Shown here: positions 1 to 52,694 of the stretch, in pieces
Position numbering within the stretch: position 1 is the first letter of the stretch
Layout: every line of letters begins with the position of its first letter
Source: Lentisphaeria bacterium
GTDB taxonomy: Bacteria > Verrucomicrobiota > Lentisphaeria > Victivallales > Victivallaceae
NCBI GenBank assembly: GCA_017504435.1
Contig: JAFVRD010000033.1
Coordinates: forward strand, 1-52,694
DNA length: 52,694 bases
Reading direction: 5' to 3'
Notes under the pieces: model-generated
The model's database searches: none
What the model saw: only the letters and a program-made list of their open reading frames with translations
What the model was told of the DNA's origin: nothing
Made by a program: the position numbers and the translations under genes

Positions 1-2
1 CC

Positions 3-212
3 AGCTCAAGTGATTGCGAATTGTTGTTGGGAATTCCCGCTTATGATGATGCGGGAGTGGGTTATCATCATCCACAAGTGGAAAATATCAGTTCGGCATT
101 ACAGGGCATTTCAGCATCTCCCCGCAAAAATTCAATAAACGGCATTGCCATTTACTGCGAGTGGGAAATGGATGAAAACAAATGGCAGATTTGGCGTAAA
201 TTCATCCGGTAA
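3..212 (+). CDS. C-terminal fragment of an incoming gene, possibly a glycosidase-like protein (partial)
   Basis: The frame is open from the left edge to a TAA at 210-212 and gives about 69 residues. It contains LLLGIPAYDDAGVGYHHP, then VENISSALQGI, then GIAIYCEWEMDENKW. The order 'LGIP.Y' followed by 'G.AIY.EWEMD..W' resembles the last strands of a TIM-barrel hydrolase, where a GxAIYxEW strand ends the barrel. That family guess is inference from pattern only. The composition looks like protein rather than antisense noise, and the fragment ends just before a transposase remnant on the other strand. The rest of the gene lies outside the window, so the function cannot be assigned. Confidence 0.5.
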   Translation, partial: SSSDCELLLGIPAYDDAGVGYHHPQVENISSALQGISASPRKNSINGIAIYCEWEMDENKWQIWRKFIR

Positions 213-274
213 TTTGCAGATGTCTGATACAGCAAGGACATTTTGGACAACTCTGGAATTCCAAACTGTCCTTT

Positions 275-400
275 TTATTTTTCCTCTGCAAACTTTTCTT
301 CTGCTTCTGTCGGTGTAAGCATCCCCAACTTCTGATGCGGACGCATATTGTTGAAAAATCAATATAATCTGTTTTTTTGTTTTGCCATAGCTGCGTCATG
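275..400 (-). pseudogene. IS3-family transposase (OrfB) C-terminal remnant, frameshifted
   Basis: On the minus strand the frame ending at 275-277 reads FFNNMRPHQKLGMLTPTEA and then EEKFAEEK. This is the characteristic end of the IS3-family DDE transposase OrfB (YI.FYNN.RPH..LG..TP.E). Just upstream, DYIDF continues the family pattern but in another frame, so there is a frameshift near position 358. Upstream of about 400 the similarity stops and no integrase catalytic core is present. I read this as a decayed insertion-sequence end. No clear terminal inverted repeat or target duplication could be delimited. Confidence 0.7.
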
Positions 401-446
401 GCAAATAAAACTCCATGCGGGTTTGGGAAGGCGGAAGCAGATTTTT

Positions 447-1367
447 TTAACAGGTGAAATTTTCCAGCAGAATAGCTAAAAGTTCCATTTCCTGTTTGAC
501 CAGAGTGGTTTCATCCAGCGAAAGCCATTCACCCAACCAGCCCAGACGGGTGGCGGCGATCATCTGCGGAAGATGTTCCCAGGCTTCATCCGGCATGAAT
601 TCATTGCGGTAAAGCAGATCCTGCAATCTCCTTACCGCCGGAGAGTCAAGATTGTCCGGATCATCCATTGCCAGACAGCCGATCAGCAGAGCCATATCAT
701 AGCCGGGGAATTTTATTCCGGCAAATTCCCAATCGATCACCGCCTGAATTTTGCCATTGCTCATGAGAATATTGCCGGGGTGAAAATCGCCGTGGGCAAA
801 CATACCGGAACTCTGCCGTTCCCATTTGAAAAACGGGGCAAGTTCTCCAGAAATTTCCCGGAGCTGTCCGGTTATTTCCGGCATTTTCCGTTGGGATAAT
901 TCCAGAAGTGACGGCAGGTAATTTGCCATGTAAAAAGGTGCATTCTGGGCTGCCGGGGCGGCAGGAGCGGTCATGATTTCTTTGAGCTGCAAAAGAAATT
1001 CGCCACACCGTTGTCCGTAATTTTCCTGTTGTCCCAATACGGTACGCGGCAGTTTTTCTGCAGGGATATACGGTCTCAACTGCCAGAAAAGTCCGTCGCT
1101 TGGCACACCGTGGGTTCCGGAACCGGTACGGATAAACGGATGGATCCCGGAGAGAGATTGTCCGGCAAGATATTCCAGCAGAATATTCTGCCGGATTTGG
1201 AATCGGGTTTTTCCGGAATTGTAACCTTCGGCAATATAAAAATTTTTCTGCGCATCGCTGAAAAGAAACCGGCGTTCGGTTCGGTTGGGACTGCCGGTAA
1301 TAAGAGTATTATCACCGGCGGATGCAAATGACAATTGCCAATTGGAGATAAGTTCCGCGATGTTCAT
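447..1367 (-). CDS. APH/choline-kinase-like phosphotransferase
   Basis: This 306-residue protein belongs to the phosphotransferase enzyme family (APH, choline kinase and related small-molecule kinases). The sequence shows the Brenner-type catalytic loop HGDFHPGN (H192, D194, N199) and the metal-binding DWE (D212) at the usual 18-residue distance, followed by an aliphatic helix GYDMALLIG. The N-terminal lobe is divergent and a nucleotide-binding lysine is not obvious. Family members phosphorylate aminoglycosides, choline, homoserine or sugars; the substrate here cannot be read from sequence. It lies 39 bases after the M29 peptidase gene on the same strand and probably shares its promoter. The ribosome site is weak. 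The kinase fold is well supported, resistance is not implied. Confidence 0.82.
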   Translation of the reverse strand: MNIAELISNWQLSFASAGDNTLITGSPNRTERRFLFSDAQKNFYIAEGYNSGKTRFQIRQNILLEYLAGQSLSGIHPFIRTGSGTHGVPSDGLFWQLRPYIPAEKLPRTVLGQQENYGQRCGEFLLQLKEIMTAPAAPAAQNAPFYMANYLPSLLELSQRKMPEITGQLREISGELAPFFKWERQSSGMFAHGDFHPGNILMSNGKIQAVIDWEFAGIKFPGYDMALLIGCLAMDDPDNLDSPAVRRLQDLLYRNEFMPDEAWEHLPQMIAATRLGWLGEWLSLDETTLVKQEMELLAILLENFTC

Positions 1368-1406
1368 ATCAATTTACCGTAATTACACCGGATGCCGCAC
1401 ATCCGC

Positions 1407-2630
1407 TTAAAAACACCAGTTCCCATTGCGGAATACCGGGATTTTTCTGCCGTCTGCAGTAATACCGTCAATATCCATATCGGCACATCCGATCATGAAA
1501 TCCACATGGATCATACTGTCATTGATGCCCAGAGCATGGAGTTCATCATCGGAATATTTATCAAAATCCCTGACACAGATATCAAAACCTCTGCCGAGCG
1601 CAACATGGCAGGAGGCGTTTTCATCAAAGAGGGTGTTGTAAAAGAGTATTCCGCTGTTGTTGATCGGAGAATCGTCTGCTATCAAAGCGATTTCTCCAAG
1701 GTATGCTGCTCCATCATCCATGGAGATCATTTTTTCCAGAACTTCCTGATTTTTCTCCGCTTTGACCTCTACCGCTTTGCCGTTTTCAAACCGGATGGAG
1801 AAGTTTTCGATCAGCGACCCCTGATAGGAGAGGGGTTTGGTGGCGACCAGCAGACCTTCGGCTTCACCGCGTTTGGGGGAGGTGAAAATCTCTTCGGAAG
1901 GGATGTTGGGGTTGAAAACTCTGCCGGAAAGGTCTTTTTCTGCGCCTCCGGCAAAAATTCCCTCCGGCATCAGACCGACTCTGAAATCTGTCCCGTTGGC
2001 AGAACGGTATTCCATGGCGGTGAAGTTGAATTCATTTAATGTTGCGGCACGACGGTGGACCGTGGCATTGTGTTCCTGCCAGTTGGCAATGGCATCGCCG
2101 TCGGCACGGGATGCGGTCAGGATCGCCTCCCAGAGTTTTTCCACTGCCTGAGCATCATCCAATCCGGGAAATACTTTACGCGCCCAGGCAACTCCGGGAA
2201 CTGCGGCAATACACCACTGGTGGCGGTTTTCCATCGCATCCCGGAACGGTTTGATCACGGGGAAGCGTTTCATCTGGGTGCGGGCGCGTTTGTCCTGATC
2301 TATGCCGTCCATGCCGTCGGGATCATCCGAATCCAGCCACAATCTGGCGGGGAGTTTTTCCGATTGCCAGCGGAGTTTTTCCACTTCCCACTTTTCAAAA
2401 GCGGCGAGGCGTTCTTCGCTCTGGTAGAGATAGTGGAGTTTTTCCAGCGGCATATCTGTCCAGTTGAACCAGACTTTGCCGACTCCCTGCTGATAACATT
2501 TTTCAGTAACCATGCGGACAAAATCCAGCTGATCGAATCCGGCAGTGATGACGACATCCTGTCCGGCATCGGGATTGAGTCCTTTTTTTACGATCAAATC
2601 GGCATAAACAGCTAACTTTCCGGTATCCAT
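1407..2630 (-). CDS. M29-family metallo-aminopeptidase (AmpS/PepS type)
   Basis: The protein (407 residues from the chosen ATG) matches the M29 thermophilic aminopeptidase family, which removes N-terminal amino acids using two metal ions in the cytoplasm. Near the C-terminus are two family motifs with ligand histidines and acids: HVALGRG, and MIHVDFMIG followed by ADMDIDG. The N-terminus (KLAVYADLIVKKGLN..AGQDVVI) is also typical. An ATG five codons earlier (2645) exists, but the ATG at 2630 has AAGG eight bases upstream and gives the normal family start, so I prefer it. Its length fits the family (about 400 to 410 residues). Promoter at 2744-2772; APH kinase downstream. Confidence 0.87.
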   Translation of the reverse strand: MDTGKLAVYADLIVKKGLNPDAGQDVVITAGFDQLDFVRMVTEKCYQQGVGKVWFNWTDMPLEKLHYLYQSEERLAAFEKWEVEKLRWQSEKLPARLWLDSDDPDGMDGIDQDKRARTQMKRFPVIKPFRDAMENRHQWCIAAVPGVAWARKVFPGLDDAQAVEKLWEAILTASRADGDAIANWQEHNATVHRRAATLNEFNFTAMEYRSANGTDFRVGLMPEGIFAGGAEKDLSGRVFNPNIPSEEIFTSPKRGEAEGLLVATKPLSYQGSLIENFSIRFENGKAVEVKAEKNQEVLEKMISMDDGAAYLGEIALIADDSPINNSGILFYNTLFDENASCHVALGRGFDICVRDFDKYSDDELHALGINDSMIHVDFMIGCADMDIDGITADGRKIPVFRNGNWCF

Positions 2631-2743
2631 GATGCAGACCTTCATTTCAGTTGTCCCGATGCGGTATCCGATTTCGCAGTCAATTGAATTTTTACCGCAA
2701 ACGGGATCGGATTTATTTTTGGAAATTCAAAAACCTTTTCTCC

Positions 2744-2772
2744 AATATAATTCAGCAAGGAGTATAAATCAA
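2744..2772 (-). promoter_or_regulatory. Promoter of the M29 peptidase-APH operon
   Basis: On the minus strand TTGATT (2767-2772) and TATATT (2744-2749) are separated by 17 bases. The predicted start of transcription is near 2737, about 107 bases before the ATG. Confidence 0.6.
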
Positions 2773-2843
2773 GCCGGATTTTTTCTGCTGCAGTTGAAAA
2801 CGGCAAAAGAGTTGATTTTAACAGGTTTTAACCGGGAAAAAGA

Positions 2844-2872
2844 TTGCAATTTCTTTGTAAAAGGGCTATAGT
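2844..2872 (+). promoter_or_regulatory. Promoter of the first GH2 gene
   Basis: TTGCAA (2844-2849) and TATAGT (2867-2872) are separated by 17 bases, with transcription expected to begin near 2879, about 39 bases before the ATG at 2918. Confidence 0.6.
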
Positions 2873-2917
2873 TTAAAAAATTCAGAAAAATGTCAACTGC
2901 GGAGATATTCAGAGATT

Positions 2918-5900
2918 ATGGGTAATATGTGTCCTGAGTCAAAAGTGTTGCGTACCGGAAAAAATGCATACTGTTTCAAAAATGGTGAAGTTCTGCCGGC
3001 AGGCAGTTTTTCCGGCGGCAGGGGGAAATTGAATTTCGCACTGTATCCGGATGGGGAAAATCCCAAATGTGCGGAAATTTTGACCGTGGGAAAAATGCTC
3101 CTGAAAATGGAAGGTTTTCAGCTTCGCGTTCAGCTTGGAGAACGCAGTTTTCTGCATCCGGCAGTGCTCAATGACAGTATGTTCAATGCTCTGGAGATCG
3201 CCGCTGACGGCAGATTGATCCGGATCAGTGTAAACATTGACCGGGTCATGGTGATTTCCGGTGCGGAAATGCTGGATGGCGAAGCGGTATTTTCCGGCAG
3301 TGAAAAGCGTTATTTTTTCCGCGGCATGGTGACAGATATAAGCTGTGGAGATTTTTCCGGAGAGATCGTGCCGCCGGAAAAAACAGCCGGGGAAGTTCCG
3401 GAAATCGCAGTTCCTGATGATTTTCCGGACCGGATTTCGCTGGAAGGAGAATGGGAATTTTTCTGCACGCCGCGGGATTTTGATGCGGCTTCCCCGCTGC
3501 CGGATAAAAAACTTTATACCGCCAAAATGGTGATCCCCGGTTATTGGGATGATCATACTGATTTGATCATGCGGACGCGTTCATTTGACCGTTCTGCCAA
3601 GACCAATCCCCGGTTCCGGCCGCTGTCACTGCCCATGGGGGAAATCACTCCGGATGCTTCAATGCCGTTTCTGGTCGGTACCGGTTATTACCGGAAGTGT
3701 TTCCGGTTTGCTCCGGGAACTCTTCCGGCGGCGGTGATATTGGAATTGGGGCCGGCAGTCTGGGGCAGCGCGGTTTACTGCAACGGCAAATTGCTTTCGG
3801 TCAATACCGGATATTCCACCGGCAGCCGGGTGGATTTGAGTGAAACGCTGGATTTTGACGGCGGAATAAACACCATTGTCATTGCCGTTTCCAACTACAA
3901 ACATGTTTTTGACGGTAATACTCAGGAAAACAGTCAGCATATTGGTTTGGCGGTGCGCGGTTATCAGGGCATGCGCTGCGGTATTGACGGGTATTGCCGG
4001 TTGAAATTTGCCGCCGCCGGCAGTATCACTGATGCGTGGGCAGATTTCCGCAACGGCAAACTGAATTTGTATTGTGAAATTTCCGGCGTCGAAGCGGATG
4101 TCCGGTGGACGCTCAAAGATGCCTGCGGTAAAACTGTAAAAACCGCATCTGGAAAAAATCCGGTGATTGATGGCGATGGATTGTCGCGTTGGAGCGATAC
4201 TGCTCCGGTGCTGTATGAAATAAGTGCCGAATCGCTGGTCAACGGCAAATGTTCCGACCGGGTGCAGTTTTCTTACGGGCTCCGGGAAATGCGTTGCGAG
4301 GGACCCCGGATGTTCCTCAATGGAGAACCGGTCTATTTGCGTGGAGCAACAGAACATTACTATTTCCCGGAAACCGCCAATGCACCGTATGATTTTGACA
4401 AATATCTCCGGGATATCCGGACGTGGCAGGAGCTGGGTTTCAACTTTTTGCGTTTCCACACCTGGTGTCCGCCGGAACCGTATCTGGCGGCGGCGGATGT
4501 ATGCGGTATGATCTGTCAGGTGGAAGTTCCGCCGCATGTGGAAGAAGCAGAGTGGATAAGGATATTGAAATATCTGCGCCGTCATGTTTCCGTGGCGGTC
4601 ATTTGCGGCGGCAATGAGGAGGATTTTACGGAATTCCGGATCGGAGAGGTGCGCCGTCTGGCGGAATTGACCCGGGAATTGATGCCCGGAACACTTTTCA
4701 ATCCGCAGGAGGGGTTGGCAAAAGTTGAATACCGTCTGGCTCCGGATGAACCGGGAGTGGCAACCGAACCGTTTATCCATGATCCGGAAAAGTTCCGGCA
4801 GCTGGCAGAATTTTCTGATGTGTACGGCAGTTACAGCTGGGGATATTTCAGCTATATTCACACTATGTTTCCCGGAGCGGAGGAGGTCGACAAACGTTAT
4901 ACGGTGCATAAGAAGCCGATTTTATCTCATGAAATCGGTATCATGGGCGGCTGGCTGGACTTCCGCAATGAGGCGCGTTACCATAACACGGTCGTTCCCG
5001 GAGACGTTTATAAAGAATCCCGGAAACATTTGGAAAAATACAATTTATTTCACCGGGCGGATGAATTTTTCCGCTTGAACAGTGCGTTTGTGAACCGCTT
5101 GCGCAAAGCGATGTTTGAAAACCTCCGCAGCTGTATTTCGCTGAATGGTTATGACTGCCTCGGCGTTTGTGATGCCCACTGGCACCGGTGCGGTTATCCC
5201 TGCGGTATTCTTGATGAATTCAATCAATGCAAACCCGGAGTGATCCCTGCCGAGATCCGGCAGTATAACGGAGCGAGTATTCTGCTCTGTGATCTGGATA
5301 ACTACCGGAATTTCCGTGCCGGAGAACTTTTCAAAAGGACGATTTCGGTATCGCATTTCGGCAAAGGTATCTGGCGCGATGCGGTTTTGCAGTGGCATAT
5401 TGATATCGACGGGCAGGAATATTCCGGAGTCTGTCAGGTTCCGGAGATCGCACCGGGAACGTTGACGGCAGCCGGAACTCTGGAAATAACTTTGCCGGAA
5501 ATCATCACTCCTGCCGCCGGTGTGTTGAAGTGCAAATTGATTGCCGGAGAAACGGTGTTGGAAAATCATTGGGATTTCTGGGTCTTTCCGGAGGTGTCCG
5601 GATTTGCCTCATCCGACCGGTTCAAAGTGGTACGGAAACTGGATGATGAGGTTATAGATTTTATTGCTGAGGGTGGAAAAGTTCTGTTGACGGCGAATTT
5701 TCCGGCGGGCCGGATGCTGGAGAAATTTCAGGTCGTGACCACCGGGCGCAGTGCGGGACATCTGGGGACGGTCATTGCGGAACATCCGCTGATGGCGCAA
5801 ATTCCGCATCAGGGATTTGCGGATTGGCAATTTTTTGATATGCTGCAGTTTGCCGCTTCCATGGATTTTACCGATTCGCAGCTGCCTTTCAATCCGCTGA

Positions 5901-6211
5901 TCGAATATATCCCCTCATTCAAAAACGTCTTCCGCAAAACGCCGCTGTGTGAATTGCGGGTCGGTGAAGGTACTTTGATGATGTGCGGATTGCGGTTGGA
6001 CAATCCTGATCCGGGGACATTGTACTTCAAATCCCGGTTGTTTGCATATCTGGCGCAGGACGGAACAAGTTCAGCTCCGGCAGTGGACAGCGGATTGCTC
6101 AAATCGCTTATCCGGCAGGAATTTCCGGACAGCGGTGTGGCAAAGACCGATGAAGCATGGGATCCCAATGTCTCTGCGGGCAAAAAACAGGACCCGGCTG
6201 CGGGCAGGTGA
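2918..6211 (+). CDS. Glycoside hydrolase family 2 enzyme, copy A, no signal peptide
   Basis: This 1097-residue protein has GH2 architecture: an N-terminal extension (1 to about 165), a jelly-roll sugar-binding domain starting LEGEWEF with MVIPGYWDD, an Ig-like domain, and a TIM barrel from about residue 470 (FLNGEPVYLRGATEHYYFP). The acid/base glutamate is E567 in GGNEED and the nucleophile is probably E672 in LSHEIG. The last 200 residues (GGKVLLTANFPAG, then GEGTLMMCGLRL) resemble a GATase-like trimerisation domain. The substrate cannot be predicted; family members cleave beta-galactosides, glucuronides, mannosides or glucosamine. It is a close paralogue of the next gene but starts exactly where that protein's signal peptide ends. 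The upstream frame has a stop at 2873-2875 and no other usable start, so it appears cytoplasmic. Confidence 0.85.
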   Translation: MGNMCPESKVLRTGKNAYCFKNGEVLPAGSFSGGRGKLNFALYPDGENPKCAEILTVGKMLLKMEGFQLRVQLGERSFLHPAVLNDSMFNALEIAADGRLIRISVNIDRVMVISGAEMLDGEAVFSGSEKRYFFRGMVTDISCGDFSGEIVPPEKTAGEVPEIAVPDDFPDRISLEGEWEFFCTPRDFDAASPLPDKKLYTAKMVIPGYWDDHTDLIMRTRSFDRSAKTNPRFRPLSLPMGEITPDASMPFLVGTGYYRKCFRFAPGTLPAAVILELGPAVWGSAVYCNGKLLSVNTGYSTGSRVDLSETLDFDGGINTIVIAVSNYKHVFDGNTQENSQHIGLAVRGYQGMRCGIDGYCRLKFAAAGSITDAWADFRNGKLNLYCEISGVEADVRWTLKDACGKTVKTASGKNPVIDGDGLSRWSDTAPVLYEISAESLVNGKCSDRVQFSYGLREMRCEGPRMFLNGEPVYLRGATEHYYFPETANAPYDFDKYLRDIRTWQELGFNFLRFHTWCPPEPYLAAADVCGMICQVEVPPHVEEAEWIRILKYLRRHVSVAVICGGNEEDFTEFRIGEVRRLAELTRELMPGTLFNPQEGLAKVEYRLAPDEPGVATEPFIHDPEKFRQLAEFSDVYGSYSWGYFSYIHTMFPGAEEVDKRYTVHKKPILSHEIGIMGGWLDFRNEARYHNTVVPGDVYKESRKHLEKYNLFHRADEFFRLNSAFVNRLRKAMFENLRSCISLNGYDCLGVCDAHWHRCGYPCGILDEFNQCKPGVIPAEIRQYNGASILLCDLDNYRNFRAGELFKRTISVSHFGKGIWRDAVLQWHIDIDGQEYSGVCQVPEIAPGTLTAAGTLEITLPEIITPAAGVLKCKLIAGETVLENHWDFWVFPEVSGFASSDRFKVVRKLDDEVIDFIAEGGKVLLTANFPAGRMLEKFQVVTTGRSAGHLGTVIAEHPLMAQIPHQGFADWQFFDMLQFAASMDFTDSQLPFNPLIEYIPSFKNVFRKTPLCELRVGEGTLMMCGLRLDNPDPGTLYFKSRLFAYLAQDGTSSAPAVDSGLLKSLIRQEFPDSGVAKTDEAWDPNVSAGKKQDPAAGR

Positions 6212-6284
6212 CAAATTCGGATGCAGATTGCCAAAAATGTGTTATTTAATGTCATTTTTGTCAATCTGGAAGGCTCATTTCCGG

Positions 6285-6313
6285 TTGCATTTTTCGTGCT
6301 TATGCAGTATAAT
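6285..6313 (+). promoter_or_regulatory. Promoter of the second GH2 gene and pseudopilin
   Basis: TTGCAT (6285-6290) and a perfect TATAAT (6308-6313) lie 17 bases apart, so copy B can be expressed independently of copy A. This is the closest match to the classical sigma-70 consensus in the window. Confidence 0.68.
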
Positions 6314-6353
6314 TTAAACGATACATAACAAGCCGCAGTTCCGGTGATATGAA

Positions 6354-9300
6354 ATGAGATGCAACATAGTTTTATTATTGGTTTTTATTATGAATTTGAC
6401 CGTTTTGACAAGTGCAGGCAGTCCGCTTGCGCCGGCAGAGCTCCGGCTGCGGGACAACAGTATCGCATACCGGTTCAAAAACGGGGAATATCTGTGTGCC
6501 GGGGAGTTTCCCGGCGGCAGAAATGTTCTGCATCTGGAAATTTCTCCTGATCCGGAAAATCCGGTCATTGCCGGGATTTTTCAGGTGGGCAAAGTGATGG
6601 TCAAACTGGATAATTTTCAGTTGCGTATTCAGATCGGCGACCGGAATTTTCTGCATCCGGCGGTGTTGATACAGGATCACTTCAATCCGGTGAAAATCGC
6701 CAGTGACGGGGAATTGCTCAGCATCTCCGTCGGCAGTGGCGAACCGATGGTCATTTCCGGCGGCGGAGATTTTTGCGGCAAAATAGAATTCCTTCCGGAG
6801 GTTCAGCGGCACCGTTTCCGCGGGCAGGTGAAAAAAGATATCCGCATTGAGCCGTTTGACGGAAAGATCGTTCCGCCGGTCAAACAGCTTCCGGAAGCAG
6901 AACTCATCACTTTGAACGGCACTTATCCGCAGGAGATCGACCTTGCCGGCAAATGGGATTTTTTCTGCACTCCGAAATCGTTTGACCAAAATGCCCCGCT
7001 GCCTTCCCCAAACCGTTTTACTGCCCAAATGGTGATCCCCGGTTATTGGGATGATCATTATGAACTGCTCCGGGAGACCCGCTCATTTGACCGTTCTGCG
7101 CGCATCAATCCGCGTTACCGTCCATTCACCTTGCCGATGGGGGAAATGACTCCGGATGCTTCGATGCCGTATCTGGTGGGGACCGGTTATTACCGGAAAA
7201 ATATCCGTTTTGCTCCGGGAACAGTTCCGGCGGCGGTGACTTTGCGTATCGGTCCGGCGGTGTGGGGGGCTGCGGTTTACTGCAATGGCAAACTGGCAGC
7301 ATATAATTCGGGATATTCGACTTGGACAGAGTGCCGGTTGGATAAATTTCTGGATTTCAGCGGCGATAATACCATTGTGCTTGCGGTTTCCAATTTTGAC
7401 CGGGTTTTTGACGGCAATACTCTGGAAAACAGTCAGCATATCGGGGTTTCGGTGCGCGGTTATCAGGGCATGCGCTGCGGTATTTCCGGCGGGATCGGAT
7501 TGAAAATTTCCCGGTCGGAATCCATCAGTGACGCATACGCCCGCTTTGACGGTAAAAAACTGCTGCTTTTTGCGGAACATTCCGGCGCGGCGGAGGTGGC
7601 TTGGACGATCCGGGACAAAGATGATAAAGTGGTAAAAACCGCTTCCGGAAAAAATGCGGCAGTGGATACGGACGGGATGCACATGTGGAGCGAAAGTGAT
7701 CCGGTGCTTTACCGTATTGAAGCGGTGTTGAGCAAATCCGGAAAAGTGCTGGATAAATATCAATTCAACTACGGTCTGCGTCAGGTCAGCTGTTCCGGAT
7801 ACCAGATCATATTCAACGGCAAACCGGTTTATTTGCGCGGGCTTACGGAACATCACTTTTTTCCGGAGAGCTGCAATGCACCCTATGATTTTGACAAATA
7901 TGTCCGGGATATAAAGACGTGGAAATCTTACGGATTCAATTTCCTGCGTTTCCACACCTGGTGTCCGCCGGAACCATATCTGGATGCCGCCGACCGGATC
8001 GGTATGATCTGTCAGGTGGAAGTGCCGCCGCATGTGGATGAAGCGGAGTGGCGGCGGATATTGAAAACATTGCGGCGGCATGTTTCCGTAGTGATCATTT
8101 GCGGGGGCAATGAGGAGGATTTCACTGATTTCCGTATGGCAGAGGTGAAACGGCTCTCTGAGGTGGTCAGGGAACTGATGCCCGGAACGCTTTTCAATCC
8201 GCAGGAGGGATTGTCCAAAGTTGAATACCGGATGCGTCCGGATGTGCCCGGAGTGATCACTGAACCGTTTATCCATGATCCGGAAAAGTTCCGGCAGCTG
8301 GCGGAATTTTCGGATGTTTACGGCAGTTATACCTGGGGATTTTTCAGTTATATCCATACGGAGTTTCCCGGAGCAGAAGAGGTCAACCGGCGTTACACGG
8401 TTCACGGCAAACCGATTTTGTCCCACGAGGTCGGGATCATCGGGAATTGGCTGGATTTCCGCAATGAAAAACTCTATGAGAAGTGCCGGATCCCGGATGA
8501 TGTTTACCGCGAGACGCGTAAATATCTGACCCGGTGCGGTGTTTTTCACCGGGCGGATGAATTTTACCGGTTGAATTGTGAACAGGCGAACCGTCAGCGT
8601 AAAGCGATGCTGGAAAATGTCCGCCGCTGCCGAACCGTTACCGGGTATGATCTGCTTGGTGCTTATGATGCCCACTGGCACCGGTGCGGTTATCCCTGCG
8701 GGCCGCTGGATGAATTCAACGCTCCCAAACACGGGGTGACTCCGGAATATATGCAGCGGATCAATAGCGAAACGGTGCTGTTCAGTGATGCGGATTGCTA
8801 CCGTGCCAAAGCGGAAAATACAAAGTTCACATTGAATATCGGCATATCCCATTACGGCAGAGAAACGCTTGCCGGCGGGAAACTGCGCTGGACGCTCCGG
8901 ATGCCGGGTAAAGAATTCAACGGAGAAAACGCGGTTGCCGCCGTGGTGCCGGGAGCTGTTATGGATATCGGCAAATGCGAAGTGACTCTGCCGGCGGTGG
9001 ACAAACCGGTCAAAGCGGTGGTGAGTGCAGAATTTACGGTCAACGGGCAAAAGTTTGTGAATGATTGGGATTTCTGGGTTTTTCCGGCGGTGAAAGCTCC
9101 GGAGATCCCTGCCAATGTCAAAATCGTTGACCGGCTGGATGATGAATTGATCGATTTTATCTCCTGCGGCGGCAGGGTCATGCTGACCGCAAATTTCCCG
9201 GCAGGAAAAATGGTCGAAAAATTCCAGTTGGTTACCGCCGGACGCAGTTCCGGTCATCATGGTATAATCATCGGCAAACATCCGCTGCTTGCGGACATGG

Positions 9301-9722
9301 TGCATGAGGGCTTTGCGGATTGGCACTTTTTTGCTATGCTGCGGCATGCGGTTTCGATGGATTTTACCGGTTCAAAATTGCCTTTTAATCCGCTTATTGA
9401 GTACATTCCGTCTTACAAACTGGTGCGTTACAAAACTCCGTTGTGTGAATTGCGTATCGGCAAGGGGGTTTTGCTGATGTGCGGCATGCGTCTGGAGAGT
9501 TTTGATCCGGCAGGGCACTATTTCTTTGCCCGGATCGTGGATTATCTGGGGCAGAATAAATTTGCCGCAGCTCCGGAAGTGGATGTCGCGCTGCTCAAAA
9601 AACTTATCCGCCGGGAGTTCCCGGATCTGGGAATCGTTAAAACCGATGAGGCATGGGATCCCAATGTCTCTGCCGGAAAGACGAAACAGCCGCAAGCAAA
9701 AAAATATAACATAGGAAAGTAG
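6354..9722 (+). CDS. Exported glycoside hydrolase family 2 enzyme, copy B
   Basis: This 1122-residue paralogue of the upstream gene has the same domain order: sugar-binding domain (DLAGKWDFF, MVIPGYWDDH), Ig-like domain, TIM barrel (FNGKPVYLRGLTEHHFFP) and C-terminal GATase-like region. Catalytic residues are acid/base E587 (GGNEED) and putative nucleophile E692 (LSHEVG), spaced 105 residues apart as in copy A. Unlike copy A it begins with a hydrophobic signal peptide (NIVLLLVFIMNLTVLTSAG), with cleavage likely near residue 22 to 26, so it should act in the periplasm or outside. Both copies share the C-terminal KTDEAWDPNVSAGK. The tandem arrangement implies local duplication. A pseudopilin gene follows after 9 bases and is probably cotranscribed from the promoter at 6285-6313. 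The exact polysaccharide is unknown. Confidence 0.87.
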   Translation: MRCNIVLLLVFIMNLTVLTSAGSPLAPAELRLRDNSIAYRFKNGEYLCAGEFPGGRNVLHLEISPDPENPVIAGIFQVGKVMVKLDNFQLRIQIGDRNFLHPAVLIQDHFNPVKIASDGELLSISVGSGEPMVISGGGDFCGKIEFLPEVQRHRFRGQVKKDIRIEPFDGKIVPPVKQLPEAELITLNGTYPQEIDLAGKWDFFCTPKSFDQNAPLPSPNRFTAQMVIPGYWDDHYELLRETRSFDRSARINPRYRPFTLPMGEMTPDASMPYLVGTGYYRKNIRFAPGTVPAAVTLRIGPAVWGAAVYCNGKLAAYNSGYSTWTECRLDKFLDFSGDNTIVLAVSNFDRVFDGNTLENSQHIGVSVRGYQGMRCGISGGIGLKISRSESISDAYARFDGKKLLLFAEHSGAAEVAWTIRDKDDKVVKTASGKNAAVDTDGMHMWSESDPVLYRIEAVLSKSGKVLDKYQFNYGLRQVSCSGYQIIFNGKPVYLRGLTEHHFFPESCNAPYDFDKYVRDIKTWKSYGFNFLRFHTWCPPEPYLDAADRIGMICQVEVPPHVDEAEWRRILKTLRRHVSVVIICGGNEEDFTDFRMAEVKRLSEVVRELMPGTLFNPQEGLSKVEYRMRPDVPGVITEPFIHDPEKFRQLAEFSDVYGSYTWGFFSYIHTEFPGAEEVNRRYTVHGKPILSHEVGIIGNWLDFRNEKLYEKCRIPDDVYRETRKYLTRCGVFHRADEFYRLNCEQANRQRKAMLENVRRCRTVTGYDLLGAYDAHWHRCGYPCGPLDEFNAPKHGVTPEYMQRINSETVLFSDADCYRAKAENTKFTLNIGISHYGRETLAGGKLRWTLRMPGKEFNGENAVAAVVPGAVMDIGKCEVTLPAVDKPVKAVVSAEFTVNGQKFVNDWDFWVFPAVKAPEIPANVKIVDRLDDELIDFISCGGRVMLTANFPAGKMVEKFQLVTAGRSSGHHGIIIGKHPLLADMVHEGFADWHFFAMLRHAVSMDFTGSKLPFNPLIEYIPSYKLVRYKTPLCELRIGKGVLLMCGMRLESFDPAGHYFFARIVDYLGQNKFAAAPEVDVALLKKLIRREFPDLGIVKTDEAWDPNVSAGKTKQPQAKKYNIGK

Positions 9723-9731
9723 TGGGGAATT

Positions 9732-10565
9732 ATGGAAAAAAGATATCGCTTATCCGCTGTAAACAAATTCACACTTATTGAACTGTTGGTCGTAATTGCC
9801 ATTATTGCAATATTAGCAGCGATGCTCATGCCTGCACTGCGGGCGGCAAGGGAACGCGGTCAGCGGGCGAATTGTTCCGGTAATCTCAAACAGATGGGAG
9901 CTGCGTTTGGCGTATATACTGCGGCAAATGATGACTGGTTCCCCCCAGCCAATTGGGTAAGTTATAAAGATGCGTATGGTATTCCTTATGAAAGTACTGA
10001 AAAATACCGTTGGTCGTGGGCGTGGGCATTGCAGCATCAGAAAACCATGAGCAATAAAACGTTCAAATGTCCGACTGCGATGGCAACCTTGAGTGATAAT
10101 CACGGTTATTTAGCCAGAGATCTGGACAGGGATTACCGGGTGCAGATCGCCTCCACTCAGATCAACGTTGCCAGCTGGCTTTATATCGCTTATGCTTACA
10201 GTTCAGATTTTCTCGGAACCCGGGCCCATCAGCCTCCGTGGAACAATGCCAGATACAAAACCTCCGGGCGTTATCTGCCGGCGCGGGCGAACGAAATGAC
10301 TAAAGCCAGCACCTGCGTGGCGGTTGTGGACAGTGTGAACAATCACAGCAATATGCAGGGAACTGATGTACAATCTCACGGAGCACATACATTTGTTCGC
10401 AAGGATGGTGAAAGTGACGGCCATCACATCAATGATCTGCACAACAAATCCACCAATATTCTTTATGCCGACGGTCATGCGGGCAATATGAAAAATGCCC
10501 GGATCGAATTGGCGCCGTTATATAATCCTGATGCAGACAAGCAGCATTTGACCTGGCGGAATTGA
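9732..10565 (+). CDS. Type II secretion-like pseudopilin with H-X9-DG motif
   Basis: The 277-residue protein begins with a prepilin-type segment, [19 protein letters not shown] (F13, conserved E17), after a 12-residue basic leader. It has the [12 protein letters not shown] helix and ends with a globular domain carrying H237-X9-DG ([12 protein letters not shown]). This two-part structure is typical of the very abundant pseudopilin-like proteins of Lentisphaerota and Planctomycetota. It should be inserted in the inner membrane and, if processed, assembled by a GspE/PilB-PilC machine such as the one at 37868-42581. The residue before the expected cleavage site is Lys12 rather than the usual Gly. 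It follows the exported GH2 gene by 9 bases with a GGGGAATT ribosome site, which suggests a role in export, surface display or substrate capture for that enzyme (inference). Confidence 0.88.
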
Positions 10566-10618
10566 GGCTGTCGGGGGCAATTTCATAAGTCATCAAAAAT
10601 TGTGAGATTACCGGCAAA

Positions 10619-11233
10619 TTATCTGATTTTGTGTCCGGGAACGATGTGCAGACCGGCAAATTTTTTCAACTCCGGGGCATTGCTGATGCAGTTGACCGTA
10701 CAGGCGGCATCGGCGGCATAGAGTGTATTGCCGGTTTTCAGCGAGCAGTGACCGGGGGTGTGGCGCGGTGTCGGTACCACGATCGCACTGCCGTCACCGA
10801 AAATATCCAATTCGCCGGAAAACAGCTGCCATTGCTGCGGATATTTTTTCATGATGAAACTGCCTTCAGAAGTGCGGCTCTCATTTTCATGCATAAAGGT
10901 TTTTATTCCGGGAAAATCCCGCAATCCGGCATAATGATCCCGGTGGGCGTGAGAAAGAATTACCGCACTGATATCTGCCGGAGTGAGATGATATTTGGAT
11001 TTTAATTGAGCCGCACAACTTTCATTTTCATCAACGTTGATTTGAAATGGCGCATCCGGAGACTGCGGAACTTCCGGCGGAGTTTGACCGGTGTCAAACA
11101 GAGCGTATTCGCCGGATTCATGGGCCAGCAGCAGACAGGAGACTTCCACCGCAATTTTTTCATTGCCGCTGTCCGGTTCGATCAGATTTTTCCGGCAGAT
11201 CAGAGTGCCGGTGGTGATAATATGGATTTTCAT
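10619..11233 (-). CDS. Metallo-beta-lactamase-fold hydrolase (lactonase-like)
   Basis: This 204-residue MBL-fold protein shows the dinuclear zinc motif HAHRDH, followed by HTPGH, the bridging aspartate in YAADAA and a final PGHK. The arrangement and length resemble AHL-lactonase/AiiA-like and other small cytoplasmic hydrolases, but the substrate is not determinable. The frame extends to 11290, but MKIHIITTG at 11233 is the natural family start. No Shine-Dalgarno sequence precedes it, and a good promoter places transcription start almost at the ATG, so translation may be leaderless. The gene is divergent from glutamine synthetase and converges with the pseudopilin gene. Confidence 0.82.
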   Translation of the reverse strand: MKIHIITTGTLICRKNLIEPDSGNEKIAVEVSCLLLAHESGEYALFDTGQTPPEVPQSPDAPFQINVDENESCAAQLKSKYHLTPADISAVILSHAHRDHYAGLRDFPGIKTFMHENESRTSEGSFIMKKYPQQWQLFSGELDIFGDGSAIVVPTPRHTPGHCSLKTGNTLYAADAACTVNCISNAPELKKFAGLHIVPGHKIR

Positions 11234-11240
11234 AATACAT

Positions 11241-11269
11241 AATTTACTGCCGGATAGCGGATTTGTCAA
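11241..11269 (-). promoter_or_regulatory. Promoter of the MBL hydrolase, candidate leaderless start
   Basis: On the minus strand TTGACA (11264-11269) and TAAATT (11241-11246) are 17 bases apart. The start of transcription would fall at about 11234, one base before the A of the ATG at 11233, leaving no room for a ribosome site. Confidence 0.58.
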
Positions 11270-11277
11270 TAAATCAC

Positions 11278-11306
11278 TTGACAAAATCAAATTGGCAGGT
11301 TAAATT
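11278..11306 (+). promoter_or_regulatory. Promoter of glutamine synthetase
   Basis: TTGACA (11278-11283) and TAAATT (11301-11306) are separated by 17 bases. The promoter is back to back with that of the MBL gene, the two -35 boxes being only 8 bases apart. No sigma-54 type GG-N10-GC site is seen here. Confidence 0.65.
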
Positions 11307-11348
11307 ATTTGAATAATTTGTCGGTAATAATCAAACGAGGTAAAAATT

Positions 11349-12845
11349 ATGGTCATCGACTACAACAGTAACGAGCTTGCCGCCAAAATCGGCAAACTTC
11401 CTGAAAATTTCACCAAAAGTGATATCATCAAGTTCATTCGCGATGAAGAGATCCGTCACATCAATTTCCAGTATCCTGCCGGTGACGGCAGATTGAAAAC
11501 TCTCAATTTCGTCATCAATGATGCCGATTATCTCAATGAGATCCTCTCCTGCGGTGAACGGGTGGACGGTTCCAGTCTGTTTCCGTTTATCGAAGCCGGC
11601 AACAGCGATCTCTATGTCGTTCCCCGTTTCCGGACCGCATACATGGATCCTTTCAGCGAACTGCCGACAGTGAACTTCCTCTGTTCGTTTTTCAACAAAG
11701 ACGGCGACCCGCTGGCAAGTTCTCCGGAATACACTTTGCACAAAGCGTGCGAAGCTTTCCGCGAGACGACCGGGTTGGAATTTCAGGCGATGGGCGAATT
11801 GGAATACTATGTGATTTCTGAAGATGACGGCTGTTTTGCCGCTGTCGATCAGAAAGGTTATCATGAATCTTCGCCCTATGCCAAATTCGGTGATTTCCGT
11901 CAGTTGTGCATGAATTACATCGCCAAAGCCGGCGGTCAGATCAAATACGGTCACAGTGAAGTTGGCAACTTCACTCTGGAAGGTAAAATTTATGAGCAGA
12001 ATGAGATCGAATTTCTCCCGGTCGCGGCTGAACTCGCTGCCGAACAGCTGATGGTCGCCAAATGGATCATCCGCAATCTGGCGTACCGCTGCGGTCTGGA
12101 TATCACTTTCGCTCCGAAAATCACCACCGGCAAAGCCGGTTCCGGTATGCATATCCACTTCCGGGTGATGAAAGACGGCAAAAATCAGATGCTGGACAAC
12201 GGCGTGCTTTCCGATACCGCCAAACGTGCCATTGCCGGTATGATGGAATTAGCTCCCTCCATTACCGCATTCGGCAATACCAATCCGACCAGTTATTTCC
12301 GTCTGGTGCCGCATCAGGAAGCTCCCACCAACGTCTGCTGGGGCGACCGCAACCGTTCCGTGCTGGTGCGGGTGCCGTTGGGCTGGACAAGTCAGAAAGA
12401 TCTGTGCAGTCAGGTCAATCCGTTGGAAAGTGCCGGTAAATTTGATACTTCTCAGAAACAGACGGTGGAAATGCGTTCTCCGGATGGTTCTGCGGATGTC
12501 TATTTGCTGCTCGCCGGTTTGGCTGTGGCATGCCGCTACGGCTTTGAACGCACTGATGCGTTGGAAATCGCGGCAAAAACCTATGTCAATGTCAATATCC
12601 ACAAAGAGGAAAATGCTGCATTGCTGGATTCTCTGAGTGTATTGCCGGACAGTTGTGCTGCTTCCGCAGATTGCCTTGCTGCCCAGCGGGCGATTTATGA
12701 AGATAAAGGGGTGTTTGCCCCCGCAATGATCGACGGATTGATCGCGTCATTGCAGAAATTCAATGACCGCACCCTCCGTCAGGATATCGGCGGAGATCAG
12801 GCCAAGATCCTTGAATTGGTCAAAACCTATTTCCACTGCGGATAA
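11349..12845 (+). CDS. glnA: Glutamine synthetase
   Basis: This 498-residue protein is a glutamine synthetase, which condenses ammonia and glutamate with ATP in the cytoplasm. It shows the beta-grasp domain (residues about 20 to 110, with ERVDGSSLFPF), the catalytic domain with metal-ligand GELEYYV, the histidine motif GSGMHIHF, the ATP/glutamate segment NPTSYFRLVPHQEAPTN and NRSVLVRVP, and EMRSPDGSADVYLLLAGL. The NLYDLP-type adenylylation loop of enterobacterial GSI is not seen in the expected stretch after NPLESAGKF, so covalent control by GlnE is unlikely (inference). The ribosome site is GAGG about nine bases before the ATG. It is transcribed alone and ends at the bidirectional terminator at 12903-12946. 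Confidence 0.93.
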   Translation: MVIDYNSNELAAKIGKLPENFTKSDIIKFIRDEEIRHINFQYPAGDGRLKTLNFVINDADYLNEILSCGERVDGSSLFPFIEAGNSDLYVVPRFRTAYMDPFSELPTVNFLCSFFNKDGDPLASSPEYTLHKACEAFRETTGLEFQAMGELEYYVISEDDGCFAAVDQKGYHESSPYAKFGDFRQLCMNYIAKAGGQIKYGHSEVGNFTLEGKIYEQNEIEFLPVAAELAAEQLMVAKWIIRNLAYRCGLDITFAPKITTGKAGSGMHIHFRVMKDGKNQMLDNGVLSDTAKRAIAGMMELAPSITAFGNTNPTSYFRLVPHQEAPTNVCWGDRNRSVLVRVPLGWTSQKDLCSQVNPLESAGKFDTSQKQTVEMRSPDGSADVYLLLAGLAVACRYGFERTDALEIAAKTYVNVNIHKEENAALLDSLSVLPDSCAASADCLAAQRAIYEDKGVFAPAMIDGLIASLQKFNDRTLRQDIGGDQAKILELVKTYFHCG

Positions 12846-12864
12846 CAGAAAAAAATAATCTGCA

Positions 12865-12885
12865 TCCGGCGGCTTCGCCGGACGC
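12865..12885. repeat. REP-like GC-rich palindrome, copy 1
   Basis: A 21-base sequence forms the hairpin TCCGGCG-GCTT-CGCCGGA and recurs exactly, in reverse orientation, at 52591-52611. The match continues imperfectly into the flank (about 30 bases in all). It lies between glnA and the convergent antiporter gene. Confidence 0.6.
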
Positions 12886-12902
12886 GATTCATCCGGTAAA
12901 AG

Positions 12903-12946
12903 AAAAGACCTTTTGCACTCGATGCAGAGTTGCAAAAGGTCTTTTT
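12903..12946. terminator. Bidirectional intrinsic terminator between glnA and the antiporter
   Basis: Arms at 12903-12917 and 12931-12945 form a perfect 15-base-pair stem (AAAAGACCTTTTGCA and its complement). A T run follows on the plus strand, and the A run at the left arm supplies a T run on the minus strand. It serves two convergent genes. Confidence 0.85.
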
Positions 12947-12966
12947 GGTATTCTGAACAATGAATA

Positions 12967-15141
12967 TCAGTGAATGAAAAGTTCCCGGATTTCTTTGGCA
13001 GATGACGCGTTGAGGATCTTCTGCAGCTTTTCCGGATCGGTCAAAATAGAACTGATCGCGGCGAGACATTCAATATGCGGCGCATTCGCTTGCATGGGGC
13101 TGAGGCAGAGAATGAATATCCGGGTTTTTTCGCCGTCCAGAGAATCAAAGTCATAACCTTTTTTGGAAATACCGATGGCGATCGAGGTGAATTTGACCGC
13201 ATCAGTACGGGCATGCGGCAGGGCGATCCCGTTTTGCATACACGTTGAGGCAACACATTCGCGCTGTAAAACTTCGCAGAGACAGGCATCCCGGTCTTTC
13301 AGGACACCGCATTTATCCAGAGCATCAATGAGTTCATCTATGACTTCGGGTTTGTCTTCCGCCTGAAGATCCATGATGATTGCTGCCGGCTGGAGACTGC
13401 GGGCGAGCAGATTTTTCATCCGGCGACGGTTTTCCGGAGCGAATTCCTGATTTTTGGTGAAATAATCCTGCCGCAATTCTGCAGGTGAGGCAATGTTTTT
13501 CAATTTTTCCAAATCCATGTGCAAAGATACGATCGCTTCAAACATTGTTGCCTGAATAAAAGGCACTTCATCCGGATTGGATTCAAAAATGATATCTGTA
13601 CCGGAAACGGTCATGGCGAATGAAAGTTCATCTTTGCGGATCTGCATAACGCCGCTTTCTTTGTCCAATTGACTGAGCATATAGCCTTCTGTGGAAAATG
13701 TGTCGATCAACTGACGCAGTACAAAATCCGCCAATATCTGAGAGTGGAACGAATAAGGTGTATGGATGACCGACATATCTTTGGTCTCTTTGCGGACACC
13801 TTTGCCTCTGAGTCCCAACACCGCCGAAAGCAGCGGCGGAGCAACGATCGTCGTCACCAGGGTCATGATGATCGCTACACCGAAAAGTTCCGACCCCAGT
13901 ATCGGTTTGCCCTCATACATGGTAGTCATACCGATACCGGCGATGATGAGTGCAACTTCACCGCGGGGAACCATGCCGGTGCCGATGCGGAGCGCACCGA
14001 GCATATTGAAATTCATAAACAGTGCCGGAAGCGCACAGCCGATGATTTTGGCGAGGATCGCCAGCAGAGAGTAGATCGCACCGATTTTCAATACATTCAT
14101 ATCGGCGAATACCCGGATATCCACCAGCATACCCATGACTACAAAAAACACCGGTACCAGAAAGTTGTAAAGCGGATGCAGAGAACGCTGCAGCGCAAAG
14201 GAGATATCCGTTTTGGACAGGCTCAATCCCATTACATACGCCCCGATGATCATTGCCAGACCCTGCTGCTCAAAAATGCCCGCCAGAAACAATGCCAACC
14301 CGAACGCCAATGTGGAAAATACGGTCGCGGATTTGAAAAGTTTGAGAAATTTGGCGATTTTGGTCGCCAACAGCAATCCCACTGCGGTTGCCAACAGCCA
14401 GAAACCGATACATTTTGCGGAAATAAGTCCGATTTTGCCCCAATCAGTTTCTCCGCCTGCCGGTACCGTTGCCAATCCCATGACGATGGCCAGACAGATA
14501 ATGCCCAGTACGTCGTCGATCACTGCGGCGGCAAGGGTGGTGACACCTTCAGGAGTGTCGATTTTTTTCTTTTCAGAGAGTATCCGTGCCGTGATGCCGA
14601 CGCTGGTAGCGGTACAGAGGATACCGAGAAAAAGTGAGCACGGATGCATAAAATTGCCCCCGGTCGCTTCCGGCAGCAGGAATACTCCCACCGATGCTCC
14701 GAACAGAAATGAGAATATCACTCCGCCGATACCGACCAGCGTCCCCACCAGTGAATAACGGAAAAACATCCGCAGATCAGTCTCCAGACCGGACATGAAC
14801 AGCAGCAGGATCGAACCGATTGTCGCCAGCGCGTACAGTGAACTGTGATATGCCGGAAAGGTCACATTGATGATTTTGGCATCTCCGATGATCGAGTCTC
14901 CGGCAAGCTGGACGGTCTGGGCGAATCCAAATAAACCGTGTTCCAAACCGTGCAGCGGGATGCTTATGCCTCCGAGCAGGTACGGACCGATTATCACCCC
15001 GGCAAGCAATTCGCCCAAAACCGATGGGGATTTGAGTTTTTTGGCAAGATCACCGCAAAATTTGGCGGCAAAAATAATTGTTCCCAACTGCAGAGCCAGT
15101 ATGGCGATCTGTTGGACGACTGTTAAAGAAAAATTTAACAC
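12967..15141 (-). CDS. CPA2-type cation/proton antiporter fused to a PTS EIIA-2 domain
   Basis: The 724-residue protein has two parts. Residues 1 to about 430 are a KefB/NapA-like monovalent cation/proton antiporter with roughly 12 to 13 membrane segments, the motif SVLGELLAGVIIGPYLLG and the ion-binding pair VIDDVLG. After a linker of about 150 residues, residues about 575 to 724 form a fructose/mannitol-type PTS EIIA domain (IDELIDALDKCGVL, then GIALPHART with the phospho-accepting H643). Free PTSNtr EIIA is known to control potassium transport in proteobacteria, so the fusion could gate ion flux by phosphorylation (inference). No EI or HPr gene is present here. The start is GTG with AGGAG nine bases upstream. 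Promoter at 15200-15227, terminator shared with glnA. Confidence 0.9.
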   Translation of the reverse strand: MLNFSLTVVQQIAILALQLGTIIFAAKFCGDLAKKLKSPSVLGELLAGVIIGPYLLGGISIPLHGLEHGLFGFAQTVQLAGDSIIGDAKIINVTFPAYHSSLYALATIGSILLLFMSGLETDLRMFFRYSLVGTLVGIGGVIFSFLFGASVGVFLLPEATGGNFMHPCSLFLGILCTATSVGITARILSEKKKIDTPEGVTTLAAAVIDDVLGIICLAIVMGLATVPAGGETDWGKIGLISAKCIGFWLLATAVGLLLATKIAKFLKLFKSATVFSTLAFGLALFLAGIFEQQGLAMIIGAYVMGLSLSKTDISFALQRSLHPLYNFLVPVFFVVMGMLVDIRVFADMNVLKIGAIYSLLAILAKIIGCALPALFMNFNMLGALRIGTGMVPRGEVALIIAGIGMTTMYEGKPILGSELFGVAIIMTLVTTIVAPPLLSAVLGLRGKGVRKETKDMSVIHTPYSFHSQILADFVLRQLIDTFSTEGYMLSQLDKESGVMQIRKDELSFAMTVSGTDIIFESNPDEVPFIQATMFEAIVSLHMDLEKLKNIASPAELRQDYFTKNQEFAPENRRRMKNLLARSLQPAAIIMDLQAEDKPEVIDELIDALDKCGVLKDRDACLCEVLQRECVASTCMQNGIALPHARTDAVKFTSIAIGISKKGYDFDSLDGEKTRIFILCLSPMQANAPHIECLAAISSILTDPEKLQKILNASSAKEIRELFIH

Positions 15142-15199
15142 AGTTCCAATCTCCTGAAAATATAGGATTCATTAATATATGTTCAAATGAAATTCACTT

Positions 15200-15227
15200 A
15201 ATATAGTACATGAAAAATTTTTTTCAA
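15200..15227 (-). promoter_or_regulatory. Promoter of the antiporter-EIIA gene
   Basis: On the minus strand TTGAAA (15222-15227) and TATATT (15200-15205) are separated by 16 bases. Confidence 0.6.
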
Positions 15228-15336
15228 GCGATTGAAAAGAATAATCTGATTTTTTGAACCGGAACTCCTCCTGAGGCAGATTGTTTTTATTTGGCTGCTG
15301 AACACAGACTGATTTTTCTGCGGCGGTATGCCGGAT

Positions 15337-15789
15337 TCAGGCGTGGTGATACGCTCCGCCGTTGAGCAGATTCAGCCCCCGGTAAAGCTGTTCACAAAAG
15401 AGGAAACGTGCCATCTCATGGGTGAAAGTCAATTTTGACAGAGACCACAGCAGTGCGGCACGCTGTTTCACTTCCGGAGCCAGACCGAAAGGTCCGCCGA
15501 TCACAAAGACCAGTTTACGGTCGGCTCGTTCCAGAAATTTGGCAAATTCAGCAGTGGTAAATTCTTTGCCTTCTTCGGTAAGAACGACCACGATGGCATT
15601 GCGTTCTTTGTCTAATTCACGCAGGATCGCTTTGCCTTCACCGGCGACATCGGAATCCGGGATGGTGACACATTCACATTTGCCGTATGCTCCGGCCCGG
15701 GTCAGAAATCCGGCACATTGCTGCTCGCAGAATTTGTCACGCATTTTGCCGACTGCGATAAGTTTGGTTCTTCTTTCGTACTTGGCCAT
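15337..15789 (-). CDS. rlmH: 23S rRNA pseudouridine-1915 N3-methyltransferase RlmH
   Basis: RlmH is a small SPOUT methyltransferase that methylates pseudouridine 1915 in helix 69 of 23S rRNA using S-adenosylmethionine. The 150-residue length is right. The trefoil-knot motif FVIGGPFGLAPEV and the C-terminal LLNGGAYHHA (the YHH/YHR end that contacts the target) are present, as is the family segment FTHEMARFLFCEQLYRG. The start ATG overlaps the stop of the upstream glycosyltransferase (TGATG), so translation is probably coupled. The pairing with a polysaccharide synthase is not functionally obvious. Confidence 0.93.
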   Translation of the reverse strand: MAKYERRTKLIAVGKMRDKFCEQQCAGFLTRAGAYGKCECVTIPDSDVAGEGKAILRELDKERNAIVVVLTEEGKEFTTAEFAKFLERADRKLVFVIGGPFGLAPEVKQRAALLWSLSKLTFTHEMARFLFCEQLYRGLNLLNGGAYHHA

Positions 15790-17168
15790 CAGGAGATACG
15801 TTTCGGGGAGGGGCAGATATTTTCATCCTGTTTTTTGATGTTCCGGGTCATCCATTTGGAATTCCGCATGGTGATCCACGAGTACGCGCAAATCCAGGAA
15901 AGTGCAACCAGATTGAATATACCGACAACAAATGCCATCAATGCTTTAAGTGGAGATTCCCGTTCTGCATAAAGCAGTGCCGGGATGATCGCCCAGAGCC
16001 ATGTCACAGCAAGAATATAACTGCCGGCAAGACTCAGGGCACTCCAGTTGCCGATCAACATCCATGCCAGCATCGGGGCTCCGATCAGCGGCAAAGTCAG
16101 ATTCAAAAGTTGAAATGTCAGATTGAACATCAGAACATTCATCCGCAGCTTTTTGCAGGGCATCAATTTTATAAAGTGCTTGATCATCAGCAGACCTTCC
16201 CGGACATCGCCCCGGTTCCAGCGGATCAGAGTCCGGCACAGCTGCGGGTAGTCAGTCGGGACTCTGGTGGTGACTTTGGCTTCATGCTGCAGCACCACAT
16301 GAAAGTTGTTCCGCAGCAGAATACTGGTCAATGCCCGGTCTTCACCGATGTGAGAAGGAATGCCGAGAAATGTATGATGCAGCCAGCCGTCCAAATGGGG
16401 CAGCAATGCCGATTTGCGGTAGGCACTGATCGCTCCGGGTGAGCAGAGTACCCCGCCGAAAGTGCTTTGGGCGCAACGCATGAAATCGCAGCTGAACACA
16501 AAGAATATATCCAGCATCCGCGGAACGAAACCTTCATGGAGATTGGCGACCCGCACCGTTCCAGCCACGCCGCCGACTTCCGGTTTGGCAAAAGGCAGAA
16601 TCAGGTTCTGCAGGGTATCAGGTTCGACGATGGAATCGCTGTCAATGGTTACTGCAATATCAAATTTCGCATGGGTGAAACCGTAATAAAGTCCGGCTTT
16701 TTTACCTTGATTCTGTTCGAAATTTACCGGGGTGATTATGCCGTTGGATTCGCTGGCGACCAGTTTGATCCAATTCCAGGTGTCATCTTTTGAACCATCG
16801 TTTATGGCGATGATTTCCAATTTATCAGCCGGGAAATCACTTTTCAAAAGGCTGCGGAGCGTGTCAGCCACAGCACTGCCTTCATTATAAGCCGGAACGA
16901 TTACCGTAACTCCGGGTTGTTCAGCATCAGATTCCCACTGCTCCACCGGCTTGTAGAAACAGGCGCAAACCGCCTGAAACAGCATGAAAAATACCATGCC
17001 GAATGAAACGGTCATCCCGAAATAAAAGAAAAAGTCATAATCGCCGCCGGCATTGAATTCAACGAGACATTTTCCTGCCATGCGGTACAAACCGTAATAG
17101 GAAATGAACCCGATCACCAGAAAGAATACCGCCCATGAACCGGCTTTTTTCCAATCGACTTGTTTCAT
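15789..17168 (-). CDS. Processive family 2 glycosyltransferase (hyaluronan/PgaC-like)
   Basis: This 459-residue membrane glycosyltransferase has two N-terminal membrane segments (about 12 to 32 and 44 to 68), a cytoplasmic GT-A domain (VTVIVPAYNEGSAV, TIDSDS as DxD-like motif, CSPGAISAYRKSAL, GEDRALTSILL, and TLIRWNRGDVREG corresponding to the QxxRW region of processive synthases), and three or four C-terminal membrane segments. Related enzymes (NodC, hyaluronan synthase, PgaC, chitin synthase-like) polymerise N-acetylhexosamine sugars and export the chain. The acceptor and sugar are unknown. It is transcribed from the promoter at 17219-17247 and coupled to rlmH. Confidence 0.87.
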   Translation of the reverse strand: MKQVDWKKAGSWAVFFLVIGFISYYGLYRMAGKCLVEFNAGGDYDFFFYFGMTVSFGMVFFMLFQAVCACFYKPVEQWESDAEQPGVTVIVPAYNEGSAVADTLRSLLKSDFPADKLEIIAINDGSKDDTWNWIKLVASESNGIITPVNFEQNQGKKAGLYYGFTHAKFDIAVTIDSDSIVEPDTLQNLILPFAKPEVGGVAGTVRVANLHEGFVPRMLDIFFVFSCDFMRCAQSTFGGVLCSPGAISAYRKSALLPHLDGWLHHTFLGIPSHIGEDRALTSILLRNNFHVVLQHEAKVTTRVPTDYPQLCRTLIRWNRGDVREGLLMIKHFIKLMPCKKLRMNVLMFNLTFQLLNLTLPLIGAPMLAWMLIGNWSALSLAGSYILAVTWLWAIIPALLYAERESPLKALMAFVVGIFNLVALSWICAYSWITMRNSKWMTRNIKKQDENICPSPKRIS

Positions 17169-17218
17169 GATCTGCTTTCTTTATTCTGAATAATTGCTGT
17201 AACAAAAAAACATTATAT

Positions 17219-17247
17219 AATATAACATGAAAATGGCTTTTTTACAA
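17219..17247 (-). promoter_or_regulatory. Promoter of the glycosyltransferase-rlmH operon
   Basis: On the minus strand TTGTAA (17242-17247) and TATATT (17219-17224) are separated by 17 bases. A short palindromic stretch lies at the -35 side. Confidence 0.62.
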
Positions 17248-17264
17248 GCCGCAAGCTCTTGTTT

Positions 17265-18056
17265 TTACGGGATTACGGCGAATTTATCCGACGGCGTATC
17301 CTGCTTCAGCACGGCAAATTTCAGATGTTCTTTCTGCAATGATTTCAAGGTTGCGGCGCACAATTCATGCAGCCGTTCCGGGTCGTTGCACTCTCTGCTG
17401 ACGTGAGCGAGCAGCAGCAATCCGGTACGTTCACCGAGCAATTCACCAAGCAGTTCTGCGGTGTATGTGTTGTCGAGGTGCCCCCGGAATCCGCAGATCC
17501 GGCGTTTGAGTTCCAGAGATCGCGGGGAATTCATCAGCATATCCAGATCGTAGTTGCTTTCGATCACTAATGCGTGGCAATTGGCCAACACTCTGCGGAT
17601 GCTTTCACCGGCACAGCCCAGATCAGTGGCGATCCCGATGGATATGCCGTTGTATTCGATTTTGAATCCCACTGTATCCACATCATGTGGCAGGGCGAAA
17701 GAGGTGATGCCGAAGCCGGAGATCTCAAATTGTGCTCCCGGTTCAAAAGTCCTTACCATTTTGGGCAGATTTTTCTTTTTTGCCAATGAATTTGCCGTCA
17801 TCATCGTGGTGTAAAGCGGAATATTGAATGTATCACAGAAAATCCGGGTTCCTTTGGCATGATCTCCATGTTCATGGGTGAGCAGTGCGCCGCACAGCCG
17901 GGCGGGATCGCAGCTGCATTTTTCCATCCGTGCCAGCAGTTCTTTGCGTGAAAATCCCTGATCGACCAGCAGTGCGCCGTTGGGAGTGTCAATAAAGAAA
18001 CTGTTGCCGTTACTGCCGCTGCCCAGAGAGTTGAAAAAAATCCTGTTTTCTGTCAT
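17265..18056 (-). CDS. MBL-fold metallohydrolase of the WalJ/YycJ (VicX) type
   Basis: The 263-residue protein has the opening NSLGSGSNGNSFFI and the zinc motif LTHEHGDHAKG that mark the YycJ/VicX subgroup of MBL-fold phosphodiesterase-like proteins. Later motifs are FALPHDVDTVGF, IATDLG, VIESNYD, GHLDN and LLAHVSRECNDPE. In Firmicutes YycJ is linked to cell-wall control and DNA exonuclease activity; no WalRK neighbours are present here, so that role cannot be transferred. The frame extends to 18137, but the ATG at 18056, preceded by GAAGG, gives the normal N-terminus. The gene is divergent from rpoN. Confidence 0.87.
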   Translation of the reverse strand: MTENRIFFNSLGSGSNGNSFFIDTPNGALLVDQGFSRKELLARMEKCSCDPARLCGALLTHEHGDHAKGTRIFCDTFNIPLYTTMMTANSLAKKKNLPKMVRTFEPGAQFEISGFGITSFALPHDVDTVGFKIEYNGISIGIATDLGCAGESIRRVLANCHALVIESNYDLDMLMNSPRSLELKRRICGFRGHLDNTYTAELLGELLGERTGLLLLAHVSRECNDPERLHELCAATLKSLQKEHLKFAVLKQDTPSDKFAVIP

Positions 18057-18221
18057 TTCTACCTTCAAAAATATCGTCAGTTGCCCGCATGGGGATAAAA
18101 ATTTGTGAAAATTGCATTTCCGGACTGGAAAAAACATGCTTTATAATTTAAATTCTATAGTATGCAATGTCAAATCCGTTCCCGGTATAAAATCCGGATT
18201 TTTTGGAGATAATTCATTATT

Positions 18222-19640
18222 ATGACCGCAAACCGAATCGATCAAAACCTGACCGGAAAAATGGTTCAGCAGCTGCAGCTTTCCACAGGTCAGCTGCAGT
18301 CTTTGGAAATTCTTGCTCTGCCGCAGGCGGCATTGGAGAGTTTTCTGACTCAGGAATTTGCGGTCAATCCGGTGCTTGAGGAGTCGCCGCCGCCGGCGGA
18401 TATACCGGATAATTCCCATGAGGAGCGTCCGGAAACTCCGGATGATGAAAATGATTATGAAAAAAATGCCGGTTGTGCCGATGAATGGGCTGATGAATTG
18501 CCGCTGCCCGGAATTTCCGGCGGTGTACCTGCGGATGAATTGGATTATCTCGGTAACTCTCCGGCACCGCCTCCATCGCTGAAAACTATGCTTATCAATG
18601 AGTTGGAGTGTTCCAATTGCCCGGAGGAACTTCATGCGGCCGCACTGGAGATCATTTCTGCTTTGGATGAAGACGGTTTTATTGCTGTCCCGCTGGCGGA
18701 CATTGCCATGGCGAATGATTTGGATATGGAAACGGTCATGCAGGCATTGCATTACATCCAGATGATCGCTCCGGCTGGAGTGGCGGCGCGGGATGTGGCG
18801 GAATCTTTGAAACTGCAGTTGTCCCGGGCAGGGAAGTTGACTCCCGCTTTTGAAAAACTGCTTACTGAGGGCAGGGAGGATTTGGAGAAGAACCGTCTGC
18901 CGGCATTATGCGATAAATTGCAGCTCGCTCCGGATGAATTGGCGGGAATGCTGCGGACTTTACGTTCACTGAATCCGGCTCCGGGACGGGATTCATATTC
19001 ATCAGCGGCAGTGGTTGTGCCGGATTTGGAGATCCTGCCGGATGGGAATGGCGGCTACCGGGTCGCGGTGCGCCGGGAACGTCAGGCCCGGGTCATGATT
19101 TCACCTCTTTATGAAAAACTTCTGCAGGATGGGAATCTTTCTGCAGATGACCGGGGGTATTTACAGGAAAAAATTTCCCGTGCCAAAGAGTTGGTGCAGG
19201 CATTGAATATGCGGGACAGCACTTTGAAACGGTTGGGCGAGATGCTTGTTGATACCCAGAGGGAGTTTTTCGAACACGGAATCAAAGAATTGCGCCCGTT
19301 GACAATGAAACAGGCCGCCGGAATCCTGGAACTCAGTGAAAGTACCATCAGCAGGGCGGTATCGGAAAAAACTGCTGAAACTCCGCAGGGAAGTTATCCG
19401 TTACGGTTCTTCTTTTCCGGAGGATTCAATTCGGATGCCGGAGAAGCGGTCGCAGTTCAGGCGGTAAAAGAAAAGATCCGCAATGCGATCGGTAAAGAAG
19501 ATCCGCATGCACCGCTTTCCGATGAAACGTTGTCTGCTATGCTCAAAGCCGAAGGTTTGAATGTCGCCCGTCGTACGGTGGCAAAATATCGGGAAAGTAT
19601 GAAAATTCCCGCCTCATCACTGCGTAAAAAGCATTTTTGA
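18222..19640 (+). CDS. rpoN: RNA polymerase sigma-54 factor
   Basis: This 472-residue sigma-54 directs RNA polymerase to -24/-12 promoters and needs AAA+ activators. Region I is clear (LQLSTGQLQSLEIL..EFAVNPVLEE, residues about 17 to 55), followed by an acidic region II (DDENDYEKN), the core-binding domain (LNPAPGRD, MISPLYEKLL), the helix-turn-helix (MKQAAGILELSESTISRAV) and the RpoN box ARRTVAKYRE near residues 449 to 458. The start ATG has GGAG about 13 bases upstream, a rather long spacing. No activator gene and no convincing sigma-54 promoter was found in the window. Its stop faces that of the TauE-type gene only four bases away. Confidence 0.96.
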   Translation: MTANRIDQNLTGKMVQQLQLSTGQLQSLEILALPQAALESFLTQEFAVNPVLEESPPPADIPDNSHEERPETPDDENDYEKNAGCADEWADELPLPGISGGVPADELDYLGNSPAPPPSLKTMLINELECSNCPEELHAAALEIISALDEDGFIAVPLADIAMANDLDMETVMQALHYIQMIAPAGVAARDVAESLKLQLSRAGKLTPAFEKLLTEGREDLEKNRLPALCDKLQLAPDELAGMLRTLRSLNPAPGRDSYSSAAVVVPDLEILPDGNGGYRVAVRRERQARVMISPLYEKLLQDGNLSADDRGYLQEKISRAKELVQALNMRDSTLKRLGEMLVDTQREFFEHGIKELRPLTMKQAAGILELSESTISRAVSEKTAETPQGSYPLRFFFSGGFNSDAGEAVAVQAVKEKIRNAIGKEDPHAPLSDETLSAMLKAEGLNVARRTVAKYRESMKIPASSLRKKHF

Positions 19641-19644
19641 ATTT

Positions 19645-20400
19645 TCAGCCCATCAACAGACGGACGGCGGCGATCACTACCAGGATCATGATTACGGCTT
19701 CAAAAATTTTCTGCGGCATTTTTTTCAGCAATACGATACCCAGAAAGCCACCCAGAAGCAGAAACGGTATCATGCACAGATCAAGTTTTACTGAATTCAG
19801 TGTGACCCGTCCTTCCCAGGCAAATATCGGCAATTTGATCCAGTTCAGAATCATAAAATACCATGCACAACAGCCCATGTATTTATCTTTGGGCAGTTTC
19901 ATTGCCAGCAGATACAGCGATGAAATCGGTCCGGCGGCATTGGCAAGCTGGGTGGTGGAACCCATTAAAATACCGTAAAATGCCGACCAGCCGGTGCCGG
20001 AGGGGATCTTTTCCGGATTCAACCGTTTGCGGACTTCACTTAACACCATCAATGCCAGTACGATCCCGCCAATGACCCGCCGCATCATCGGTCCATCCGC
20101 GGGGATCATGTGCAGTATCACGCTGCCCAGAGCCAGACCGGCGAATGCCCACGGGAAAAGTCTCAGCAGAAATTTCCAATCTGCGGTTTCCCGGTAATAG
20201 CTTACTGCAATCAAATCCGCCAACGCCAGCATTCCCAGCTGGATCCCGGTTGATTCTCTGGAATCAAAGACCAGCATCAGCATTACCACCGGCAGCACGC
20301 CCAATCCGGGAATGGCAGTTTTATTGATGCCGATAAGAATTGCTGCAATGATCAGGGTCGTTAGCTGCAGCATATCCAGTGTATAAATGAACTCAAACAT
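19645..20400 (-). CDS. TauE/SafE (DUF81) family membrane permease
   Basis: The 251-residue protein is made almost entirely of about eight hydrophobic membrane segments and opens with LTTLIIAAILIGINKTAIPGLG, the conserved 'G.GG.G/P.L' type start of the TauE/SafE (sulfite exporter) family. The repeat GILMGSTTQLANAAGPI in the middle is the second half-repeat signature of this family. Members export sulfite, sulfoacetate or other organic anions; the substrate here is unknown. It follows purC but is separated from it by a terminator, and I see no matching promoter of its own. Its end converges with rpoN. Confidence 0.86.
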   Translation of the reverse strand: MFEFIYTLDMLQLTTLIIAAILIGINKTAIPGLGVLPVVMLMLVFDSRESTGIQLGMLALADLIAVSYYRETADWKFLLRLFPWAFAGLALGSVILHMIPADGPMMRRVIGGIVLALMVLSEVRKRLNPEKIPSGTGWSAFYGILMGSTTQLANAAGPISSLYLLAMKLPKDKYMGCCAWYFMILNWIKLPIFAWEGRVTLNSVKLDLCMIPFLLLGGFLGIVLLKKMPQKIFEAVIMILVVIAAVRLLMG

Positions 20401-20411
20401 AGCTTTATCCT

Positions 20412-20438
20412 ATAAAAAAAGCGGCATTGCTGCCGCTT
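20412..20438 (-). terminator. Intrinsic terminator of rplU-purC
   Basis: On the minus strand AAGCGGCA-GCAA-TGCCGCTT is followed by a run of T and TAT. It lies 15 bases after the purC stop. Confidence 0.85.
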
Positions 20439-20452
20439 GATGATCATTGAAC

Positions 20453-21349
20453 TTAAAGTTCTTTACCGGTAAGCATCCGGTAAGCATCCAGATATTTTGC
20501 GGATGTTTTTGCCACGACTTCATCCGGGAGTTCCGGAGCCGGGGGATTTTTGTCCCAATCGAGACTTTCCAGATAATCCCGGACAAACTGTTTGTCCAGA
20601 CTGACCGGACTGGTGCCTTCCACATATTCATCGGCGGGCCAGAAACGGCTGGAATCCGGAGTCAGGACTTCGTCAACCAGAATGATTTCACCGTCGATTT
20701 CACCGAATTCAAATTTGGTGTCAGCCACAATGATACCGCGTTCCGCGGCATAATCACGGGCAGTGGTGTAGATGTGCAAAGCCAATTCACGGAGCTTGGC
20801 GGCTTTTTCTGCACCGATAAGTTCCGCGACTCCTTCAAAACTGATCGCTTCATCGTGATCACCGATCGCCGCTTTGGTGGACGGGGTGAAAAGCGGTTCA
20901 TCCAGTTTGGAGGCCTGTTTGTAACCGGCACGGAGTTTCAAACCGGACACTTCGCCGGTTTTCTGATAATCTTTCCAACCGCTGCCGACCAGATAACCCC
21001 GGACGATGCACTCCACCGGCAGGACTTTGGCTTTTTTGACGATCAGCGAGCGTCCCTGCAGATCTTTGGCAAACGGTTTCAATTCCTCGCGGGTGGTGAC
21101 ATCCGCAGAAATCAGGTGATTGGGAACGTCTTTAAGCAGATCAAACCAGAAAAGGGAGATCTGAGTCAAAACTTCGCCTTTACGCGGCACGCCGGTAGAC
21201 ATGACCACGTCAAATGCACTCAGACGGTCGGTGGCAACAAAAAGCAGCGCATCACCGAGATCATAGATATCCCGGACTTTGCCGCGGTTGACCAATTTGA
21301 TGCCGGGGATCTCAGTCCCCAGCAATGCTCCGTTCGCTCCGTACTGCAT
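20453..21349 (-). CDS. purC: Phosphoribosylaminoimidazole-succinocarboxamide synthase
   Basis: PurC (SAICAR synthetase) joins aspartate to CAIR using ATP in purine biosynthesis. The 298-residue protein shows the start motif NRGKVRDIYDLGD, ATDRLSAFDVVMS, the central VECIVRGYLVGSGWKDYQ, the metal and substrate region IIVADTKFEFG, and LVDEVLTPDSSRFWPADEY. The length fits the long PurC type found in many bacteria and yeast. It begins only five bases after rplU and ends at the terminator 20412-20438, so the two form an operon. Gene order of purine genes is otherwise not conserved here. Confidence 0.96.
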   Translation of the reverse strand: MQYGANGALLGTEIPGIKLVNRGKVRDIYDLGDALLFVATDRLSAFDVVMSTGVPRKGEVLTQISLFWFDLLKDVPNHLISADVTTREELKPFAKDLQGRSLIVKKAKVLPVECIVRGYLVGSGWKDYQKTGEVSGLKLRAGYKQASKLDEPLFTPSTKAAIGDHDEAISFEGVAELIGAEKAAKLRELALHIYTTARDYAAERGIIVADTKFEFGEIDGEIILVDEVLTPDSSRFWPADEYVEGTSPVSLDKQFVRDYLESLDWDKNPPAPELPDEVVAKTSAKYLDAYRMLTGKEL

Positions 21350-21354
21350 GATCG

Positions 21355-21669
21355 TCAGCCCTGAATGGCACCGATCTCAATACGGGTCAGGGTCTGACGG
21401 TGACCTTGGGTGCGGCGATAGCTTTTGCGGCGTTTCATTTTGAAAACGACGATTTTTTTCGCCCGGAATTCATCCAGAACTTTGGCGGAGACTTTAGCAC
21501 CCTCGACCATCGGAGTACCGATGTTGAGTTTGCCGTCTGCGCTGCTGATGGCGAGAACCTGATCAAAGGTGACTTCGCTGCCTGCTTCAAGACCGAGTTT
21601 TTCGACTTCGATGATGTCTCCGGTCTGGACTTTATACTGTTTTCCGCCAGTAGTGATGATAGCGTACAT
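21355..21669 (-). CDS. rplU: 50S ribosomal protein L21
   Basis: This 104-residue protein is ribosomal protein L21, which binds 23S rRNA domain II near L20. It starts with [18 protein letters not shown] and contains [18 protein letters not shown], both diagnostic. A ribosome site CAGGAG precedes the ATG. In most bacteria rplU is followed by rpmA and obg; here those two genes are about 28 kb away at 49043-50451 and rplU is instead followed by purC. Confidence 0.97.
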
Positions 21670-21732
21670 TTTTCTACTCCTGTCTATGGATTAATTGTTA
21701 AAAATCTCTGTAAACACTTCAATCATTCAGAT

Positions 21733-21761
21733 AATATAACTCCGCTTCATTGTTTTTACAA
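21733..21761 (-). promoter_or_regulatory. Promoter of rplU-purC
   Basis: On the minus strand TTGTAA (21756-21761) and TATATT (21733-21738) are separated by 17 bases. The -35 box overlaps the last codons of the upstream glycosyltransferase gene. Confidence 0.65.
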
Positions 21762-22721
21762 GTCCGCTTTGCGTAAAAATACATCTTGAATGACATTTTT
21801 CCAGCCTCTGCCGAATCTTGAGTAGTTTCCGGAACTCCATTCGCGGCAGATCATTTTCAAACGGCGTCTCAGCGGGACATTCATATTTGCCCGGGCCAGG
21901 GAGTGTTCAATACGGGCGGTGAGCATGGCTTTTTTTGCATCATCCAGCTTGGGGAGTTTTTCCAGAACCGCCTGAAAGAGTGCGGCGTTCCAGCTGAATG
22001 AATCATTTTTTATTGAATCTTTCGCATCCTGCCACTGCCTGATAAGGCTGTTTTTGCCTCCTGATTTTGACGTTGACCGGTCATGCCGGCGGAATGTTCC
22101 CAATGCTTCCGGACAAATCAGCCATGCTCCCAGTGCTGCTGCTGCTGCGCCCAGAAAATTATCATGGCATGCCGGCAGTTCCGGCAGCGGCAGTAATGTT
22201 TTCAGCAACGTTCCGGTCAATGCCATGTCGTGTCCGGCCGCCGGAAATCTCCGGCAGCTTTCGGCAAGCTGATTCTGCCATATCCCCGGTTTGGCACGAC
22301 GCAAATATCCATATCCCCGACTTTCAAAATGGGTGAAATTCTGTAAATTTCCGTATTCATCAGTAATATCACTGTCGCAGAATACCGCCTGCATTTCTCC
22401 GGGAGTCAGCATACTGCTCATTTTTGCCGTTTTTTCCGGATACCACACATCATCCTGATCGCAGAGAAAAATTATATCACCGGCAGCCAGATGCAGAGCT
22501 TTATTGAAATTTCCGGTCACGCCGAGGCGGGAAATGTTGGAGAAATAGCGTATGGGCAGAATACCGGTGAATTTTTCCATTTCCAGCCGGGTCGATTCAT
22601 CCGGCGAATCATCACAAACAATAACTTCATCGACCGGGACAGTTTGTCCGGCGATGCTCTGCAGCTGTTCTCCAATAAATTTTTCTCCGCAGTATGCGGC
22701 AATGACCACAGATATTTTCAT
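21756..22721 (-). CDS. Family 2 glycosyltransferase (rhamnosyltransferase-like)
   Basis: The 321-residue protein is a GT2 transferase with the N-terminal nucleotide-sugar fold: ISVVIAAYCGEKFIGEQLQSI, VDEVIVCDDSPD, then the DxD motif FLCDQDDVWYPEK typical of the rhamnosyltransferase-like branch (RfbF/RgpB type). A GHDMALTGTLL segment follows. There are no membrane segments, so it should be a peripheral inner-membrane enzyme that extends a lipid-linked glycan. It starts four bases after the RgpF-family gene, hence both are cotranscribed from 24507-24535. The acceptor sugar is unknown. Confidence 0.87.
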   Translation of the reverse strand: MKISVVIAAYCGEKFIGEQLQSIAGQTVPVDEVIVCDDSPDESTRLEMEKFTGILPIRYFSNISRLGVTGNFNKALHLAAGDIIFLCDQDDVWYPEKTAKMSSMLTPGEMQAVFCDSDITDEYGNLQNFTHFESRGYGYLRRAKPGIWQNQLAESCRRFPAAGHDMALTGTLLKTLLPLPELPACHDNFLGAAAAALGAWLICPEALGTFRRHDRSTSKSGGKNSLIRQWQDAKDSIKNDSFSWNAALFQAVLEKLPKLDDAKKAMLTARIEHSLARANMNVPLRRRLKMICREWSSGNYSRFGRGWKNVIQDVFLRKADL

Positions 22722-22725
22722 TATT

Positions 22726-24474
22726 TCACCTGCCGAACCAGTGACGGGTCCGGTATTGCCATGAAATCACGATCGAACGCAGTAATATTTTTAACGCTTC
22801 TTTGAGGGTAGGTGAAGCATAAATGATCATGTTTTCGTAAGTCCGGAAACTTCTGCTCAGTGAATCAGTATGTATGCTGTGCCGGTAATACCATCTGTCT
22901 GCTTGTGCGATATAGGGGATGAGCCGTTCCAGTGCGTGGGTGATTGTGCCGCAGAACGGCAGCGGTTCTGCCGGAAAATCTTCATAACGCATACCGCAGG
23001 TCAGCAGTTTTTTCAACGCTTCCGGACGGTAATAAAACATGCTTCCTACTCCGAACACAGGTTGAGTTGTTTCCGGAGGGGGAGCAAGGTTTAATTTTTG
23101 TAAAAATTCTTTTCCGGCACACGCAGCATCAGAATTTCCAGCAAATGCTTCCGGACATTGCAGGGTCACTTCCGGCGGATAGGGCGGAAAAACGGTTCCC
23201 AGCGCCGGTTCATCGGCGAATGCCTGCAATACACCGGCTGCCAGAGCCGGAGACCCCAGCAGGTTGTCATTCATGAAATTCTGCCATTCCCGGGTGAATG
23301 CTTCCGGCATTTGCGGAGATTTTTTGACATGTATTTTCAATATAACATCATATTTGAAGTGTTCATCTGCCGGAATACCGCATAACCATGCTCCGATATC
23401 CCGCCCGCGGTTGACCGTCTGAAAAACGCGAATATTCTGCAAGCAGGTGAGTTGGGGTCGGTATTTACTGATTTCATCTGCGGCTTTGAGATCAGGAGAT
23501 GTCACCAGCAGATCAAATTCGACCGGGATATTGCGCAGATACGGAATCAATTCAGCAAACGAATCCAGATAAAACAGGTGGATGACTACTGCAAATTTCA
23601 GTGTCGGCAGTGTCGTTATTCGGGCGTTGCGGTCAACGGCAAGCATTGTTTGCGGCAGATTTTTATGCCACGACAGCGGAGTCGTCCGGCGCAGATGATC
23701 CACGATCAGCTGCTCCGGATAGTCACTGCCGCTGTTCCGGATCGCTTGAAATATTTCTGCACTCCGGAAGATCGGCCGATGAGAAATTTTGGCGAAAGAT
23801 TTTATTTTTACCAGCGGCATCCGGTATTTTTCAATCAGGTAATGAGCGCAATTATAGGAAAATGTTTCACAGACGCCAACGTTGAACGCCTGACGCGATA
23901 AATCCATTTTGATATAGCAATCTCCGGTGAATCCGGCGGCATACATCGCCTGGGAGAATCCCGCTTCTCCCTGCCGTACTGCCTGTTCAAAATCAGTGCA
24001 TTTGCTGCCGATTTTGCGAAAAAAATCTTTGAATTCATCTGCAAGCAGCATCGGTTTGCGGATTTCCATAAAATAACTTTGCACATGTGCCGGCATGTGA
24101 TGAGTGCCGCTGTATTCGGTTATTCCCCAGAAATCACACTGTCGTGCCGCCATGGTATCAAACATTTCCTGCAGCGGAAAAAGCGGTCCGTAACAGGAAT
24201 TATTGACCAGCAAAACGGTATCGAAATCTTCCAGTCGGGAAGCGTATATATTCAGAGCCTCGCTCCACGCACCGAAATCAAAACCTCTGTTTTCCCGGCA
24301 GATGATCCGGTCGACCAGCAAATCCAAGTCCGCCCGGTCACTTCCGGAAACCGGGGAGTTGGATATAAATACCGTTTCACTGCAAAAAGGCTTCAGAGCT
24401 TTGAGCAGATACAGGACATGTTTATCCACCAGACCATCCCGGTCATAATGGGCAAATAAGAGCAGTCGTTTCAC
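22726..24474 (-). CDS. RgpF-family (rhamnan synthesis F) glycan biosynthesis protein
   Basis: This 582-residue protein contains the rhamnan synthesis protein F motif set: RLLLFAHYDRDGLVDKHV, then RENRGFDFGAWSEAL, VLLVNNSCYGPLFPL, and later GRDIGAWLCGI with YDVILKIHVKKSP. RgpF-like proteins take part in building rhamnose-containing O-antigens or cell-wall polysaccharides. The frame runs to an ATG at 24516, but the GTG at 24474 is preceded by GGAG with eight bases spacing, and the -10 box at 24507-24512 makes the ATG too close to the promoter. It heads an operon with the GT2 gene downstream. Confidence 0.87.
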   Translation of the reverse strand: MKRLLLFAHYDRDGLVDKHVLYLLKALKPFCSETVFISNSPVSGSDRADLDLLVDRIICRENRGFDFGAWSEALNIYASRLEDFDTVLLVNNSCYGPLFPLQEMFDTMAARQCDFWGITEYSGTHHMPAHVQSYFMEIRKPMLLADEFKDFFRKIGSKCTDFEQAVRQGEAGFSQAMYAAGFTGDCYIKMDLSRQAFNVGVCETFSYNCAHYLIEKYRMPLVKIKSFAKISHRPIFRSAEIFQAIRNSGSDYPEQLIVDHLRRTTPLSWHKNLPQTMLAVDRNARITTLPTLKFAVVIHLFYLDSFAELIPYLRNIPVEFDLLVTSPDLKAADEISKYRPQLTCLQNIRVFQTVNRGRDIGAWLCGIPADEHFKYDVILKIHVKKSPQMPEAFTREWQNFMNDNLLGSPALAAGVLQAFADEPALGTVFPPYPPEVTLQCPEAFAGNSDAACAGKEFLQKLNLAPPPETTQPVFGVGSMFYYRPEALKKLLTCGMRYEDFPAEPLPFCGTITHALERLIPYIAQADRWYYRHSIHTDSLSRSFRTYENMIIYASPTLKEALKILLRSIVISWQYRTRHWFGR

Positions 24475-24506
24475 GTATACATCTCCATAAATTCTGTTTC
24501 CCGGTA

Positions 24507-24535
24507 AAATTAGCACCGGAAACCTTTTTTGTCAA
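24507..24535 (-). promoter_or_regulatory. Promoter of the rgpF-like/GT2 operon
   Basis: On the minus strand TTGACA (24530-24535) and TAATTT (24507-24512) are separated by 17 bases. The predicted start is near 24500, about 26 bases before the GTG at 24474. Confidence 0.65.
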
Positions 24536-24538
24536 GAT

Positions 24539-25471
24539 TCAAAAACGTCCGAAACGGGGAAATAAGAGATCCCTGCAGATCGCGCCGATGGTGAGATATT
24601 TTATTACTGCCGGGTCGGTAAATATCCGTTTCAGCAATGTTTTATGAAACCATTTTCCGCTTTTGCGAACTTCCTGCATATATGTCGCATACGCAGAAAA
24701 TGATGCCTGTTTCCGCATCGGGAAACCCAGTTTATTGTACAATTCACTGAATCTTATCCACATCGCTTCCGGATCTTTGCTGATATTATTTTCATGCTGG
24801 CGGTAAAAGAATACCAAATCGGGGACTGCCGCAATTTTTTTGCCGTTTTTTGCACCGTATGAGAGCAGATTATAAAGCAGCACGGCATCATCGCAAGTCA
24901 TATTCCGGGAGAAACCGCCGGAGGCGAGATAATCACTCCTGCGGATTATACATGCGGAGAATATCAATCCTTCCACCTTCTCTCCGGTATGGTATTTCAT
25001 GGAATGCAATATATCTTCCGGTGAAATGGTGTTTAATTTCATGGTATGTTCCACCGGACAGAACCAATCTCCCGGAACAGCTCCGTGAACATAGCGGGTC
25101 ATGCCGCAGACAAACATCAGCTGCGGAGAATTTTCCAGCATCCGGATCCGGCAGCTGAGCGAATCCGGCGGTACAAAATCATCACCGCCGCAAAACAGCA
25201 GATAATCTCCGGATGCCATCTCCGCAAGCCGGGCAAAGGTATACGCCGCACCGTGATTTTCCTGCGTGGCATATATTACCGGGCAGGGGGCATTTTTGGC
25301 ACATTCAGCGATGACCGCCATGCTGTCATCAGTTGAACCGTCATCCAGTACGATGATCTCCCGGTTTTCATGATCCTGCTCAAAGAAAGAGGTGATGGCA
25401 TTGCCGATAAGATCACGCTGATTGTAACAGGATATGAGAATGGATAATTTGCCGGTTCCGGTCGTCGTCAT
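24539..25471 (-). CDS. Family 2 glycosyltransferase
   Basis: The 310-residue protein is a GT2 transferase: LSILISCYNQRDLIGNAI, REIIVLDDGSTDDS, and the DxD region LLFCGGDDFVPPDSL are all present in the N-terminal 130 residues. A conserved MTCDDAVLLYNLLS acid motif follows. There is no membrane segment. The gene begins ten bases after the rRNA methyltransferase and has GAGG eight bases before its ATG, making it the last gene of a five-gene minus-strand run that starts at 29427. It probably adds one sugar to a surface glycan; donor and acceptor are unknown. Confidence 0.87.
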   Translation of the reverse strand: MTTTGTGKLSILISCYNQRDLIGNAITSFFEQDHENREIIVLDDGSTDDSMAVIAECAKNAPCPVIYATQENHGAAYTFARLAEMASGDYLLFCGGDDFVPPDSLSCRIRMLENSPQLMFVCGMTRYVHGAVPGDWFCPVEHTMKLNTISPEDILHSMKYHTGEKVEGLIFSACIIRRSDYLASGGFSRNMTCDDAVLLYNLLSYGAKNGKKIAAVPDLVFFYRQHENNISKDPEAMWIRFSELYNKLGFPMRKQASFSAYATYMQEVRKSGKWFHKTLLKRIFTDPAVIKYLTIGAICRDLLFPRFGRF

Positions 25472-25481
25472 TGGGTAAACC

Positions 25482-26636
25482 TCATATTTTATTCAATACG
25501 GCTATGGTCTCAAAGTGGGCGGTGCCGGGAAACATATCCAGAACTCCGGCATTTTTTACCGTATATCCATTCCGGCACAGTACAGTCAAATCCCTGCTCA
25601 AAGTATCCGGTGCACAGGAAATGTAGATGAGCTTTACCGGTGCGGCATCAATTATGGCCTTGAGTGCGGTTTCATCCAAGCCGGCCCGGGGCGGATCAAC
25701 GACCATTATATGCGGATATTCCGGCTGCAGTTTACGCAGGATTTTACCGGCATCTCCGGCGATGAAACAGCACTGTCCGGAAACGTTATGATCTGCGGCG
25801 TTGATTTTTGCCGCTGCAACAGCCGCTGCTGAAAATTCCACTCCGGTGCAGCGCAGATCACTGATTTTTTCTGCCGCCGCGATGGAGAAAACACCTGTTC
25901 CGCAATATAATTCCACCAGGTTGCTGCTGCCGCTGTTTGCAATTTCCTCTGTTACCCGGCGCACGATCTCTGCCGCCACCGGGATATTGGTCTGAAAAAA
26001 TCCATCCGGAGCCACTTTGAATTCTCCGGCACCGGGGATATTTTCGGTCAGATACCGTATCTGGCATCCGTTGACTTTCAGCGCGCCGTCTTTAGCGGTG
26101 AAACGGAAGGTTTCACGCTCATATTCCACTTGGTTTGCCGCCAGTAATTCATTTAATTCCGGGCGCGCCAGCAGACATTTTTTTACCGGAAAAACTGTGA
26201 TATTATCTTTACTCACGTAGCCGCTGGTGCCGCCGGAACGGTGCATGACCAGCTTGTTCCGGCATCCGAAACGGGCAGGGGAGGCAAACGGCGGCAAAAG
26301 AGCATCAGCTTCCAGCAGGGATTTACGTACCAGAAAGCTATGCAGTTGTTCATGTTTGCAGGATAATTCAAATTCGTAACTGCAGTGCAGATAAGCGCAT
26401 CCGGGACAGCGGTCTGCGGCATATTCCGGACATTCCGGGGCGGTACGGTGAGCAGAACTCCGGATCACTTTTACAAGTTTCGCCCGGTTGAACCGTTTTT
26501 TTTCAACTTGGGTCGCCGCTTTGATCTCCTCCCCCGGCAATGCTCCGGGAACAAAACATATTTTGCCGTCACTGCCTCTGGCAATGCCATCGCCTCCGTA
26601 AGCGATCGAAGTTATCTGCAATATCTCACTTTTCAT
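25482..26636 (-). CDS. TrmA/RlmD-family 23S rRNA (uracil-5-)-methyltransferase
   Basis: This 384-residue SAM-dependent RNA m5U methyltransferase has an N-terminal TRAM domain (SIAYGGDGIARGSDGKICFVPGALPGE), four cysteines for an iron-sulfur cluster (one in APECPEYAADRCPGC, one in YLHC), the SAM motif LVELYCGTGVFSIAAA, VVDPPRAGLDE, and the catalytic cysteine in YISCAPDTLSRD. The final FPGTAHFETIAVL is also diagnostic. Members modify U747 or U1939 of 23S rRNA; which site is used here cannot be told, so no symbol is given. The ATG at 26636 overlaps the upstream stop by 11 bases, indicating coupling. Confidence 0.92.
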   Translation of the reverse strand: MKSEILQITSIAYGGDGIARGSDGKICFVPGALPGEEIKAATQVEKKRFNRAKLVKVIRSSAHRTAPECPEYAADRCPGCAYLHCSYEFELSCKHEQLHSFLVRKSLLEADALLPPFASPARFGCRNKLVMHRSGGTSGYVSKDNITVFPVKKCLLARPELNELLAANQVEYERETFRFTAKDGALKVNGCQIRYLTENIPGAGEFKVAPDGFFQTNIPVAAEIVRRVTEEIANSGSSNLVELYCGTGVFSIAAAEKISDLRCTGVEFSAAAVAAAKINAADHNVSGQCCFIAGDAGKILRKLQPEYPHIMVVDPPRAGLDETALKAIIDAAPVKLIYISCAPDTLSRDLTVLCRNGYTVKNAGVLDMFPGTAHFETIAVLNKI

Positions 26637-27594
26637 CGGCGGCTTTCGTGGGCATGACATGTTCGCCGAGATCGACTACGCCCTCATCCCGTTTGCCTGC
26701 CGGCACCGGGGCGGGACGTTCATCAAGCATCTGGGAAATGCTCAGTCTGCCCTCTTTGGGGTCGCGGTAATCAATACCTTTGCGGGCTTTTACGCCGCCG
26801 ACCCGGGTCACTTTGCCGGTTTTCCGATCCCGGTAGAGCATGGGGATAGTACCGGAAGTACGCCAATAGGAACTTTCCAGATTTACGCCATTGACGTTGA
26901 AAGACATGTAATGGAAAATCCGCGGAGCGACCGGCATGAGTAAATGAATCCGGCTGAGCATGTCTACTTCGGCTTGAAAATTTTCATAACTGACCTGATT
27001 GCCGATCCGGGTGATCGCCAGCAGGTGTTTTTCATCTTCGACTTTCAAATAATAGTTGCGGAAACCGCTTTCAAAAAGTGACAGGATCGAGTATGTCCTT
27101 TCGCCGTTTCTTGCAGAACCGGTTCCGGCAATATCCGGCAGTCCGACCTGTTTTTTCCAGAGTTCCACTCCGGGGGAAATACTGAAAGATACATCGCTGC
27201 TCCGGTATTCACGGGGCAGTATGTTGTGGGAAACATAAGCGTAAACAGTGTAATTGCCGTTTCGGGACAGATCATAGTGATTGTTCAGCCGGATGACCAT
27301 CCGTTTGATTTCGCCGGGAGAAAGATACAATCCTGAAACCATGATATCCCGGTCTTTGCGGGGCGGAACCGGACGGTTGCGGTTGTCCCGGATGTCAAAA
27401 AGAATAAACCCCTGTAATTCCGGGCTGGAACCGAAAAGCAGCGGTTTGCCGGAATCGTTGCGCAAGGTCACACAGGCAAAAATATTTTCATGCAGCATAT
27501 AAGCTCTGCGGTTGAGTTGTATTTTTACTCCGATCTGGGCGGACAACGGCAGTGCGAAAGCAATCAGTACGGTCAGAATTCCAAGTTTTTTCAT
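26626..27594 (-). CDS. Secreted protein of unknown function
   Basis: I do not recognise this 322-residue protein. It begins with a clear signal peptide (KKLGILTVLIAFALPLSAQ, cleavage after residue 19 or 20). The mature part starts as a beta-rich domain (VKIQLNRRAYMLHENIFACVTLRNDSGKPL) that resembles the intermediate domain seen in many secreted proteins where 'Y...E.i...v.l.N.sg..l' precedes an Ig-like fold. A charged, proline-rich tail (DERPAPVPAGKRDEG) follows. Its ATG overlaps the GT9 stop as ATGA, so it is translated with an envelope glycosyltransferase. A periplasmic or envelope role is therefore inferred. Confidence 0.75.
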   Translation of the reverse strand: MKKLGILTVLIAFALPLSAQIGVKIQLNRRAYMLHENIFACVTLRNDSGKPLLFGSSPELQGFILFDIRDNRNRPVPPRKDRDIMVSGLYLSPGEIKRMVIRLNNHYDLSRNGNYTVYAYVSHNILPREYRSSDVSFSISPGVELWKKQVGLPDIAGTGSARNGERTYSILSLFESGFRNYYLKVEDEKHLLAITRIGNQVSYENFQAEVDMLSRIHLLMPVAPRIFHYMSFNVNGVNLESSYWRTSGTIPMLYRDRKTGKVTRVGGVKARKGIDYRDPKEGRLSISQMLDERPAPVPAGKRDEGVVDLGEHVMPTKAADEK

Positions 27595-28589
27595 TTCATT
27601 TTCTCCACTTTATCAGCGATTTCCGATGCTGCCGCACCGGCATCCAAATCCCAACAGCGGTAACTGCCGTCCGGGCAAAAACGTTTCAAACATCCTGAAC
27701 ACGGGCTTCCGGCGGTCAGTGTGCCGCACTTTTCCCCCCATGGGCCGGTCAACTCCGGATCGGTCGGTCCGTAAAGTCCGAAAACCGGCCGGTTCAATGC
27801 GGCAGCGGCATGCAGCGGACCTGAATCATTGCCGACTGCGAAGTCAGCATTACGGAGCAATTCAAACAACTCCCCGATGGAGGTTTTTCCTGCCATATTC
27901 ACTACTCCGTTGCCAATGGCTCCGGCGATCTCCCGTTCCTGGGGACTTCCGGCGGCGATGAATGTGAGACCGGGAAATTTTTTGCGTAATTCCACGGCAA
28001 GTTTACCGAAAAATTCCGGCGGGAAACGTTTGCTTTCCCAGCGCGTACCCGGCAGAAAAACCGCATAATGTTCCGGCAGTTCCGGCAATCCTGCCGCAGC
28101 CGCCGGATTTTCAGGTAATTCGGTCTGCCGGAGAGTGCCTTTCAAATCAAAAATCTGCCGTGCCAACGCTCCGCATCTGTCCACGGCATGCCCCGGCTGA
28201 ACGGAAATTTTACGGTTGTAGAATATTCCGGCACTTTTTTCTCTGGGAGAAGCAAAACCGGCTTTGACTGCCGCACGGGAGAGTCCCAGCAGAAAACCGC
28301 TGCGGAACAAGCCTTGAAAATCCACGGCAAAATCATATTTTTCCCGGCGCAGTTCCCGGTATAAACGGCACATTTCCGGCAGAAAAGTGCTGAACTTACC
28401 TAATTTGCGCCGTTCAAAAATAATACGGCGTCTGACCGGCAGCGGTGAATAATCCAGTAAAGGCACAAATTCCGGGTTGACCACAAAATCTGCTGTCATT
28501 TCCGGGTATTGTTCATGCAGCAGAGCCAGTGCGGGGAAAAGATGGACAATATCTCCGAAACTGCTCGGTTTTACCACTAGAATATGCAC
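27591..28589 (-). CDS. Family 9 glycosyltransferase (heptosyltransferase-like)
   Basis: The 332-residue protein belongs to GT9, the ADP-heptose:LPS heptosyltransferase family (GT-B fold). It shows ILVVKPSSFGDIVHLFPAL at the N-terminus, AVDFQGLFRSGFLLGLSRA, VFLPGTRWESKRFPPEFF and the donor-binding NADFAVGNDSGPLHAAAAL..FGLYGPTDP. A C-terminal cysteine cluster (CGTLTAGSPCSGCLKRFC) is common in this family. The open frame extends back to 28709, inside the upstream phosphoesterase gene, but GTG at 28589 preceded by AAGAGG gives the correct family start and removes the overlap. It points to an LPS-like core in the outer membrane. Confidence 0.9.
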   Translation of the reverse strand: MHILVVKPSSFGDIVHLFPALALLHEQYPEMTADFVVNPEFVPLLDYSPLPVRRRIIFERRKLGKFSTFLPEMCRLYRELRREKYDFAVDFQGLFRSGFLLGLSRAAVKAGFASPREKSAGIFYNRKISVQPGHAVDRCGALARQIFDLKGTLRQTELPENPAAAAGLPELPEHYAVFLPGTRWESKRFPPEFFGKLAVELRKKFPGLTFIAAGSPQEREIAGAIGNGVVNMAGKTSIGELFELLRNADFAVGNDSGPLHAAAALNRPVFGLYGPTDPELTGPWGEKCGTLTAGSPCSGCLKRFCPDGSYRCWDLDAGAAASEIADKVEKMK

Positions 28590-28617
28590 TGTTGACCTCT
28601 TATCGTTTCCCAGTGAC

Positions 28618-29427
28618 TTATTGCCCGGCTTCCAAACGCCATGCCAGACGTTCCGGCAATCCTGCCGCCCGGATTTTTTCCTGTGCCGCCGCAATGTTGT
28701 AGGGGACACGGTAGCGTGAAACTGTCATCGTCTGATCATCGAAAACGGCAAAACTTGACCGGGGGTCATTATTGCGCGGCTGACCGATGCTGCCGATATT
28801 GAAAAGATATTTGTGACCTTTTTCCAGTTGAACCGGCAATTCATCTGCCAGTGAAAAATCTTCATCAGCTTCCGGATAATAAAAGTTGTGTTCCCATTCT
28901 TCGATCCGGTCGACAAGTTTTCGTCCGGTCATCAGAGGAGCTTTGTCAAAAGCCACCGGCACATGGGAGTGCCCGCAGAAACATATCTGCGTACGCTGAT
29001 AGGAAAAATTACCTACGGCATGGTGGGAGTCAAAAACATACCCCCAGGTGTCCGGTGAATCCAGTGTCGCATGTACCAGAGTTATCGGTGTTCCCGGTAT
29101 GCTGGCGCGCAGCGGCATGGCATCCAGAAAGTCCAGATCCTCATCGTTGAGCTGCTGTCTGGTCCACTGGATGGCGATGGTGGCATTTTTGTTGAATCCC
29201 GCCAGTTCCGTGTTGCCGCTGATGGTGTATTCGTCGTGGTTGCCCCGGACTGAAGCAAGAAAATTCAATTCTCTTGCCATATCCAGACAGCGTTGCGGAT
29301 CGGCATTGTATCCGACCAGATCGCCCAGAAACAAATAATGATCCACTCCCAGTGCGGCGCACTTTTCCAATACAGCGGCAAACGCATCTGAATTGGCATG
29401 GATGTCACTCAACACCGCATATTTCAT
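28618..29427 (-). CDS. Calcineurin-like metallophosphoesterase
   Basis: The 269-residue protein has the full set of metallophosphoesterase metal motifs in order: SDIHANSDA, GDLVGYNADP, RGNHDEY, LVHATLD and CGHSHVPV. These bind two metal ions and hydrolyse phosphomonoesters, phosphodiesters or dinucleotides in the YfcE/MJ0936-like branch. The substrate is not predictable. It is the first gene of the minus-strand run that continues with the GT9 gene 28 bases downstream, and it has GAGG upstream of the ATG. I found no good promoter in the 60 bases before it, so it may be transcribed by read-through from rnpB. Confidence 0.88.
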   Translation of the reverse strand: MKYAVLSDIHANSDAFAAVLEKCAALGVDHYLFLGDLVGYNADPQRCLDMARELNFLASVRGNHDEYTISGNTELAGFNKNATIAIQWTRQQLNDEDLDFLDAMPLRASIPGTPITLVHATLDSPDTWGYVFDSHHAVGNFSYQRTQICFCGHSHVPVAFDKAPLMTGRKLVDRIEEWEHNFYYPEADEDFSLADELPVQLEKGHKYLFNIGSIGQPRNNDPRSSFAVFDDQTMTVSRYRVPYNIAAAQEKIRAAGLPERLAWRLEAGQ

Positions 29428-29486
29428 AACTTTGTCCTCAACCTTTCTGAAATATATAAATTTTCATAACATCTGAAACAAAGGAG

Positions 29487-29852
29487 ATATACTGACCGCT
29501 GTAAGCCGGATTCTGTACTGCTTTGCAGCAGCGGCAATCATCTGTCTGTGCGACCAGAACCCGGGGTTTATAACGCCGCGAGCCACGGCTCACCCCCTAT
29601 TTGGTCTTGCTGCGGGAGGAGTTTACCATGCGGCGGAGCTCTCACTGCCGCCCGGTGGGCTCTTACCCCACCCTTTCACCCTTACTTCCGGAAAACCGGA
29701 AGCGGTTTGCTTTCTGTTGCACTGGTCTTTCCGCAGAATATGGTCTGCAGCATCCATCTTTTCAAATGGACTCCCTGCTCTGTGCAGTCCGGACTTTCCT
29801 CAACAGGGCGCAAAAAGCCCCTGCCGCGATTGCCCGCGGTCAATATATATCC
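29487..29852 (-). ncRNA. rnpB: RNase P RNA (bacterial type A)
   Basis: The minus strand carries the catalytic RNA that matures tRNA 5' ends. Diagnostic conserved blocks appear in order: GAGGAAAGTCCGGACTG (29785-29801), GACCAGTGCAACAGAAAGCA, AGTAAGGGTGAAAGGGTG, GGTAAGAGCCCACCG, ATGGTAAACTCC, CAAGACCAAATAGGG and finally ACAGAATCCGGCTTAC. The ends pair to form P1: about 13 bases near 29836-29848 are complementary to 29487-29499. The length of about 365 bases fits type A. Start and end are placed from P1 and the promoter and may be off by a few bases. Confidence 0.96.
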
Positions 29853-29858
29853 GTATAT

Positions 29859-29887
29859 AATATAACCACCGCCCGGACAATATGCAA
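29859..29887 (-). promoter_or_regulatory. Promoter of rnpB
   Basis: On the minus strand TTGCAT (29882-29887) and TATATT (29859-29864) are separated by 17 bases. It lies immediately before the P1 helix of RNase P RNA, which independently supports this promoter pattern. Confidence 0.75.
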
Positions 29888-29924
29888 GGGGGATTTCGGC
29901 AAAATTACCGATAACACTGGATTT

Positions 29925-30602
29925 TCAAGGTGTGGATATCTGAATGTTGCGGAAAGAGTTGACTCCTTCCGAACCGACGATCCCCACTTTGAAGCTGCCG
30001 GTTATTTCTGCAGTGTAAGCACTCAGGAGTTTGTCTCCTCCGTAAACATCAATAAAGCGTTTGCCTTTACGGGTATAAAACTTCACGGTCAGACGGTGAA
30101 ATTTGTTTGCTGTGAAAACACCTTTTTCCAGGAAAGAACTTTTTTTGACATACTTCGGCGTGCCGTTTTCAAAATAGTGAAACCATATATTCAAACCGTT
30201 ATCGTACAGAATGATCTCAAAATGTTCCGCCAATTCGGTTCGATCACCGCTTTTACGCAGCGGTTCGGCGGCGATCAGGATCCCCGGAGCCATCCGGTAT
30301 GCAAATTTACAATCCATTGAAATCGTGATATCGCCGGAAAATGAACGCTTGAAAAGCATTCCGGTAAATGTGGTCGTCGAACTGGTGACAAACGTTGCCG
30401 GATCGGTTCCATCCGGGACTTTGTTGACGATCATATCCGGATGCTGTACCCATTCTCCCCGGTAATCGGAACGGGGACTTTTGACCATTTCCCAATCATC
30501 CATGCTCCAAGTTCCCTGAGCCAGCGGAGTTTCGTAAATTACGGCGGCTTGAGCGGACAGGGATAATACCAGCAGGAGCATCGGAAACATTTTTTTGCAC
30601 AT
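29925..30602 (-). CDS. Secreted beta-sandwich (LamG/3-keto-disaccharide hydrolase-like) protein
   Basis: The 225-residue protein starts with a signal peptide (KKMFPMLLLVLSLSAQA, cleavage about residue 19). The mature part ends with SFKVGIVGSEGVNSFRNIQI, a strand pattern typical of concanavalin-A-like lectin/glucanase folds such as LamG and the 3-keto-disaccharide hydrolase (DUF1080-like) domain. FHRLTVKFYTRKGKRFIDVYGG fits the preceding strands. No catalytic motif can be named, so carbohydrate binding or hydrolysis is inference. It is a single-gene unit with its own promoter (30646-30673), divergent from the GT-C gene. Confidence 0.75.
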   Translation of the reverse strand: MCKKMFPMLLLVLSLSAQAAVIYETPLAQGTWSMDDWEMVKSPRSDYRGEWVQHPDMIVNKVPDGTDPATFVTSSTTTFTGMLFKRSFSGDITISMDCKFAYRMAPGILIAAEPLRKSGDRTELAEHFEIILYDNGLNIWFHYFENGTPKYVKKSSFLEKGVFTANKFHRLTVKFYTRKGKRFIDVYGGDKLLSAYTAEITGSFKVGIVGSEGVNSFRNIQISTP

Positions 30603-30645
30603 ATTGTTTTCTCCGGAACATTTTTTTTTTGATTGCGTTTCACAT

Positions 30646-30673
30646 AATATAGCGTTTATACAGATATTTGCAA
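30646..30673 (-). promoter_or_regulatory. Promoter of the secreted beta-sandwich protein gene
   Basis: On the minus strand TTGCAA (30668-30673) and TATATT (30646-30651) are separated by 16 bases. Confidence 0.58.
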
Positions 30674-30680
30674 AAAAAAC

Positions 30681-30709
30681 TTGTTTTAATCTTCAAGATG
30701 TGTTATATT
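30681..30709 (+). promoter_or_regulatory. Promoter of the GT-C-like membrane protein gene
   Basis: TTGTTT (30681-30686) and TATATT (30704-30709) are separated by 17 bases, back to back with the preceding minus-strand promoter. Confidence 0.58.
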
Positions 30710-30749
30710 CAAACGGGATTATGTGATTGAGTCAATGAAGGAAAAAGTG

Positions 30750-32318
30750 ATGCTGACCCGTAAAAAAATATTATTATCCGTTTTGCTCTTTGCCGCTGCA
30801 GTGCGGGGGATTTTTGCCTGCATGTTCAGCAATTCGATGTTCCGCAGTTATCATCTGGTGCCGGGACTGGATATGCAGACCTTGCTGCGTTTTGCTGAAT
30901 GGGGAACTCCGCAGGCGGTTTTTCCGCCTTTTTTCTCTCCCCACCGGCTGCTGCTTTATGTGAATTGGTTCTGCCACGGAGGAAAACATGAAACGGGGTG
31001 GATCTTTGCCGTGCAGGCTCTGTTGGGAATTCTTGCTTCTCTGGTAATTGCCGATCTGACTTTGAGTTTGACCGGAAAAAAGCGCGGCGCGCTGGTGGCA
31101 GGGATGGTTTCGGCGGCATGTTTGCCGTTTTTAGTGTATGAATTTTCGGTGCTGCAGGATTCGATGGCGGTATATTTGACGCTTTTTGCGGCATGGGGGA
31201 GTGCGAAAGCTCTCCGGTACCGGTTTGCGTTGAAATGGGCGGTGATTTCCGGCGTTTTATGGAGTTTTGCGCTCAGCGGCAGACCGGCTGCACTGCTTTT
31301 TGCCGGTGCCGCCGGAGTATGGGGGGCTTACCGGATGTACCGTCTGGGCAAATACCGGAGGTTCGTTGTTTTTCTGCTGACACTGGCGGTAATGCTGGGG
31401 ACATACAGCAGTTTCAATAAATTTCAGGGATGGGATTTTTCGCCGTTTTATCCGGTAATGGGGTATGCCAAAACGTTCAATTCAGTTCCCGGAGACGCGC
31501 CTGCATCGGAATATACGGTTTTATTTAATGCCGTCCGGCGGGTGCCGTGGCTCTTTGCCGCTTATGAACGCATGGAAAATCAGAATATCTATTTCTGGTG
31601 TGAAAAGCTGCCGCTTTTGCATATTCTGCCTGCGCCCGGAATAGTTGTTCCGGCGGCGGCGGCGGCATTTCTGATATTGCTTGCTGCCGGATATTGGAAA
31701 AAAGAACGCTTCTGGTATATTGCCGTTCCGGTACTGACATTGGCTCTGCCGCTGTGTACCAGGGATGTCATCGGACGTTACCGCCTGATGCTGGTACCGT
31801 ATTTCATCATTGCGCCGGTAATGGCTTTTTATGCTTACCGTAATTTACCGGTACGCAGAAAATATTTTGCTTTGTTCATGGGAGGGCTGGCGGCCGCGGT
31901 ATCGGTATACTGCGGCTTATCCATGCCCCGGAACCGGGCGGCAGATCTGCATGCATGGGCTTTGGCGATGCAAAACACTCCCGGTGCTGCCAAAACGGAG
32001 GTCATTGCCGCTTATCTTGATTATTGGGATGCCGCACCGGCTTCTCCGCAAGCATTTATTTCGGCGATGAGCTGTCTTTTCAGGTACAATGAATTGTCAA
32101 CTGCGGAAAGACTGCTTCCGGTCGCACAAAAATATGGAATATCCGGAGATCTGACCGGTTATTTTTATATGTGGATCGCCGTCCTTCGGAATGATCCGGT
32201 CAGCGTGAGCCGGATATGTGCGTCGATAAATCCGGATAATCTGCCCGCAGAACAGCAAAAAATCTTTTTGCGTGTCCGGTCTGATACCATAAGGATGTTG
32301 CATAAACAGAAAAAGTGA
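30750..32318 (+). CDS. Polytopic membrane protein, GT-C glycosyltransferase-like
   Basis: The protein (522 residues from the chosen ATG) has an N-terminal membrane helix (ILLSVLLFAAAVRGIFA), a first external loop with an acidic residue (YHLVPGLDMQTLLRFAEWG), about ten further membrane segments, and a soluble C-terminal part of about 120 residues that looks helical, possibly TPR-like. This matches the layout of dolichyl-phosphate-mannose or ArnT-type GT-C enzymes, which transfer sugars from polyprenyl carriers on the outer face of the membrane. No DxD or ExD motif is certain, so the family is tentative. ATGs at 30723 or 30735 are possible, but AAGGA seven bases before 30750 decides the start. 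Confidence 0.7.
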   Translation: MLTRKKILLSVLLFAAAVRGIFACMFSNSMFRSYHLVPGLDMQTLLRFAEWGTPQAVFPPFFSPHRLLLYVNWFCHGGKHETGWIFAVQALLGILASLVIADLTLSLTGKKRGALVAGMVSAACLPFLVYEFSVLQDSMAVYLTLFAAWGSAKALRYRFALKWAVISGVLWSFALSGRPAALLFAGAAGVWGAYRMYRLGKYRRFVVFLLTLAVMLGTYSSFNKFQGWDFSPFYPVMGYAKTFNSVPGDAPASEYTVLFNAVRRVPWLFAAYERMENQNIYFWCEKLPLLHILPAPGIVVPAAAAAFLILLAAGYWKKERFWYIAVPVLTLALPLCTRDVIGRYRLMLVPYFIIAPVMAFYAYRNLPVRRKYFALFMGGLAAAVSVYCGLSMPRNRAADLHAWALAMQNTPGAAKTEVIAAYLDYWDAAPASPQAFISAMSCLFRYNELSTAERLLPVAQKYGISGDLTGYFYMWIAVLRNDPVSVSRICASINPDNLPAEQQKIFLRVRSDTIRMLHKQKK

Positions 32319-32326
32319 ATTATATT
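32298..32326 (+). promoter_or_regulatory. Promoter of metG
   Basis: TTGCAT (32298-32303) and TATATT (32321-32326) are separated by 17 bases. The -35 box is inside the last codons of the preceding membrane protein gene. A six-base-pair hairpin (32349-32366) lies in the leader, with no visible T-box features. Confidence 0.62.
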
Positions 32327-32424
32327 ATAAAGACGTAATTGTTCAAGTTCTCAAAAATTCTTGAGACTCAGCGTTGTGAATTTGATAAAAATAACAATAT
32401 TTGTTTTTAATACGAGGTATTGCC

Positions 32425-34368
32425 ATGAGTGGAAAATTTTATATCACCACCCCCATTTATTATGTCAATGACCGTCCTCATATCGGTCATGCTTACACTA
32501 CGATTCTGGCGGATGTGCTGGCACGGTTTCACCGTTCGCTCGGGCACGACACCTTTTTTCTGACCGGAACCGATGAACACGGACAGAAAGTGCAGAATGC
32601 TGCAGAAAAACGGGGCGTTGCCCCTTTGCAGCATTGCGATGAGACGGTAGTGCGTTTTCAGGAACTCTGGAAACGTCTGGGCATCACCAATGACCGTTTT
32701 ATCCGCACGACTCAGGCGGAACACAAACGGGTGGTTTCGGAGATCATGCAGGAACTTTACGACCGTGGCGAGATCTACAAAGCCGATTACACCGGCTGGT
32801 ACTGCGTGGGGTGTGAACGGTTTTTTACGGAAAAAGATCTGGTTGACGGTAAATGTCCGGATTGCGGACGGGATGTGAATGCGATCACCGAAAGCAACTA
32901 TTTTTTCCGGATGAGCAAATATCAGGATTGGCTGATCGGACATATCAAATCCAATCCCGAATTCATTTTGCCGGCATTCCGTGCCAATGAAACGCTGGGA
33001 TTTCTGAAAAAACCGTTGGGAGACCTCTGCATTTCCCGTCCCAAATCCCGTTTGAGCTGGGGCATCGAGCTGCCTTTTGACAAAGATTACGTCTGCTATG
33101 TCTGGTTTGATGCTTTGATCAACTATATTTCCGGAGTTGGATACCGCACTGATGCGGATAATTTCGCCAACCGCTGGCCCGCCAGCTGTCATTTGATCGG
33201 TAAAGACATTCTGACCACCCACAGTGTGTACTGGCCCACTATGCTCAAAGCGATGGGACTGCCGATGCCCAAAACTATTTTTGCCCACGGCTGGTGGCTC
33301 ACCGGAAATTCCAAGATGAGCAAATCGCTTGGTAATGTGGTCAATCCGATGGATATGATCGACCGTGCCGGAGTGGATGCGTTCCGTTACTTTCTGCTGG
33401 CAGAGATGTCGCCGGGCAATGATGCCAATTTCAGTGAAGATGCGTTTATTGCCCGTTACAACAGTGATCTTGCCAACGATCTGGGCAATCTGCTTTCCCG
33501 GGTCAGTAAATTGACTGTCCGTGCTACCGGCGGAGTTATTCCGGAACCTGTGGAATCCGGTGATGGTGATGCTGAACTTGCCCAAGCGGTTGCTGATGCA
33601 GTTGCCGCAATGGAGGAGAGTTTGCGTTCTTTCAAGCTCGATCAGGGTATCAATGCGGCGATGAATGCGGTTCGCGCCGGCAACCGTTATCTGGAAAAAT
33701 GTGCGCCGTGGACACTTGCCAAAGAGGGCAAAACCGCCCGTTTGCATACTGTTTTGCACAATGCCGCCGACGCGATTTGCCGGGTTGCGGTGCTGCTGGA
33801 GCCGGTGATGCCGGAAAAGATGACCGAATTGCTCGGAGTTCTCGGTGTCGCTCCCGGAACGATTGCCGGGATATCTGCTCTGTCCGGATTCAAAAGCGTG
33901 GCAGGTTGTGTGATGAAAGAGACCACTCCGCTTTTCCCCCGTATCATTGTGGAGGAGGAAACTCCTGCTCCTGCTGCCAAAGCGGAGAAAAAAGGTGAGA
34001 AAAAAACGGAAAAAACTGTTCCTGCCGCTGCAGTTGAACCGGTCGGATTGGTGACGATAGATCAATTTTTCCAGACCAAACTCAAAACCGCCAGAGTTCT
34101 TGCCGCTGAAAAGGTCGAAGGAGCCGATAAATTGCTGAAACTTCAGATCGAAGTCGGCAGTGAAACCCGGCAGCTTGTCGCCGGAGTAGCTCAATTCTAT
34201 ACTCCGGATGAGATCGTCGGCAAAACCATTGTGATCGTTGCCAATCTCAAACCTGCCAAGATCCGCGGCATTGAATCTCAAGGCATGCTGCTGGCGGCAA
34301 AAGACGGCAAAAATCTCAAACTGGTCACGGTTGATGGGACGATGCCCTCCGGTGTGGAGATCGGGTAA
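32425..34368 (+). CDS. metG: Methionyl-tRNA synthetase
   Basis: MetG charges tRNA-Met with methionine. The 647-residue protein begins KFYITTPIYYVNDRPHIGHAYTTI (HIGH motif PHIGH), has a zinc knuckle with two CxxC pairs (CVGCERF and CPDCGRD), and the KMSKS loop GNSKMSKSLGNVV. An anticodon-binding helical domain follows, then a lysine- and alanine-rich linker (about residues 510 to 540) and a C-terminal tRNA-binding OB domain (FFQTKLKTARVLAAEKVEGADKLLKLQIEVG) that aids dimerisation and tRNA binding. The ATG at 32425 is preceded by GAGG; an upstream in-frame ATG at 32401 lacks a ribosome site. Confidence 0.97.
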   Translation: MSGKFYITTPIYYVNDRPHIGHAYTTILADVLARFHRSLGHDTFFLTGTDEHGQKVQNAAEKRGVAPLQHCDETVVRFQELWKRLGITNDRFIRTTQAEHKRVVSEIMQELYDRGEIYKADYTGWYCVGCERFFTEKDLVDGKCPDCGRDVNAITESNYFFRMSKYQDWLIGHIKSNPEFILPAFRANETLGFLKKPLGDLCISRPKSRLSWGIELPFDKDYVCYVWFDALINYISGVGYRTDADNFANRWPASCHLIGKDILTTHSVYWPTMLKAMGLPMPKTIFAHGWWLTGNSKMSKSLGNVVNPMDMIDRAGVDAFRYFLLAEMSPGNDANFSEDAFIARYNSDLANDLGNLLSRVSKLTVRATGGVIPEPVESGDGDAELAQAVADAVAAMEESLRSFKLDQGINAAMNAVRAGNRYLEKCAPWTLAKEGKTARLHTVLHNAADAICRVAVLLEPVMPEKMTELLGVLGVAPGTIAGISALSGFKSVAGCVMKETTPLFPRIIVEEETPAPAAKAEKKGEKKTEKTVPAAAVEPVGLVTIDQFFQTKLKTARVLAAEKVEGADKLLKLQIEVGSETRQLVAGVAQFYTPDEIVGKTIVIVANLKPAKIRGIESQGMLLAAKDGKNLKLVTVDGTMPSGVEIG

Positions 34369-34398
34369 TTGCAGATCTTGCCTTAATGACTGTATATT
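34369..34398 (+). promoter_or_regulatory. Possible promoter of the epimerase-peptidase operon
   Basis: TTGCAG (34369-34374) and TATATT (34393-34398) are separated by 18 bases, directly after the metG stop. Confidence 0.45.
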
Positions 34399-34444
34399 CG
34401 CAGTCAGCAGATAAATAAATGAATTTCATGGAAAGGATAATAAA

Positions 34445-35365
34445 ATGCGGGTATTGATCACAGGCGGAGCCGGTTTTATCGGCAGTCATCTGGTGGAACA
34501 TTTTCAAGGCAAAGCTGAAGTGCGGGTGCTTGACAGCCTGCGCAGCGGATATTTGAAAAATCTGGACGGTTTTGAGGTCGATTTTATCAAAGGCGACATT
34601 CGGGACCGTGCCATTGTGGACAAAGCGATGGAAGGTGTGGATTACGTCTTTCATCTTGCGGCAATGATCAGCGTTCCTGAATCCATGACCAAGATCGCCG
34701 AATGTATCGAGATCAATAACCTGGGCATGAATAACGTTCTGGAATCTGCCGCCGCCGCCGGAGTGAAAAAACTCTGTTTCAGCACCTCCGCCGCCATTTA
34801 CGGTGATAATCCGGTCGTTCCGAAAGTCGAGACCATGCTGCCGGAACCCAAAAGTCCGTATGCCATTACCAAACTGGACGGTGAGTATTACTGCAATATG
34901 TTCACCAAAGAGGGCAGATTGCAGACTGCCTGTCTGCGCTACTTCAACGTGTTCGGTCCCCGTCAGGATCCCAACAGTGCCTATGCGGCGGCAGTGCCGA
35001 TTTTTATTGAAAAGGCTTTGAACAATCAGGATATCACCGTATTCGGCGACGGTGAACAGACCCGGGACTTTGTCTTTGTCAAAGATGTGGTCGGAGCCAA
35101 TGCATTTTTTGCAATGAATGATATCACCGGAGTGCATAATATCGCTTACGGCGGCAGGATCACCATCAATGATCTGGCATCTGAAATCATCCGGTTGACC
35201 AATTCCAATGCGAAAATCGTCCATTTGCCGGAACGTGCCGGGGATGTGAAACACTCCATGGCGGCGGTGGATAAACTCAAAGCCACCGGATTTGTCCCGG
35301 CGCATACATTCAGTGATGCTCTGCGCCAGACCATAGATGCTTATATTGCCGCCCGGAAAAAATGA
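34445..35365 (+). CDS. NAD-dependent nucleotide-sugar epimerase/dehydratase
   Basis: The 306-residue protein is an extended short-chain dehydrogenase of the GalE/WbpP group. It shows the NAD-binding VLITGGAGFIGSHLVEH, VFHLAAMISVP, FSTSAAIYGDNP, and the catalytic SPYAITKLDGEYY (Tyr-X3-Lys), then LRYFNVFGPRQDPNSAYAAAVP and GDGEQTRDFVFVKDVV. Such enzymes convert UDP-glucose, UDP-GlcNAc or related sugars at C4, supplying surface-glycan precursors. PNSAYAAAVP is more usual in the UDP-GlcNAc 4-epimerase-like branch, but the substrate is inference. Its stop overlaps the start of the peptidase gene (ATGA). Confidence 0.9.
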   Translation: MRVLITGGAGFIGSHLVEHFQGKAEVRVLDSLRSGYLKNLDGFEVDFIKGDIRDRAIVDKAMEGVDYVFHLAAMISVPESMTKIAECIEINNLGMNNVLESAAAAGVKKLCFSTSAAIYGDNPVVPKVETMLPEPKSPYAITKLDGEYYCNMFTKEGRLQTACLRYFNVFGPRQDPNSAYAAAVPIFIEKALNNQDITVFGDGEQTRDFVFVKDVVGANAFFAMNDITGVHNIAYGGRITINDLASEIIRLTNSNAKIVHLPERAGDVKHSMAAVDKLKATGFVPAHTFSDALRQTIDAYIAARKK

Positions 35366-36543
35366 TTTCCGGCGCGGGAAAAATTTTTCTTGCAATTATG
35401 CTGATGCTTGGTTTTACAGGCATCAGCTTTTCCTGTTATGCCGGAGAAGTCTCCCGGTTGAACCGGGCGGCAAATCTGCCGCTTGCCGGAGAAACTTGGG
35501 AATTTGCCCCACTGAAAAAACGTCTGCGTTCGGTGCGGATAAATCTGCAATCCAGTCCCGGCAGGCACAGCGCGTTTCTGAACGGGAAAAAAGTTTTCGG
35601 TGAAGTGTGCATGGAGATCGCGGTCATCACCGACCGGAAAAATCAAAACGTATCTTCCATTGATTTTATCTTTGCCAATAAAGGAGACATCTCCCGACGT
35701 TCCGGTACAGCCATCCGGCAGAGCATCCGTTCTTTACGGGATAAATTGACCGTTGAATTCGGCAAACCGGAAAAAGGAACTCTGGGACCGGATACCAAAA
35801 AATTCCGCCGTGATGTTCAGGTGTGGCATTGCGGCGGCTGCGCGATCATGCTGGAGTCAGAACGCGGTGAATATGCGATCATCCATATCCGTCCGGCACA
35901 GCAGAGTGTATCGCGTAAGCCGGAGAAGATCGCCGGGGATCTCTCCGGTAATGTGGTGCGCAATGAATTCGGAGATGTATTCATCCGGGATATCCCCATG
36001 ATCGATCAGGGCGGCAAAGGTTATTGTGCCGTGGCGACAGCTGCCCGGGTGGTGATGTATCTGGGAATCAAAGATGCCGGGATGCACCTGCTTGCTGATG
36101 TAGCAAAATCCGATGCCGAAGACGGCACTTCGCTGGCAGCGTTGAATCAGGCTCTCAAACCGCTGTGCCGGGAATACGGTATGAAGCAGAAATTTATCGG
36201 GGAAGTTTCCGTAAAAGCGGTCAAAAAATACATAGACCGCGGAATTCCGGTGTTGTGGACGATGTTTGCAACTAATGAGTATGAGAGTATGCGCCGGAGC
36301 AATGCCAAATTGCGTATGCAAGCCGGATCTCCGGAGACATGGGCAAAAATACTGCGCAAGCAGCGTACGGTTAAAAGTTCCCGTAAAAATTCCCATTTGT
36401 GTTTGATTGTAGGTTATAATGAATTGACTGGGGAAATCGCAGTGAGCAATTCATGGGGCATTTATGAGAATATTCCGGGGTGGGTCCCGGAAAAATCCGC
36501 CCGCAAAGTATGTCAGAAATATGCCTTTGTGCTTTTGCCTTGA
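35362..36543 (+). CDS. Exported papain-like (C39-like) cysteine peptidase
   Basis: The 393-residue protein has a signal peptide (KIFLAIMLMLGFTGISFSCYAG, cleavage near residue 28), an N-terminal region of about 190 residues without a recognised family, then a peptidase-like domain: DQGGKGYCAVATAARVVMYLG contains the likely catalytic Cys (residue about 222), HLCLIVGYN the His, and AVSNSWG the Asn/Asp strand. This triad order is that of papain-like and C39-type peptidases. Its target is unknown. It is translationally coupled (ATGA) to the epimerase upstream, an unusual pairing. The catalytic assignment is by motif only. Confidence 0.8.
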   Translation: MISGAGKIFLAIMLMLGFTGISFSCYAGEVSRLNRAANLPLAGETWEFAPLKKRLRSVRINLQSSPGRHSAFLNGKKVFGEVCMEIAVITDRKNQNVSSIDFIFANKGDISRRSGTAIRQSIRSLRDKLTVEFGKPEKGTLGPDTKKFRRDVQVWHCGGCAIMLESERGEYAIIHIRPAQQSVSRKPEKIAGDLSGNVVRNEFGDVFIRDIPMIDQGGKGYCAVATAARVVMYLGIKDAGMHLLADVAKSDAEDGTSLAALNQALKPLCREYGMKQKFIGEVSVKAVKKYIDRGIPVLWTMFATNEYESMRRSNAKLRMQAGSPETWAKILRKQRTVKSSRKNSHLCLIVGYNELTGEIAVSNSWGIYENIPGWVPEKSARKVCQKYAFVLLP

Positions 36544-36584
36544 TTGTGAAACCATGATTTATTCAAGAGAAAGAGTTCGGATTT

Positions 36585-37790
36585 ATGTATGATTGTGTAA
36601 TATGCCGTTATCACGAGATCGCCACCAAAGGCAACAACCGCAATATGTTTGAAAAGTGTCTGGTGGATAATATCCGGCATGCCATGCGCGCCGTGGATTT
36701 CAAAATGAAAGTCCGCCGTATCCGGGGCAGGGTGTGGATCGAACCGGAAAACGGCGGAACGTTTCCGGAAGATATTTTGCGTGCAGTTGAAAACATATTG
36801 AAAGATGTTTTCGGTCTGGAATCTTTTTCTCCGGCAAAATTGCTGACCGTGGACATGGATGATATACGCAATACCGCACTGGATATGGCGGAAAAGGTTT
36901 TTGGCGGGTTTGCCGGCAGTGAAAAACCTCATTTCCGGGTGCGCGCCCGGCGGAGCAATAAACGTTTTCCGCTGACCTCCAAAGATATTGAAATAGATCT
37001 GGTCACGGCATTGGCGGGCAGAGTCGGCAGTGATGTTTTCAAAATCGACTTGAGCGATGATGCGGATATTACGCTCGGAGTGGAAGTCCGCGATGAATTT
37101 TCACTTGTTTATTTTGACACTTTCCGCGGTCCGGGAGGTTTGCCGGTGGGGAGCAATCCCCGGGTGCTGACTCTGCTTTCCGGAGGAATAGATTCTCCGG
37201 TGGCGGCGTGGCAGATCATGAAACGCGGTTCAGCGACTGATTATCTGACATTTCACAGTTCGCCGTACACGCCCCCGGAAACGGTGGACAAAGTCCGGGG
37301 AATTGCCGCCGAACTCAACCGTTTTCAGCGCAAAGGACGGCTCTTTGTTGCCAATCTTGCTGAATTTCAAAAAGCGGTGCGCGATAATTGTGCCGAAAGA
37401 ATGCGTACCGTACTCTATCGCCGGGCGATGTTCCGTATTGCGGAAATGGTCGCGCTCCGGGAAGATTGCAAAGCGATCGTGACCGGAGAGGCTCTCGGAC
37501 AGGTCGCCAGCCAGACCGTGGCAAATATGGATACGATCAACCGGGCAATTGATATGCTGGTTCTGCGTCCGCTGGTCGGAGCGGACAAACTCGAAGCCAT
37601 TGCCGTGGCGGAGCGCATCGGTACGATGAAATTGTCCAGTGTGCAGGTTCCGGACAGTTGTACGGTTTTTGCGCCCTCCAGTCCGGCAACGTCAGTTCCG
37701 GTGGATCTGGCATTGAAAGAAGAGGCAAAAATTCCCGGATATGCTCAAATACTGCAAAAAATTGTGGATGATATTGAAATAAACGCTTGA
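36585..37790 (+). CDS. thiI: tRNA 4-thiouridine synthetase ThiI (no rhodanese domain)
   Basis: ThiI adenylates uridine 8 of tRNA and inserts sulfur. The 401-residue protein has the ferredoxin-like and THUMP domains at the N-terminus (CRYHEIATKGNNRNMFE, then FRVRARRSNKRFPLTS), the PP-loop ATP motif LLSGGIDSPVAAW near residue 198, the second motif ALGQVASQT and the C-terminal VQVPDSCTVFAPSSPAT. It lacks the C-terminal rhodanese domain found in enteric ThiI, like the Bacillus form, so another sulfur donor is expected. No ribosome site of note. The promoter of the next operon overlaps its last codons. Confidence 0.95.
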   Translation: MYDCVICRYHEIATKGNNRNMFEKCLVDNIRHAMRAVDFKMKVRRIRGRVWIEPENGGTFPEDILRAVENILKDVFGLESFSPAKLLTVDMDDIRNTALDMAEKVFGGFAGSEKPHFRVRARRSNKRFPLTSKDIEIDLVTALAGRVGSDVFKIDLSDDADITLGVEVRDEFSLVYFDTFRGPGGLPVGSNPRVLTLLSGGIDSPVAAWQIMKRGSATDYLTFHSSPYTPPETVDKVRGIAAELNRFQRKGRLFVANLAEFQKAVRDNCAERMRTVLYRRAMFRIAEMVALREDCKAIVTGEALGQVASQTVANMDTINRAIDMLVLRPLVGADKLEAIAVAERIGTMKLSSVQVPDSCTVFAPSSPATSVPVDLALKEEAKIPGYAQILQKIVDDIEINA

Positions 37791-37815
37791 CAAAGCGGTA
37801 TATCGGGGTTAAGTT
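37787..37815 (+). promoter_or_regulatory. Promoter of the pilus-type ATPase operon
   Basis: TTGACA (37787-37792) and TAAGTT (37810-37815) are separated by 17 bases. Transcription from about 37822 excludes translation of any upstream extension of the ATPase gene and supports its TTG start at 37868. Confidence 0.62.
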
Positions 37816-37867
37816 TTTACATTACAATATTTTTTGGGTTATTTTTATTAGTGAGAGGGATGCGAGA

Positions 37868-39577
37868 TTGATAAAAGATCCTGAATTTGCGCTTAAGCTG
37901 CTGCAGGAAAACGGCATGGTTACACCTGCGCAGATCACCGCCGCCCGGGAAGCCGCCATGGATACCGGCAGTAATGATCCGATCCGGGAATTGATTGCTT
38001 CCGGAGCAGTGGATTATGATGATATGCTCGGCATGCTTGCCCAGCAATACGGTATGGAAGTTATGTCCATTGCGGATTATGACATCCCGCTGGAAGTCAT
38101 CGAATCTGTCAAAAATGAGTATGCCCGTTACTATGAAGTCGTTCCGGTGTCCCGGGAAGATGCCATGTTGACTGTGGCGATGTCTGATCCGACAGATGTT
38201 GAAAAACTGGATACGCTGCGTTATCTGCTCGGAGGCGATGTCGAAGCGGTCATTGTCCCGGAACGTGAAATAAGGGAAGCGTTGGACAGATATTATCCCG
38301 AAGAAGAAGAGGTTTCCGGCAGTATCGCCAAAGATTTGGATATCAATGAGACCGAGATGATCATTGAAACCGCTGAAAAAGATGCTTCTGCGGTCGATGA
38401 AGATGATGATGCCCCGATCATCCGTCTGGTTTCCAAATTGATCATTGATGCCTACAAAATGCGGGCATCGGATATTCACCTTGAACCGATGGAGAAACGT
38501 TACCGGGTGCGTTACCGTATTGACGGTGCATTGCGTGAAGTTGATGGGCCTCCGAAATATTTGCAGGCAAACTTTACCAGCCGCGTCAAGATCATGGCGC
38601 ATTTGGATATTACCGAGAAACGCATTCCTCAGGACGGACGCATCCAGATTTCAGTCGGCGACAAGGATCTGGACTTGCGTGTATCATCCATTCCGACGGT
38701 ATTCGGCGAGAGTATCGTTATGCGTATTTTGGACAAAAGCAGTATCCAGCTGGATATTCCCCGGTTGGGGTTCTATGCTGACGACCTGGAAATGGTCACC
38801 CGGATCATCAATTATCCGGACGGCATCTTCCTGGTGACCGGGCCGACCGGTTCCGGTAAAACCACCTCGCTTTATGCGTTTTTGAATACCATCAACACCA
38901 CGGCGCGAAAACTTATTACGGTCGAGGACCCGATCGAGTATCAGCTGCCGGGTATCAATCAGGTGCAGGTGGACAGACATGTGGATATGACTTTTGCTGC
39001 GGCGTTGCGCAGTATGCTCCGTCAGGCACCTAACATCATCATGGTCGGTGAGATCCGCGACCTTGAAACTGCTGAAATCGCAATCAACGCGGCGTTGACC
39101 GGTCACCTTGTTTTCAGTACCCTGCACACCAATGACGCGCCCGGAGCGGTCACCCGTCTGGTGGATATGGGCGTGAAACCGTTTCTGGTGGCAACGGCGT
39201 TGCGGGCGGTCATGGCGCAGCGGCTGTTGCGGCGGGTATGTAAAGAGTGTTCCGAGCCGTACACCCCCAGTGCTGCCGAAAAGCGGATATTGGGGCTTAC
39301 CGATGAATACCTTGCCAATCACCAGTTCTACAAGGGCAAAGGGTGCCGTCATTGCGGTTACACCGGTTACAAGGGCCGGGTGGGTATTTATGAAATATTC
39401 CTGATTACAGAAGAGATCGCCCAGTTGATCTTTTCCAATGAGACCAGCGGTACGATCCGTTCGTTTGCGCGTAAAAACGGCATGCGCAGTTTGCGTGATG
39501 ATGCCATCCGCAAAGCTGAAGCGGGAATATCCACTCTGGAAGAGGTCATTTTTGTGACCTTGCGCGATGAGAATTAA
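37868..39577 (+). CDS. GspE/PilB-type assembly ATPase, copy 1
   Basis: This protein (569 residues) is a type II secretion/type IV pilus assembly ATPase. It has an N-terminal MshEN-like domain (residues 1 to about 140, ending ALDRYYPEEEEV), a PAS-like N2 domain with ASDIHLEPMEKRYRVRYRIDG, the Walker A GPTGSGKTTSLYAF near residue 326, the Asp box and Walker B (NIIMVGEIRDLETAEIA), HTNDAPGAVTRL, and a C-terminal zinc tetracysteine motif (CKECSEPY and CRHCGYTGYKGR). The start is TTG, since GAGAGG lies nine bases upstream and the -35 box overlaps the longer frame. It precedes a second ATPase and PilC. Confidence 0.93.
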   Translation: MIKDPEFALKLLQENGMVTPAQITAAREAAMDTGSNDPIRELIASGAVDYDDMLGMLAQQYGMEVMSIADYDIPLEVIESVKNEYARYYEVVPVSREDAMLTVAMSDPTDVEKLDTLRYLLGGDVEAVIVPEREIREALDRYYPEEEEVSGSIAKDLDINETEMIIETAEKDASAVDEDDDAPIIRLVSKLIIDAYKMRASDIHLEPMEKRYRVRYRIDGALREVDGPPKYLQANFTSRVKIMAHLDITEKRIPQDGRIQISVGDKDLDLRVSSIPTVFGESIVMRILDKSSIQLDIPRLGFYADDLEMVTRIINYPDGIFLVTGPTGSGKTTSLYAFLNTINTTARKLITVEDPIEYQLPGINQVQVDRHVDMTFAAALRSMLRQAPNIIMVGEIRDLETAEIAINAALTGHLVFSTLHTNDAPGAVTRLVDMGVKPFLVATALRAVMAQRLLRRVCKECSEPYTPSAAEKRILGLTDEYLANHQFYKGKGCRHCGYTGYKGRVGIYEIFLITEEIAQLIFSNETSGTIRSFARKNGMRSLRDDAIRKAEAGISTLEEVIFVTLRDEN

Positions 39578-39594
39578 AAAAGGGAGATAAGAAT

Positions 39595-41283
39595 ATGTTG
39601 GATATTGAAAGTTCCGCTCTTATAGATCTGCTCCGCAATGAGCGTTCGGCGGATAATCCGGCGCTGGTTTCCCATCTCAAAGAGGTTGCGGAGGAGTGTG
39701 AAGCTTCCGGTAAACCGGCTATAGACGTTATTGATAACTTTGGTCTGTTCACCCGCAAAGAGATGCTGGAATTGATCGCGGAAAGTCTGGGTTCCTACGT
39801 TTGGAATCCCCGGGCAGTGGATCTTTCCAGGGAAATCATCAGTTTGCTGGATGTGGACACTGCCCGGAGCAATGGAGTTATTCCGATCGCCCGGGAATAT
39901 AATTGCGTGCATCTGGCGATGCGTCATCCGCTGGATTATCATGCAGTGGAGGCGTTGCGTTTTATTCTGGGACAGGATGTATTGCCGGTTGCTTGTGATC
40001 CGGATCAGTTTGAAAGTGAATTGGATCGTTATTATCCTGAAAAAGAGGATTCTGTTGACGATATTATTGCCGAAATGGGAACAGTGGAAATTTCCGATGA
40101 GGATATTCCTGATGAAGATAAAGCCAATGAAATGCCCATTATCAAATTTGTGGATGTGGTGATCCATCAGGCGATCAAAGACAAGGCATCGGATATTCAC
40201 TTTGAACCGTTTGAATCCAATTTCCGGATCCGTTACCGGGTCGACGGTGCGCTTTATGAGATGCCTGAACCGCCGCGCAGTCTGGCGACTCCGGTGATCA
40301 GCCGTATCAAGATCATTTCCGGATTGAATATTTCGGAACGCCGCCGTCCTCAGGATGGACGTATTCAATTGAAATATAATGGCCGTCCGGTCGATTTGCG
40401 TGTATCGTGTCTGCCGACCAGTCACGGTGAATCCGTGGTGCTCCGTGTGCTTGACCGGTCGGTGGTGAATTTGGAACTTGATGCGCTCGGCATCGGGGCA
40501 GATGTTTTAGCGAAACTGCGGGAAATGATCCAGTTGCCCAATGGTATTCTGCTGGTGACCGGTCCGACCGGTTCCGGTAAAACGACGACCCTTTATTCAG
40601 CATTGAGTGAGATCAACAAGATCGAGGATAAAATTCTTACCGCCGAGGACCCGGTTGAGTATGATATTGCCGGTTTGGTACAGTGTCCGATCAATGATGC
40701 AGTCGGTATGACATTTCAGAAAGCATTGCGTGCGTTTTTGCGTCAGGACCCTGACCGGATTCTGGTCGGTGAGATCCGTGACTTTGAAACTGCCCAGATC
40801 GCAATCGAAGCATCGCTTACCGGGCACTTTGTGTTCAGTACGCTGCATACCAACGATGCGGCCAGTACAGTTACCCGTCTGATGGATATGGGAGTGGAAC
40901 CGTTTTTGATCGCGTCTTCATTGGCGGGGGTGTTGGGACAGCGTCTTATCCGCCGGGTATGTCCGGAGTGCAAAACATTCTATACTCCGACCGATGAGGA
41001 TCTTGACCGTCTCAATCTGGAACGTGCCCAGGTCGGAGACCGCAAATTCTGTTACGGACGCGGCTGTGAACTTTGCAACAATACCGGATACAAAGGCCGG
41101 AAGGCATTGACTGAACTTATGGTTGTCAATGAAGAACTCCGGGATATGATTGCCAGCAGTACTCCTGCAAATATTCTGCGGGACAAGGCTTGTGAATTCG
41201 GAATGCGGACATTGCGTGATGATGGTCTGCTGGCGATTTTCAACGGCGAGACCACTGTTGACGAAGTAGTGCGTTACACATAA
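39595..41283 (+). CDS. GspE/PilB-type assembly ATPase, copy 2
   Basis: A second complete ATPase of the same family (562 residues) follows 17 bases after the first, with AAAGGGAG as ribosome site. Domains repeat: MshEN-like N-terminus (residues 1 to about 145, ending LDRYYPEKE), ASDIHFEPFESNFRIRYRVDG, Walker A GPTGSGKTTTLYSALS near residue 324, RILVGEIRDFETAQIA, HTNDAASTVTRL and the zinc motif CPECKTFY and CELCNNTGYKGR. The two copies are clearly diverged, so this is an old duplication rather than a fresh one. All active-site motifs are kept in both, suggesting two working motors or a hetero-oligomer (inference). Confidence 0.93.
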   Translation: MLDIESSALIDLLRNERSADNPALVSHLKEVAEECEASGKPAIDVIDNFGLFTRKEMLELIAESLGSYVWNPRAVDLSREIISLLDVDTARSNGVIPIAREYNCVHLAMRHPLDYHAVEALRFILGQDVLPVACDPDQFESELDRYYPEKEDSVDDIIAEMGTVEISDEDIPDEDKANEMPIIKFVDVVIHQAIKDKASDIHFEPFESNFRIRYRVDGALYEMPEPPRSLATPVISRIKIISGLNISERRRPQDGRIQLKYNGRPVDLRVSCLPTSHGESVVLRVLDRSVVNLELDALGIGADVLAKLREMIQLPNGILLVTGPTGSGKTTTLYSALSEINKIEDKILTAEDPVEYDIAGLVQCPINDAVGMTFQKALRAFLRQDPDRILVGEIRDFETAQIAIEASLTGHFVFSTLHTNDAASTVTRLMDMGVEPFLIASSLAGVLGQRLIRRVCPECKTFYTPTDEDLDRLNLERAQVGDRKFCYGRGCELCNNTGYKGRKALTELMVVNEELRDMIASSTPANILRDKACEFGMRTLRDDGLLAIFNGETTVDEVVRYT

Positions 41284-41330
41284 TGAATTTTTAGTTTGGA
41301 AACAATTAACATATTTGGAGACGAAATATT

Positions 41331-42581
41331 ATGCCGCAATTTCAATATGTTGTATGGGATGCTTCGCGCAAGCGCCGTCAGGGCAAAATAAATGCCGCCA
41401 GTCAGGAAGCTGCCAGTGCTGAGCTCCGCCGCAAAGGTTATGGTATTGAATCTTTGCAGATGGTCGTGGAGACTAAAAAAGCAAAGAGCAGCAAAAAAGG
41501 TGCCGCCAGCTTCAATATCAACCTCGGTCCGGTGGTTATCAACCGCAAGGATTTGACGGTGGTGACCCGTCAGTTGGCGATCCTGCTCAGCGCCGGTCTG
41601 CCGTTGATCCGTTCTTTGCGGACGCTGGAAAAACAGGCAAAAAATCCTTCGGTTCGGGCGGTTTTGGCTAAAACTTCAGACATTGTGGAGGGCGGTGCCA
41701 CATTCGCCGAAGCTCTTGCCCAGAGTCCGAAATCATTTGATAAGCTTTATTTGAATATGGTGCGTGCCGGTGAAGCATCCGGTGCCATGGAGATCATTCT
41801 TGACCGTTTGGCTGGTTTTATGGAGAAATCTGCCCGGATCGCCGGCAAGGTGAAATCAGCGATGATCTATCCGACCGTGGTGTTGTCCATTTCGCTGTTG
41901 GCGGTGGTCGGCTTGATGATCTTTATCGTGCCGAACTTCAGTAAGATCTTCAAAGATTTGCTGGGAGATGATGCCGAGTTGCCCGGGATCACCACATTTT
42001 TGATTACGGTCAGTGACACGTTGATGACCAGTTGGTATTATTATATTATCGGCGTGATTTCCATTGTGATACTTTACAAAATCATTGTTATGATCCCTGC
42101 CGGAAAGTGGGGGGTAGACTGGTGCAAATACAATATGCCTTTATTCGGACCGATCATTGCCAAGTCGGCAATTTCCCGTTTCAGCCGTACACTGGGTACT
42201 CTGATGAGTTCCGGTGTGCCGGTGCTTAATGCGCTGGCTATCGTTAAAGAGACCAGCGGTAATGACGTGGTTGCCAGTGCGGTGCAGAAGGTATATGGCG
42301 CAGTCAAAGAAGGTGAAGGTATTGCCGGACCGTTGAGCAAGACCAAAGTTTTCCCTGAAATGGTTATCAGTATGGTCGAGGTCGGTGAAGAAACCGGTAA
42401 ACTGCCGGAAATGCTGGACAAAATCGCGAATACTTATGAAGATGATGTGGACAACTCCGTCAGTGCATTGACTTCGTTGATCGAGCCGTTGATGATCGTA
42501 GGTTTGGCGGTCATTGTCGGTACGATCGTTATTGCGTTGTTCCTGCCGCTGACCAAAATTATTGAGCAGATGTCCGCCTGA
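41331..42581 (+). CDS. PilC/GspF inner-membrane platform protein
   Basis: The 416-residue protein is the platform protein of a type IV pilus or type II secretion system. It has an N-terminal cytoplasmic stretch (FQYVVWDASRKRRQGKINA) and two repeated T2SSF helical domains: VVTRQLAILLSAGLPLIRSL in the first and ISRFSRTLGTLMSSGVPVL in the second. Three membrane segments fit the family (TVVLSISLLAVVGLMIFIV, YYYIIGVISIVILYKIIV and PLMIVGLAVIVGTIVIALFL). The C-terminus LPLTKIIEQMSA is typical. It lies 47 bases after the second ATPase; no secretin or prepilin peptidase gene is nearby. Confidence 0.94.
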   Translation: MPQFQYVVWDASRKRRQGKINAASQEAASAELRRKGYGIESLQMVVETKKAKSSKKGAASFNINLGPVVINRKDLTVVTRQLAILLSAGLPLIRSLRTLEKQAKNPSVRAVLAKTSDIVEGGATFAEALAQSPKSFDKLYLNMVRAGEASGAMEIILDRLAGFMEKSARIAGKVKSAMIYPTVVLSISLLAVVGLMIFIVPNFSKIFKDLLGDDAELPGITTFLITVSDTLMTSWYYYIIGVISIVILYKIIVMIPAGKWGVDWCKYNMPLFGPIIAKSAISRFSRTLGTLMSSGVPVLNALAIVKETSGNDVVASAVQKVYGAVKEGEGIAGPLSKTKVFPEMVISMVEVGEETGKLPEMLDKIANTYEDDVDNSVSALTSLIEPLMIVGLAVIVGTIVIALFLPLTKIIEQMSA

Positions 42582-42606
42582 TGCGTGTTTGATTCAGGTC
42601 ATTACT

Positions 42607-43293
42607 ATGATCGAAATATTGGATATAGGCAATTCTTTTACCAGAATTGCCCTTTGGGATGGCATACATATCCGCAGTCTCCGTCGGGTGGCGACTGCGG
42701 ATTTTTCCGGTACTGCGGGCGATCTGCCTGCCGTGGCGGCGTGTGTCTGTCCGGATGTAAAAAAGCGTCTTGCCGGAGAAAATATTGAATTCATCTCTGC
42801 CGTAAATCACCGTTCAGCAGTTGATTTTTCTGCGGTGAATACTGCCACGCTGGGGGCGGATCGGGTCGCCAATGCGATTGCCTTGGCTGAATTATATGAT
42901 TTGCCGGGAGTAGTCATTGACTGTGGTACGGCAGTGACGATGGAGGTGGTGGATGCGGATAAACGTTTTCGCGGTGGAGCGATTGCTCCGGGTCGGAAAT
43001 TGATGCGTCAGGCGTTGCATTGCGGCACCGGGCAGCTTCCGGAGGTGCCATTGTATGAAAAAGTACCGGAACTCCCCGGCTGCAATACTCCGGATGCGAT
43101 TTCTTTTGGTATTGACCGGGGAATCATCGGAATGGTCAGGGAATTCGTTGAATCCGCCGCCCGGATGTTTCCTTTGAAAAGTGTGGTTCTTACCGGTGGA
43201 GATGCCGGTTTTCTTGCTTTTGAATTTCCTGATGCGATTATTGCAGATGAATTTTTTACTCTGACCGGGATCCGTATCGGCGGCGGGTATTAA
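42607..43293 (+). CDS. coaX: Type III pantothenate kinase
   Basis: CoaX phosphorylates pantothenate in the first step of coenzyme A synthesis. The protein (228 residues from the ATG at 42607) shows the ASKHA-fold phosphate motif EILDIGNSFTRIALWD, TLGADRVANAIAL, VIDCGTAVTMEVVD with the catalytic aspartate, and GGAIAPGRKLMRQAL. The C-terminal VVLTGGDAGFL fits. It has the usual length or slightly less (250). A longer frame from 42562 overlaps pilC and lacks a ribosome site. It seems to be the last gene of the ATPase operon and faces dnaA across a 369-base noncoding stretch. Confidence 0.92.
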   Translation: MIEILDIGNSFTRIALWDGIHIRSLRRVATADFSGTAGDLPAVAACVCPDVKKRLAGENIEFISAVNHRSAVDFSAVNTATLGADRVANAIALAELYDLPGVVIDCGTAVTMEVVDADKRFRGGAIAPGRKLMRQALHCGTGQLPEVPLYEKVPELPGCNTPDAISFGIDRGIIGMVREFVESAARMFPLKSVVLTGGDAGFLAFEFPDAIIADEFFTLTGIRIGGGY

Positions 43294-43662
43294 ATCAATT
43301 GTTTGCAAAAACTCAAAAATCAGCTGCTCCATATAAATATTCCCAAGTTCCCGGATGCGGTCGTATATATGCAATAAACGGCTGAAATCAGCGCATGACA
43401 AGATGATACGGGAATATGGGAACTTGCTTGAATAAATTATATATTTATTTTATTATCAGCAAGTTGTGATTCTGAAAAGCTTCTCTGTATATCCCGGAAG
43501 TTCCCAGGGGAAGTGCATCATTTTTTCAGCTTCCCATGGGATAAATCTGCCGTTGGGAATGTCCAAACGGGAATTATGTCAAATGATAAATGCAAGCTGT
43601 TTTTAATGTGCTTGGGGTGAATTTGGCAACAATAGAGCTGTTGTCAATCAACGTTTCAATGA
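43294..43662. other. Noncoding stretch with repeated TTCCC motifs between coaX and dnaA
   Basis: No gene is visible here. TTCCC occurs at least six times on one strand or the other: TATTCCCAAGTTCCCGG near 43338, the inverted form CGGGAATATGGGAACTTGC near 43409, GAAGTTCCCAGGGGAAG near 43498, CTTCCCATGGGAT near 43531, and inverted TTCCC near 43555 and 43568. An AT-rich core (43434-43457) and a short palindrome GCTGAAATCAGC (43381) lie between. The function is unknown: a binding-site cluster, a small RNA, or part of an origin are possible. Confidence 0.4.
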
Positions 43663-45033
43663 TCAATGTTTCTGTAGCTGCCGTTCCAGCTGGTTTACAG
43701 ACCGGCGGAGTTGATCATCACTGTTGCAACGGTCAGTGATCGTTTTAGCTGCATGCAGAACATTGGCGTGTGTACGTCCGAATACATCGCCGATCTCATT
43801 ACTGGAGAGACGGGTCAATTTGCGGCACAGATACATCGCGACCATCCGGGGATCAGCCACGTTGCGGGAACGGCATTTACCGATCATATCCGCCAGCGTG
43901 ATACCGAAATGGTTGGCAACTGTACGCTGAATATTTTCCGGACTGATGTCCCGAGCCAGACTTTCCTGTGCTAATTGAGCATGGAGCAGGTTCTCTGCCT
44001 CCTCAATGGATAATTCACATCCATTCATCTCAGCGAATGCTGACAGACGCAGGAAACTGCCTTTGAGCCGCCGGACGGTGCTGGAAATATTTTCAGCAAG
44101 GAAATCCAGTATTTCATCTGAAAGCGGCGGACGGGTCAAAGTTGCTTCGCGCCACATCCGCAGTATCATGACTTTTTCTTCATATTCCGGCATTCCGACC
44201 TGACAAATCATACCCTGTTCAAAGCGGCTGCTCAGTCGTTTGTCAATATCAGACAATTCACAGGGCTGGCGGTCACTGGTTAGTACGATTTGCTTGTTCT
44301 GACGGCACAGGATGTTGAAAACGTTGAAAAATTCCTCCTGCAGCACCGGTTTTTTCGCCAGACGATGGATATCGTCGATCAGCAGCACGTCCACGTTGCA
44401 TAATCCGGCGCGGAAATCGGCAATACTGCGTTTTTGTTTCAGCAATTCATAATAATCATTGAGCATCTCATCACAGGTCACGTAATTGACGGTCATTTGC
44501 GGATGATCGATGGCGATTTGATGAGATATTGCCTGCAGCAAATGGGTTTTACCGACTCCGTTGGTACCGTAAAGAAACAACGGATTATATATTTCTCCGG
44601 GAATTTTAGCAACGCTTTTAGCTGCGGCACACGCATGGCGGTTGTTATAACCGGTAATAAAGTTGTCAAAGGTATAGAGTGCCGGTTTTAGCCGGGAACT
44701 CTTTTTGGCAGTTCCGGATTCCACAGCGGCAGGAGCAGGGGATTGGACTGGAGCAGAGAACTCTGCTACCGGGTTCAATTCATGCCCTTCGATCAATTCA
44801 TAGCGGTACGAATTGCCGTAAATATTGGTAAGAGCTTTGCAGAGCATATCATCATAACCGCGGATCACATCTGCCAGAAAGAAGTCGGAAACTCCCAGAG
44901 AGAGCAGATCGCCCTCTAATGTCAACGCAGGTAAACGGACAAAATAGGAATTGTAGAGAGTTTCGCTCTCCATTTTAAGTCTGCTGACGGCGATATCCCA
45001 CACCTCTGCAGCACTCAAAGTATTTTTTCCCAT
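43663..45033 (-). CDS. dnaA: Chromosomal replication initiator protein DnaA
   Basis: DnaA binds the origin and opens it in the ATP form. The 456-residue protein has domain I (LSAAEVWDIAVSRLK, residues 5 to 85), a short linker with SPAPAAVESG, the AAA+ domain starting YTFDNFITGYNN with Walker A GTNGVGKTHLLQ near residue 157, Walker B VDVLLIDDIHRL, and the C-terminal domain IV with YLCRKLTRLSSNEIGDVFGR followed by THANVLHA, the DnaA signature. No dnaN, recF or gyrB follows; the gene is alone between coaX (convergent) and a symporter gene (same strand), an arrangement unlike the classic dnaA operon. Promoter at 45108-45136. Confidence 0.97.
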   Translation of the reverse strand: MGKNTLSAAEVWDIAVSRLKMESETLYNSYFVRLPALTLEGDLLSLGVSDFFLADVIRGYDDMLCKALTNIYGNSYRYELIEGHELNPVAEFSAPVQSPAPAAVESGTAKKSSRLKPALYTFDNFITGYNNRHACAAAKSVAKIPGEIYNPLFLYGTNGVGKTHLLQAISHQIAIDHPQMTVNYVTCDEMLNDYYELLKQKRSIADFRAGLCNVDVLLIDDIHRLAKKPVLQEEFFNVFNILCRQNKQIVLTSDRQPCELSDIDKRLSSRFEQGMICQVGMPEYEEKVMILRMWREATLTRPPLSDEILDFLAENISSTVRRLKGSFLRLSAFAEMNGCELSIEEAENLLHAQLAQESLARDISPENIQRTVANHFGITLADMIGKCRSRNVADPRMVAMYLCRKLTRLSSNEIGDVFGRTHANVLHAAKTITDRCNSDDQLRRSVNQLERQLQKH

Positions 45034-45107
45034 TTTATCACAACCTCAATATTGATAAACCACAAACAAAAACACGCCCCGGAAAGTGGAGGCGGTTGAC
45101 AGTGTAT

Positions 45108-45136
45108 AATATAAAGGATAAACAGGAAATTTGCAA
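45108..45136 (-). promoter_or_regulatory. Promoter of dnaA
   Basis: On the minus strand TTGCAA (45131-45136) and TATATT (45108-45113) are separated by 17 bases, giving a leader of about 67 bases. Confidence 0.62.
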
Positions 45137-45505
45137 GTCAGTAAACAAGTACTTTTTTGGGAAAAAAAATGCAAGTCAACATATTATCATGGGGTTACGA
45201 AAAATAAAAATTTTTAAGATTTTTTTTTATCTTTTTTGCCATGGTGGAGACGTTTCTTTGTAGTTCTCCAAAACTTCAAGCACTTACAACAAAAAACACA
45301 ATATCAATAAGTTATAGAAATTTGAACTCCGACATAATAAGGCTGTCCAAACTAATTTTGTATCAATTCTCGGGAATTAAAACAATACGGAAACGGATTA
45401 ATATTTTGTAACTTTTGTACCCTCGTGAAAAATCATGAAGTTACAATGAAAAAAATCGTTTTTGAAAAAGTTATTTACAACTTATTTACAAGCGACGTTA
45501 CTCTT
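45137..45505. other. AT-rich noncoding region upstream of dnaA, weak oriC candidate
   Basis: The region holds no gene. It contains an A/T block (45199-45236) resembling a DNA-unwinding element and two same-strand 9-mers TTATTTACA at 45471-45479 and 45482-45490, 11 bases apart, each one mismatch from the DnaA-box consensus TTATNCACA. Perfect DnaA boxes are absent, and gene directions do not diverge from here, which argues against an origin. The first few bases of the last part overlap an inverted repeat after the symporter gene. Confidence 0.3.
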
Positions 45506-45543
45506 TCATTTCAATTGCCCGGAGGAGGGGGCAGACGTCGCTT
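45489..45543. repeat. 10-bp inverted repeat spanning the end of the symporter gene
   Basis: CAAGCGACGT (45489-45498) and its exact complement ACGTCGCTTG (45534-45543) flank a 35-base spacer that contains the symporter stop codon. It could act as a weak terminator, although no T run follows on the minus strand. CGTCGCTTG also appears in the palindrome-rich end of the window (52580-52588). Confidence 0.4.
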
Positions 45544-46437
45544 GCGGTCAAAAATCCACAGTTGTCCGGCATTGTAAATATTGTGCCAGACGATATAAAA
45601 AGTCAGAGCCAGAGGAGTTATCGGATTATCGACGTATGCGAGGGCAAGACAAATGGAAAAAACTGTATTTTTCTGTCCCAACAGCTGACTGCATTCAGAT
45701 TTGAAGTTTCCGGATGCGATTTTGCCGCCCAGATAAAAATTTACGGCACAAAATACCAGTGAAATGAGTCCGCAGAATATTATCTGCATGCCTGAGCCTC
45801 CCGGATTATCATTGAATGACTGCCGTGCCCGCGCCGCCAGGATGAATAGAGAAAGCGACCACAGCGATAATGAGATCATTTTCATTCTGGGAACCCATCT
45901 TACTATTTCCGGATATAATTTGCGAACCAGCTGTGCTGCACTCATGGGCAGCACGATCAGTAATATGATCGTCAATGCCGCATCCACGCAGAAATTGGCG
46001 GTGAAATTTCCGGTCGTATAAGGCAGCAGTCCCAGCAGTGCCAGCGATATTCCGGCATTGGTGAATATAAATCCGGTCAATCCGAATCCGACTTTGCCAT
46101 TGAGCAACGATATGATGACTGATGATGCAGCGGCACTGGGAGTTATGCCGATAAAAAACACGGTCAGGGCAGTTTCCAAAGAGGTGTGGAGCAGATATTT
46201 GCAGACCATAAAAGGTATCACTCCCAGCAGAATATTGACGGCAAGCAGTTTGATGTGATCTTGCTGCGGCTTCAGATCCCGGAATTCAATTCCAGTTGCC
46301 GCCAGAAATATCATAAAAAACAACGTGATGCGGATGACATGATATGGCGCTGTTGCCAGTTGTCCGGCTCCGGGAAAAAATAAGCCGATTGCCAGAGGCA
46401 GAACGATCATTGCCGGACGGATAAGAAATTTCCCCAT
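45511..46437 (-). CDS. Bile acid:sodium symporter (BASS/SBF-like) family transporter
   Basis: The 308-residue protein consists of about nine or ten membrane segments and fits the BASS/SBF family, whose members move bile acids, pantothenate, keto acids or arsenite with sodium. Supporting features are FFMIFLAATGIEFRDL near the start, FFIGITPSAAASSVIISLLNG in the middle and ALAYVDNPITPLALTFYIVWHN in the place of the second crossover helix. The substrate is unknown. The proline-rich tail (RRLPPPPGN) is encoded in the inverted-repeat region. It starts 15 bases after rodA and is the last gene of the purA operon. Confidence 0.82.
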   Translation of the reverse strand: MGKFLIRPAMIVLPLAIGLFFPGAGQLATAPYHVIRITLFFMIFLAATGIEFRDLKPQQDHIKLLAVNILLGVIPFMVCKYLLHTSLETALTVFFIGITPSAAASSVIISLLNGKVGFGLTGFIFTNAGISLALLGLLPYTTGNFTANFCVDAALTIILLIVLPMSAAQLVRKLYPEIVRWVPRMKMISLSLWSLSLFILAARARQSFNDNPGGSGMQIIFCGLISLVFCAVNFYLGGKIASGNFKSECSQLLGQKNTVFSICLALAYVDNPITPLALTFYIVWHNIYNAGQLWIFDRKRRLPPPPGN

Positions 46438-46452
46438 GATCAGGCTCCCGGA

Positions 46453-47613
46453 TTACGATATTAATTCATCCCGTGAACGGTAGATGGATTGCAGCATACC
46501 GAGAGTGCCCATGCCGGTCAGGGTGAATGAACCGCCGTAACTTAACAGCGGCAGCGGCAGTCCGGTGATCGGAGCAACCCCGATATTCATCCCGATATTG
46601 ATAAAAATATGGCAGAAAAACATGGTGCCGATGCCGGTTGCCAGAAATCTGCCGTATCCGCCGGTCAGAAATGCCGTCCGCAATATCGTATACAAAAGCG
46701 TCATATACAAAGCTAACAAAAACAACGATCCGGTAAATCCGGTTTCTTCTGCCAGGACTGAAAAAATAAAATCGTTATTGGAAACGGTTTGCGGCAGGAA
46801 TCCCAGTTCATTCTGAGTTCCTTTGCCGATACCTTTGCCGGAGAGACCGCCGGAACCGACTGAATTCATGGCTTGATAAGCATTCAGACCGCGTCCCTGT
46901 TTGTCCATGCCGGGATTCATGAAAATTTTGATCCGGTCGATTTGATAACTGCGCAGCAGCAGCGGTTTTTCCCAGACAAAGCAATCCGCCAGTACCACTG
47001 CAATACAGCAGCAGACCACCAGTAATATGGTCAGGATATAACGCCATTTTATGCCGAAACAAAAGAGCATCGCTCCGGTCACCGGGAGTAATATCAAGGC
47101 ACTGCCCAGATCCGGTTCGATGGCAATAAGAGCGAATGGCACACCGACGGTCATTGCGGTCAATACCGCAATTTTTAAGGGGGATTTACCGAATCTGGGA
47201 TCGGAAAATATGTTGGCAAGTACGCAGATGATCGCCAGTTTGGCAGGTTCTGACGGCTGCAGGCGGAATCCTCCGATATCCAGCCAGCGGGTCGCACCGG
47301 AGATCGTTCTGCCTAAAAAAAGCACCAGTATCAGCGCGATTATCGTTATTCCATACCCCCCGAATGCAGCAAAACGCACCGGTAATGCCCGGTAATCGAT
47401 CGCCGCCATCAGAAAATAGAGAAAAATTCCCAATCCGATCCAATGGAGCTGTTTGCCGAAAAATGCCCGGCTGCTTTCGGTATCCACCTGTTCGCCGGTG
47501 GAGTAAATAAAAGTCAGACCGATCCCCAGTAATAAGAGCATAACGCCGAATTGGAGATAATCCAATCCGGCGAAAAAAGTTATAAATCGGGATCTGGTTC
47601 CGACTTCACGCAT
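46453..47613 (-). CDS. rodA: Peptidoglycan glycosyltransferase RodA (SEDS family)
   Basis: RodA is the SEDS polymerase that elongates peptidoglycan with a class B PBP during side-wall growth. The 386-residue protein has about ten membrane segments with GATRWLDIGGFRLQPSEPAKLA, then IAIEPDLGSALILLPV (conserved acidic loop), GLSGKGIGKGTQNELGFLPQ, NDFIFSVLAEETGF and GVAPITGLPLPLLSYGGS, all family hallmarks. RodA rather than FtsW is chosen for the isolated context and the LPLPLLSYGGS variant. It lies eight bases after purA, with no mreBCD or pbp2 gene beside it. Confidence 0.92.
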   Translation of the reverse strand: MREVGTRSRFITFFAGLDYLQFGVMLLLLGIGLTFIYSTGEQVDTESSRAFFGKQLHWIGLGIFLYFLMAAIDYRALPVRFAAFGGYGITIIALILVLFLGRTISGATRWLDIGGFRLQPSEPAKLAIICVLANIFSDPRFGKSPLKIAVLTAMTVGVPFALIAIEPDLGSALILLPVTGAMLFCFGIKWRYILTILLVVCCCIAVVLADCFVWEKPLLLRSYQIDRIKIFMNPGMDKQGRGLNAYQAMNSVGSGGLSGKGIGKGTQNELGFLPQTVSNNDFIFSVLAEETGFTGSLFLLALYMTLLYTILRTAFLTGGYGRFLATGIGTMFFCHIFINIGMNIGVAPITGLPLPLLSYGGSFTLTGMGTLGMLQSIYRSRDELIS

Positions 47614-47621
47614 GAGACGGC

Positions 47622-48896
47622 TCAGAGCGAATCAACTGCAAAGGTCTGATCGCGGCGGGGACCGACAGAAATAATGGCGATTTCAGAATCGACCAGTTCA
47701 GCCATCCGCAGCAGATAATTTTTGGCATTGACCGGGAGTTTTTCAGCGCAATCCACGCCGCTGGTGGAGCATTTCCAACCGGGCATGTATTCGTAAACCG
47801 GTTCTGCCGCTTCAAGTTCTGCAACTGATGCGGGGAATTCGGTAGTGATGACCCCGTTGACTTTATAAGCTACACAAATGGCGATTTCATCGAGATCGTC
47901 AAGACAGTCAAGTTTGGTAACTGCCAGTTTGTTGATCCCGTTGACCATGCAGGCATAACGTGATGCCACGGCATCGAACCATCCGCAACGGCGCGGACGT
48001 CCGGTTGTCGCACCGAATTCTCTGCCGACCTGACGGAGTTTTTCGCCGGTATCATCAAATAATTCAGTGGGGAAGGGACCTTCGCCGACCCGGGTGGTGT
48101 AAGCTTTGATAACGCCCCACACGTTCCGGATGCTCTGGGGCGGCACGCCGCCGCCGGTGCAGGCACCGCCGCTGACGGTGTTGCTGCTGGTCACAAACGG
48201 ATAAGTGCCGTGGTCAATATCCAGCAATGCGCCCTGAGCACCTTCGAACAGGACATTTTTTCCCTCTTTGACTGCCCGGTTTATTGAATAAACTGTATCG
48301 CAGACCATCGGGGCAAGCCGTTTGGCTGCTTTAAGGACTTTGGCAAGTTCAGTTTCCACATCGACTTCAGCGACTCCGGCAGCTGCGAACATGCGGTTAT
48401 AGCGGGCGCATTCAGTGCGGAACTGCTCTGCCAGCCGTTCCGGGAATTTCAGATCAATGGCACGGATACCGGTACGGCGCATTTTGTCCATATATGCCGG
48501 ACCGATACCGCGTCCGGTAGTGCCGATTTTGGTGGAGGTGCTGTTTTCATTGATGGAATCGGCGATCCGGTGATAGATAAAGATCATCTGGGCGCGGTTG
48601 CTCAACTGGACATTGCCGGTGGTGAAGCCCTGTTCTTCAATGCCGCGCAATTCTTCATCCAGTGCGACCGGGTCAACGACCAGACCGTTACCGATGACAC
48701 AAGTTACAGCGGGACGGAAAATTCCCGACGGAACCAGATGCAGCACATAGCGTTTATCACCGATTTCCACCGTGTGACCGGCATTGTTGCCGCCCTGAAA
48801 ACGCACGACCATATCCACGTCACGGGTAAGCACATCGATCAGCTTGCCCTTACCTTCATCACCCCATTGAGTACCTACCAGAATATCTACCGGCAT
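47622..48896 (-). CDS. purA: Adenylosuccinate synthetase
   Basis: PurA makes adenylosuccinate from IMP, aspartate and GTP, the first committed AMP step. The 424-residue protein opens VDILVGTQWGDEGKGKLIDVL (P-loop GDEGKGK), and has RFQGGNNAGHTVEIG, GTTGRGIGPAYMDK, LFEGAQGALLDIDHGTYPFVTSSNT, VGEGPFPTELFDD, and GRPRRCGWFDAVA. A TTG two codons earlier (48902) is also open, but the ATG at 48896 has AGGAG at correct distance. It leads an operon with rodA and the symporter gene. Confidence 0.97.
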   Translation of the reverse strand: MPVDILVGTQWGDEGKGKLIDVLTRDVDMVVRFQGGNNAGHTVEIGDKRYVLHLVPSGIFRPAVTCVIGNGLVVDPVALDEELRGIEEQGFTTGNVQLSNRAQMIFIYHRIADSINENSTSTKIGTTGRGIGPAYMDKMRRTGIRAIDLKFPERLAEQFRTECARYNRMFAAAGVAEVDVETELAKVLKAAKRLAPMVCDTVYSINRAVKEGKNVLFEGAQGALLDIDHGTYPFVTSSNTVSGGACTGGGVPPQSIRNVWGVIKAYTTRVGEGPFPTELFDDTGEKLRQVGREFGATTGRPRRCGWFDAVASRYACMVNGINKLAVTKLDCLDDLDEIAICVAYKVNGVITTEFPASVAELEAAEPVYEYMPGWKCSTSGVDCAEKLPVNAKNYLLRMAELVDSEIAIISVGPRRDQTFAVDSL

Positions 48897-48951
48897 TGTC
48901 AAAACTCCTGTTATATATTAAGTGTTTGTTATTCAAAAAATACTTGAATAT

Positions 48952-48980
48952 AAAATATCATCTGAATGCGACTTTTTCAA
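48952..48980 (-). promoter_or_regulatory. Promoter of purA-rodA-symporter operon
   Basis: On the minus strand TTGAAA (48975-48980) and TATTTT (48952-48957) are separated by 17 bases. Confidence 0.58.
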
Positions 48981-49042
48981 GTGCCGAAATGATAAACTCT
49001 GCAAAGAAAACCTGTTGAAATTGTTTATTCGGAGGTAATTGG

Positions 49043-50071
49043 TCACAACCGGCGCAATGCCGCTTCGGTTTCTTCCAAACTTGCTTTGATCAATTCCCGG
49101 AGTGCCTGCGGCAGAGAACCCAGTTGGTTTTCTCCGGCAGAGAGTTCATAGACAGGAACATTTTCATTGCCGAGATGTTCTTTGAGTTGTTTGAGATTTT
49201 CTGCGGCTTCGGGAATATCCATTTTGTTGGCAACGATCAGAGCGGGACGGGTGGATAAGCCGGGCTTGTAAAGCTCCAGCTCTTTTTTTAAATTGGCATA
49301 ATCATCCCATGGTGTTCTGCCGTCTACTCCGCCCATATCCAGAACATAGATCAGCACTTTGGTGCGTTCAATATGACGGAGAAATTCGTGCCCCAGACCG
49401 ACATTGGCATGGGCTCCGTCGATCAGACCGGGGATATCGGCTACGGTGAGACGGGCATAATCCGGATATTCCACTACACCGATGACCGGGTGCAGTGTGG
49501 TGAATGGATACGCTGCCACTTTGGGGCGGGCACCGGATATCCGGGTGAGCAGTGTGGATTTACCGGCATTGGGATAACCGACCAGACCGGCATCGGCGAT
49601 CAGTTTGAGCTCCAGTTCCAGAGTTTTTTCTTCGCCGGGCCAGCCGGGTTCTTTGCGGCGGGGGGCACGGTTGGTGCTGGTGGCGAACCGGGCATTACCT
49701 CTGCCGCCGTGACCGCCTTTGGCGACTGTCGCCCGGGCTCCGGGAGTATCCAGATCGGCGAGAACTTCTCCGGTGACAGCATCGCGGACGATCGTGCCCA
49801 CCGGGACTTTGATGATGACGGCATCGGCGTTGCGTCCGTGTTTATCTGCACCTTGACCGGCAGGGCCGTTTTGGGCGGCATAACGTCTGCGGTATACCAG
49901 ACTGTTGAGGTTCTGTTCGCTGGTTGTGCTTTCCAGGATCACATCGCCGCCATTTCCGCCGTCGCCGCCGTCCGGGCCGCCTTTGGGAACAAATTTTTCG
50001 CGGCGGAAACTGCAGCATCCGGCACCGCCGTCGCCGCTTTTTACCACGATTTCGGTTTTATCAACAAACAT
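49043..50071 (-). CDS. obg: GTPase Obg (CgtA)
   Basis: Obg is a ribosome-associated GTPase for late 50S assembly and stress control. The 342-residue protein has the N-terminal glycine-rich OBG domain (VKSGDGGAGCCSFRREKFVPKGGPDGGDGG to residue about 158), then the G domain with GYPNAGKSTLLTRISG (G1, about residue 164), YPFTTLHPVIG (G2), VADIPGLIDGAH (G3) and VANKMDIPEA (G4). It lacks a long C-terminal extension. The start at 50071 (MFVDKTEIV) has GGAGG upstream; an ATG at 50086 is also in frame but less likely. It lies 131 bases after rpmA, beyond a terminator. Confidence 0.96.
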   Translation of the reverse strand: MFVDKTEIVVKSGDGGAGCCSFRREKFVPKGGPDGGDGGNGGDVILESTTSEQNLNSLVYRRRYAAQNGPAGQGADKHGRNADAVIIKVPVGTIVRDAVTGEVLADLDTPGARATVAKGGHGGRGNARFATSTNRAPRRKEPGWPGEEKTLELELKLIADAGLVGYPNAGKSTLLTRISGARPKVAAYPFTTLHPVIGVVEYPDYARLTVADIPGLIDGAHANVGLGHEFLRHIERTKVLIYVLDMGGVDGRTPWDDYANLKKELELYKPGLSTRPALIVANKMDIPEAAENLKQLKEHLGNENVPVYELSAGENQLGSLPQALRELIKASLEETEAALRRL

Positions 50072-50122
50072 TTTACACCTCCGCAACCTGAATATACGGT
50101 TGTATTGTCACATGAGTTACTG

Positions 50123-50160
50123 CAAAAAAAATCCCGGAACTCATTGCTGCGTACCGGGAA
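50123..50160 (-). terminator. Intrinsic terminator after rpmA
   Basis: On the minus strand TCCCGG (50154-50159) pairs with CCGGGA (50132-50137) over a 16-base loop and is followed by eight T. It separates rpmA from obg. Confidence 0.7.
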
Positions 50161-50202
50161 TGAAAAAGCTTTTTCGTGAATACTAATGTCAGCTCCGCGC
50201 CA

Positions 50203-50451
50203 TTACTGGGCGGGGATGACATTGACTTTGCGCTGGGAGCGGACGAATTCGACCGTGCCGTCGCACAGAGCAAAGAGGGTGAAGTCACGACCGCAACCGA
50301 CATTGTTGCCGGGACGGAAACGGGTGCCGCGCTGACGGACGATAATGGAACCGGCGCTGACAAATTCACTGCTGTACGCTTTAACGCCGAGGAATTTCGG
50401 CTGACTGTCGCGGCCGTTGCGGCTGCTGGACTGTCCTTTCTTATGTGCCAT
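50203..50451 (-). CDS. rpmA: 50S ribosomal protein L27
   Basis: This 82-residue protein is ribosomal protein L27, located near the peptidyl-transferase centre. It begins [22 protein letters not shown] and contains [21 protein letters not shown] and [12 protein letters not shown], all diagnostic. It lacks the cleaved N-terminal extension known from Firmicutes. The gene is upstream of obg as usual, but the typical first gene rplU is about 28 kb away. Promoter at 50506-50533, terminator at 50123-50160. Confidence 0.97.
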
Positions 50452-50505
50452 GATTCAATCTCCTTTTATTCTAAAATTTTTTTACATCATACATGACATT
50501 CAGTT

Positions 50506-50533
50506 AAAATACACCCGTTTTGCAAAAATGCAA
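50506..50533 (-). promoter_or_regulatory. Promoter of rpmA
   Basis: On the minus strand TTGCAT (50528-50533) and TATTTT (50506-50511) are separated by 16 bases. Confidence 0.55.
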
Positions 50534-50579
50534 GTTACGAACGGCATTTTTTTCTGAACTTTTAACGTTTTCATCCGGT

Positions 50580-51812
50580 TCAGAAGTTGTGAGAGACCAG
50601 ACCGTCGCGCAATTTCGGTTCAAACCAGGTTGATTTGGGCGGCATGATCTTACCGGCATCGGCGATTGCCATCAGCTGATCCAGGGTCACTGCATGGAGT
50701 GAAAATGTCACGGCATGGGAACCGGATTCCACGAGTTTCACCAACTCTTTGGTACCGCGGATGCCGCCGATAAAGTCGATCCCGGTGCTGGTACGCGGAT
50801 CATCGATGCCGAGGATCGGGGCGAGGATGCGCTCCTGCAGCCAGCTGGCATCCAGTCTGCCGATCTCATCAAATTTTGAGATATCAAATTTCGGCACAGC
50901 CAGACGCCATTTGCCATTCATGTAAAATTTGAATTCTCCCGGGCGCGCGACTTCTCCGTCGGCGGCATCGGAAACGGTGAATTCTTTATCCAGTGCGGCG
51001 AGGAATCCGGCCTCATCCAGACCGTTGAGGGTTTTGACCGCGCGGTTGTAAGGCATGATCGCCAGTTCGCTGTCCGGGAATGCCACGGTCAGGAAGTAAT
51101 TGTATTCTTCGCTGCCGTTGTGAGCCGGATTATTGGGGGCGCATTCGGCGGCGGTACGGGCGGCGGCGGCACTGCGGTGGTGGCCGTCGGCGATATAGAA
51201 CACCGGCACATCGCTGGCGAAACGTTCGGACAATTTTGCACTGGCATTTTCATCCATGCGCCAGATGGTGTGCTGGATTCCGTCGGGGGAGACAAAATCA
51301 AAGTACGGCACTTTTTCGCATTCTGCTTTGACAATGGCATTGATGGCATCCACTGCGCGGTAGGTGAAAAATGCCGGACCGGTATGGGAACGCAAGGTCA
51401 TGACGTGGCGGGTGCGGTCATCTTCTTTATCCTGCCGGGTTTTTTCATGTTTTTTAATAATACCGGCTTTGTATTCTTCTGCGCTGGCGGCTCCGATGAT
51501 GCCGGTCTGACTGCGGCCGTTCATGATCAAACGGTAAACATACAGATGTTTGCCGGCATCCAGTTTTAACGGGGCTTCGGTGCAAATGCGGTCAAATGCA
51601 GCTTTGGCCTGGGCGTAGACCCGGTCATCATGGAGGTCGATTCCCGGTTCAAGGTCGATTTCCGGACGGGACACGTGCAGAAATGAATACGGTTTGCCTG
51701 CAGCGAGAACGGCAGCTTCTTCGCTGTTTACGACGTCGTAAGGTACGGCGGACACATCAGCTGCGTGTTCGGGGGTGGGCATCAAGCCGTGAAAGGGGAG
51801 GAGAGTAGCCAT
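50580..51812 (-). CDS. DUF1015 family protein
   Basis: The 410-residue protein matches the DUF1015 family: LPFHGLMP and SAVPYDVVN near the start, a central GIIKKHEKTRQDKEDDRTRH motif, YIADGHHRSAAAA in the middle and TGIDFIGG near the end. ADGHHR is the ParB/Srx-like nucleotide-binding signature. Some relatives were reported as free-serine kinases, but I cannot confirm that for this protein, so function is left open. The ATG at 51812 has AAAGG seven bases upstream, better than the longer frame to 51857. It is a single-gene unit. Confidence 0.88.
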   Translation of the reverse strand: MATLLPFHGLMPTPEHAADVSAVPYDVVNSEEAAVLAAGKPYSFLHVSRPEIDLEPGIDLHDDRVYAQAKAAFDRICTEAPLKLDAGKHLYVYRLIMNGRSQTGIIGAASAEEYKAGIIKKHEKTRQDKEDDRTRHVMTLRSHTGPAFFTYRAVDAINAIVKAECEKVPYFDFVSPDGIQHTIWRMDENASAKLSERFASDVPVFYIADGHHRSAAAARTAAECAPNNPAHNGSEEYNYFLTVAFPDSELAIMPYNRAVKTLNGLDEAGFLAALDKEFTVSDAADGEVARPGEFKFYMNGKWRLAVPKFDISKFDEIGRLDASWLQERILAPILGIDDPRTSTGIDFIGGIRGTKELVKLVESGSHAVTFSLHAVTLDQLMAIADAGKIMPPKSTWFEPKLRDGLVSHNF

Positions 51813-51901
51813 GATAGTAACCTTTTTTGTTGTTGACCGGAAATTTCCGCAGCGCACCGGATTTCTGTTTTACTGCGCCCGGATGAAAAATACTTTTATA
51901 T

Positions 51902-51930
51902 AATATACTGTCACATAGCGATTTTTTCAA
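51902..51930 (-). promoter_or_regulatory. Promoter of the DUF1015 gene
   Basis: On the minus strand TTGAAA (51925-51930) and TATATT (51902-51907) are separated by 17 bases. Confidence 0.62.
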
Positions 51931-52058
51931 AGGTAATGCAGGGGAATTCTGCAATAAAATCAGACACTTGAATGATTTTTGCGGCACTGAGGCAATGACG
52001 GCTGCACAAATGTCATACAAAGTTTTAATCCGGAGTACAGAAATATTCCGGCATAAGG

Positions 52059-52086
52059 TTGTAAAAACAGAAAATCGCGATATATT
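52059..52086 (+). promoter_or_regulatory. Promoter of the small lipoprotein gene
   Basis: TTGTAA (52059-52064) and TATATT (52081-52086) are separated by 16 bases. The leader contains a small hairpin CTGCCG-GATAT-CGGCAG (52101-52117). The rest of the divergent intergenic region (51931-52058) shows nothing more. Confidence 0.58.
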
Positions 52087-52141
52087 CAAAAATGGTCATC
52101 TGCCGGATATCGGCAGCGTATAAAAAGAGAAAGGATGACAA

Positions 52142-52456
52142 ATGAGAAAGTTTTTTATGATTTTGTTGTGTGCGGTGGCAGTTGTCATGCTTGCTGGCTG
52201 CGGAAAAGCGGCTCTGGAAAAGGATGCCGTGCCGGTGGTCAATAAATTTGTGGAAGATAACTTCGGGATTCTGGCGAGAGCTGCCGGTAAAAAAACTCCC
52301 AAATGTATCAAAGTTGAGCTTGCTCAGGAGATCAACGATGATGTCTGGACGGGCAAAGCATTTTTTGACAACGGCAAAAGTGTTGACTGTACCGTGAAAG
52401 AACAGGATGATCAGGTATATGTGGAAGTGAATCTGCACGCTCTGCGCTGGCAGTAA
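52142..52456 (+). CDS. Small lipoprotein of unknown function
   Basis: The 104-residue protein has a lipoprotein signal peptide with lipobox MLAGC (cysteine 20), preceded by a basic, hydrophobic stretch (RKFFMILLCAVAVV). The mature part is about 85 residues, with charged and beta-rich text (KCIKVELAQEINDDVWTGKAFFDNGKSVDCTV) that resembles small membrane-anchored proteins with a DUF-like fold of the cystatin type, though this is only impression. It has its own promoter (52059-52086), an AAGGA ribosome site and a strong terminator, so it is a monocistronic unit. Function not recognised. Confidence 0.82.
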   Translation: MRKFFMILLCAVAVVMLAGCGKAALEKDAVPVVNKFVEDNFGILARAAGKKTPKCIKVELAQEINDDVWTGKAFFDNGKSVDCTVKEQDDQVYVEVNLHALRWQ

Positions 52457-52475
52457 GATTTTTGCTGATTGCCTG

Positions 52476-52521
52476 AAAAAAAGACCGCTGCCTGCCGTTT
52501 GACGGTGAGCAGCGGTTTTTT
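52476..52521 (+). terminator. Intrinsic terminator of the lipoprotein gene
   Basis: ACCGCTGC (52484-52491) pairs with GCAGCGGT (52509-52516) and a nested CCGT/ACGG stem fills the loop. A run of T follows, and the A run before the stem would let it act on the other strand as well. Confidence 0.85.
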
Positions 52522-52590
52522 ATGGCACTCTCTTGACGCTGCGCTGATATTTCGTCGCTTAGGCGGCGACAAGCGTTCCGTCGCTTGACC

Positions 52591-52611
52591 GCGTCCGGCG
52601 AAGCCGCCGGA
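52591..52611. repeat. REP-like GC-rich palindrome, copy 2
   Basis: This is the exact 21-base reverse complement of the element at 12865-12885. It sits in a noncoding end region (52522-52694) that is dense in palindromes, including the direct CGTCGCTTG motif. Confidence 0.6.
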
Positions 52612-52657
52612 GGCAGAATTTGCTGTATCGGAACGTTGCTGCCTCCAACTTCAATCT

Positions 52658-52679
52658 GTCACGCAAAAAATTGCGTGAC
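52658..52679. repeat. Perfect 9-bp hairpin near the right edge
   Basis: GTCACGCAA and TTGCGTGAC face each other over an AAAA loop. No T run follows, so it is a structural palindrome rather than a normal terminator. The neighbourhood runs off the window. Confidence 0.5.
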
Positions 52680-52694
52680 TTCGTTTCCGGCAGG

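Follow-up and report, generated by a model that had tools for sequence, protein, structure and literature searches.

The 52,694-nucleotide stretch of Lentisphaeria DNA analyzed here (the window) encodes a cation/proton antiporter, a middle domain, and a PTS EIIA domain in a single frame of 724 residues. This protein likely exchanges Na+ (or K+) for H+ in the manner of NapA, with an activity governed by the phosphorylation of its own C-terminal EIIA. The fusion itself, first proposed in an initial annotation made from the sequence, is confirmed by matches to both PF00999 and PF00359 within the frame. Its domains and key residues are as follows.

12967..15141, minus strand: whole gene, CPA2 (NapA-like) antiporter, middle domain, and EIIA in that order, 724 aa (ORF and Pfam)
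13816..15066, minus strand: Na_H_Exchanger (PF00999) membrane domain, residues 26 to 442 (Pfam, E = 4.7e-54)
13399..13809, minus strand: middle domain, residues 445 to 581, with a folded core at about 459 to 550 (structure prediction and profile comparison)
12976..13395, minus strand: PTS EIIA type 2 (fructose/PtsN-like) domain, residues 583 to 722 (PF00359, E = 4.4e-30)
14512..14517, minus strand: D209-D210, ion-site Asp pair (NapA alignment and relatives)
14047..14049, minus strand: K365, aligned with NapA K305 (NapA alignment and relatives)
13261..13263, minus strand: R627, catalytic Arg position (EIIA alignments)
13213..13215, minus strand: H643, phospho-accepting His position (PF00359 alignment)
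13075..13077, minus strand: H689, second active-site His (EIIA alignments)

The membrane part resembles NapA in both fold and ion-site residues. In a search with the full-length predicted structure (mean pLDDT 85.1), the closest solved folds to this part were NapA 5bz2 and 4bwz (TM-score by target 0.89 and 0.83), and the nearest solved chain to the N-terminal part by sequence is NapA of T. thermophilus. Pairwise alignment places D209, D210, and K365 on NapA D156, D157, and K305, which we take to be ion-site residues, in agreement with the DD ion site that had been read from the sequence. The protein therefore has the CPA fold, the Na_H_Exchanger domain, and the Asp-Asp and Lys positions of a NapA-like CPA2 antiporter; NCBIfam likewise assigns the membrane part to CPA2, with scores that fall short of the cut-offs curated for its narrower models. 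Fold and ion-site residues are thus common to the two proteins, but the NapA chains in the PDB (384 to 394 residues) have neither the middle domain nor the EIIA. The next structural match is KefC, in which glutathione gates K+/H+ exchange via an RCK-type domain. KefC and the window protein are both CPA2 exchangers with a regulatory cytoplasmic C terminus (predicted to be regulatory in the window protein), but KefC has no EIIA. The ion exchanged for H+ would be Na+ (or K+), and the role in pH homeostasis suggested by the initial annotation is likewise putative. The same genome encodes two more PF00999 antiporters, both without an EIIA.

The C-terminal tail has the fold and the PF00359 match of a fructose/PtsN-class EIIA, together with its phospho-accepting His and catalytic Arg (H643 and R627). 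H643 aligns in PF00359 in the context LPH643AR, which bears out its identification as the phospho-histidine of a fructose-type EIIA. The nearest solved chains to the tail by sequence are PtsN proteins, and PtsN 3urr matches the predicted structure with a TM-score by target of 0.87 and an rmsd of 1.7, ranking below the NapA matches. Among NCBIfam models the tail groups with fructose IIA and PtsN and scores best as a fructose-type IIA, below curated cut-offs; the PtsN equivalog TIGR01419 gives 70.0 bits against a cut-off of 138.7. Judged by these profiles, the tail is PtsN-like but is not a PtsN.

Control most likely proceeds along a short phosphorelay, in which PEP would phosphorylate EI, EI would phosphorylate HPr, and HPr~P would phosphorylate H643. 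In one of its two states, the EIIA would dock on the middle domain and restrain the elevator of the membrane domain, and phosphorylation would set the membrane domain free. The restraining state is more likely to be the unphosphorylated EIIA, by analogy with PtsN and YcgO. In a study of E. coli, unphosphorylated PtsN is described as binding and inhibiting the K+/H+ antiporter YcgO, docking on a comparable C-terminal region (PMC11808508). If the unphosphorylated form were inhibitory here too, antiport would be high at high PEP and would track the cell's PEP/pyruvate balance, which suggests that the energy-metabolite state directly raises or lowers ion exchange. Like the PtsN-YcgO pair, the window protein combines a cation/proton antiporter bearing a cytoplasmic C-terminal region with a PtsN-type EIIA, the regulation being predicted in our case. 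In PtsN-YcgO, however, the EIIA acts as a protein of its own on an antiporter that belongs to CPA1 and has putative RCK and CorC domains (PMC11808508), whereas the window protein carries its EIIA in cis, is CPA2/NapA-like, and has a middle domain that is neither RCK nor CorC by Pfam. By this analogy, the protein would work as a cis version of PtsN-YcgO, that is, as a form of E. coli PtsN-antiporter control with a defined intermediate domain.

The arrangement is widely conserved. Of 288 genomes searched in the window's phylum, 129 contained a match, which in some cases covered just one of the two halves. In 60 further stretches taken from matching genomes, we found 64 fusions besides the window protein, as well as 24 antiporters that have no EIIA fused to them. 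Among named relatives, of which there are at least 574, the best 80 are all fused in one frame (80/80), a figure biased toward full-length matches because these are the best-scoring ones. By NCBI rank, these best 80 come from Spirochaetota (49), Lentisphaerota (16), Fidelibacterota (6), and Planctomycetota (2), with two unranked and one each from Cloacimonadota, Delongiibacteriota, Kiritimatiellota, Myxococcota, and Verrucomicrobiota; as metagenome bins make up nearly all of the set, the lone odd phyla should be read with care. D209-D210 and K365 are invariant in all 60 rows of alignment A1, which, like A2, comprises the window protein and 59 of the 64 fused relatives (L064, L068, L091, L092, and L093 are omitted), and they are kept in 80/80 of the best 80 named relatives. 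From this sequence record, we read the antiporter-EIIA pairing as old and selected. In a plasmid collection, 454 records match the fusion protein, none covering 80% of the query; the 10 matches listed cover 57 to 63% at the antiporter end, and H1 among them has no annotated EIIA alongside. In three relatives (L038, L064, and L089), the antiporter is followed by two stretches of EIIA type 2.

Between antiporter and EIIA, the initial annotation saw a linker of about 150 residues with no recognized family. The lack of a Pfam family stands, but the region is a folded domain and not a mere linker. The structure prediction which that annotation called for gave a confident fold for the approximately 130 residues alone (AlphaFold2, mean pLDDT 84.5), laid out as strand, helix, four strands, and long helix, and the same layout appears in the full-length model. 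We found no known family for it: the domain alone matched 0 Pfam families, 60 members searched against Pfam gave 13 scattered weak families (best E = 0.0079), and no PDB sequence matched at E 1. Fold matches are generic: the KA1 domain of SAD kinase scores best (Z = 8.8), and it and the domains of METTL16, RnlA, phosphoglucomutase, and BamC all lie within about one Z unit of each other; the best Foldseek match has an E value of 4.5e-03.

A profile of the middle domain finds it in other settings. In hhalign comparisons, it matches the tails of 24/24 antiporters without a fused EIIA (probability 98.0 to 99.2), the divergent branch L091 (99.4), which serves as an independent test because L091 was omitted from A1 and A2, and L094 (95.3). 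Among 104 shuffled controls, the highest probability was 37.9, and three negative controls (the region between TrkA_N and EIIA in L193, RlmH of the window, and the genome's stand-alone EIIA) stayed below 1. L094 is a 687-aa protein of antiporter, middle domain, and EIIA whose membrane part has no blastp match to that of the window protein (E limit 1e-5); its GGLRGAVP motif presumably marks a CPA1-like antiporter. Middle domain and EIIA therefore occur together on two antiporter branches. A further layout, Na_H_Exchanger followed by TrkA_N (RCK) and EIIA, occurs in three loci (L192, 1728-4013, plus strand; L193, 1614-3944, plus strand; L194, 303-2522, minus strand), of which L194 lacks the PHxR/K motif, and this cis layout with an RCK domain comes close to the PtsN-YcgO pair. 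That the middle domain is retained by antiporters that have parted from their EIIA, and is joined to an EIIA elsewhere, fits a docking and transmission domain, the role we would assign to it by analogy. A bolder proposal, which we hold only tentatively, is that it is an undescribed EIIA-docking, force-transmitting domain that forms with the EIIA a portable control cassette, possibly placing cation/proton antiporters under PEP-phosphorelay control across many phyla (Spirochaetota, Lentisphaerota, Fidelibacterota, Planctomycetota, and others).

The antiporters without a fused EIIA represent a split form of the same system. In a midpoint-rooted tree of 109 rows (20 of the 80 named relatives were placed in the trees), all 24 fall in one group (24/24 rows, SH-aLRT 100) among the fused rows. 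Directly upstream of 18/24, on the same strand, lies an EIIA gene, and in those 18 loci the first possible antiporter start falls -4 to 87 nt after the EIIA stop. In 1/24 the EIIA is 7.6 kb away, and for 5/24 there is no EIIA gene within the stretch fetched. The EIIAs of this clade keep the His and the Arg and themselves form one group (19/19 rows, SH-aLRT 98) in a tree of 146 columns with long branches. Fission from a fused ancestor is favored by these trees, short of demonstration because the antiporter tree was rooted at its midpoint. Since the pair occurs either as one polypeptide or as neighboring genes, the two parts are probably linked in function; the direct tie between phosphotransfer and antiport envisaged by the initial annotation is thus supported by conservation in many genomes and by an operon version of the pair.

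The split form also bears on an alternative hypothesis, in which the antiporter is a membrane anchor or sink and the EIIA a tethered PtsN that acts on other targets, leaving antiport unregulated. PtsN does have several partners, according to one report (PMC13104625), and the outputs of EIIA in the window's genome are diverse, given its free PtsN-like EIIA and its EIIA-CBS protein. An anchor role, however, does not predict that the EIIAs of the split clade, though separate, should be encoded beside the antiporter, nor does it sit well with the association, by fusion or by gene neighborhood, of EIIAs with two antiporter branches that carry the middle domain and with three RCK-bearing antiporters. 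We regard this hypothesis as unlikely.

The catalytic residues of the EIIA are intact. The initial annotation had raised the loss of other EIIA active-site residues as a possible objection; R627, H643, and H689 are all retained. Few columns of the EIIA domain are invariant in A1, namely R627, E628, T633, P642, H643, and P688. In the phylum sample (65 fused proteins, including the window's), the phospho-His and the Arg are each kept in 64/65, and both H643 and R627 are kept in 80/80 of the best 80 of at least 574 named relatives. The second active-site position is more variable: among the 65 fused proteins, 17 have His there and 41 have Tyr, while it is His in 57 and Tyr in 16 of the best 80 of at least 574 named relatives, and His in 20/20 of a set of other EIIAs that includes L094, itself a fused protein. 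The sole exception at both main positions is L068 (1506-3626, minus strand), with Tyr in place of the phospho-His and of the Arg. HPr is present in its genome despite these substitutions, so that one lineage or more may have an EIIA domain that works independently of phosphorylation. A linked decay of the His and the relay was considered and showed no clean link: the L068 genome (G123) has an EI match, whereas its relative G043 has no match to the EI N-domain (PF05524) despite encoding HPr and a total of three EIIA domains, and HPr and further EIIA proteins occur in both. L068 would suit the proposal that the EIIA is a structural or dimerization module that no longer takes phosphate. We nonetheless find this proposal highly improbable for the family, in which the His is kept in 64/65, 20/20, and 80/80 proteins (the last being the best 80 of at least 574) where few other columns are invariant.

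A relay able to deliver the phosphate is encoded in the same genome (2.26 Mb, 95% complete). The initial annotation noted that no EI or HPr is nearby, which is true of the window; the genome, however, has both, adjoining on contig C61, so the objection that it might lack them altogether does not apply. Profile searches found one HPr (E = 4.3e-24) and one EI (E = 9.8e-104 for the C-domain), encoded by adjacent genes. Around the active His, the HPr has the sequence MGLHARPA and the EI has GSTTSHTAILA, with GLHARP and TSHTAILA as the active-site motifs. The EI has 586 aa and matches the NCBIfam PtsP model from position 169 only, that is, without the PtsP N-terminal part; judged by this coverage, it does not appear to be the EI with an N-terminal GAF (PtsP) that typifies PTSNtr. 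EI presence is uninformative as evidence of co-occurrence with the fusion, since the EI N-domain is found in 286/288 genomes of the phylum. Besides the fusion protein, the genome encodes two EIIA type 2 domains, in a free PtsN-like protein and in the EIIA-CBS protein. The EIIA-CBS gene forms a second EIIA-transporter pair, overlapping the gene of a CitMHS-type transporter (contig C37, L008, 6021-6938 and 6929-8650, both plus strand), which is presumably NhaD-like.

The single relay of this genome, in which EI and HPr also serve two other EIIA outlets, is compatible with a signal running in reverse, in which ion or pH occupancy of the antiporter alters phosphate gain or loss by the EIIA, making the protein an ion sensor that feeds the PTS relay. 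Our literature searches found no precedent for such a sensor, and the conserved D-D-K ion site argues for retained transport; we judge the reverse signal very unlikely and continue to favor control of antiport by the EIIA. Profile searches of the genome gave no match to EIIC (PF02378), EIIB (PF02302), or HprK (PF07475), nor to EIIC_2 (PF13303), for which the search is a weak test (control positive in 1/14 genomes only); for the classes examined (PF02302, PF02378, and PF13303), then, no sugar-transporting PTS was found. The tail's best score, with fructose-type IIA, notwithstanding, there is next to no chance that the EIIA belongs to a sugar permease and was fused by accident, given a genome with no match to PF02302, PF02378, or, in the weak test, PF13303. 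With EI and HPr present and no match to HprK or to the sugar-permease families examined, the relay looks regulatory only. A survey from 2008 notes relays without permeases in Planctomycetes, spirochaetes, and kin, and assigns them a regulatory role (PMC2405797).

Two elements of this picture are already known: an EIIA fused to a transporter (LacS), and control of an antiporter by PtsN in trans (YcgO). LacS and the window protein are both secondary transporters with a fused EIIA or EIIA-like domain, but the parallel is one of architecture only, as LacS transports sugar and its fused domain is EIIA-Glc-like, whereas the window protein is an ion antiporter with a PtsN-like domain. The EIIA-Glc fold is unrelated to that of EIIA-Fru/PtsN. 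In LacS of streptococci and lactobacilli, the EIIA-like domain is phosphorylated by HPr and controls the transporter, and according to a 2023 review, direct phosphorylation regulates no bacterial transporter other than LacS (PMC10710835). The middle domain belongs to none of the families described in the libraries we searched. No paper describing a cation antiporter with a fused EIIA turned up in the literature searched, which took in few subscription papers and beyond which TCDB or transporter-domain surveys could mention one; the pairing, which recurs in several bacterial phyla, appears unstudied. If our proposal is true, these proteins would join LacS as a second, broader class of bacterial transporters that direct phosphorylation controls; they would also explain why relays persist without sugar permeases, one of their jobs being ion homeostasis. 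Here, the likely output of a permease-less relay is written into one polypeptide, making a link from carbon and energy to ion exchange testable with a single purified protein.

The fusion gene may also be transcribed on its own, as it is flanked by the following elements.

15200..15227, minus strand: sigma-70-like promoter TTGAAA-16-TATATT, 5' of the gene (10/12 match)
15151-15155, minus strand: AGGAG, 5' of the GTG start
15139-15141, minus strand: GTG start of the fusion gene
12903..12945, minus strand: strong hairpin with a T-rich tail just 3' of the stop, intrinsic-terminator-like (-24.8 kcal/mol, z -5.5)

The upstream promoter-like site and the 3' hairpin together suggest a single-gene transcript. 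Promoter-like sites in the scanned region number 5 against 3.1 in shuffles, barely above background, and the hairpin is absent from the list given by the same scan. Convergent with the antiporter gene is a glutamine synthetase gene (11349-12845, plus strand), an arrangement that might hint at a link to nitrogen. Elsewhere in the window, two adjoining and similar paralogues of 1097 and 1122 aa (2918-6211 and 6354-9722, both plus strand) are probably glycoside-hydrolase-like, and the gene at 9732-10565 (plus strand) encodes a protein with a type IV pilin-like N terminus.
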